Under the pieces are notes generated by a model. It had not been told where the DNA came from. It did no database searches and worked only from the letters and a program-made list of their open reading frames with translations. Of a stretch of DNA of 34,463 bases, positions 1-34,463 are shown one piece after another. Each line of letters opens with the position of its first letter. Position 1 is the stretch's first letter. The position numbers and the translations under genes are program-made. Source of the stretch: Tannerella sp. (lineage in GTDB: Bacteria; Bacteroidota; Bacteroidia; Bacteroidales; Tannerellaceae); NCBI GenBank assembly GCA_031276175.1, contig JAISNP010000089.1, positions 1 through 34,463 on the forward strand. The letters run 5' to 3'.

Positions 1-275
1 TTATCGGAAACAGAAAAAACGTAAACAGTGCCGGGCCGGGGCGGGCATTGAACCGATAATCAGTCACGAAAAGTATGATTCCCGTATGCTCGAAAATTAC
101 TTTTGGGGCGCGGTTGGCGTTCAAATCAACGCTCTCATGTCGAGTACTGCCTGGAATCTGGAGAAAATGATGCAAAAACTCAAAGAAGAGCTTTTACGGA
201 TTATTTTTCGCTTGTTTTTCCCGCAAGATTTTGCTATGCTGCGGCTTGGAAAAGACTTTATAAGGACTGACTATT
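1..275 (+). mobile_element. Right end of an IS5-type insertion sequence (approximate boundary)
   Basis: The left edge carries the 3' part of an IS5-type transposase gene. The terminal inverted repeat should lie just beyond the end of the conserved transposase sequence. The A/T-rich stretch at about 245-275 is the likely place, but without the other end of the element I cannot define the inverted repeat or target duplication. The boundary given is an estimate. It is constrained by the regulator gene, whose stop codon lies at 271-273 on the minus strand. Confidence 0.4.
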
Positions 276-289
276 TCATGATTTCGTGA
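2..289 (+). CDS. IS5-family transposase, C-terminal fragment (partial at left edge)
   Basis: The frame is open from base 2 to a TGA at 287-289 and continues beyond the left edge. It encodes a Lys/Arg-rich start, then a segment with RAGAGIEPIISHEKYDSRM and NYFWGAVGVQINALMSSTAW. These match the end of the DDE domain of IS5-type transposases, where the final catalytic Glu lies in the 'IEP(V/I)I' motif and is followed by the conserved 'N-A-L-(L/M)-x-x-x-A-W/F-N' helix. The last ~25 residues are poorly conserved. Only the C-terminal part of the element is present, so I cannot say whether the transposase is intact. Its stop lies 19 bases inside the end of the convergent regulator gene, so the element joins that gene tail to tail. 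The family call is fairly sure; the subgroup is not. Confidence 0.8.
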   Translation, partial: YRKQKKRKQCRAGAGIEPIISHEKYDSRMLENYFWGAVGVQINALMSSTAWNLEKMMQKLKEELLRIIFRLFFPQDFAMLRLGKDFIRTDYFMIS

Positions 290-2859
290 AACGTCAACTC
301 CGGTTTGATGTTCAGAATTGCATGATATTCTTCGACATACTTGTTGTAGCAGCGGAAGGCCTGTTTCTTTTTCCCAAGCCTGAAGAGTACGTGGCATTTC
401 AGCCTTATGCCCGATTCTTCAATACTGTCCTGCATCAAAATAATCTCTGCAATGTTTAGCAGCAACGGCAGGTCGTTCTTCACGTCCGCGTGTTCCGCCA
501 GTTCCGAGAGGTATTCGATAAGCGTATTCACGTATGCCGTTTTATAGTTATCCGCCCATTCTACTTCGCAGTACGGCAGGAGCTTTCCCCGCCGGGCGAT
601 AATGAGGGTTTTGCGCAGCAGTTCTTTGTCAGGCGCAGGGCTTTTCCGGAGGAGGGCGATGTTTTTCACAACCTGCTCGTAGTCGTTGTACACCGTATCG
701 CTGTCGTAGGCCAGCATCCACAAGTCGTTTGTCTTGCACAGCCGGATGTGTCCGATCATATTCAGAATCAGCCTTAGCTTATTGAAATATACGTTCCTGC
801 TGTTCCGCGCGCTGTCGTAATCCCTGTCCGGCCACAGTATTTTTTGCAGTTCGCCGGACGTGATGCCTTTCCCCTCGCCTATCGTTCTAAAGTAGAGCAG
901 GAAAAACATCTGGCTTGCAGTGGGCGAAAACAGATGCGATATGTTGACGCCCTTGGCATCCCATACTTCAAAGACGCCGAGCATGTGTATGGCGGGATAC
1001 GACGTGCGTCGCTCTTCCTTCCCCATTTTGCGGAACGATTCGTCGTTCGACTCAATGGTTTTCAGTACGGAAGCGACATGCACCGTTTTCACTATCCGCC
1101 TTATGGCCATGTATATCAGCGCGAGGGCGACCAGAATCAGCGCGGCGCAGGGCATATATCCGAACGGCGCGGCGGCGCGGCCGGGTTGCAGCGTATCCTC
1201 CATGCTCAGGGGCGGATAGGCGATGGAATAGATCTCGATCCTGCTGTCGTCTCCCGCCATGCACGAAGTGACGGCAAAAAGCGCCGAACTGTCCGACGAA
1301 ATGAAGAGGTCGCAATACGACTCGACGTCGTTGAAAAGAAACGGCACCGGATTGCCGAGCCTGCGAAATCCGGGGGCGCGAAGGCTGTATTCATGCAAAA
1401 ACACCTGCGTTTCAAAGACGTTGTTCGGATACGACAGGGTGTAAAACGTCCCGGCATCGTCGTCCGCAACCAGCGAGTTGCTGTTCGTGAAATGATTGTC
1501 CACATTGCCGAGTTCCCATATTTTCGCGACGTGCATCGTATGCGGATTTACGGCATAGAGGTCGTAATAGTTGTGCGGCGATTCGTATTGCCTGCCCGAA
1601 GCATTGCCGTAGCCGCCGAAATAGAGCAGGAGCGAATCTTTCCAGACGCCCATCGCCGCGAGGTAGCGGGGATGTATCACGTCCGACAAATCCGCGCTTT
1701 TCCACCGGTGCGCCGTATCCGGAAAGATTTGCAGCAGTGCCGAGTACTTGTGGAAACCGTAGCCGCCCAACGTATATAAGGTGTGGTTTTTGTCGTCGAA
1801 ATATTTATTGTGGTGCATGAAGCGGCGCACCGTCGGCCTGTTGTCGTCGTTGTCCCACTCCCGTAAATCGAAATTAAACCGTGCAAGGCTGTCTTTTTCG
1901 AAATCGTAAGACACAAGCTCTCCCGTCGTCCCGTCGTAAAACAGTTGATTGATCTCCGCATTATAAGGGTTCCCCCTCCCCGACCGGTACGTATTAAACA
2001 CACCCTTTTCCGCGTCATACATATAAATGATGTCGTCCTTTGCGGCAAAAACCCGCTTGCCGTTCCGGTCGAAAGCGATTTGCGGATATTTGCCGGGCAC
2101 GACGACGGTTGCCCGCTTTTGCCATTCGGCGTGCCGGTTAATTTCCCACACGGCGTTTGCAGTAACAGCCTTTGCCGATTTACATTCGTCGAAGACGCAA
2201 CCGTCGCCATGCCTGTTCAGCTTCCAGTGCCGCATCAGCCGCTTCTTTTTTTTGTCGAAAAGCCTGACGTCTTTCAACACGAAGGGCGCAACGTCCGTAG
2301 TGGCAAAGTCGAGGTCGTTATTACGTCCGAAATAAATATTGAATTTCTTCAGGCCGCTCATCTCGTAAGCTGCCGACTTTTTAATGCCGTTCAGCGAAAA
2401 TTCCAGCACGCCGTTGGCGGCATCCACCGTCAGCTCGGCGTTTATCCATCTGCCGCTTGCTTTTTCCCGCACTGCGGCGATGTCGAAACTCAGCAGCGTC
2501 GTATTTCCGCCCACAAGCACCAGACTGTTGTTCTCGATATTGGAAATCATATCAATGTTTACCGTCCGGTTACCGACGATCCGGAATATGTATCCATAAA
2601 TATCGCGTTCGTTTCTGATTTTAAAATCGAACGACAAACCGAAACCGCCCGAAGAAAGCGAAACCGGTTTATCGGGAGTCAAATCCAACCCCGTCCTGTT
2701 GTCTTTATCTACCATGAAAGAATGAAAATAAAGTCCGCCTTCCACGCCGCCTTCCATGTCGCTTGCCTTCACGAAAGAGAATTGCAGTACACATGTCAAC
2801 AATGCGGCAACCCACCCGAATCCCTTATTTATTCTTCTCGATAACAATGTGATGAACAT
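271..2859 (-). CDS. Transmembrane one-component regulator: LamG-like/beta-propeller sensor fused to SARP/BTAD-like DNA-binding domain
   Basis: This is an 862-residue membrane protein. It has an N-terminal signal or anchor (about 1-33) and a concanavalin/LamG-like domain (about 40-215, with 'GGFGLSFDFKIRN' and 'GRWINAELTVD'). A Kelch-like propeller follows at about 240-560 (repeats such as 'LYTLGGYGFHKYSALL' and 'LLLYFGGYG'), then one hydrophobic span at about 572-592. Inside the cell it has a winged-helix segment at about 622-720 ('ITSGELQKILWPDRDYDSARNSRN', then 'NKLRLIL'). That layout matches the N-terminal DNA-binding domain of SARP/OmpR-type activators. A helical BTAD/TPR-like tail runs to the end. 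I infer that an extracytoplasmic ligand is sensed and transcription is controlled directly from the membrane. The gene is divergent from the SusC/SusD operon, which is the likely target. I see no ECF sigma/anti-sigma pair or hybrid two-component system here. Domain order is read from sequence; the ligand is unknown. Confidence 0.75.
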   Translation of the reverse strand: MFITLLSRRINKGFGWVAALLTCVLQFSFVKASDMEGGVEGGLYFHSFMVDKDNRTGLDLTPDKPVSLSSGGFGLSFDFKIRNERDIYGYIFRIVGNRTVNIDMISNIENNSLVLVGGNTTLLSFDIAAVREKASGRWINAELTVDAANGVLEFSLNGIKKSAAYEMSGLKKFNIYFGRNNDLDFATTDVAPFVLKDVRLFDKKKKRLMRHWKLNRHGDGCVFDECKSAKAVTANAVWEINRHAEWQKRATVVVPGKYPQIAFDRNGKRVFAAKDDIIYMYDAEKGVFNTYRSGRGNPYNAEINQLFYDGTTGELVSYDFEKDSLARFNFDLREWDNDDNRPTVRRFMHHNKYFDDKNHTLYTLGGYGFHKYSALLQIFPDTAHRWKSADLSDVIHPRYLAAMGVWKDSLLLYFGGYGNASGRQYESPHNYYDLYAVNPHTMHVAKIWELGNVDNHFTNSNSLVADDDAGTFYTLSYPNNVFETQVFLHEYSLRAPGFRRLGNPVPFLFNDVESYCDLFISSDSSALFAVTSCMAGDDSRIEIYSIAYPPLSMEDTLQPGRAAAPFGYMPCAALILVALALIYMAIRRIVKTVHVASVLKTIESNDESFRKMGKEERRTSYPAIHMLGVFEVWDAKGVNISHLFSPTASQMFFLLYFRTIGEGKGITSGELQKILWPDRDYDSARNSRNVYFNKLRLILNMIGHIRLCKTNDLWMLAYDSDTVYNDYEQVVKNIALLRKSPAPDKELLRKTLIIARRGKLLPYCEVEWADNYKTAYVNTLIEYLSELAEHADVKNDLPLLLNIAEIILMQDSIEESGIRLKCHVLFRLGKKKQAFRCYNKYVEEYHAILNIKPELTFHEIMK

Positions 2860-2879
2860 GAAATTATTTTATGTAGTGA

Positions 2880-2887
2880 CAAAATTA
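2880..2887 (-). promoter_or_regulatory. -7 box (TAATTTTG) for the transmembrane regulator gene
   Basis: On the minus strand TAATTTTG fits the Bacteroidota primary-sigma -7 consensus TAnnTTTG and lies 20 bases before the ATG at 2859. It would give a very short leader. No clear TTG -33 element is visible at the usual spacing, so this may be a weak or activated promoter. Confidence 0.45.
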
Positions 2888-3015
2888 ATCATTCTTTTCC
2901 GTAACGATACCGTATGCCCGGCAAAAAAACATGCAAAATCCATTCATATTCTTGCGCTTAATCGCAAATGCCTGAAACTGCGATAAAAACAGATAAACGC
3001 TTCCCTGACGCGAAA

Positions 3016-3100
3016 CGCTTAATAAAACGCTTAATAAAACAATAACAAGAAAAAAATGCATTTTATTCCGCATTAAGCGTTTTATTAAGCGTTTTATTAA
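3016..3100. repeat. Duplicated 12-mer CGCTTAATAAAA arranged as a long inverted repeat
   Basis: CGCTTAATAAAA occurs twice head to tail at 3016-3027 and 3028-3039. Its complement occurs in full at 3080-3091 and partly on both sides. Bases 3019-3040 are perfectly complementary to 3079-3100 (22 bp), with a 38-base centre that holds a further AAAATGCATTTT palindrome at 3053-3064. The element lies 157-241 bp upstream of the regulator start and in the same intergenic region as the susC start. Tandem plus inverted copies of a 12-mer look like an operator for a cooperative DNA-binding protein. The adjacent winged-helix regulator is an obvious candidate. A cruciform or transcript hairpin is an alternative reading. 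Confidence 0.8.
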
Positions 3101-3299
3101 TACCTCCGTATTTCATTTGCAGGCGAAAAACAAAACTTGTTTATCTTATGATTGGATTTAATAAACATGAAACAGACGTTTGATTATATAAGGATTTTCT
3201 TTTATTACCACTCATTACACAGCATCCGGTTCGGTCTCCCTTTGCCCGAACGGCAAAATTTTCGCAACCATGCGTCAGAAACGTGTATTTCATCGAAAT

Positions 3300-3334
3300 A
3301 TCTCTGGAGAGATGAAGTCTATCTCTGCGGAGAT
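3300..3334. repeat. Two imperfect 14-bp dyads spaced 21 bp
   Basis: ATCTCTGGAGAGAT at 3300-3313 and ATCTCTGCGGAGAT at 3321-3334 are each self-complementary or nearly so, and they start exactly 21 bp apart. A small CGGCA/TGCCG hairpin follows at 3338-3352. They may be paired protein-binding sites on one face of the helix, or the start of a tandem array like those at 17502 and 28493. Confidence 0.6.
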
Positions 3335-3486
3335 TTTCGGCACTTTTTGCCGCTATTCTTACTTTCTTCATCTTTATTACTCATGTTACGCACAATCAAA
3401 AAAAGCATACCTTCACGGGATGAAAAAAGAATATGAACTTGCATAACATGAATTATTATTGTTTTGTGGATTTTCAAACCGGCAGT

Positions 3487-3568
3487 ATTCAAGCCTCCGC
3501 AGCCACCCCCACGGAAGGCTTGAATATCCGGGTTGAAGCCTGCTTCTCCCCCAAGCGTCGGAGAAAAG
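3487..3568 (+). promoter_or_regulatory. Cluster of overlapping hairpins in the susC upstream region
   Basis: ATTCAAGCCT-CCG (3487-3499) pairs with CGGA-AGGCTTGAAT (3512-3525), with one bulged A. AGGCTT within the right arm (3516-3521) can instead pair with AAGCCT at 3536-3541, which would break the first stem. A third weak stem pairs TTCTCC (3543-3548) with GGAGAA (3560-3565). If this DNA lies in the susC leader, the two main stems are mutually exclusive, as in attenuation or post-transcriptional control. The transcription start of susC was not identified, so this remains structural evidence only. The rest of 2860-3781 holds no gene that I can support. Confidence 0.35.
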
Positions 3569-3577
3569 ATCATTTTG

Positions 3578-3586
3578 CCCCCCCCC
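3578..3586. repeat. C9 homopolymer tract upstream of susC
   Basis: Nine consecutive C residues are preceded by TTTTG and followed by AT. They lie 196 bp upstream of the susC start. The same 16-nt context occurs in reverse orientation at 18652-18667. Tracts of this length are slippage-prone in bacteria. Confidence 0.85.
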
Positions 3587-3597
3587 ATATAGATTCT

Positions 3598-3614
3598 TAA
3601 TACTTAACGTATTA
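3598..3614. promoter_or_regulatory. Small dyad TAATAC-N5-GTATTA upstream of susC
   Basis: A perfect 6-bp inverted repeat with a 5-base centre follows the C9 tract and lies about 170 bp before the susC start codon. It is short enough to arise by chance in A/T-rich DNA, but its position suits an operator. Confidence 0.3.
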
Positions 3615-3781
3615 CATTTTACAAAATTAATGTTCGGACTTCCGGTGCCTGTGCCGGACGTGCGCCGGGGCTTTGTATGCCCGCACGGATATTGTTTTTC
3701 CGGAAATCTTAGCAAACGGCTTTTTAATTCAACTCATATTTTTATACACACATTTTTTGAAACTAATTTAATGAAAAACAA

Positions 3782-6700
3782 ATGGTAAAAACGAAAATGA
3801 TTTTAGTGGCTTTGTCGACGTGGCTTGCCTGCCTTGCATTTACGCTGCCGGGCTATGCGCAAACCAAAACCGTGGCGGGCGTCGTAACGGACGAACACGA
3901 CGAACCGGTTATCGGTGCGGCAATTCTTGTAGTCGGGACATCCCGTGGAACCGTGACGGACGTGGACGGCAGGTTTTCTTTTGATGTGCCGGCAAATGCG
4001 GTACTGCAAATATCCTATATGGGATATGTAACTCAAAGAATTAGGGTAGGAACTTCTTCCGTGCTGAACATCAAACTGGAAGTAGACGAAACGAATCTGG
4101 ACGAGGTAGTTGTGATCGGCTACGGCACGCAGCGAAAAGCGACGCTGACCGGAGCCATTTCTGCCGTCAAGAACGAAGAAATTATCGCAACAAAAAACGA
4201 GAGCGTAGTCAACATGCTGACCGGTAAACTTCCAGGGGTACGCATCGCTCAAAAGAGCAGCCAGCCCGGCGACTACGACACACACATCGACATCCGAGGC
4301 ATGGGAACGCCTTTGTTCGTGGTCGACGGTATTCCTCGCGACAAGGACTATTTCTTTCGCATGGACCCGGAGGAAATCGAAAGCATATCCGTACTGAAAG
4401 ACGGTTCGGCCGCCATCTATGGCCTGCGCGCCGCCAACGGCGTGATGCTGATAACCACCAAAAGCGGTACGGCACAGGACGGGAAGGTGGATATTACCTA
4501 TACCGGAAACCAAACCTTCCAGCAGTTCCTCTATGTGCCCGAAGGCGTAAGCGCTACGGAATACATGACGTTGAGAAACGAACAAAACTGGCAGGATTTC
4601 GGCGGCAACTACCTGATTCGCCGTAATCCGGTTTATCCGCAAGACCAGTTTGACCCCTATCTCAGCGGCGAAAAACAGTCTTACAACTGGATGGATGCCG
4701 TGTTCAAGAAAACGACGCCGCAGCAACAGCACAACCTCAGCGTAAACGGCGGTTCGGAAAAACTGCGCTATTTCTTCAACCTCGGCTACGGGAAGCAGGA
4801 AGGCTCGTACAGGAGCGGCGACCTGTATGCCGACCGCTGGAACATCCGCACGAACGTAGATGCGCAGATCACAAGTCGCCTGAAAGCAAGAGTTTCGCTG
4901 GGCGCCATCCTGACAAGCACGCACAAACCGAACGGGACGGGCTGGACAACCTACAAGTCTGCATGGCTGCTTCGCCCGGATGCGTCCATCTATGCCAACG
5001 ACAATCCGCTGTATCTGAACGGTAATCAAAACGTCCTGTACGACGGGCACAACATGGTTGCAGAGACCGACGCCGACTACGTGGGCTACGAACTGAACAA
5101 GCAGCGCCGCCTTAACGGGACAATGGTGCTGACTTACGATATTCCGGGCGTAAAGGGGCTGTCCGCAAAGGCTTCGTACGACTACACGCTCAGTATGCCC
5201 GACAATACCAACTACCGGAGCACCTACAAACTGTATGTCTATAATCCCGGCACGGATACTTATGCGGCATCCGAAAAGAATACGCCGGCAAGCGTTTCCC
5301 GCAGCGTAAACTTCAATTACAATACGAACCTGCAGGCGGGACTTAATTACAGCAATACGTTCGACAGGCACAGCGTAAACGGACTGCTGCTTTTTGAAGA
5401 AACCTACGCCACGTGGGAGAGCTTCAACGCTTCCCGCGAATTGATGATAAACAGCGAATACCTGTTTGCCGGCGAAGACAAGAATCAAAAAGGCACAGGC
5501 GGCGAAATTGCCGATATTCTAAGCCAGTCCCTCGTCGGCCGTGTAGGCTATGACTTCGGCGGCAAATACATGGCCGATTTCCAGTTTCGCTACGACGGCT
5601 CGTCCAAGTTCCCGGAAGGCAGCCGATGGGGATTTTTCCCGTCCGTTTCGGCAGGCTGGCGCATCAGCGAAGAGGCTTTCGTCAAAGACAAATTCGACTG
5701 GCTGAACAACTTAAAACTGAGAGCGTCATACGGTGAAATGGGCGACGACGGTTCGGCAAGGAACTATCCTTCGACCTACGTAGGATTCGGCTTGTCGAAC
5801 AACGTGGGCTGGTATTTCGACAATACCCTGAACGGCGGCGTCAATCCTCCGGGCATTCCCAACCCGAAATTGACATGGTACGCCATCAAAATGTACAACG
5901 CAGGTGTGGATTTCCAGTTGTGGAAAGGCTTGCTGGGCGGTGCGCTCGAAATTTACAGGCGCGACCGTTCGGGGCTGCTTGCCACCAGCAGCGCCGTGAT
6001 TCCGGGTACCGTCGGCGCATCGCTGCCTCAGGAAAACCTGAACAGCGACCGCAGTTTCGGATGGGAAATCTCCCTTGAACACCGCAACAAAATCGGCGAC
6101 TTCAACTATTTCATCAATCCGCAGGTATCGGCCACCAAGCAGATGCGTACCTACTGGCTCGAAACGCCTGCCGGCAATTCGTACGACTACTGGCGAAACA
6201 GGACAAGCGGTCGCTACGACAACATCTGGTGGGGCAACGAATCCGGCGGCATGTTTACTTCCTATGACGAGATCCGCAACTTCTACCTGCCGCAAGGCCA
6301 GGGCGCCGTGCCGGGCGACTGGTGGAACATGGACTGGAACGAAGACGGCGTAGTCAACGGAAACGACGACCACCCGATTGCAAGCCGGGGACTCCCCGTT
6401 TTTAACTACGGCATATCTACGGGCGGCTCATGGAGAAACTTCGACCTGACAATGAATTTTCAGGGCGCATACGGCGTTTACGTCCAGTATGCCGAGGTGT
6501 TGACGGAAGCGCTGGCTTTCGGCGGACAAAACACCCTGACGTGGTTTATGGACAGATGGCGGCCGGAAGATCCCAATGCGGATTATTTTAACCCCAACAC
6601 CAAATGGATAGAAGGCTATTATCCCGTTACGGGACACGACGGACGGCGTACCGGTACAAATTCCGTGCAGGACGCCTCGTACATGCGTCTGAAAACACTC

Positions 6701-6919
6701 GAACTCGGCTACTCGCTGCCGAAAAAACTGGTAGCCAAAGCAGGAATCAAGAATCTGAGAATCTATCTGAGCGGATACAACCTTTTGACTTTTACGGGGC
6801 TGCATGACGTCGATCCCGAACGTCCGGGTTCTGCCGGAGGCGCTTCGACCGACTATATCCAGTTCTACAACTATCCCATCAATCGAACTTATACGGTTGG
6901 TGCAAGTATTAAATTCTAA
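3782..6919 (+). CDS. SusC/RagA-family TonB-linked outer membrane transporter
   Basis: This 1045-residue protein has a signal peptide ending near residue 27 (GYAQ). A carboxypeptidase-regulatory-like domain follows at about 28-103 (VAGVVTDEHDEPVIGAAILV). The SusC signature and TonB-box region 'DEVVVIGYGTQRK' is at 107-119. Next come a plug domain (with 'PLFVVDGIPRD' and 'ISVLKDGSAAIYGLRAANGV') and a long beta-barrel ending in a hydrophobic strand with terminal F. Length and order are those of full SusC-type importers, which form a lidded complex with a SusD lipoprotein and move oligomeric nutrients across the outer membrane with TonB energy. The susD-like gene starts 12 bases downstream. There is no N-terminal secretin/TonB (STN) domain, so signalling through an anti-sigma factor is unlikely. 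That fits control by the divergent membrane regulator. The substrate cannot be told from sequence. Confidence 0.95.
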   Translation: MVKTKMILVALSTWLACLAFTLPGYAQTKTVAGVVTDEHDEPVIGAAILVVGTSRGTVTDVDGRFSFDVPANAVLQISYMGYVTQRIRVGTSSVLNIKLEVDETNLDEVVVIGYGTQRKATLTGAISAVKNEEIIATKNESVVNMLTGKLPGVRIAQKSSQPGDYDTHIDIRGMGTPLFVVDGIPRDKDYFFRMDPEEIESISVLKDGSAAIYGLRAANGVMLITTKSGTAQDGKVDITYTGNQTFQQFLYVPEGVSATEYMTLRNEQNWQDFGGNYLIRRNPVYPQDQFDPYLSGEKQSYNWMDAVFKKTTPQQQHNLSVNGGSEKLRYFFNLGYGKQEGSYRSGDLYADRWNIRTNVDAQITSRLKARVSLGAILTSTHKPNGTGWTTYKSAWLLRPDASIYANDNPLYLNGNQNVLYDGHNMVAETDADYVGYELNKQRRLNGTMVLTYDIPGVKGLSAKASYDYTLSMPDNTNYRSTYKLYVYNPGTDTYAASEKNTPASVSRSVNFNYNTNLQAGLNYSNTFDRHSVNGLLLFEETYATWESFNASRELMINSEYLFAGEDKNQKGTGGEIADILSQSLVGRVGYDFGGKYMADFQFRYDGSSKFPEGSRWGFFPSVSAGWRISEEAFVKDKFDWLNNLKLRASYGEMGDDGSARNYPSTYVGFGLSNNVGWYFDNTLNGGVNPPGIPNPKLTWYAIKMYNAGVDFQLWKGLLGGALEIYRRDRSGLLATSSAVIPGTVGASLPQENLNSDRSFGWEISLEHRNKIGDFNYFINPQVSATKQMRTYWLETPAGNSYDYWRNRTSGRYDNIWWGNESGGMFTSYDEIRNFYLPQGQGAVPGDWWNMDWNEDGVVNGNDDHPIASRGLPVFNYGISTGGSWRNFDLTMNFQGAYGVYVQYAEVLTEALAFGGQNTLTWFMDRWRPEDPNADYFNPNTKWIEGYYPVTGHDGRRTGTNSVQDASYMRLKTLELGYSLPKKLVAKAGIKNLRIYLSGYNLLTFTGLHDVDPERPGSAGGASTDYIQFYNYPINRTYTVGASIKF

Positions 6920-6931
6920 ACATTTATCATC

Positions 6932-8866
6932 ATGAAAATTAAGTATATATTGACGGCAGTCATCCTGGGCGCATCCATCTCCTCGTGTCATGACCTGTCT
7001 CTGGAACCCAAGGGCATGTTGGGCGAGAAAGAGTTGTTCGGCAACGAATTCGGCGTCAAAAAGTATCTCACCGGACTGTACATGTACCTTCCCATAGAAG
7101 ACTTTAACTACTACGCACGCAGCGGCAACAGTAACGAAACCGGCTATCGCGCGGGAAACTACTGGGAAGCCGGGAAATTCTCCCTGGGAAACATGTCCGG
7201 CGAATTTGTGAATACATGGATGAAGGTAAACAACGACGGTTTCGGCTACTGGCCTTACGACAGAATCCGCGACGTAAACCTCTTCATCAACAATTTCCCC
7301 AATTACAGGGATGACTTTGAGGAAGCCACCTACAATTCCCTGCTGGGCGAAGCACATTTCATCCGTGCTTTCCTGTACTTCGGACTGGCCAAACGCTACG
7401 GCGGCATACCCGTCATTACGGAAGTGCAGGACCCGCTCGGCGATCCGGAAGTATTGCAGGTGCCCCGTGCAAAGGAGTACGATACGTGGAAATTCATTCA
7501 CGACGACTTGCAGTTCGCCATCGACAACATGAAGGAAACCTCCGAAGCGGGACGCGCCAACAAGTATGTCGCCGCCGCCCTGATGTCGCGCACCATGCTC
7601 TATGCCGGCACGATTGCCAAATACACCCATTATCTCGGATTCGAGGCTAATCAGGAAGCCGCGCAGCAGGGTTTTGCAGGAATAGATCCCTCGAAAGCAA
7701 ACGAGTTCTTCCAGTATTCGTACGATGCCGGCAAGTTAATCGACAATTCGGGCAGGTATTCGCTGTATACCAAAAACTATCCCGACAAGGCGCTGAACTT
7801 CGCCAACCTGTTTCTGGACGCCTCCTCCACGGAAAACATCTTTATCAAGGAGTTCGACAAAAACGCGCCGAACGATACCCGCCTGCGGCACAGCTACGAC
7901 GCGATGATGTGCCCACAGCCGGACATGTCGAGAGACGTAGGCGCGCAAAGCTATCCGTCGCTGGACTTGATGAGGCTGTACGACTTTCCCGACATCACGG
8001 ATGCCGAAGGCAAACCGATCCGCTTCGACAGGCGGGGGGATATTAAAAACGGAATGGAGCCGCGCATGAGAGGCTCGATGTATTTCGACGGCGACGAGCT
8101 TCGCGGACACACTTTCAGCATCCAGCGCGGCCTGTACAAGACTTTCCCCTGGGCGGCAACCTATGCGGGAAACGGCGACAACACCGCGCCGGCCAATATT
8201 GACGAAAACCGCATCCTGGGCTATCAGCGCGGCGATACGTATAACTACAACGGCGCTGCCATACGCGTCAACGGCGAGCACGGACTGTTCGAAAGCTGGG
8301 GAGGCGAAAACAATCCGATTACCGGCGCCTTCGTACGCAAATACATCGACGTCAATCTGCCTACCAACGAATGTGGATTCTACATGAGCGGTCAGCACTG
8401 GATAGTATTCCGCTTGGGCGAAATATACCTGAACATGGCCGAGGCGTGCTACGAACTGGGCAAAAAGGACGAAGCCTTCGACTATATCGAAAAGATTCGC
8501 GAACGCGCAGGCTGCAAGGTGACGCGCCCGGCGGACGACATGTCGGACCTGAGCGCCGTCTACGGTTACCCGATCGACGCAAACCTGCAATTTATCCGCG
8601 ACGAACGCTATCGCGAGCTTGCCTTTGAGAACCATCGCTGGTGGGACATCCGGCGCTGGAGAGTGGCCGACCGCGTGCTGAGCAACTGGATTCCGAGAGT
8701 CCTGATGTGCTACTACGTGCTCGACGAAGGCAAATACATCTACCTGGACGAGCATGAAAGATGGAATCAGTCGTGGACGGCCAACAAGAATTGCTACTAC
8801 GAAGGCATTCCGCAGGGCGAAATAAACAAGAACCCCAATCTTCTGCCCAAGAACCCGCTTCGTTAA
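6932..8866 (+). CDS. SusD/RagB-family nutrient-binding lipoprotein
   Basis: The 644-residue product begins with a lipoprotein signal ending in SISSC (lipidation Cys near residue 19) and the usual 'LSLEPKG' start of SusD proteins. It shows the SusD hallmarks in order: 'NNFPNYRDDFEEATYNSLLGEAHFIRAFLYFGLAKRYGGIPVIT' (the TPR-like N-terminal half), 'RTMLYAG', and near the C-terminus 'RLGEIYLNMAEACYELGKKDEAFDYI', then 'RDERYRELAFENHRWWDIRRW'. These proteins sit on the cell surface as a lid over their SusC partner. It is somewhat longer than many SusD proteins (often 500-600 residues). It is 12 bases after susC and 27 bases before the next lipoprotein gene, so the three are probably co-transcribed. 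Confidence 0.95.
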   Translation: MKIKYILTAVILGASISSCHDLSLEPKGMLGEKELFGNEFGVKKYLTGLYMYLPIEDFNYYARSGNSNETGYRAGNYWEAGKFSLGNMSGEFVNTWMKVNNDGFGYWPYDRIRDVNLFINNFPNYRDDFEEATYNSLLGEAHFIRAFLYFGLAKRYGGIPVITEVQDPLGDPEVLQVPRAKEYDTWKFIHDDLQFAIDNMKETSEAGRANKYVAAALMSRTMLYAGTIAKYTHYLGFEANQEAAQQGFAGIDPSKANEFFQYSYDAGKLIDNSGRYSLYTKNYPDKALNFANLFLDASSTENIFIKEFDKNAPNDTRLRHSYDAMMCPQPDMSRDVGAQSYPSLDLMRLYDFPDITDAEGKPIRFDRRGDIKNGMEPRMRGSMYFDGDELRGHTFSIQRGLYKTFPWAATYAGNGDNTAPANIDENRILGYQRGDTYNYNGAAIRVNGEHGLFESWGGENNPITGAFVRKYIDVNLPTNECGFYMSGQHWIVFRLGEIYLNMAEACYELGKKDEAFDYIEKIRERAGCKVTRPADDMSDLSAVYGYPIDANLQFIRDERYRELAFENHRWWDIRRWRVADRVLSNWIPRVLMCYYVLDEGKYIYLDEHERWNQSWTANKNCYYEGIPQGEINKNPNLLPKNPLR

Positions 8867-8893
8867 TCTATTCACTTGACAATACGAACAAAA

Positions 8894-9622
8894 ATGAAAA
8901 AAATATTGTATTCAATCATGGCAACAGCCATGCTGTGCCTGGCTTCGTGTATGGAAATCGACAACTGGGACGAACCGGACGCACGTTTTTACGGGCGCAT
9001 AATCGACGCTTATACGGGAGAGAATTTACTGTCGTCGCAAAACGACTGGTCTATCCGGATATGGGAAAGAAGCTGGACGGAAGAGGTGATAAACCATCAA
9101 TCCCTGTCGGTAAAGCAGGACGGATCGTACAACAACTCGAAACTGTTTGCCGGGACGTACGACATGCTTGCCTACGGCGGCCCTTTCTGGCCCTGCGACA
9201 CGATCAGGAACGTAAAACTGGATAAGTCGACCGAACAGGATTTCACCGTCACCCCGTATCTTCAAATCATCGACTTCGACTACAAACTGGAAGGAACCCA
9301 GCTGACCATGAGCTGCCGCCTGAAGGCGCCCGTGCGCGAAGGCCTTCCCAACCTGTTCCGTATCATGCCGTTTTTAAGCCTGACCACCTTTTGCGGAGAA
9401 TCGAACTATATTAACATTGCAGAGTACAACAACAACATGCAAATCAATATAAACAAAAGCTGGAAAGACGAAGTGGGCGACAGCGAAACGAGCCGGGTAT
9501 ATACCGTAGGGCCGATGCCGCTGAAGTCGGGCTATACATATTATATACGTATGGGCGCCGCCGTGGACGATGCAAACCGGAAATACAACTATTCGCCGAT
9601 CGCGAAAGTCACCGTACCGTAA
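8894..9622 (+). CDS. DUF3823-type surface lipoprotein
   Basis: The ATG at 8894 gives a 242-residue lipoprotein with a clear signal (KKILYSIMATAMLCLASC). An in-frame TTG at 8876 would only add residues before it. After the Cys comes 'WDEPDARFYGRIIDAYTGENL', which resembles the opening of DUF3823 proteins, a beta-sandwich of the prealbumin/carboxypeptidase-regulatory type. A second beta-rich half ends in 'RKYNYSPIAKVTVP'. Such genes commonly follow susC/susD and are thought to be accessory surface binding proteins. The role here is inferred from position. The gene is last in the operon, followed by a tandem array and a hairpin. Confidence 0.8.
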   Translation: MKKILYSIMATAMLCLASCMEIDNWDEPDARFYGRIIDAYTGENLLSSQNDWSIRIWERSWTEEVINHQSLSVKQDGSYNNSKLFAGTYDMLAYGGPFWPCDTIRNVKLDKSTEQDFTVTPYLQIIDFDYKLEGTQLTMSCRLKAPVREGLPNLFRIMPFLSLTTFCGESNYINIAEYNNNMQININKSWKDEVGDSETSRVYTVGPMPLKSGYTYYIRMGAAVDDANRKYNYSPIAKVTVP

Positions 9623-9641
9623 GCGCGAACGTCCGGGAACG

Positions 9642-9825
9642 GACAGTCTCATTCGCGAATATTTGACAGTCTGATTCGAGGGGAACGGACAGTCTGATTC
9701 GAAGGGAACGGACAGTCTGATTCGAGGGGAACGGACTGTCTGATTCGAGGGGAACGGACTGTCTGATTCGAAGGGAACGGACTGTCTGATTCGAGGGGAA
9801 CGGACTGTCTGATTCGAAGGGAACG
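9642..9825. repeat. Tandem array A: eight units, exact 23-bp period
   Basis: The core GACAGTC or GACTGTC starts at 9642, 9665, 9688, 9711, 9734, 9757, 9780 and 9803, always 23 bp apart. Most units continue with TGATTCGA and AGGGGAACG-like sequence. The first four units carry GACAGTC and the last four carry GACTGTC, its exact reverse complement, so the two halves of the array can pair. A 23-bp period rules out a coding repeat. It fills the space between two converging operons. Confidence 0.95.
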
Positions 9826-9862
9826 AACGAATCGCTCCGAGGGGAACGATTCGTTCGCTTTG
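9824..9862 (+). terminator. Hairpin terminator of the susC-susD-DUF3823 operon
   Basis: CGAACGAATCG (9824-9834) and CGATTCGTTCG (9847-9857) form a perfect 11-bp stem with a 12-base loop, followed on the plus strand by CTTTGTTTG. The T-tract is interrupted, so efficiency is uncertain. Because the stem is symmetric it may also act on the converging minus-strand operon, which ends at 9892. Confidence 0.6.
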
Positions 9863-9891
9863 TTTGATACCGAATCCGGCCTTAAGTCCGG

Positions 9892-10755
9892 TCAATCTTC
9901 ACGCACCTTTTCTTTGTCCTCGCGCGACAGGAGTTTGAGCGTACAGCGTCCGGGCACGACGATCGCTTCCACGTTCCACATCCCGGTCGAACCGAAAGCC
10001 GAGATGTCGTGCCGGCCGGCCGGCAGTTCGCGGGCGATTGTGCCTTCTTCGCCGCACGCCGGATCCGTGCCGTAGAAACTTGTCGTCAACTGTCCCGCGT
10101 AGTCGCCGTCAATATAGACGTCTATGTAACCGTCGTCTTCGCAGTTAGTCCAGACGGTCAGGCGTCCGCATCCCGCCTCGCCGTTTTGCCCGACGATTGC
10201 CGGCCGGCCGGTACGGGTACGGTCGATAATGGGACGCGACTGCGACGGACGGTTGCGCCGCCCGTCCGGGTCTGCGACGTATGCCGGCGCAGACGTGCGC
10301 CCCGTTTTGTTTGCCGGAGACGGCGCTGCCGAACGTACAAGTTGACAGTTGACGTATCCCACGGTTGTCCTGTATACCCACGCCTCCGTGTCGAAATAAG
10401 TGATCGCCATTTTTTTCCACGGATAGTCGGCATCCGTCAGGTGAATCACTTCGCCCTGCGCAATCGTCGTCAGCACGGGCGCGTCGTACGAAGGCGCATT
10501 CCTGACGAACAGCGACCTGACGGCGACGTAATGCGGATAGTATGTGCCGTCGTAGCAGTCTTCTTTAAGATACGGCCTGTTAATTTTTTTCTTCGGATAT
10601 ATATCCATATAACCCCATTCCTGACGCAAATCTCCGCCTGTCCGGATATGGGACGGGCGGGTGCGATCGGTGCCTTCGCGTCCGTAACGCGCCTGTGCGC
10701 CGGCAACTGCCGTAGCGACGATACATATCGCCGCGATATAAATTACTCTTTTCAT
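9892..10755 (-). CDS. Exported protein with bacterial SH3-like domain and C-terminal beta domain
   Basis: The start at 10755 gives a 287-residue protein with a signal peptide (KRVIYIAAICIVATAVAGAQ). An upstream in-frame start at 10872 would run back into the RelA/SpoT gene and hide the signal. Residues about 75-140 contain 'AVRSLFVRNAPSYDAPVLTTIAQGEVIHL' and 'WVYRTTVGYVN', the pattern of SH3-like domains that often bind cell wall or metal-bound partners. A Pro/Arg/Ser-rich linker follows, then a region 'GRLTVWTNCEDDGYIDVYIDGDYAGQL' and 'ELPAGRHDISA' that resembles PEGA-like surface domains. The role is unknown. It lies 59 bases after the RelA/SpoT gene on the same strand and may be the last gene of that operon. 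Confidence 0.75.
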   Translation of the reverse strand: MKRVIYIAAICIVATAVAGAQARYGREGTDRTRPSHIRTGGDLRQEWGYMDIYPKKKINRPYLKEDCYDGTYYPHYVAVRSLFVRNAPSYDAPVLTTIAQGEVIHLTDADYPWKKMAITYFDTEAWVYRTTVGYVNCQLVRSAAPSPANKTGRTSAPAYVADPDGRRNRPSQSRPIIDRTRTGRPAIVGQNGEAGCGRLTVWTNCEDDGYIDVYIDGDYAGQLTTSFYGTDPACGEEGTIARELPAGRHDISAFGSTGMWNVEAIVVPGRCTLKLLSREDKEKVRED

Positions 10756-10814
10756 TGCAAATTCATTTTCTGTTACACATGTGGCTTCTCTCGCTTTCTC
10801 TTTATGTTCTCCGC

Positions 10815-13130
10815 CTAATCCGATATTCTGTATGCCGAAGTAATGTTTTCCAGCCCGGACAGGCTCTTGCACAACTGCAACACGTCTTCTACATTGTGCA
10901 CGTTCAGTTTGATTTTTCCTTCGAATATTCCCCCCATCGTCTTTATTTCCAGATGCAGGATATTGACGTTATACTCCAGAATGGTTTTGGATATATTGCT
11001 CAGCACGCCGATGGCATCTATTCCCTCCACCCTGACGGTAGCCTCGAACGAAAAGCCCGCATGACCGCTCCACACAGTGACTACGATGCGGTCGCCGTAC
11101 TTGCTGTTCCGGTTAATTGCACTCGGACACATTCGCTTGTGCACCACAAGTTTGTCCCGGTCGATAAAGCCTACCGTCTCGTCGCCGAGGATGGGTTTGC
11201 AACACTCGGCAAGGACATAATCCCTGTTCAGGCCTGCCTGTGTGAGCAGAAACGGCTTTTTGCGGTCGAATACCGACGTCGCCGTCTCTCCTCCCTGCGT
11301 TGCGTCCGCTTCTTTCTTTCCTTTTTCCTTCTTGCGCAGGAAGGCAAACTTTTCGAACAGGTCGGACTTGGTTTTCAGTATTTTCCGTACGTTTTCGTAA
11401 TTGGGCACATCGCCCTTTTCTATTGCGCAGTAAAGGTCTTCCCTGCTCGTAAATCCGTAATATGCCGCCACCTTGTCGATGAGCGAGGAGTGCGGTTCGA
11501 TTTCCGCTTTGGTAAAGGCGACCAGCAGTTTCGCCTTTCCCTGCTGCGCGTTTTCGCGCCGGATGCGTTTCAGCGCAGTGGTAATGTCCAGTCGCGCCTT
11601 GGCGGTTTTCACGAAACCCAACCATTCTTCGACGGGCATCTGCGTCTTCGAAGTCACTATTTCTATCTGGTCTCCGCCGGCAAGCTGACGGCTGATAGGC
11701 ACCAGTATGTGATTGACCTTGGCGGCGATGGCCGTATTCCCGATGTCGGAATGCAGTTCGTAGGCGAAGTCGAGCGCCGAGGCTCCTTTGGGCAACGTCT
11801 TAATATCGCCTTTCGGGGTGAATACTTTGATGTCGGATTCGTAGAGCGTCAGTTTCAGCCTGTCGAGGGTATCCATCAGGTCGGGCGTCGGATGTTCGAG
11901 TATCGTCCTGATGTCATCCAGCAAACGACCCAGCTCCGCATCCTCTTCTATGCTGTGGTCTTTGTATTTCCAGTGTGCGGCAAGTCCCCGTTCGTCTATA
12001 TCGTCCATCTTGCGGCTGCGAATCTGTACCTCTATCCATTGCCCGTCGGGTCCCATCACCGTCACGTGCAGCGCCTGATAACCGTTTGTCTTGGGATTGG
12101 AAACAAAGTCGCGGATACGGTCGGGTTTCATCCTGTAAATATCCGTGATTGCCGAATAAATCCTCCAGCAAAGGTCTTTGTCCGAGATGCCTTCCTGTGA
12201 TTCGAAGACGATGCGGACGGCAAAGAGGTCGTAGACTTCTTCGAACGGAAGTCCCCGCGCCTCCATCTTGCTCCAGATGGAGAAGTGCGACTTGACACGT
12301 TTCGTCATCACGTAGTCGATTCCCATTGCCTTCAGTTTCTTGTCTACCGGCACGGTAAACTTGTCGAACAGCGACTCCATCACGGCCTCTTTCTCCTTCA
12401 GTTTCCTGTCAATCTCCTGATATGCTTCCGGGTTTTCGTGTTTCAGGCACAGATTCTCAAGTTCGGTCTTAATTGCGTACAATCCGAGGCGATGAGCCAG
12501 CGGCGCGTACAAGAACAGCGTCTCGCCTGTGATTTTATGTTTCTTTTCCTGCGACATCACGTCGAGTGTGCGCATATTATGCAGGCGGTCTGCCAGCTTT
12601 ATCAGCACCACGCGGATGTCGTTGTTCATTGTCAGGAACAGTTTCCTGAAGTTCTCCGTCTGTTTCGACTTCTGTTCCGCTTCGTCCTGCGAGGTGGCTT
12701 GGCGGGCAGCCTGTTTGGCAGCCTGCTCGGCAAATATGCCGCCGGATATTTTGGTCAGTCCGTCCACAATTTCTCCTACCTTGCGACCGAACGGCGGAGT
12801 GTCTTTCCTGTAAATGCTTTCTATGTCTTCGACCTCAAAACCCGTGTCTTCGACCACATCGTGCAGCAGCGCCGAGCAAATCGAGGTCGACCCCAGTCCC
12901 ATTTCGTTGCACACGATGCGCGCCACTGCCAGCGGATGCATGATGTACGGTTCGCCCGAACGTCGCCGCGCGTCGTAGTGCGCCTTGTCGGCAAAATCGA
13001 ACGCTTTTTTTATCAGGTCTACTTTTTTCCGGTGATTGGAGTGCATGTATTCGTCCAGCAATTTGGCGTACATTTCCTGTACCTTCTGCCTGTCCTGCTC
13101 CTCCTGGCCTGTCATTTCAACCTTTTCCAT
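10815..13130 (-). CDS. Bifunctional (p)ppGpp synthetase/hydrolase, RelA/SpoT homologue
   Basis: This 771-residue protein controls the stringent-response alarmone. It has an HD hydrolase domain (residues about 50-200; 'EPYIMHP', 'ALLHDVVEDT' with His90-Asp91, 'LIKLADRLHNMRTL'). A nucleotidyltransferase domain follows ('KRVKSHFSIWSKM', 'YDLFAVRIVFES', 'NPKTNGYQALHVTVMGP', 'EVQIRSRKM', 'GLAAHWKYK'). Then come a TGS domain ('IKVFTPKGDIKTLPKG'), a conserved-Cys region ('VLAECCKPI' to 'MCPSA') and a C-terminal ACT domain. Both HD and synthetase motifs look intact, so both activities are likely. Residues about 134-157 hold an Ala/Gln/Lys-rich stretch between 'TKISGG' and 'FRKLFLTM' that seems longer than usual. 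It follows the lytic transglycosylase gene by 24 bases. Confidence 0.95.
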   Translation of the reverse strand: MEKVEMTGQEEQDRQKVQEMYAKLLDEYMHSNHRKKVDLIKKAFDFADKAHYDARRRSGEPYIMHPLAVARIVCNEMGLGSTSICSALLHDVVEDTGFEVEDIESIYRKDTPPFGRKVGEIVDGLTKISGGIFAEQAAKQAARQATSQDEAEQKSKQTENFRKLFLTMNNDIRVVLIKLADRLHNMRTLDVMSQEKKHKITGETLFLYAPLAHRLGLYAIKTELENLCLKHENPEAYQEIDRKLKEKEAVMESLFDKFTVPVDKKLKAMGIDYVMTKRVKSHFSIWSKMEARGLPFEEVYDLFAVRIVFESQEGISDKDLCWRIYSAITDIYRMKPDRIRDFVSNPKTNGYQALHVTVMGPDGQWIEVQIRSRKMDDIDERGLAAHWKYKDHSIEEDAELGRLLDDIRTILEHPTPDLMDTLDRLKLTLYESDIKVFTPKGDIKTLPKGASALDFAYELHSDIGNTAIAAKVNHILVPISRQLAGGDQIEIVTSKTQMPVEEWLGFVKTAKARLDITTALKRIRRENAQQGKAKLLVAFTKAEIEPHSSLIDKVAAYYGFTSREDLYCAIEKGDVPNYENVRKILKTKSDLFEKFAFLRKKEKGKKEADATQGGETATSVFDRKKPFLLTQAGLNRDYVLAECCKPILGDETVGFIDRDKLVVHKRMCPSAINRNSKYGDRIVVTVWSGHAGFSFEATVRVEGIDAIGVLSNISKTILEYNVNILHLEIKTMGGIFEGKIKLNVHNVEDVLQLCKSLSGLENITSAYRISD

Positions 13131-13154
13131 AATGCCTCAATATTAAAGATTATT

Positions 13155-14753
13155 TCATGACCCTCCTGCGGGTATTTTCAGAATCTGTCCCGGCTTGATT
13201 ACGCTGCCGGACATTCGGTTTGCCTCGCGTATCATCGAAACGGTTACGCCCGGATACTTTTTCGAGATGGAATACAGCGAATCGCCCGATTTCACCTTGT
13301 AAGAAATCACCCCGTCGACGTTTGCCGCGACGGAAACCTCTTTTGCGGGCGACGGCGACGTGTTCCGCACCGTCTGTTTCGCAACGACCGGCGCTGCATC
13401 CGTTTTCGATTCTTCGCCGGAGGGTTCCTGTTCGCCGCGCGCCGCATAGGTGATTCCGCCGTTGTCGATGATGACGGTCAGTTTCCGGCCTTTTGGGACG
13501 CGATTGGCACGGAGCTTGTTCCATTTCCGTATATCTTTTGCGGTTACGCCGTAGCGGTTGGCTATTGTGTAGAGGGTTTCGCCTGCTTCTACCGTGTGTG
13601 TGATGGTTTCCTTTCTCGGATTATCCTGCGCGTCGCCGGAGGCGTCGACCGTTTCGCATCCTGCCAGCAACTCTTCGATGCGGTAGGCGCCGACCGAATC
13701 GACGTTGTCGATAAACGTCAGCGTGGCGGCGACGGGCAGTTTGAGGGGCGAAGGCATGATGTTGCCGGGGATAATTTCGCGCTTGTACTGCGGATTGAGG
13801 AGGCGTATCATTTCGATGTCTATTTTCAGTACGTCCGCCACCTGACGCATATGCAGCATCCGGTTCACCATTACAGTGTCCGATGCCAGGGAGAGGCTTG
13901 TACGTATGGGGCAGAGGTTGTGTTCGCAGTGGTAGTTCATAATGTATGCGGCGGCGATGAAGAGCGGGATGTACGAGCGTGTCTCGCGCGGCAGATAGGG
14001 GAATATTTCCCAGAAGTTTGTTTTCCCGCCCGCGCGGCGAATCGCCCTGTTCACGTTGCCCGGCCCGCAATTGTAGGCGGCCAGCACAAGATGCCAGTCG
14101 CCGTAGACGGCATACATTTCTTTGAAGTAGCGACATGCGGCATGAGTGGCTTTGACGGGATCAAGGCGCTCGTCGATCAGGCTGTTTATTTCAAGTCCGT
14201 ACACTTTTGCCGTCGGGAGCATAAATTGCCACAGCCCCGTTGCCCCTACGCGCGAGAGGGCGTCGGGCTTCAGCGCGCTTTCTACCACGGCAAGGTATTT
14301 CAGTTCGTCGGGAAGGTCGTAGCGGTCGAGTATCTGTTCGAAGACGGGGAAGTAGAGGTCGGCCATGCCCATCATGTAGCGTACCAGTGCGCGCCTGCGC
14401 CCGGCATACAGGTCGATGCACTTCCGTACCGTCGGATTGTAGTCCATCGGGATGATGCAGGGTAATTTTTCCAGTCGCTGCTGGTAGACGGCGTCGGTGA
14501 AGAAGACGTTTTCGTCGTCGTCGAGGCAATGTTTGTCCGTTTGGGAGAAATATTGTACATGCCAGCTTTGAAGCAGTTTCTCCACGTTTTCATCCAGCAC
14601 TTCGGGCATCATCCCAATGGTTGCATATGTGGAGTCGGACGACAGTTCCGAATACGCTTCGTCCGGCGGAGGCGTTTCGTTTTGCGCCGAAACGGTCGTG
14701 GCGAGGCATAGGGTGAAGGAAAGAAGAAGCGTTGTTTTTCTCGTTATATTCAT
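13155..14753 (-). CDS. mltD: Membrane-associated lytic murein transglycosylase (MltD-like) with two LysM domains
   Basis: The 532-residue product has a signal peptide ending near 'VSAQ'. Its SLT domain spans about 145-290: 'LKYLAVVESALKPDALSRVG' with catalytic Glu158, then 'GLWQFMLPTAKVYGL' and 'LAAYNCGPGNVNRAIRRAGG'. Two LysM peptidoglycan-binding repeats lie at the C-terminus (starting 'HTVEAGETLYTIANRYGVT' and 'YKVKSGDSLYSISKKYPGV'). This is the family-1D transglycosylase layout. It cleaves the MurNAc-GlcNAc bond in the periplasm and makes 1,6-anhydro ends. It lies 4 bases after the DUF5683 gene and 24 before the RelA/SpoT gene, as one operon. There is no lipobox, so it is probably soluble or held by LysM. 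Confidence 0.9.
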   Translation of the reverse strand: MNITRKTTLLLSFTLCLATTVSAQNETPPPDEAYSELSSDSTYATIGMMPEVLDENVEKLLQSWHVQYFSQTDKHCLDDDENVFFTDAVYQQRLEKLPCIIPMDYNPTVRKCIDLYAGRRRALVRYMMGMADLYFPVFEQILDRYDLPDELKYLAVVESALKPDALSRVGATGLWQFMLPTAKVYGLEINSLIDERLDPVKATHAACRYFKEMYAVYGDWHLVLAAYNCGPGNVNRAIRRAGGKTNFWEIFPYLPRETRSYIPLFIAAAYIMNYHCEHNLCPIRTSLSLASDTVMVNRMLHMRQVADVLKIDIEMIRLLNPQYKREIIPGNIMPSPLKLPVAATLTFIDNVDSVGAYRIEELLAGCETVDASGDAQDNPRKETITHTVEAGETLYTIANRYGVTAKDIRKWNKLRANRVPKGRKLTVIIDNGGITYAARGEQEPSGEESKTDAAPVVAKQTVRNTSPSPAKEVSVAANVDGVISYKVKSGDSLYSISKKYPGVTVSMIREANRMSGSVIKPGQILKIPAGGS

Positions 14754-14757
14754 CGTA

Positions 14758-15450
14758 TTAAAAATTTATGCTGAAACTGACGCCATACAGTGATGCGCTG
14801 TAAGCGGTACGGGGGCTGAAGACGGGTTCGAGGCGCATGGACAAGTCGTCCGAAATATCGAAGTCGAAAAGCTGCGCGTCGACATACGCATCCGCCATGC
14901 AAATCAAATACCATCCGACGGTCAGGATAATACTCAGGTCGCGGTAGCGCCGGTAAAAGTCTTTTCCGTTCTTCAGCCGGCTTTTGAAGTTGGCATCCCT
15001 GATGTAGTCGGCCGGATCGCGGCCTGCGGGCACGAAACTTATCCAGCTGCCGTTCCAGTTGTCCGGATCGTCGGGACTGTCTTTCTCTACATAATAATAT
15101 GCGTCGGCGTAATCCCTGTAATTTTTATTGTTCCACGAAACGGCGTATATAAAGCCCATGAATCCGCCGTATACCAGCGGCAATTTCCAGTACTTGCGGT
15201 TGTATATCTGCCCCAGTCCCGGAAAAACGGCCGAGTAGATTGCCGCACGTCCGGGGATGGGTTTGAATGGCTGCGAAAAGGCGCGCGCCGGCGGCACGGT
15301 GTCGACGTGGTGCACGGCGGGGAGGAAGCGCGCCGTATCGTCGCCCGCCGCGCGGACTTCCTGTGCTGCGAGCGGAAACAAAAGGCCGTTTGCCGTCGCC
15401 GTAATCACAAGCGCCAATATTCCGGATTTCACTCCCCTGCCCTGCCGCAT
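14758..15450 (-). CDS. DUF5683 membrane protein
   Basis: This 230-residue protein has an N-terminal signal-like stretch and then 'PIPGRAAIYSAVFPGLGQIYNRKYWKLPLVYGGFMGFIYAV', the hallmark of DUF5683 proteins. A second hydrophobic segment ('LSIILTVGWYLICMADAYVDAQLFDFDIS') and a beta-like C-terminus ending in 'YGVSFSINF' follow. The terminal aromatic residue and alternating pattern would suit a periplasmic or outer-membrane location, but function is not known for the family. Genes of this type commonly lie between parB and a LysM transglycosylase in Bacteroidota, as here (3- and 4-base gaps). That suggests a linked role in envelope growth or division. Confidence 0.85.
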   Translation of the reverse strand: MRQGRGVKSGILALVITATANGLLFPLAAQEVRAAGDDTARFLPAVHHVDTVPPARAFSQPFKPIPGRAAIYSAVFPGLGQIYNRKYWKLPLVYGGFMGFIYAVSWNNKNYRDYADAYYYVEKDSPDDPDNWNGSWISFVPAGRDPADYIRDANFKSRLKNGKDFYRRYRDLSIILTVGWYLICMADAYVDAQLFDFDISDDLSMRLEPVFSPRTAYSASLYGVSFSINF

Positions 15451-15453
15451 TTC

Positions 15454-16353
15454 TTAACGATTCATTTTGTCCAGCAATCCCACGATTATTTCCAACTCTT
15501 CTTCCGAGCGGAAGGGGATTGTGATTTTGCCTTTCCCGCTGTCGTGATTGTAGGTGAGTTTTACTTTCGAGGGGAAAAAGTCCGACAACTGGGTTTGAAG
15601 CAAATTGTATTCGTCGGGCAGGATTTTTTTCCGCACTTTGCCTGCCTTGCCTTCGGGGGGAGCAGGAGCGGCGGCGGCGTTCGACGCATTGCGGACGAGT
15701 TCTTCCACGCTGCGGACGGAGAGGCCTTCGGACAAAATCTGTTCGTAAAGCGCCAGCTGCACTTCGGGATCGTCGATGGAAATCAGCGCCCGCGCATGTC
15801 CCATGTCAATCCGCCGGTCTTTTACGCCGACTTGTATCTCGGCCGGGAGCCTGAGCAAACGCAGGTAGTTGGAGATCGTGGTACGTTTCTTCCCGATACG
15901 TTCGCTCAATTGTTCCTGCGTGAACCCGTTTGTGTCGATCAGTCGCTGGCAGGCGAGCGCAATTTCGATTGCGTTCAAATCTTCGCGCTGAATGTTTTCA
16001 ATCAGCGCCATTTCGGCGATATTTTCGTCCGCCGCCGTCTTGATATATGCCGGGATGCGTTCCAGCCCCGCCATCATTGCCGCGCGGTAGCGGCGTTCGC
16101 CCGCGATGATCAAATATTTATCTCCGTCCGCTTCTCTGAGGACAATCGGCTGGATGATGCCGTAGGTTCGTACCGACGCGGCAAGTTCTTCCAGCGTATC
16201 GCTTTCGAAAACAGTGCGCGGCTGTTCGGGATTCGGTTCGATTTTGCTCAACTCAATCTCGTTGATGGACGACGAGCCGTCCGTATTTAAATCCTCCGTC
16301 GTAAGTATTGCCCCCAGACCGCGTCCGAGCCTGTTCGGTTTTTGCTTTCCCAT
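15454..16353 (-). CDS. parB: Chromosome-partitioning protein ParB
   Basis: The 299-residue protein starts with the ParA-stimulating motif 'NRLGRGLGAIL' (residues 7-17). It then shows the ParB/Srx CTP-binding fold with 'PEQPR' and 'GERRYRAA' (85-92), the 'ENIQRED' box at 119-125, and a helix-turn-helix (about 145-166, 'TQEQLSERIGKKRTTISNYLR') for parS recognition. The C-terminus is a dimerisation domain. ParB clamps load at parS near the origin and recruit SMC. The gene follows parA by 3 bases. No convincing parS site (TGTTTCACGTGAAACA or close variant) is visible in the window. Confidence 0.97.
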   Translation of the reverse strand: MGKQKPNRLGRGLGAILTTEDLNTDGSSSINEIELSKIEPNPEQPRTVFESDTLEELAASVRTYGIIQPIVLREADGDKYLIIAGERRYRAAMMAGLERIPAYIKTAADENIAEMALIENIQREDLNAIEIALACQRLIDTNGFTQEQLSERIGKKRTTISNYLRLLRLPAEIQVGVKDRRIDMGHARALISIDDPEVQLALYEQILSEGLSVRSVEELVRNASNAAAAPAPPEGKAGKVRKKILPDEYNLLQTQLSDFFPSKVKLTYNHDSGKGKITIPFRSEEELEIIVGLLDKMNR

Positions 16354-16356
16354 AAA

Positions 16357-17121
16357 TTATTTGTTTTTATCTATCAATTCCTGCGCCAGTTGTATGTAGT
16401 TGGCCGAACCCTTCGACTCGGCGTCGTAGAGCAATGCCGGCTGACCGAAGCTTGAGGCCTCCACGAGCGTAATGTTGCGCTGTATCACGGTGGTGAAGAG
16501 CATGTCGTTGAACGACTTCTTCACATCCTCGTACACCTGGTTCGCCACCCGCAGCCGCGAGTCGTACATCGTCATCAGAAAGCCTTCGATTTCGAGACCC
16601 GGATTCAGCTTCGCCTTAATAATCCGGATCGTATTCAGCAATTTGCCCAGCCCCTCGAGCGCAAAATACTCGCACTGCACGGGGATGATAATCGAATCCG
16701 CCGCCGTGAGCGCATTCACCGTAATCAACCCCAGCGAAGGCGAGCAGTCTATCAGGATAAAATCGTAATCGCCGCGCAGCGGTTCGAGCACCTTCTTCAT
16801 CACCTTCTCGCGATCGTCCATATTAAACAATTCCGGCTCCGCCCCCGCAAGATCGATATGCGACGGAAGCACTTTCATATGCTCCATATCGCTCGGCACA
16901 ATCGCCCGGTGCGAATCTTCGCCGTTAATCATACATTCGTACAGCGAACAGTGCGCCTTTCCGACATCCACCCCAAGCCCCGACGACGCATTGGCCTGCG
17001 GGTCGGCATCGACTACAAGAACCTTTTTTTCAAGCGCCGCCAGCGACGCCGCCAGATTTATCGTGGTGGTAGTCTTCCCCACCCCGCCCTTCTGATTTGC
17101 AATAGAGATAATTTTGCCCAT
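16357..17121 (-). CDS. parA: Chromosome-partitioning ATPase ParA/Soj
   Basis: The 254-residue protein begins 'GKIISIANQKGGVGKTTTTINLA', whose deviant Walker A motif KGGVGKTT with signature Lys defines the ParA/MinD group. 'VLVVDADPQANASSGLG' (A' motif) and 'YDFILIDCSPSLGLITVNAL' (Walker B) follow. Lacking an N-terminal DNA-binding extension, it is of the chromosomal Soj type. It binds nucleoid DNA as an ATP dimer, and ParB triggers hydrolysis. It is the first gene of the minus-strand operon. Confidence 0.97.
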   Translation of the reverse strand: MGKIISIANQKGGVGKTTTTINLAASLAALEKKVLVVDADPQANASSGLGVDVGKAHCSLYECMINGEDSHRAIVPSDMEHMKVLPSHIDLAGAEPELFNMDDREKVMKKVLEPLRGDYDFILIDCSPSLGLITVNALTAADSIIIPVQCEYFALEGLGKLLNTIRIIKAKLNPGLEIEGFLMTMYDSRLRVANQVYEDVKKSFNDMLFTTVIQRNITLVEASSFGQPALLYDAESKGSANYIQLAQELIDKNK

Positions 17122-17236
17122 AGATTATGTTGTATTTACTACCTTCAAACGTGGCGGCGGAAGACGCTTCTTTCCGAAAACGAACGAAGCATACACATCC
17201 GCAACGATGTGCGCCGTCATCTCCGCCGGCAAGTCG

Positions 17237-17244
17237 CAAAGTTA
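17237..17244 (-). promoter_or_regulatory. -7 box (TAACTTTG) upstream of the parA operon
   Basis: On the minus strand TAACTTTG fits TAnnTTTG. It would start transcription near 17230 and give a leader of about 110 bases before parA. No TTG is seen at the usual -33 spacing. It is the best match in the 280 bases upstream of parA on that strand, but it is only a half-site. Confidence 0.4.
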
Positions 17245-17399
17245 ATAATAATATTTTTATCCCCGCACGCCGCAATGCTTTTTACGCACGCAATTTTTCT
17301 CCCGCCGCCGCTTTTCCACCCGCAATCCGCCCGCACACAAGCCTTTTTTTCAAAAAACGGAACCTGCAACAAAAAAAAAGAAAAAAAACTCACTTTTTT

Positions 17400-17430
17400 T
17401 TTGGCGAATAAAAAATAATATCTACATTTG
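17400..17430 (+). promoter_or_regulatory. Bacteroidota primary-sigma promoter (TTTG-N19-TACATTTG)
   Basis: TTTG at 17400-17403, a 19-base A/T-rich spacer and TACATTTG at 17423-17430 match both consensus elements and their spacing. Transcription should begin near 17437, so the downstream gene (start 17818) would have a leader of about 380 bases containing tandem array B. It is divergent from the parA operon. Confidence 0.8.
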
Positions 17431-17501
17431 CCTCGTCGGAAAAGAAAACGACGCTTCAACCATCTACGAATATTTTTACGCCGAATAAGCCGATATTCCG
17501 A

Positions 17502-17733
17502 TTTGCGAAGCAAGCGTTTCGATTTACGAAGCAGTTCTTTTATTTTTTGAAGAAAACATTCCGGTTTAAGAAGGAACATTCTTATTTTAAGAAGTAAACA
17601 TTTCAGTTTAAGAAGAAGATTTCTCAGTTTAAGAAGAAGATTCCCCCGGTTTAAGAAGAAGATTTTCCGGTTTAAGAAGAAGATTTCCCGGTTTAGGAAA
17701 GAGTTTCCTCGCTTTAAGAGGCAAAGATTTCGA
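17502..17733 (+). repeat. Tandem array B: about eleven degenerate units, 21-bp period
   Basis: Units begin with TTTAAGAAG or a variant at 17502, 17523, 17546, 17565, 17586, 17607, 17628, 17650, 17671, 17692 and 17713. Most spacings are 21 bp; one is 22, and the early part shows 23 and 19. The core is purine-rich (AAGAAGAAG) and is followed by a pyrimidine-rich TTTC/TTCC and CGG. The middle units are the most alike and the edges decay. The array lies between the promoter at 17400 and the start of the 232-residue protein, so it would be transcribed as leader RNA. Confidence 0.9.
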
Positions 17734-17817
17734 CCGGAAAAGCATGAAAGCAGCACAAATAATAATAGAAACAAATTGTAGAACAATATATTAATAACAA
17801 ATAAAAGGAAACCGAAC

Positions 17818-18516
17818 ATGGCAACACATCAGGACTGGATACCTACTAATCATGAAGCGCTTTATAATAAGGCTACGCTAACATGGACTTATCTGTCGGA
17901 TACGGCGAACCGTAATCGCATGGGTTTAGGCAATACGGATGCTGCGGGAATATGGTTCGACACCGTATTTACGCCTTCATACATGGAACTGTCGAAGGCA
18001 TACGACGCATGGAAAAATCCGGCCACACGTACGCCCACAATCACCGCCAAGCTGATCGAGGTGGAAAAAGTTTTTATCCCGATCTACCGGCAACTTTACA
18101 CCGGATTTCTCAAATCGTCGCCTTTAGTGACGAATGACGACCTTTTAGGCATGAGTCTTCCGCAACGGACAAGCGGGCGTAAGCCTTCGCCGATCCCGGT
18201 GGACAGCCCGGACGCGGATGCGGATACGTCGCGCATACGGCGTGTGGGGATTCATTATTATGAAAGCGCCGGTACGCACAAACGCGGCAAGCCCGACGGG
18301 GTGCATGGCGCGGAAACGCGCTGGGGAGTGTTTGATACGTCGCAGGAGGTGACGATCGAACAGCTCACGCACTCGTCGTTCGACACGCGCTCGCCGCTTG
18401 TCCTCGAATTTAAAGACGAGCAGCGCGGCAAGGTGCTCTATTTCGCCCTGCGGTGGGAAAACACGAGAGGCGAGAAAGGCCCGTTCGGTCCCATACTCAA
18501 AGCAATCATTCCGTGA
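17818..18516 (+). CDS. Unrecognised 232-residue protein with helical N-terminus and beta-rich C-terminus
   Basis: I do not recognise a named family. The protein has no signal peptide or membrane span. Residues about 1-115 look helical, with many aromatic residues ('WIPTNHEALYNKATLTWTYL', 'YMELSKAYDAWKNPA', 'FIPIYRQLYTGFLKSSPLV'). A Pro/Ser/Asp linker follows at about 120-140. The C-terminal ~90 residues read as a beta-sandwich ('RRVGIHYYESAG', 'PLVLEFKDEQRGKVLYFALRWENTRGEKGPFGP') and end in 'LKAIIP'. The final segment resembles the last strands of fibronectin-III-like domains. The gene has its own promoter and an unusually long repeat-filled leader. Codon use does not stand out from its neighbours. 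From memory, similar short proteins recur in Bacteroidota genomes, but I cannot verify this here. Function is unknown. Confidence 0.8.
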   Translation: MATHQDWIPTNHEALYNKATLTWTYLSDTANRNRMGLGNTDAAGIWFDTVFTPSYMELSKAYDAWKNPATRTPTITAKLIEVEKVFIPIYRQLYTGFLKSSPLVTNDDLLGMSLPQRTSGRKPSPIPVDSPDADADTSRIRRVGIHYYESAGTHKRGKPDGVHGAETRWGVFDTSQEVTIEQLTHSSFDTRSPLVLEFKDEQRGKVLYFALRWENTRGEKGPFGPILKAIIP

Positions 18517-18615
18517 GGGGAGAAAATTGCGGACTGGAGATGTGCGTGCGACAAGCTGCCGAGGATTTCCGCTCAAAAACGGCCGTTTGCCGCACGGCGG
18601 ATAAAAACTTGGTGA

Positions 18616-18638
18616 AAACCCTGCTCCGCGCAGGGTTT
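18616..18638. other. 9-bp hairpin after the 232-residue protein gene
   Basis: AAACCCTGC and GCAGGGTTT form a perfect 9-bp stem with a 5-base loop, 100 bases after the stop codon. There is no T-tract on the plus strand. It may stabilise the 3' end or act as a factor-dependent terminator. Confidence 0.45.
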
Positions 18639-18653
18639 GGCACGAAATTTGAT

Positions 18654-18662
18654 GGGGGGGGG
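18654..18662. repeat. G9 homopolymer tract upstream of the choice-of-anchor-L gene
   Basis: Nine G residues sit in the context AT-G9-CAAAA, 184 bp before the start codon at 18846. The same 16-nt context occurs inverted at 3573-3588. On the minus strand a -7-like TATTTTTG (18663-18670) lies directly before the C-run. Confidence 0.85.
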
Positions 18663-18719
18663 CAAAAATATAATGTATTAGATAAGGCAGATTCATATTT
18701 ATATCACTTTATTTTTGAA

Positions 18720-18759
18720 GCATATCTTCGCACGGTGCGGAGATATGCTTTCAGTTTTT
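18720..18759 (+). terminator. Hairpin with T-rich tail (probable terminator)
   Basis: GCATATCTTCGCA (18720-18732) and TGCGGAGATATGC (18736-18748) form a 13-bp stem with one G-T pair and a 3-base loop, followed by TTTCAGTTTTT. It probably ends the transcript of the 232-residue gene, about 200 bases after that gene's stop. A -7-like TATTTTTG at 18710-18717 just before it leaves open that the hairpin is instead in the leader of the next gene. The rest of 18517-18845 holds the hairpin at 18616 and the G9 tract and no supportable gene. Confidence 0.55.
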
Positions 18760-18845
18760 CCGGCGGGACGCATCCGGACGTTTCGCCTGCGCGCAATGCG
18801 ACGATTTATTCCGGTTTACTGCAAACTTTCTAAATAATATTACAT

Positions 18846-21311
18846 ATGAATAAATACATATTCTACTTCGCGGTTTGTGCCGCATCCATATTATGCGGCG
18901 TTACGGCGCAGGCGCAGTTGAAATCGAAGATAAACTTCACGCTCGAACAGCAACTTCGAATCGAAACGCTGGCCGACGGATACGTAAAACAGGGTATGGG
19001 CATCAAAGAAGCCCGTCGGAAAGCCGAAGAAACCGTTGCTCCGGCAGTTGTCGAGATGAGGAGGGGAGATGGAACAGGCACCAATGACCGGAATTTTTAT
19101 ACACCCCCTACGGATCATAACGAATGGCTGACGGATCCGGCTTTCGCTCTGAATCCCGGCAGTATCCACGTAGACCGCGATGCGCTGATACACTCCTACA
19201 AGCCGTCCGAACTGGTGAAAAAGATACTGCTCAAAGCTTATACTCCCGAAGACGAAGCGCGGATACAGAACGTAAAGTTCCTGGGATTTCAGGGCATTGC
19301 GGGCGGAGGCGACGACTGGTATGATGACAATCCTGCTCTTGCGCCAATATATGGAGAAGGCAACCGCGGACTGGCCTTTTTTACAAAAGGAGAAAGTAAC
19401 TTCGAGATCGCCCGTGGATTGTTACTGTCTACCGGACAGACATGGGGACATGAAGGGCCGAATCAATTTAACTGGTCTCTTAGTCATGGAGTCGGGCCTG
19501 ACGGAGTAAGTTACATAGATTATGATTATAATTCGCCGAGTTTCGATGCGGACTTGGATCATATTGCCAATGATATCACAAATCTTGGGAGTATTCTGGA
19601 GTTTGACTTCTGTCCGGCAATTGATGAGGCTACGTTTGAATACATATTCGGCAGCGAGGAATATCCGGAATTCGTACACTCCAGCTATAATGATGTGTTC
19701 GGTTTTTTTGTTACCGGCCCTTACGACAATCCCGGCGCATCTCCCTCCGTTTCATTGCCTTCGCAATGGGAAAAAGTAAAATCAACTTATAACGGGACTG
19801 AAATTGCTGCCTACAACCGCTTCAATATCGCTCAACTGCCGAACGGAATGCCCGTCGGGGTGGACTGGACTAACTGGGGACACAGATATTCCAGTAATAC
19901 AGCGTCATTATGGACTACTCCGGTTACTCTATGGGATACGACAGGCGTAGGCGCTTATCTTGCAATGCTCGGCGCTCCCAATCTTCATGGCACAAGTTCT
20001 CCTTTAGCGTTCAATCCTATGTATCACAAAGCCGTTTTCAGTGGTGATCCGATGATGGAACTCGACGGGATTACCGTAAAACTGACGGCGAAGGCCGATA
20101 GCCTGATACCGGGCAAATGGTATCACCTGAAGTTAGCCATTGCGCAGGTTGACCAATATCACGGCGACGGCGTATTTCTGGGAAACCTGAATCTGGGTCA
20201 GGGCGAATCAGGCATTGCTACCGCATATTCCAACAAGTTGCCGGACGCACTGAATGAGTTGGGCGCATATTCGTTCTACGAAGGCTGCGAACAGACGTTT
20301 CAGGTAGAGTTTGACCCCCAAACCGTCACTCAGGCCATCGAACTTGTACCCAAGGGCGCGGCGGCGGGCAATCTGTTTGCGCCGGACGGCGAACCGCTCA
20401 ATCTGCTCGATACGCTCAGTGTCGGCGAAACCACGGTGGTGCGCCCGTTCGTCATAAAATCCGATCCCTCGTTCGAAAACGGCGAAAAGGGATACATCAT
20501 TTCCATCTCGACCGAAGCAGGCACCTCCCACGTAATAGCCCGCGACACGACGGAGATATATTCGTTCTACCGGACGGTGACATGGAACGTGCATCACATC
20601 ATGCCGACGACAATGTATCCCGGCAAGCTGGATCTTAATCTCGCGGACGGCTCGCCCAACCTCTTCCGCAGTTTCGACGGCGGCGAGACGTGGGAAAACG
20701 CGCGTCAGCCCCTGTCGCCTGTCCAGATAAGTAACTTCGGCGACGAAGGCACCATACTGTTGTGCGAACCGAACGGTTGTGTCACCCATGTAGTTTCGAT
20801 TGAACACCACACTTCCCCGCCGACCCTTTACCGCGAGATAGGAATCCCCGATATACCGGGCGTGATTATGTACCCGCCGGCCGGTCGGCACTTCTTAGTC
20901 AGTCAGGAAGATTACACCTTCACCATTACCCCTACTGCCGGCGCGAACAGCGGCACACCCGTCATCACAACCAACCGCACGCGCATACCGGATGAGGAAG
21001 GCGTGTCGGTCGTGCCGAACGCGGACGGTTCATACACCGTGACCATCTACGACATACGGGAAGAGATACGCCTGAATATCGACATCCCGGCGGCGGGCGA
21101 ATACGTGGCGGGCGACAAGGTATGGAGCGGCGGCGGCGGGCAACTCTTCGTGACCTCGCACAAGGCAGGCGCAGCGAAAGTATACAACGTCATCGGCGAA
21201 CAGGTGAAGACGACGGTACTTGCCGCGGGGGAAACGACTTCCGTTTCGTTGCCGAAAGGAGTATATGTGATCACATTGAACGGAAAGACTTACAAGGTGG
21301 TAGTACGGTAA
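18846..21311 (+). CDS. Secreted choice-of-anchor-L domain protein with T9SS-type C-terminal tail
   Basis: The 821-residue protein has a signal peptide (NKYIFYFAVCAASILCGVTAQAQ). The central part (about 190-470) carries the choice-of-anchor-L signature: 'NLGSILEFDFCPAIDEATFEYIFGSEEYPEF', then 'YNDVFGFFVTGP', and later 'TVKLTAKADSLIPGKWYHLKLAIAQVDQ'. More beta-rich domains follow. The last ~65 residues ('QLFVTSHKAGAAKVYNVIGEQV', 'LPKGVYVITLNGKTYKVVVR') match the Por-secretion/T9SS sorting-domain pattern. It is therefore probably exported by Sec, crosses the outer membrane by the type IX system and is anchored or released at the surface. The ligand is unknown. It is a single-gene unit preceded by a G9 tract and followed by a strong terminator. 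The part encoded near 19330-20050 is visibly more A/T-rich than the rest. Confidence 0.88.
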   Translation: MNKYIFYFAVCAASILCGVTAQAQLKSKINFTLEQQLRIETLADGYVKQGMGIKEARRKAEETVAPAVVEMRRGDGTGTNDRNFYTPPTDHNEWLTDPAFALNPGSIHVDRDALIHSYKPSELVKKILLKAYTPEDEARIQNVKFLGFQGIAGGGDDWYDDNPALAPIYGEGNRGLAFFTKGESNFEIARGLLLSTGQTWGHEGPNQFNWSLSHGVGPDGVSYIDYDYNSPSFDADLDHIANDITNLGSILEFDFCPAIDEATFEYIFGSEEYPEFVHSSYNDVFGFFVTGPYDNPGASPSVSLPSQWEKVKSTYNGTEIAAYNRFNIAQLPNGMPVGVDWTNWGHRYSSNTASLWTTPVTLWDTTGVGAYLAMLGAPNLHGTSSPLAFNPMYHKAVFSGDPMMELDGITVKLTAKADSLIPGKWYHLKLAIAQVDQYHGDGVFLGNLNLGQGESGIATAYSNKLPDALNELGAYSFYEGCEQTFQVEFDPQTVTQAIELVPKGAAAGNLFAPDGEPLNLLDTLSVGETTVVRPFVIKSDPSFENGEKGYIISISTEAGTSHVIARDTTEIYSFYRTVTWNVHHIMPTTMYPGKLDLNLADGSPNLFRSFDGGETWENARQPLSPVQISNFGDEGTILLCEPNGCVTHVVSIEHHTSPPTLYREIGIPDIPGVIMYPPAGRHFLVSQEDYTFTITPTAGANSGTPVITTNRTRIPDEEGVSVVPNADGSYTVTIYDIREEIRLNIDIPAAGEYVAGDKVWSGGGGQLFVTSHKAGAAKVYNVIGEQVKTTVLAAGETTSVSLPKGVYVITLNGKTYKVVVR

Positions 21312-21377
21312 ACCGCACGGAAGTAATTCCGTGTGTGCCATGTGTTTTTTTGAGATCAGAACTATCATCTTTTCTCG

Positions 21378-21414
21378 CCGGGACAGGATTTTTTCCTGTT
21401 CCGGCAATTTTTTT
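21378..21414 (+). terminator. Intrinsic terminator of the choice-of-anchor-L gene
   Basis: CCGGGACAGGA (21378-21388) and TCCTGTTCCGG (21394-21404) form an 11-bp stem with one G-T pair and a 5-base T loop, followed by CAATTTTTTT. Position and form are those of a good rho-independent terminator on the plus strand, 67 bases after the stop. Confidence 0.85.
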
Positions 21415-21446
21415 CAGGCTGTGCTTTCGTCTGTTTGTGTGTTTGT

Positions 21447-22163
21447 TTATGCGAAGATTTCCCGCAACTCTGCGAAGTCGGAAATGACGGTATCGGCTGT
21501 TTCGTGGCCGTCGTAATCGTTCCATCCCTTTTTTTTCAGCCATACGGTACGGCATCCGGCAATCGTTGCGGGGAGAATATCTTTGTCGAACGAATCGCCG
21601 ACGACGGCTGTTTCGTCTGCGGGCAAGTGCAACGCTTCGATGCCGAGCCGGAATATTTGCGGGTCGGGCTTGCGGACGCCGACGAGGGCCGATTCGATCA
21701 CCGTCGGGAAATAAACCGTGAGCCGGAAGTCGTCGAGCACGGTTTTCAGGTTGCCGTAGAAATTGGATACCATCACAAGTCGATATTTTTCCGCTAATGC
21801 GGCAATTACCGGTCGCGCGGCGTCGACCGAACGCGCGGCATATTCGTAGCATCGGTCTGCCACGGCGCGGATTGTTTCGTCCGTCGTCGTTTTTTGCTTG
21901 CAAAAGAACCCGATTTCTTTCAGCCGGTCGAACTGGATGCGGATTTTCAGACGGATCATGTCGGAAAACGTATGGTTAGGACGGATCACGGGATTTCTTC
22001 CCAGCGTCCGTTCGCCGTATACATAGGCGTCTCTGAAAACGGATGCGTCGGGGAAGGTGATGTTTTCCGCTTCGTATGCCGTGCGGATGACTTCGGCCCA
22101 GTGTACGCCGTTGCTGTCAATCGTTCCGCCGTAGTCGAACAGGATGCCGCGTATATTTTTCAT
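21447..22163 (-). CDS. HAD-superfamily phosphatase
   Basis: The 238-residue enzyme has all four HAD motifs: motif I 'LFDYGGTID' (nucleophile Asp10), motif II 'LVMVSNF', motif III Lys in 'VGVRKPDPQIF' and motif IV 'VVGDSFDKDI'. A helical cap lies between I and II. The usual second Asp of motif I (DxD) is Gly here (DYG). That occurs in some HAD members and may mean slower or specialised phosphate transfer. The start codon overlaps the stop of the upstream phosphatidyltransferase gene (ATGA, 4 bases), so translation is coupled. In this context it may remove a phosphate from a lipid head group or its precursor. The substrate is an inference. Confidence 0.88.
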   Translation of the reverse strand: MKNIRGILFDYGGTIDSNGVHWAEVIRTAYEAENITFPDASVFRDAYVYGERTLGRNPVIRPNHTFSDMIRLKIRIQFDRLKEIGFFCKQKTTTDETIRAVADRCYEYAARSVDAARPVIAALAEKYRLVMVSNFYGNLKTVLDDFRLTVYFPTVIESALVGVRKPDPQIFRLGIEALHLPADETAVVGDSFDKDILPATIAGCRTVWLKKKGWNDYDGHETADTVISDFAELREIFA

Positions 22164-23080
22164 TCCTGTTCTTCGGACAGCAGGCCGACGAACGACTTGC
22201 AGAAACGTTCGTGCGTAATCACCATGTATGCCAGTAAAATATTGAGCACGGTCAACTCAAAAACAAAATACAGCCACGGCATGTCGACGAGCAGGGAAAT
22301 AAACAGCACGGCGGCGCGGGTATTGAACGAAAGGATGTTGGTAAACTTCATCAGGGGGAGGCTTTTTACGCGGAATGCGCGGCAAAACCATTCGGGAATG
22401 GCGCCCGCAGGATATTTTTGCGCCAATACTTTGCGCAGTCGCAAAAACTGTTTTGCCCATGCTTCCTGCCCTTTTGTATAATTGTAGTAAAGATAATTCG
22501 ACAGTTTGGACATGAATCCGTCCGTCCATTTCTTCCGGTTGTAATCTGCCAGCAGCGTTTGCGTGTCGGTCAGTTCGCTGCCCGATTTGCCTTTGAGGAA
22601 AAACAGATGTGCGTTGCGATAGTAATCTGCCATGGCCGCCTGTTTTCCGTGGAAGAATCCGGTTACGGCGCCGAGCAGCCATATCCACATTCCCCATTGC
22701 GGCATCAGGCGGAAACAGATCGCCGCATAGATGCAAAAGAACCACACTTCGCCGCAGAAGCCGTCCAACATGCGTCCGAGCGGCGACGTCTGACCGGTGA
22801 TGCGCGCCAGTTGCCCGTCGGCGCTGTCGTAGGAGTTTGCCCAGACAAGTAAAATCATTCCTGTGACTGTTACCCACAAATCGGTAAAATAGAAGCACAC
22901 GCCTGCCGCCGCGCCGATCAGCATCGACGCCACAGTGACGGTATTGGGATGCACGCCCCACTTGCTGAAAAGCAAAGCCAACCGATACCCTATCGGACGA
23001 TAGAAACAGATGTCGATAAATTCTTCCGTATCCGACGACTTGAGCGTAGCCTCAATGTCCTCACGCGTATGCTTTTTCAT
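22160..23080 (-). CDS. CDP-alcohol phosphatidyltransferase family protein
   Basis: This is a 306-residue integral membrane enzyme with several hydrophobic spans (for example 'VTVASMLIGAAAGVCFYF' and 'VTGMILLVWANSY'). The signature D-x2-DG-x2-AR-x8-G-x3-D appears as 'DSADGQLARITGQTSPLGRMLD' (Asp85, Asp88, Asp106). However, the final Asp of the canonical motif (position 110) is Gly, with Glu at 111. The N-terminal 'SSDTEEFIDICFYRPIGYRLALLFSKWGVHPNTVT' leads into the first span. Family members move a phosphatidyl-type group from a CDP-linked donor to an alcohol, using metal ions held by the Asp residues. A cytoplasmic insert around 'GKSGSELTDTQTLLADYNRKKW' is unusual for a minimal family member. 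The gene overlaps the ATP-grasp gene by 20 bases and the HAD gene by 4. Confidence 0.88.
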   Translation of the reverse strand: MKKHTREDIEATLKSSDTEEFIDICFYRPIGYRLALLFSKWGVHPNTVTVASMLIGAAAGVCFYFTDLWVTVTGMILLVWANSYDSADGQLARITGQTSPLGRMLDGFCGEVWFFCIYAAICFRLMPQWGMWIWLLGAVTGFFHGKQAAMADYYRNAHLFFLKGKSGSELTDTQTLLADYNRKKWTDGFMSKLSNYLYYNYTKGQEAWAKQFLRLRKVLAQKYPAGAIPEWFCRAFRVKSLPLMKFTNILSFNTRAAVLFISLLVDMPWLYFVFELTVLNILLAYMVITHERFCKSFVGLLSEEQE

Positions 23081-23942
23081 TGACTTCGATTAAATGATGA
23101 ATACATTCGGCTATGTACGGTGCGGCCTCGTCGCGGCAAGGGGCGAAGCTCGGCCAGTCGTTGAAATCAATTATCCGTATGGAGCCGTCTTCGGCCACGA
23201 TGCAGTCGCCGCCGTATATTTTTATGTTCAGGATGTTTGCCGCGTCGGTACATAACTTGCGGAGGTACTCTTCGTCGAAGGGGATGCCTTTCGCCCGGCC
23301 GTTAATCTTTTCCAGTCCGAATTTGCTGTGTTTCCCGGAAATGTTCGTCGGATAAAACCGGTAAAAGAAGTCGGCTCCGACCACGCCGTAGAATTTCACA
23401 AGGTCTCCGGCCAGATGTTCGTTTATCACTGCCGTTTCAATTCCCCGGATGGCATATTCTTTCAGGATGCTTTCGGTTTCTTCGCGGCGTCGGACGTAGG
23501 TAACATCTTCGAGGTGAATGGCGTGAAAATCTCCCCGTTTGATCCAGCAATCGTCGAAACCCGCTTCGTCGAGCAGGGGCACGGGGTTGCAGTCGGTTTT
23601 GACGATGATGCTGTCCGGGTGCGGAATTCCGTGGGACATGAGCAGGCGCGTCATCCGTTCGCGTGTACAGTTTTCGATGCCGTAGCCGGAATTGATCACC
23701 ATGTGTCCTTCGTCTTCCAGACGTTTCAACTTGCGTACCGAACTGACGTCGCGCACCATATTGAATATGACTTCTTCGTTACATGCCGCCGTCAACAAGT
23801 CGGTTTCGACATATTCGTTCACGATATATCCCATTTTGCGCAGACAGTTAACCGTCAACGAAAATATTGCTGCGTCGTTTCCGATATGATTAGGCGAAAA
23901 CCGGTTTCCTCTGCGAATCCCCGCAATTGTTCCTTTCCTCAT
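23061..23942 (-). CDS. ATP-grasp fold ligase-like protein
   Basis: The 293-residue soluble protein has an N-terminal pre-ATP-grasp part ('RRGNRFSPNHIGNDAAIFSLTVNCLRKMGYIVNEYVE'). ATP-grasp features follow: 'CWIKRGDFHAIHLEDVTYV' (Lys for ATP), 'INEHLAGDLVKFYGVVGADFFYRFYP', and the metal-binding strand 'IRIIDFNDWPSFAPCRDEAA' near residues 255-275. This resembles the RimK/carbamoyl-phosphate-type fold, which joins a carboxylate, through an acyl phosphate, to an amine or other nucleophile. I cannot name the substrate. It is the first gene of a tightly overlapping operon with a CDP-alcohol transferase and a HAD phosphatase, so it probably prepares or modifies a lipid head group. Confidence 0.8.
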   Translation of the reverse strand: MRKGTIAGIRRGNRFSPNHIGNDAAIFSLTVNCLRKMGYIVNEYVETDLLTAACNEEVIFNMVRDVSSVRKLKRLEDEGHMVINSGYGIENCTRERMTRLLMSHGIPHPDSIIVKTDCNPVPLLDEAGFDDCWIKRGDFHAIHLEDVTYVRRREETESILKEYAIRGIETAVINEHLAGDLVKFYGVVGADFFYRFYPTNISGKHSKFGLEKINGRAKGIPFDEEYLRKLCTDAANILNIKIYGGDCIVAEDGSIRIIDFNDWPSFAPCRDEAAPYIAECIHHLIEVNEKAYA

Positions 23943-23969
23943 TGTTACATTAAATTGAAAAAACGGTTA

Positions 23970-23977
23970 CAAAGATA
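23970..23977 (-). promoter_or_regulatory. -7 box (TATCTTTG) of the ATP-grasp/CDP-alcohol transferase/HAD operon
   Basis: The minus strand reads TATCTTTG, a full TAnnTTTG match, 28 bases before the ATG at 23942. The transcript would start near 23963 with a ~20-base leader. The -33 element is not clear. Confidence 0.55.
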
Positions 23978-24030
23978 ATAAACAAATGAACAATAAAGCA
24001 TAAAGGAATGATAAATTCATACAAAAATAA

Positions 24031-24060
24031 CTTGTCGCATGCAAAAGCATTATATTTTTG
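24031..24060 (+). promoter_or_regulatory. Promoter of the phospholipase gene (CTTG-N18-TATTTTTG)
   Basis: TATTTTTG at 24053-24060 matches TAnnTTTG, and CTTG at 24031-24034 lies 18 bases upstream. Transcription would start near 24067, 18 bases before the ATG at 24085. It is divergent from the lipid operon promoter at 23970; the two -7 boxes are about 75 bp apart. Confidence 0.6.
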
Positions 24061-24084
24061 CAGAATTATTATCTGATTAATATC

Positions 24085-25002
24085 ATGACAAAAGGACGAC
24101 GGCTATACATTATAATACTTACTCTCGCGTTTACTGTCGCGGGGCTTCCCACATTCACGGCGGCGCAGGAAGGACATAGCCTCGATTCGTTGACGAGGGA
24201 GGAGCGCATGATGGAAAGGATTACGGAACTGACGCCACAATACAATGCCGACAGTGTCCGCGCCGAAATAGAGAAGGGGCCTTACTTTTCGCTCTACAAG
24301 GACAATTATTTTATCGGCGGGACGGAAATCGGCAACGGCAAGCTGACGGCGGCAAACTCGAACATCAAATTTCAGTTAAGCATAAGCCAGCGCCTTACAC
24401 GCAGTCATTTGCCGTTCGACACGTATGCTTACATTCAGTTTACCCAGAAAACGATATGGAACGTGCTGGAGGAATCGCTGCCCATATACGACATGAATTT
24501 CAATCCGGGCATCGGTCTGGGGCACCTGATTGTCCGGCGGAATAAATACATCGGCAATGCTTACCTGATGCTTGAGCACGAGTCCAACGGGAAAGACGGC
24601 GTTTCTTCGCGCAGTTGGAACAAGGTATCGTTCGGCGGACGGCTGATGTTGAACAAATACGTGGACATGCACCTCAAAACGTGGATTCCCATCGTAGACA
24701 GCGACAACAATCGCGACATAACCCGATATAACGGGCTGGCCGAAGCGACGTTTAATTACATTTCGCCGAACAAGCTGTTTATCGTCACACTCGTTTCCAC
24801 ATGGCGGGCGCGTTCGTTCGGTTTCAATACGCAGTGGGAATTCAGCTACAAGAGCAACAGGAACGTGAACCAGTATCTTTTCATTCAATATTACAACGGC
24901 TACGGGGAATGTCTGCTCGACTACAACAGATATAAAAATATACTTCGCATCGGGTTTGTCATCAAGCCGCAAGGTTTCAATATTTTTCGCGCCCTCCCCT
25001 GA
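24085..25002 (+). CDS. pldA: Outer-membrane phospholipase A (OMPLA/PldA-like)
   Basis: The start at 24085 (ATG) is preferred to the in-frame TTG at 24058 because the latter overlaps the promoter -7 box. The 305-residue protein has a signal peptide ending near 'FTAAQ'. After about 60 residues comes a beta-barrel with alternating aromatic strands. The catalytic residues are clear in 'LEHESNGKDGVSSRSWNKV': His165, Ser167 and Asn179, with the 12-residue Ser-to-Asn spacing of Escherichia coli OMPLA (His142, Ser144, Asn156). This calcium-dependent enzyme removes acyl chains from phospholipids misplaced in the outer leaflet and acts as a dimer. It is divergent from a phospholipid head-group operon, which suggests joint control of membrane lipids. 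Confidence 0.9.
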   Translation: MTKGRRLYIIILTLAFTVAGLPTFTAAQEGHSLDSLTREERMMERITELTPQYNADSVRAEIEKGPYFSLYKDNYFIGGTEIGNGKLTAANSNIKFQLSISQRLTRSHLPFDTYAYIQFTQKTIWNVLEESLPIYDMNFNPGIGLGHLIVRRNKYIGNAYLMLEHESNGKDGVSSRSWNKVSFGGRLMLNKYVDMHLKTWIPIVDSDNNRDITRYNGLAEATFNYISPNKLFIVTLVSTWRARSFGFNTQWEFSYKSNRNVNQYLFIQYYNGYGECLLDYNRYKNILRIGFVIKPQGFNIFRALP

Positions 25003-25112
25003 ATGTCGCGGCTCCATACCTTTTACGTGCAGGGAAGAATATATCCGTCCATAAAATTGCAAAAATTTTTATCCCCTCCGGATTTCAATATATATAATTT
25101 GCTTATTGTTTG

Positions 25113-25120
25113 TATCTTTG
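25113..25120 (+). promoter_or_regulatory. -7 box (TATCTTTG) immediately before a TonB-receptor gene
   Basis: TATCTTTG ends only 7 bases before the ATG at 25128, so the transcript would start at or next to the start codon and be nearly leaderless. A TTTG at 25099-25102 is too close to be the -33 element. The match to TAnnTTTG is exact. Confidence 0.5.
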
Positions 25121-25127
25121 CCCCGCA

Positions 25128-27437
25128 ATGGAAAAAAGAAAATATATTGTTTCGGGTTTACTTTTATTTATTTGTCAGGCGGTTTTTTCCCAAACCGCGC
25201 GTATATACGGAAAAGTGACGGACAGCGTCACGAATGAACCGCTCATCGAGGCGGTCGTGTTTATCAAGGGGACAAATATCAACACGCTTACGGATGTCAA
25301 CGGGACGTATTCCCTTTTGCTGCGGAAGGGGACGTATACGGCGACGGCTTCTTATCTGGGATATTATCAGAAAGAGATTGAGGTGAGGATTGACGGCGGC
25401 GAGCAGGCGGTTGATTTCAGGATGAAGGGCAGTACGCAACTGTATGAAGTCAACGTTTCGGCGCAGGCGCGCGACGAGCGGGTGAACACGTTGCAGATGG
25501 GTCTGGAGAAACTGACGGCAAGCGAAATCAAGCGAATGCCGGCGCTGCTGGGCGAAGTGGACGTAATTAAGGCCGTGCAGTTGCTTCCGGGCGTACAGAC
25601 CGTGTCGGAAGGCGGGTCGGGATTCAGCGTGCGGGGAGGGTCGCCCGACCAGAATCTGATTCTGCTCGACAATGCCACCGTCTATAATGCTTCGCACCTG
25701 CTGGGATTCTTTTCCATATTCAACAACGATGTGCTGCGCGGACTGTCGCTCTACAAGGGCGATATTCCGGCGAAGCACGGCGGGCGGCTCTCGTCTCTCC
25801 TCGACATACAGACCAAAACCGACATGCCCGAAAGGTTCGGCGCCACGGGCGGAGTGGGGTTAATATCAAGCCGCCTGATGCTCGAAGCGCCTGTCGGCAC
25901 GAATACTTCGTGGATGGCGGGCGGACGGCGCAGTTATGCGGACTTGTTCCTCAAAATGTCGCCAAACAAAGATTTACGGCAGTCGTCGGTTTATTTTTAC
26001 GATACGAACGTCAAGGTGATGCACCGCTTTTCGGGAAAAGACAGGCTGGAATTGAGCGGTTATTACGGGAAGGATCATTTCGGCGCAAGCGTAGGCGCCT
26101 TTGATTACGGCAATGCTTCGGGCACGCTGGTCTGGTCGCACATCTTTTCGGAAACGCTTTTCGCTCACATCGGCCTCTGCTTTTCGAACTACGACTACGG
26201 GCTGGAATCGGATATGGAAGGTATGCAGGCCACGTGGCAATCGTCTATTACGGACCGGTCGCTGCGGGTAGACTTCGGGCAGCCTGCGGGCGATTTGTGG
26301 AACTTGAGCTACGGGCTGTCGAGCACGATTCATTCGTTCAATCCCGGCATCGTCGCCGTAAAGGGATTTGAGGATATTACCGTCCCGGGAAACCGGGCTT
26401 TGGAGCACAGCGTATATGCATCGAACGAGCAGAAATTCTCGGAACGCTTCAGCGTCAAATACGGTCTCCGGTGGTCTCTGTTTCAAAACATCGGCAGGGC
26501 GACCGTGTTTAACTACGACCGGGATTACCGGTCTGTCGACTCCACGGTATACGCATCGGGAAAGGTGTATAATACGTATTCCCGCTTCGAGCCGCGCGTG
26601 GGTGTGACGCTGAAACTCGGCGAATCGTCGTCCGTCAAGGCCAACTATGCGCACAATGTGCAGTTTATCCAGCTGGCAAACAATTCGGCCGCCGGTTCGC
26701 CCCTCGACATCTGGTTTTCGGCCGGCCCCAACGTCCGGCCGCAGGAAGCGGATTTGTTTGCCCTGGGATATTTCCACAACCTGAAGCAAAATACATACGA
26801 AACGTCCGTCGAATTGTATTACAAGGATTTAAAGCATGTGATTGATTTTGCCGAACATGCCCGGCTCCTCCTGAACGACAAACTGGACGGACAGATACGC
26901 ACCGGCTCCGGGCGGGCATACGGCGCGGAATTTATGGTGAAGAAAAACACGGGCACGCTGACCGGCTTTGTCAACTACACCCTCTCGCGCTCGGAGCGTA
27001 CCATTGCGGATGTGAACCGCGGCAGGACGTATCCGGCGCCTTTCGACAAGACGCACGTGCTGAATGTGGCGCTCAACTGCGACCTGTCGCGCAAGTGCAC
27101 CCTGTCGGCCGTCTGGATATATGCAACCGGCAACCCGACGACGTATCCTTCGGGGCGTTTCGACATCATGGGCGAATATTTCCCGATCTATTCGGGGCGC
27201 AACGAATATCGCCGCCCGGACTATCACCGCCTGGACCTCTCGTTCACCTTCTCGCCCGACAGGGATTCGCGGAAACGGTGGAAAAGCGAATGGAACGTGG
27301 CGCTCTTCAACGCCTACAACAAAAAAAATCCGTGGGTCATCACCTATCTCCGGAATACGGATACCGGAATGCCGTATGCCGAAATGATGTACCTCTTCGG
27401 CATCGTTCCCTCCGTTACGTACAACTTCAAATTTTAA
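25128..27437 (+). CDS. TonB-dependent receptor with N-terminal carboxypeptidase-regulatory-like domain
   Basis: The ATG at 25128 gives a 769-residue protein with a signal peptide (YIVSGLLLFICQAVFSQ). An in-frame TTG at 25110 lies before the likely transcription start. A CarboxypepD_reg-like domain (about 22-105, 'IYGKVTDSVTNEPLIEAVVFI') is followed by a plug ('MPALLGEVDVIKAVQLLPGV', 'GFSVRGGSPDQNLILLDNATV') and a 22-strand-type barrel ending in 'GIVPSVTYNFKF'. It lacks the SusC signature and is shorter, so it belongs to the other large Bacteroidota receptor group. That group is commonly paired with a DUF4249 lipoprotein, as here 5 bases downstream. The cargo is unknown. Confidence 0.93.
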   Translation: MEKRKYIVSGLLLFICQAVFSQTARIYGKVTDSVTNEPLIEAVVFIKGTNINTLTDVNGTYSLLLRKGTYTATASYLGYYQKEIEVRIDGGEQAVDFRMKGSTQLYEVNVSAQARDERVNTLQMGLEKLTASEIKRMPALLGEVDVIKAVQLLPGVQTVSEGGSGFSVRGGSPDQNLILLDNATVYNASHLLGFFSIFNNDVLRGLSLYKGDIPAKHGGRLSSLLDIQTKTDMPERFGATGGVGLISSRLMLEAPVGTNTSWMAGGRRSYADLFLKMSPNKDLRQSSVYFYDTNVKVMHRFSGKDRLELSGYYGKDHFGASVGAFDYGNASGTLVWSHIFSETLFAHIGLCFSNYDYGLESDMEGMQATWQSSITDRSLRVDFGQPAGDLWNLSYGLSSTIHSFNPGIVAVKGFEDITVPGNRALEHSVYASNEQKFSERFSVKYGLRWSLFQNIGRATVFNYDRDYRSVDSTVYASGKVYNTYSRFEPRVGVTLKLGESSSVKANYAHNVQFIQLANNSAAGSPLDIWFSAGPNVRPQEADLFALGYFHNLKQNTYETSVELYYKDLKHVIDFAEHARLLLNDKLDGQIRTGSGRAYGAEFMVKKNTGTLTGFVNYTLSRSERTIADVNRGRTYPAPFDKTHVLNVALNCDLSRKCTLSAVWIYATGNPTTYPSGRFDIMGEYFPIYSGRNEYRRPDYHRLDLSFTFSPDRDSRKRWKSEWNVALFNAYNKKNPWVITYLRNTDTGMPYAEMMYLFGIVPSVTYNFKF

Positions 27438-27442
27438 ATCGC

Positions 27443-28336
27443 ATGATACGCTCCATAATACCAACCCTCCTCCTCCTTTGGCTGAGCGCCTGCACGGCGC
27501 CGATCACGATACGGACGAACGACTCGAAGCCCGTTATCGTGATATACGGCTGCCTGACGGAACAGGCAACGCACCAGACGGTGCGGATCTCCGGCTCGTC
27601 GCCCTACTTCGACGAGGTGAGGAACAAGCCCGTATCCGGCGCAACGGTCAGCATATCCTCGTCCGACAACAGGACTTTCGAACTCACGGAAAGCCCGGAC
27701 GAACAGGGCTTCTACCTGACCGTACGCCCGATGGCCGCCGTGCCCGGCGTGACGTATACGCTGTGCGTGGAAGTCGATTTCGACGGCGACGGCGTAGTGG
27801 AAACATACACCGCCTCCACCGTCATGACGCATCCCGCCGGCGTGGATTCCATCGCAATCAGGCCGATAAGCATCATGGGATACAAGCATTACACGCTGAG
27901 TTTCTTCGCCCCGGATGCGCCGTCGACCGACTATTACCTGGCGCGTTTTGTCATCAACGACACAATCGAAACCCGCCGCATCTCCGACCTTACCGTCTTC
28001 TCGGACGAAGGCTTCAACGGACAGTATTTCAACGATGTGGCGCTGCGGTATTTCGACGACACGGATAATGATTTCCCCTCCGGGAGCAACATGGAGACGG
28101 ATACTGCTTTTTCCGTCCGCCCCGGATACAGGATTACGCTGCTGTTTAGCCGCATAGACCAGGGCTATTTCAACTTCATCAACCAGTGCCGGGAAGAAAA
28201 GCGCGGAGAGAACCCGTTTTTCGGCGGCCCGCCGTCCAATATTGAAACAAATATCGACAATGGCGGAGCAGGCTATTTCGCCGCATTTTCGACCACGGCG
28301 ACGGAAGCCGTCGTGCCCGACGCGGAAAATGAATGA
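27443..28336 (+). CDS. DUF4249-type lipoprotein
   Basis: The start at 27443 gives a 297-residue lipoprotein with lipobox 'LLWLSAC' (Cys near residue 17). An earlier in-frame start would lie inside the receptor gene. The mature part begins with 'KPVIVIYGCLTEQATHQTVRISGSSPYFD' and 'KPVSGATVSIS', typical of DUF4249 proteins. An Ig-like beta region and a C-terminal segment with 'YRITLLFSRIDQGYFNFINQC' and 'PSNIETNIDNGGAGYFAAFSTT' follow. Proteins of this group sit next to TonB receptors and probably help capture the receptor's cargo at the surface. It is co-transcribed with the receptor and followed by a terminator. Confidence 0.88.
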   Translation: MIRSIIPTLLLLWLSACTAPITIRTNDSKPVIVIYGCLTEQATHQTVRISGSSPYFDEVRNKPVSGATVSISSSDNRTFELTESPDEQGFYLTVRPMAAVPGVTYTLCVEVDFDGDGVVETYTASTVMTHPAGVDSIAIRPISIMGYKHYTLSFFAPDAPSTDYYLARFVINDTIETRRISDLTVFSDEGFNGQYFNDVALRYFDDTDNDFPSGSNMETDTAFSVRPGYRITLLFSRIDQGYFNFINQCREEKRGENPFFGGPPSNIETNIDNGGAGYFAAFSTTATEAVVPDAENE

Positions 28337-28449
28337 CCCTGCGCGGAGCGTCCGGAACGTGAGTTCGACGTAAGAAAAAGCAAAAACAAAGCAGGAATCG
28401 CAAATCCACCGTATTCGACAGTTAAAAATCACATTTTTTATCTTCTTTT

Positions 28450-28481
28450 GCCCTTTATTGCAGAATAGGGGCTTTTTTTTT
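28450..28481 (+). terminator. Intrinsic terminator of the TonB-receptor/DUF4249 operon
   Basis: GCCCT-TTATT and AATA-GGGGC form a stem with small irregularities around a short loop (28450-28472), followed directly by nine T residues (28473-28481). It lies 114 bases after the DUF4249 stop. Confidence 0.75.
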
Positions 28482-28492
28482 GAACAAAACGG

Positions 28493-28702
28493 GCGCACGT
28501 TTATGCCGAACGTGCGCACGTTTGCACCATTCGTGCGCACGTTTACACCAAACGTGCGCACATTTACGCCAAACGTGCGCACGTTTATGCCATTCGTGCG
28601 CACGTTTACGCCGAACGTGCGCACGTTTACGCCATTCGTGCGCACGTTTACGCCAAACGTGCGCACGTTTGCGTCATTCGTGCGCACGTTTGCAACAACA
28701 TA
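28493..28702. repeat. Tandem array C: ten palindromic units, exact 21-bp period
   Basis: GCGCACG starts at 28493, 28514, 28535, 28556, 28577, 28598, 28619, 28640, 28661 and 28682. Nine of the units hold the perfect palindrome CGTGCGCACG. Where the unit is preceded by AA, the palindrome extends to AACGTGCGCACGTT. The 3-base variable position before the palindrome switches among GAA, ATT and AAA. The array starts 11 bases after the T-run of the preceding terminator and ends about 340 bp before the first peptidase gene. Confidence 0.95.
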
Positions 28703-29042
28703 GAAGGCCGTTTCGTCGCTACATGTGATTTTTATCGGTTGAATACTACTATTTTACGGAATATCGCTCGGATCGGACGCACGTTTCGGAACTACTCTTT
28801 CGATAATCGCGTGCAGGCGAAGCGCAGTGCGGGGTATTGTTTCGCGGAAAAAAAAACAGAAGGCGACCGTGGCATCCCACATTCCGTCCGTGCGCGCTTT
28901 TTTGTCGGGACATGACGGCATCGGAAGAGTCGCGATAATTTTCGATAATAAAAGCACAATATAAATATTTTATTCCTACCTTTATCGCCGTATTTGACAA
29001 AAAGTCTGTAAGGTCGCACTAAAATTATCAATATTAAATATT
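28703..29042. other. Intergenic region before the peptidase operon
   Basis: This 340-base stretch holds no gene I can support; short frames here have no recognisable product. TACCTTTA at about 28977-28984 is a one-mismatch -7 box for the plus strand, and an A9 run lies near 28849. The last 60 bases before the start codon are A/T-rich, as expected for a Bacteroidota leader without a Shine-Dalgarno sequence. Confidence 0.4.
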
Positions 29043-31466
29043 ATGCAAATGAAAAAACTTTTTTTGACCGGAATTATTTTATCCGGAGTATTAGTATGCT
29101 GTTTGACAACAGCACAGGACGTGGCATACAAACTGCCGCCTAAGGAAATTCAAGACATCGCACTGGCGAAACTCCCTCCAAGCGTAACGATCGGTAACGA
29201 CAGCAAATGGCTGTTGATGCTCGACAAAGTTCCGTTTTTATCCGTAGAAGAACTGGCGCAGCCGGAATACAAACTGGCCGGCACGCGCGTGACGGGACTG
29301 TTCGCCCCAAGCCGCAGGGAAGGTTATTCGAGCGCCCGCCTGCTGGACATCAAGACCGGAAACGAATCGGATATAACCGGTTTGCCGGCAAACGCGCACA
29401 TTCTGGAAACCGAATGGTCGCCCGAATCGTCGCATCTGGCGCTTGTACTGCGGGGCGACGACGGTTATTACCTCTGGTTGGTCTCCATTGCCGACAAACA
29501 GGCAAGGCAGGCAGGCAAACACCGGCTGAACCTGACAGGCGGCCGCGTGCGCTTCAACTGGCTCGGCGAAACGGAACTCATCGTCCCAACCGTACCGGCT
29601 TCGACAGGCGCATTACCCCAACCGCCGCGCGTACCCGCCGGCCCGCTCGTGCAAACCGGCGACGGAAAAGCCACGCCGGCGCGTACCTATCAGGATTTGC
29701 TGAAAAACCCTTACGATGAAACGCTGTTCGACTATCTTTTCACCGCGCAACTGATGAAAGTATCGCCCGAAGGCGAAACGGCTATCGGCAAGCCGGCCAT
29801 TTATTCGCAGGTAAGCCTCTCGCCCGACAAACAGTATCTGCTGACCACGACCATCGACCGTCCATACTCCTACATCGTGCCCATGCAAAGTTTTCCGCAG
29901 ACGGTTTCCGTAATCACCACGGACGGACGACCGGTGAAAACGCTCAACAAGCATCCGATGCTCCCCGACGGAATGGGCTACGACACCAGCTCGCCCTATC
30001 CGCGCAATTACGGGTGGCGACCCGACAAACCGGCCACGCTCTACTGGACGGAAGCGCTCGACGAAGGAAACCCGCGCAAGAACCCGGCGCCGTTCATGGA
30101 TGCCGTCTATCAGCTTGCCGCGCCGTTCGACGGAGACAGGCAATTACTCGTCAAAACGGAATTTCGCAGCATGGGAATCCAGTGGTGCGACGATGCGTTT
30201 GCCCTCGTCAGAGAATCTTCGCGCCGCACGAGACGGATAAAAACATACTCGTTTGCCCCCTCCGCACCCGGACAGGCGCGCGAACTGATATTCGACGTCT
30301 CGACGGACGACGGATATGCCAATCCCGGAATACCGGTTACGGTCAGGAACGCCTTCAACAGACAGGTACTGTATACCAACAAAAATCACAGCGAACTGCT
30401 TATGACCGCCCAGGGCGCGTCTCCCGAAGGCGACATGCCATACCTCAGCCGCTACGATCTGAAGACGAAAAAGAACACCATCCTGTGGCGTTGCGCCGCG
30501 CCTTACTACGAAACCATCGTCGACATGATCGACCCCGCCGGTTTGAAGTTCATCACGGCGCGACAGTCGGTCGAAGAACCGGTAAACTACTTCGTCCGCG
30601 ACGCAAAAAAGAAAACCGCGCGCGCCCTGACATCATTCTCCAACCCCTATCCGCAACTGGAAGGCATGAAAGTAGAAAAGATGCAGTACGAACGCGCCGA
30701 CGGGCTGAACCTGACGGCCACGCTCTATACGCCCGCAGGCTACGACAAAGCAAAAGACGGACGGCTGCCCGTGCTGATGTGGGCTTATCCGCGCGAATAC
30801 CGCTCGGCAGACGATGCGGCGCAGGTGAGAGGCTCGAAATACCTCTTTACCACCATTACTTACCGCTCGCCCGTCTTCTGGGTAACGCGCGGCTACGCCG
30901 TGATGGACAATGTGGAGATGCCGATAGTAGGCTCGAAAGGAGATGAACCGAACGACAATTTCCTCGAACAACTGGTGATGAACGCCGAAGCGGCCGCAAA
31001 AGCCATCCATAACACCGGCGTGGGCGATACGTCGCGCATGGCTGTCGGCGGACATTCCTACGGAGGCTTCATGACCGCAAATCTGCTGACGCATACCGGT
31101 ATCTACAAGGCAGGCATCGCACGAAGCGGCGCATACAACCGCTCCCTTACGCCCTTCGGCTTCCAGTCCGAAACACGCACCTACTGGGAAGCGCCCGACG
31201 TGTATCACAAAATGTCGCCCTTCAACTATGCACATCAACTGAGCGGCGCCCTCCTGCTGATACACGGAGAACACGACAACAACACCGGCACCTTCCCCAT
31301 CCAGAGCGAACGGCTCTTTGCCGCCATAAAGGGACACGGAGGCATCTGCCGCTTAGTCATTCTTCCATACGAAAGCCACGCCTATTCGGCCAGGGAAAAC
31401 ATCCTGCACCTGCTTTACGAAGCGGATACATGGCTGGAGAAGCACGTGAAAAACTACAATAAATAA
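29043..31466 (+). CDS. S9 serine peptidase, glutamyl-endopeptidase-like (S9D type)
   Basis: The 807-residue protein has a signal peptide (KKLFLTGIILSGVLVCCLTTAQ). The ATG at 29049 is an equally good start. The mature part opens with 'YKLPPKEIQDIAL', 'SVTIGNDSKWLLMLDK' and 'LSVEELAQPEYKLAGTRV'. This opening is typical of the S9D glutamyl-endopeptidase group, which has an N-terminal beta-propeller and a C-terminal alpha/beta-hydrolase. The triad is visible: Ser672 in 'GGHSYGGF', Asp745 in 'IHGEHDNN' and His779 in 'YESHAYSA'. It is exported, so it probably degrades peptides in the periplasm. Cleavage after Glu is an inference from family resemblance. The second peptidase starts 6 bases after its stop. 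Confidence 0.88.
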   Translation: MQMKKLFLTGIILSGVLVCCLTTAQDVAYKLPPKEIQDIALAKLPPSVTIGNDSKWLLMLDKVPFLSVEELAQPEYKLAGTRVTGLFAPSRREGYSSARLLDIKTGNESDITGLPANAHILETEWSPESSHLALVLRGDDGYYLWLVSIADKQARQAGKHRLNLTGGRVRFNWLGETELIVPTVPASTGALPQPPRVPAGPLVQTGDGKATPARTYQDLLKNPYDETLFDYLFTAQLMKVSPEGETAIGKPAIYSQVSLSPDKQYLLTTTIDRPYSYIVPMQSFPQTVSVITTDGRPVKTLNKHPMLPDGMGYDTSSPYPRNYGWRPDKPATLYWTEALDEGNPRKNPAPFMDAVYQLAAPFDGDRQLLVKTEFRSMGIQWCDDAFALVRESSRRTRRIKTYSFAPSAPGQARELIFDVSTDDGYANPGIPVTVRNAFNRQVLYTNKNHSELLMTAQGASPEGDMPYLSRYDLKTKKNTILWRCAAPYYETIVDMIDPAGLKFITARQSVEEPVNYFVRDAKKKTARALTSFSNPYPQLEGMKVEKMQYERADGLNLTATLYTPAGYDKAKDGRLPVLMWAYPREYRSADDAAQVRGSKYLFTTITYRSPVFWVTRGYAVMDNVEMPIVGSKGDEPNDNFLEQLVMNAEAAAKAIHNTGVGDTSRMAVGGHSYGGFMTANLLTHTGIYKAGIARSGAYNRSLTPFGFQSETRTYWEAPDVYHKMSPFNYAHQLSGALLLIHGEHDNNTGTFPIQSERLFAAIKGHGGICRLVILPYESHAYSARENILHLLYEADTWLEKHVKNYNK

Positions 31467-31472
31467 TCGGCG

Positions 31473-34256
31473 ATGAAAATATTCAAGACATTCGTACTGG
31501 CGGTAGCCATTGCCGCAGCGCTGCCCGTTGCGGCACAGCAAACACCCCGCCCCATGACCGTAGAAGACCTCGCCGCATGGGAAAGAATCACCGAAAAAAA
31601 CATCTCCGACGACGGAAACCTGGTGTCCGTCAAAATGGAGCCGTGGAAAGGCGATGCCTCCATCCTCGTATTTAATCGGAAAGGCGAAGAAATAGCCTCT
31701 TTCAAACCGGCAAAAAAGAGCGAGTTCTCGTCCACGCACTATCTGCTGGTGACGACAACCGCCACGCTGGAAGAAACCGAAGCGCTCAAACTCAAAAAAA
31801 CGAAACCGAAAGACATGCCGATGGACAGGCTGGTTATCCGCAACCTGAAGGACGGAAAGGACGGAAAGGAGGAGACGATCGACTCGCTCGTCTCCTACAA
31901 ACTCTCCGGGAGCGCCGACTGGGTAGCTTATCAGCGCGGAAACAGTCGGGACTCGCTGCTGTATGTCCGTTCGCTCGACGGATTGCAGGCGGTCGACTTC
32001 CGCATGGTCGGCCAGTATATTTTCTCGAAAGAAAATAACATACTCTACTTCGTCACGAAAGACACCACAGCGCTGAAACCCGGACTGTACGCCTACCGTC
32101 CGGGACACGATGCGCCGCCGCAGCCCTTGCTCGAAGGAGACGGAGTATTCAAACAGATTGTCCCCGACGAGAAAGGCGAACACGTCGCCTTCCTCTACTG
32201 TGCCGACAAAAAGGAAACCGATACGAACTTTGCCCTGTATCTGTCCGAAAGCAACCTTCCGGCCGGGAAAATAGCCGACCGGACGAACGACTTCCTGCCC
32301 GAAGGCTGGATCATCAGCGGCAACGGGAACATTCGTTTCACGAAACATGCCAAACGCCTGTTTTTCGGCATCGCGCCCGAACCGAAGCAGAAGGATACAA
32401 CCGTGCTGGCCGAAAACCGTCCCGACGTACACATCTGGAACTGGGATGAAGACGTGCAGTACACCGTGCAGGACTATAACCGCGCCGCAGACCTGAAGAA
32501 AACTTACACCGTGGCATACAATCTCAACGGAGGAAAAGCCGTCAAGGTTTCCGCTTCGGCTTCTTTCGTCGGATTAACCTACAACCCCGACGTCAAAAAG
32601 TTCGTTCGGCTGACTTCTCCCGAAACCACAATGTTTCAGCCGGTCGAAGACGACGAAGTGACGACAGCCCTGCTGACCACCTCCAAACCGTACCGGAAAG
32701 AAAGCATGTGGGAAGGCGCAAGCCGCGAAGACATCAGCCTCATCGACATGACGACGGGCAACGTCCGGCCGGTGAAGAAAGGCATCGTCGCCCGCGCACG
32801 CCTCTCGCCGAAAGGAAAATATGTCTACTGGTATCACGCAGCCGACAGTTCTTGGTACACATGGTCTGTGGCCGACGGAAAAGAATATCGCCTGACCACG
32901 CCGGCCTCCTTCGTCGCCTGGAACGAAGATCACGACACCCCCAGCCATCCGCAGGCATACGGCGCGGCGGGATGGACGGAAGGCGACGGGCATATCCTGA
33001 TATACGACCGCTTTGACATCTGGCGCTTCTCGCCCACGGCGAACGCCGCGCCCGTCAACCTGACCCGGAACGGACGCGAAAAGCAGATTGCATATCGCTA
33101 CATTCCGTTAGACCGCGAAGAAACGTACATCGACAGCCGGAAGACGCAACTGCTGGCAGGATTCGACCACGTAACCAAGGGACGCGGGTTCTACAAAACC
33201 GACTTCTCCAAACCCGCCGCGCCGTCCGTACTCCTTGCGGGCGACTATGCCCTGACCCCGCCGGTGAAGGCAAAGAAATCCGACGCGCTGATATACACGC
33301 GGGAAACGTTCGCCACATATCCGGACGTGTATCTGTCCGACCTGACGTGCAAACATTCCACCCAGCTGACGCACGGCGTCCGTCAACAGAATGCCTTCCT
33401 CTGGGGCACGGCCGAACTGACGTCGTGGACTTCGCTGGACGGGAAGCGGCTCGAAGGCGTCATATACAAGCCTGCCGACTTCGACCCGGCGAAGAAATAT
33501 CCCCTCATCGTCAACTTCTACGAGCGCAATGCCGATACCTATCATTCGTATCGTATGCCCGAACCGCACCGCTCGTCGATCGACTACCACTTCTACAACA
33601 GCAACGGCTATATCGTTTTCAATCCCGACATCGTCTACGACGACGGCTATCCGGGCGAAAGCTGCTACAAGGCCGTCATGTCCGGCGTAACGGCGCTGAT
33701 TGCCAAAGGCTACATCGACGAAAAAGCCGTCGGGGCGCAGGGACACAGCTGGGGCGGGTATCAGGATGCTTATCTGGCCACACGCACTAACCTGTTTGCC
33801 GCCATCGAATCTGGCGCGCCTGTGGTGAACATGTTCAGCGCTTACGGCGGCATACGCTGGGGGTCGGGGCTGAACCGCTCCTTCCAGTACGAACACGGGC
33901 AGAGCCGCATCGGCAAGTCGATTTGGGAATCGCCCCTGCGCTATCTCGAAAACTCGCCCCTCTTCGACATGGACAAGGTGCAAACGCCCATCCTCATCAT
34001 GGCCAACGACCGTGACGGACACGTGCCCTGGTATCAAGGCATTGAGTTCTTCATCGCCCTCAAGCGCCTGCAAAAACCCGTCTGGCTGCTGAACTATACC
34101 GGCGAACCGCACTGGCCTGTACGCATGGCAAACAAGATGGATTTCCAGAAGCGCATGTTCCAGTTCTTCGAACATTACCTCAAGGGCAAACCCATGCCCC
34201 GGTGGATGAGCGAGGGCGTGCAGGCCGTGGACAGGGATTTTGAACTGGGATACTGA
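31473..34256 (+). CDS. S9-family prolyl-oligopeptidase-like serine peptidase
   Basis: The 927-residue protein has a signal peptide (KIFKTFVLAVAIAAALPVAAQQ). A long N-terminal part follows that reads as a propeller ('ITEKNISDDGNLVSVKMEPW', 'RARLSPKGKYVYWYHA'). The C-terminal hydrolase has Ser759 in 'GAQGHSWGGYQ', Asp848 in 'ANDRDGHVPW' and His880 in 'YTGEPHWP'. The order and motifs are those of the S9 family, although it is longer than typical dipeptidyl peptidases (around 700 residues). It is exported and co-transcribed with the S9D-like gene upstream, so the two probably act on the same peptide pool. The exact specificity cannot be read from sequence. Confidence 0.9.
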   Translation: MKIFKTFVLAVAIAAALPVAAQQTPRPMTVEDLAAWERITEKNISDDGNLVSVKMEPWKGDASILVFNRKGEEIASFKPAKKSEFSSTHYLLVTTTATLEETEALKLKKTKPKDMPMDRLVIRNLKDGKDGKEETIDSLVSYKLSGSADWVAYQRGNSRDSLLYVRSLDGLQAVDFRMVGQYIFSKENNILYFVTKDTTALKPGLYAYRPGHDAPPQPLLEGDGVFKQIVPDEKGEHVAFLYCADKKETDTNFALYLSESNLPAGKIADRTNDFLPEGWIISGNGNIRFTKHAKRLFFGIAPEPKQKDTTVLAENRPDVHIWNWDEDVQYTVQDYNRAADLKKTYTVAYNLNGGKAVKVSASASFVGLTYNPDVKKFVRLTSPETTMFQPVEDDEVTTALLTTSKPYRKESMWEGASREDISLIDMTTGNVRPVKKGIVARARLSPKGKYVYWYHAADSSWYTWSVADGKEYRLTTPASFVAWNEDHDTPSHPQAYGAAGWTEGDGHILIYDRFDIWRFSPTANAAPVNLTRNGREKQIAYRYIPLDREETYIDSRKTQLLAGFDHVTKGRGFYKTDFSKPAAPSVLLAGDYALTPPVKAKKSDALIYTRETFATYPDVYLSDLTCKHSTQLTHGVRQQNAFLWGTAELTSWTSLDGKRLEGVIYKPADFDPAKKYPLIVNFYERNADTYHSYRMPEPHRSSIDYHFYNSNGYIVFNPDIVYDDGYPGESCYKAVMSGVTALIAKGYIDEKAVGAQGHSWGGYQDAYLATRTNLFAAIESGAPVVNMFSAYGGIRWGSGLNRSFQYEHGQSRIGKSIWESPLRYLENSPLFDMDKVQTPILIMANDRDGHVPWYQGIEFFIALKRLQKPVWLLNYTGEPHWPVRMANKMDFQKRMFQFFEHYLKGKPMPRWMSEGVQAVDRDFELGY

Positions 34257-34296
34257 CACGCCATCCCGCCCCGTTAATGTAGCTCCCGCACAATTT

Positions 34297-34322
34297 CCCG
34301 AAGAATCTTATTGTGCTTCGGG
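34297..34322. other. Hairpin between converging genes
   Basis: CCCGAAG (34297-34303) and CTTCGGG (34316-34322) form a 7-bp stem with a 12-base loop. It lies 40 bases after the peptidase stop and 15 bases after the end of the converging ABC-F gene. No T-tract follows on either strand, so termination is uncertain. Confidence 0.35.
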
Positions 34323-34337
34323 AACGCGCAGAGGCGC

Positions 34338-34463
34338 TTATTCAAGCGTCAGTTTCCGGTTTATTCCGATTTCGTCCGTAAAATACCGGTCGTGCGAAAT
34401 GACGAGAAGGCTTCCCCTGTACCCCTTGATCGTCCGGATCAATACCTGCAAACTTGGGAGGTC
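34338..34463 (-). CDS. ABC-F family ATPase, C-terminal end (partial at right edge)
   Basis: On the minus strand the frame is open from the right edge to a TAA at 34338-34340 and encodes 41 residues. They begin 'DLPSLQVLI' and continue 'GSLLVISHDRYFTDEIG'. This is the end of the second nucleotide-binding domain of ABC-F proteins, from just after the Walker B/'NHLD' region through the switch-loop His in 'SHDR'. ABC-F proteins act on the ribosome, several of them giving antibiotic resistance, and have no membrane part. The fragment is too short to say which subgroup. It ends with 'NRKLTLE', without the C-terminal extension seen in some members. Confidence 0.8.
   Translation of the reverse strand, partial: DLPSLQVLIRTIKGYRGSLLVISHDRYFTDEIGINRKLTLE

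Follow-up and report, generated by a model that had tools for sequence, protein, structure and literature searches.

Architecture of the operon

What do three overlapping minus-strand genes encoding an ATP-grasp enzyme, a CDP-alcohol phosphotransferase (CDPT) and a HAD-superfamily hydrolase produce in a Tannerella-like bacterium, and from which substrate? The genes lie in a stretch of 34,463 nucleotides, here called the window (contig JAISNP010000089.1 of assembly GCA_031276175.1). Inspection of the DNA alone had predicted an operon for an uncharacterised lipid head-group pathway. The gene arrangement described there, with overlaps of 20 and 4 bases, was confirmed as follows:

23061..23942, minus strand: ATP-grasp gene, 293 aa, ATG start, open ORF, family not covered by Pfam; product proposed to be a kinase of inositol or inositol monophosphate
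22160..23080, minus strand: CDPT gene, 306 aa, ATG start, open ORF, PF01066; proposed phospho-inositol transfer from CDP-inositol to a lipid acceptor; Gly in place of the fourth signature Asp
21447..22163, minus strand: HAD-superfamily hydrolase gene, 238 aa, ATG start, open ORF; D-Y-G-G-T replaces DxDxT
23061..23080, minus strand: overlap of the ATP-grasp and CDPT genes, 20 bases
22160..22163, minus strand: overlap of the CDPT and HAD genes, 4 bases
23970..23977, minus strand: Bacteroidota-type -7 box TATCTTTG, putative operon promoter (consensus match only)

The consensus of the Bacteroidota -7-type box is TAnnTTTG. The single promoter box predicted at 23970 is present, but position 24022 holds a second match and the two strands of the window together contain 16 copies of the motif; a role of the 23970 box as operon promoter is thus plausible only. 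The plus-strand neighbour was correctly recognised as an outer-membrane phospholipase gene (phospholipase A1; PF02253, 135 bits). A functional tie between the operon and this gene was rejected since the neighbourhood is not conserved: the phospholipase stands beside the operon in one of 80 related named loci (L045) and in one of 16 other operons of the same genus (G024).

Conservation of the operon and its relation to the alternative inositol-lipid cluster

The order and strand of the ATP-grasp, CDPT and HAD genes are kept in 70 of the 80 related named loci, whose genomes are mostly MAGs; the arrangement is therefore not due to chance, and the concern that homologues might rarely be adjacent did not materialise. 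Among the remaining ten, the contig ends inside or directly after CDPT in four (L064, L067, L115, L123), CDPT is present with no recognised HAD in three (L074, L080, L081), and neither CDPT nor HAD is found beside ATP-grasp in L105, L110 and L122. A nucleotidyltransferase (NTase) gene is located directly upstream in 71/80 named loci, and a myo-inositol-phosphate synthase (MIPS) gene within the examined flank in 42/80. At locus L157, MIPS was identified by PF07994 (364 bits) and PF01658 (116 bits), and the gene order is NTase, ATP-grasp, CDPT, LPG_synthase_TM, HAD. Sampling 395 genomes across the phylum yielded 15 with the ATP-grasp gene (E 1e-3), all of which also contain CDPT at E 1e-88 or better and NTase at E 1e-30, a level reached by 17 of the sampled genomes in all.

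This gene content agrees with a prediction of Heaver 2022 (PMC9246714), the 'alternative inositol-lipid cluster'; the main text of that paper names NTase, CDPT and HAD. As in that Bacteroides vulgatus-like cluster, NTase, CDP-alcohol transferase and HAD share one neighbourhood, in most cases with MIPS next to them. Judged from tag numbers, the order at L157 is consistent with the named B. vulgatus genes (RS13095, 13105 and 13115), between which one tag is skipped each time. Heaver 2022 gives two further shared neighbours, one a lysylphosphatidylglycerol synthase and the other a carboxypeptidase-regulatory-like protein, and these fit the LPG_synthase_TM and DUF5686/CarbopepD_reg proteins found in this analysis. 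Because the relatives' operon carries NTase and MIPS and fits this prediction, the window operon very probably represents the ATP-grasp/CDPT/HAD part of the alternative cluster, and by this analogy the head group is probably inositol.

The gene context thus supports a lipid head-group pathway, and the inositol-lipid clusters of gut Bacteroidota, originally seen as a partial parallel, turn out to provide the explanation. The label 'uncharacterised' holds for the biochemistry, as far as found, but the cluster itself had been published as a prediction. The same study found B. vulgatus and P. veroralis, neither of which has the BT_1522/23/25 genes, to contain phosphoinositol dihydroceramide (Heaver 2022, PMC9246714). 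The BT_1522-1526 cluster of B. thetaiotaomicron likewise provides glycerolipid and sphingolipid of Bacteroidota with an inositol head group but uses a PIP intermediate (Heaver 2022, PMC9246714), and the window CDPT reached 18.1 bits on the BT1523-type PIP-synthase model NF052561 (cut-off 350).

In the window, CDPT and HAD are adjacent as in the alternative cluster, whereas the NTase is located elsewhere and no MIPS is nearby; MIPS is absent from the window's own genome and from the 25 genus genomes searched. With its NTase unlinked, the operon is a variant rather than a plain member of the alternative cluster. A second difference is that the ATP-grasp gene is a constant member here and is unmentioned in the main text of Heaver 2022.

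The CDP-alcohol transferase and the HAD hydrolase

CDPT passed PF01066 (39.7 bits, cut-off 22) of the CDP-alcohol phosphatidyltransferase superfamily. Scores of 18.3 against 109.1 bits for PgsA (TIGR00560) and 21.8 against 107 bits for PssA (TIGR00473), together with those for the PIP-synthase and BT1523 (NF052561) models, are far below the cut-offs, and membership of the PgsA, PssA or BT1523 type was rejected on these scores; grouping with a characterised clade, named beforehand as the outcome that would speak against a new pathway, was thus not observed. The signature of CDP-alcohol transferases consists of two halves with a spacer of 8 residues between them. It has been given as DX2DGX2AR..GX3DX3D (Heaver 2022, PMC9246714), and its fourth Asp is replaced by Gly in 101 and by Ser in 2 of 103 CDPT copies (match >250 residues, paralogues included, some genomes entering with more than one locus). 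In the profile alignment this position is Asp in archaeal AF2299 and in CPT1, and the CDPT profile matched AF2299 first (E 4.6e-10) and cholinephosphotransferase 1 (8ero, E 8.8e-5) second. On the basis of the substituted last signature Asp, CDPT is classified as a divergent subfamily of CDP-alcohol phosphatidyltransferases. No positive evidence was obtained for a sphingolipid-specific head group.

The HAD protein passed PF00702 (56.7 bits, cut-off 26.4) and on this basis belongs to the superfamily. The nucleophile and acid/base motif of HAD phosphatases is DxDxT; D-[YF]-G was found in 91/91 copies (match >150 residues, again with some genomes represented by several loci), the usual second Asp being missing, and ordinary phosphatase activity is unproven. 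A role solely as phosphatase of the MIPS product is disfavoured, as HAD is kept in the absence of MIPS.

Unlinked nucleotidyltransferase and absence of myo-inositol-phosphate synthase

The NTase of the window genome is encoded on another contig (G000:C45:7249-7953) and is 56% identical to the NTase at L157. It resembles sugar NTases, and the 39 chains matched by the NTase profile include CTP:inositol-1-P and CTP:phosphocholine cytidylyltransferases. Within the window genus, NTase and operon were both found in 17 and both lacking in 8 of 25 genomes, weak NTase-like matches above E 1e-9 being uncounted (one in G006 at E 4e-4, and an additional match each in G019 and G021).

As originally remarked for this locus, no inositol-phosphate synthase was found, and this holds for the whole genome as well as for all 25 genus genomes searched (55-99% complete). 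MIPS was also absent from 22 of 48 named-locus genomes checked (37 without MIPS in the flank, 11 with it; L105 and L049 left out), in which the positive controls were recovered in 11/11 cases; the other 30 named loci were scored by flank alone, and the genus and named sets overlap (L044, L048, L051, L063, L066, L071 versus G015, G017, G003, G023, G011, G004). Five named isolates lack MIPS, Parabacteroides distasonis among them, and retain the other pathway genes. Assembly gaps are an unlikely explanation in view of 0/25 genomes and the complete recovery of the controls. On an 82-row tree of ATP-grasp plus CDPT (80 rows scored, two stateless), MIPS-less and MIPS-bearing rows are interleaved and MIPS changes state at least 8 times; this number should not be equated with losses, as assembly gaps may underlie some of the MIPS-less rows and the tree is a 'quick' one with long branches flagged, rows without a long CDPT match being excluded. 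Judged by gene content, the window lineage has lost its inositol-making gene while the other genes persist. This repeated absence of MIPS with the pathway genes kept, and the ATP-grasp gene as a constant cluster member, are new here.

Two other explanations have to be considered for the MIPS-less genomes. If the operon were a decaying remnant, the missing MIPS, the detached NTase of the window genome and the one TGA inside each of the NTase matches in G024 and G007 would be accounted for. However, the three genes are open in the window, NTase and operon are either both retained or both missing in 25/25 genus genomes searched, and dN/dS ratios of 0.02-0.22 where computable (no ratio was obtained for two saturated pairs) showed purifying selection in the MIPS-less pairs tested, making decay highly improbable. 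Secondly, the same enzymes might use some other cyclitol or sugar phosphate to build a distinct head group, in which case the lipid of MIPS-less genera would not be an inositol lipid. The lack of MIPS in all 25 genus genomes and five named isolates and the likeness of the NTase to sugar NTases are in line with this proposal, which concerns the head group only. It is at odds with the interleaved rows of the tree and with P. distasonis and Parabacteroides sp. PF5-9 (L054/L061), which share flanking gene families but differ in whether MIPS stands at the head of the operon, and we consider it rather unlikely. Inositol is reasonably likely to be the head group in MIPS-less genomes as well.

Candidate function of the ATP-grasp enzyme

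The ATP-grasp enzyme matched no Pfam family at E 1; among 64 members scanned, no family appeared in more than 5 at this threshold, and the best ATP-grasp-type E values were 0.06-0.15. Weak NCBIfam matches to MptN (34.7 bits, cut-off 350), the RimK family (29.9, cut-off 143.4) and LysX (21.7, cut-off 275.6) were far under the cut-offs, none being passed. The best PDB sequence match of the profile is the inositol trisphosphate 5/6-kinase 1z2n (E 6.6e-4 and 3.6e-4). When the C-terminal 126 residues served as phmmer query, nothing significant was returned, ITPK1 (E 1.6) providing the sole ATP-grasp chains among 9. The D of the metal-binding motif D-x-N is present in 131/131 locus copies (match >200 residues, some genomes contributing more than one locus); ITPK 1z2n reads DVN at this position, whereas two aligned ligase chains read E-x-N. 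PPIP5K also carries D-x-N. Fold comparison placed the ligases RimK, LysX and Ddl slightly first with kinases within about 1.6 Z, and identity in the structural alignments with ITPK and PPIP5K was 17% or less; the folds thus fail to separate kinase from ligase. Many invariant basic residues were observed.

Genome context offers a further indication. In G434 the pathway is split: NTase and ATP-grasp overlap by 4 bases, and CDPT, HAD and MIPS lie at a distance of over 1 Mb. This links the ATP-grasp enzyme to the NTase step. In a distant group, the cluster contains in addition an inositol 2-dehydrogenase-related enzyme and an aminotransferase; reactions on free cyclitols would call for a kinase afterwards. 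We favour, with a probability just short of even, a kinase of inositol or inositol monophosphate acting ahead of the NTase. This overlooked enzyme may phosphorylate inositol that comes from outside.

The original prediction proposed an aminoacylated or otherwise acylated head group, for which no positive support was obtained. A carboxylate ligase adding an amino acid to the head group or to an amino-cyclitol, with the rest of the cluster making an inositol or cyclitol lipid, would agree with the fold ranking, the RimK-type NCBIfam matches and the aminotransferase of some distant clusters, which could supply the amine. It is nevertheless unlikely, considering the invariant D instead of E in the metal motif, the inositol-phosphate kinase as best sequence match and the pairing of ATP-grasp with NTase, not with the transferase, in G434.

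Alternatively, the ATP-grasp enzyme might work further downstream, with CDP-inositol or the completed lipid as substrate, or make a doubly phosphorylated inositol, with HAD removing that phosphate; such a kinase/phosphatase pair could point to bacterial phosphoinositides. The ITPK-like match, the many basic residues and the joint presence of ATP-grasp and HAD in 70/80 named loci, also in MIPS-less genomes, are compatible with this. Against it stand the missing second Asp of the HAD motif, the three loci without recognised HAD and the consulted portions of the literature, in which no such lipid is mentioned. We rank it slightly below the ligase, although the explanations considered are not all mutually exclusive.

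Proposed pathway and comparison with known systems

Under the favoured kinase assignment, the ATP-grasp enzyme would phosphorylate inositol from outside, NTase would convert the inositol phosphate to CDP-inositol, following Heaver's proposal, and CDPT would transfer phospho-inositol to diacylglycerol or dihydroceramide; HAD might, as a guess, trim or recycle a phosphorylated intermediate. Leaving aside the source of inositol, we give the combination of cluster identity and kinase role nearly an even chance.

The overall logic would be that of the Kennedy pathway, in which choline/ethanolamine kinase, cytidylyltransferase and phosphotransferase act. Common features would be the proposed kinase, a CDP-alcohol and transfer to a lipid acceptor, and the CDPT profile matches cholinephosphotransferase 1; the window kinase would, however, have an ATP-grasp fold and the alcohol would be a cyclitol. 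With ITPK and PPIP5K the enzyme shares the ATP-grasp fold, a weak sequence match and D-x-N. Eukaryotic ITPK and PPIP5K act mostly on polyphosphates. ITPKs have been reported in archaea too (PMC8024741). The archaeal/Thermotoga-type CDP-inositol route (IPCT/DIPPS) similarly combines an NTase with a CDP-alcohol transferase, 4mnd and 2xme being among the profile matches; a comparable ATP-grasp or HAD enzyme is not known to us from that route.

The alternative inositol-lipid pathway is a prediction, and the ATP-grasp enzyme, which is its most constant partner, was left out of the main-text model of Heaver 2022 (no match for 'ATP-grasp' or 'ligase' in that main text). The accessible open-licence PMC full texts yielded no report of such an enzyme in this cluster, nor of inositol lipids in P. 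distasonis or Tannerella ('inositol' has 0 occurrences in the available text of PMC3037954). Should the enzyme be a kinase, the pathway would not depend on inositol synthesis, and gut bacteria, P. distasonis for example, would be expected to scavenge inositol from the diet or the host. Tentatively, and with more doubt than for the kinase role itself, it could be the first member of a so far unannotated family of inositol kinases in bacteria, complete a full Kennedy-type inositol-lipid pathway across Bacteroidota and let lineages such as P. distasonis and the Tannerella-like genus of the window drop inositol synthesis and use environmental or host inositol.

Conserved Operon and Its Gene Set

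The three genes described in the original prediction were recovered from the window sequence, with overlaps of 20 and 4 bases and a -7 box at 23970, a motif that occurs 16 times in the window:

23061..23942, minus strand, ATP-grasp gene
22160..23080, minus strand, CDP-alcohol transferase (CDPT) gene
21447..22163, minus strand, HAD-superfamily hydrolase (HAD) gene

The window represents the entire contig C30 (34463 bases) of a 2.79 Mb genome (90.8% complete), and the nearest named relatives by ATP-grasp among the matches listed are Tannerella sp. MAGs and Parabacteroides. The search gave at least 583 relatives among 594 pattern matches, from which the best 80 named loci, a nonrandom set, were compared. 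Adjacency of the three genes holds across relatives, as ATP-grasp, CDPT, and HAD are ordered on one strand in 70 of these 80 loci. CDPT is present in 77/80, a nucleotidyltransferase (NTase) gene is found in the flank of 72/80 (directly upstream in 71/80), and myo-inositol-phosphate synthase (MIPS) in the flank of 42/80. The neighbouring phospholipase gene was rejected as part of the operon; it adjoins the operon in one of the 80 best named loci and in one other genome of the same genus.

In a separate sample of 395 Bacteroidota genomes including the window's own, ATP-grasp was detected in 15 and NTase (threshold E 1e-30) in 17, all 15 ATP-grasp genomes being among the 17. The remaining two, G307 and G401, gave the weakest NTase matches and lack MIPS. 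CDPT matched at E 1e-88 or better in all 15 ATP-grasp genomes; its family including paralogues is more widespread (45/395 at E 1e-20).

Relation to a Published Inositol-Lipid Cluster

A locus from a genome of the same order (L157) shows the gene order MIPS, NTase, ATP-grasp, CDPT, LPG_synthase_TM, HAD. This order matches the alternative inositol-lipid cluster that the main text of Heaver et al. (PMC9246714) predicts in B. vulgatus and Prevotella, where NTase would form CDP-inositol, CDPT would yield PI-DAG, and HAD PI-dihydroceramide. The same text reports PI-dihydroceramide as confirmed in B. vulgatus and P. veroralis, the enzymes themselves being unconfirmed, and does not mention an ATP-grasp. 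Compared with that cluster, the window carries a MIPS-less variant. The operon is a real, conserved head-group operon as predicted, but "uncharacterised" applies only in part, since the cluster had already been predicted in print. Its most interesting part is the overlooked, unannotated ATP-grasp.

MIPS was not found in any of the 25 searched genomes of the genus (completeness 55-99%), nor in 22 of 48 genomes examined from the best 80 named loci, some genomes belonging to both sets; among the named-locus genomes, the search recovered 11/11 positive controls. The genomes without MIPS include those of the isolates P. distasonis NM39_I3, P. faecalis, P. chinchillae, Parabacteroides sp. ZJ-118, and Massilibacteroides vaginae. 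In the phylum sample, MIPS occurs in 13 of the 14 other ATP-grasp genomes (window's own aside). G230 (7.2 Mb, 100% complete) carries NTase, ATP-grasp, and CDPT, and MIPS was not found there. The ATP-grasp and CDPT tree requires at least eight changes of MIPS state. P. distasonis and Parabacteroides sp. PF5-9 have flanking gene families in common, whereas MIPS at the operon head is absent in the former and present in the latter. Where computable, dN/dS was 0.02 to 0.22 in MIPS-less pairs, similar to a MIPS-bearing pair (0.11-0.23).

The NTase of the window's genome is located on another contig (C45:7249-7953) with start and stop present, in head-to-head orientation to the gene of a DUF5686/CarbopepD_reg protein (the pair at L160:4534-7953). 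In operons whose contig still carries NTase, homologues of this protein are found on the NTase side (~2 kb away in loci L041 and L050, directly in L051), from which we infer that the NTase kept its place while ATP-grasp, CDPT, and HAD moved away from it. Of the 25 genus genomes, 17 carry operon and NTase together and 8 carry neither, a co-occurrence whose probability would be ~9e-7 if genomes were independent, which these are not.

ATP-Grasp: Kinase or Ligase

The AlphaFold2 model, which bears out the ATP-grasp assignment by its fold, is confident (mean pLDDT 89, pTM 0.87). Ligases and inositol kinases scored within ~1.6 Z of each other in the fold comparison, and the protein matched no Pfam family. 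Foldseek listed mostly ligases and NCBIfam gave weak ligase matches. An inositol trisphosphate kinase ranked first in the PDB profile search (E 6.6e-4 and 3.6e-4), and it shares the D-x-N metal motif of the window family (131/131 locus copies, some genomes counted twice), whereas the ligase chains ArgX and PsnB carry E-x-N. To our knowledge, inositol kinases generally show D-x-N and ligases E-x-N. We tentatively read the ATP-grasp as a kinase, a ligase being less likely. Context favours it as the partner of the NTase, because in G434 the two genes overlap by 4 bases with CDPT, HAD, and MIPS >1 Mb away. A kinase ahead of a cytidylyltransferase would follow Kennedy logic and would make the loss of MIPS understandable.

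In eight loci of a distant group of the same phylum (L144-L147, L150-L153), the cluster additionally contains genes for a class-III aminotransferase and a dehydrogenase (families of the extra genes checked in L144 and L150), and four of the eight contain a tandem pair of ATP-grasp copies. The L150 dehydrogenase scored 78 bits with the levoglucosan dehydrogenase model (cut-off 650) and 69 bits with the inositol 2-dehydrogenase model TIGR04380 (cut-off 355). If the aminotransferase and the dehydrogenase acted on free cyclitols, a kinase would be needed afterwards. L144 also carries an MlaE/MlaD-type lipid transporter with ABC ATPase; an amino-cyclitol lipid with its own transporter is possible.

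CDPT and HAD Departures, Paralogues, and Repeats

The fourth Asp of the CDPT signature (window:22160-23080) is replaced in all 103 copies counted, paralogues among them (101 with Gly, 2 with Ser), and the second Asp of the HAD DxDxT motif (window:21447-22163) by Gly in 91/91. Judged from these missing residues, neither transfer nor trimming may proceed quite as in the textbook forms of these enzymes.

A paralogous CDPT of the window's genome (locus at L034:10173-13178, contig C107), 37-43% identical to the window CDPT, was matched in 24/25 genus genomes, one match being partial. Its context, as seen in the window's genome, is without ATP-grasp and comprises an acyltransferase, an SDR, and a gene resembling glycerol-3-phosphate cytidylyltransferase (99 bits, cut-off 165). 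According to PMC3037954, phosphoglycerol-dihydroceramide is produced by Tannerella forsythia and P. distasonis, which makes this locus a candidate synthase for that lipid. A second CDPT copy in G391 (L197:6169-7164) has neighbours that by eye resemble a fatty-acid/polyketide-type cluster.

The window also contains three tandem-repeat arrays with a unit of ~21-23 bases, one of them comprising 9.8 copies of AAACGTGCGCACGTTTACGCC:

window:9635-9848, tandem-repeat array
window:17540-17719, tandem-repeat array (middle, unit also readable as 42-43)
window:28487-28691, tandem-repeat array
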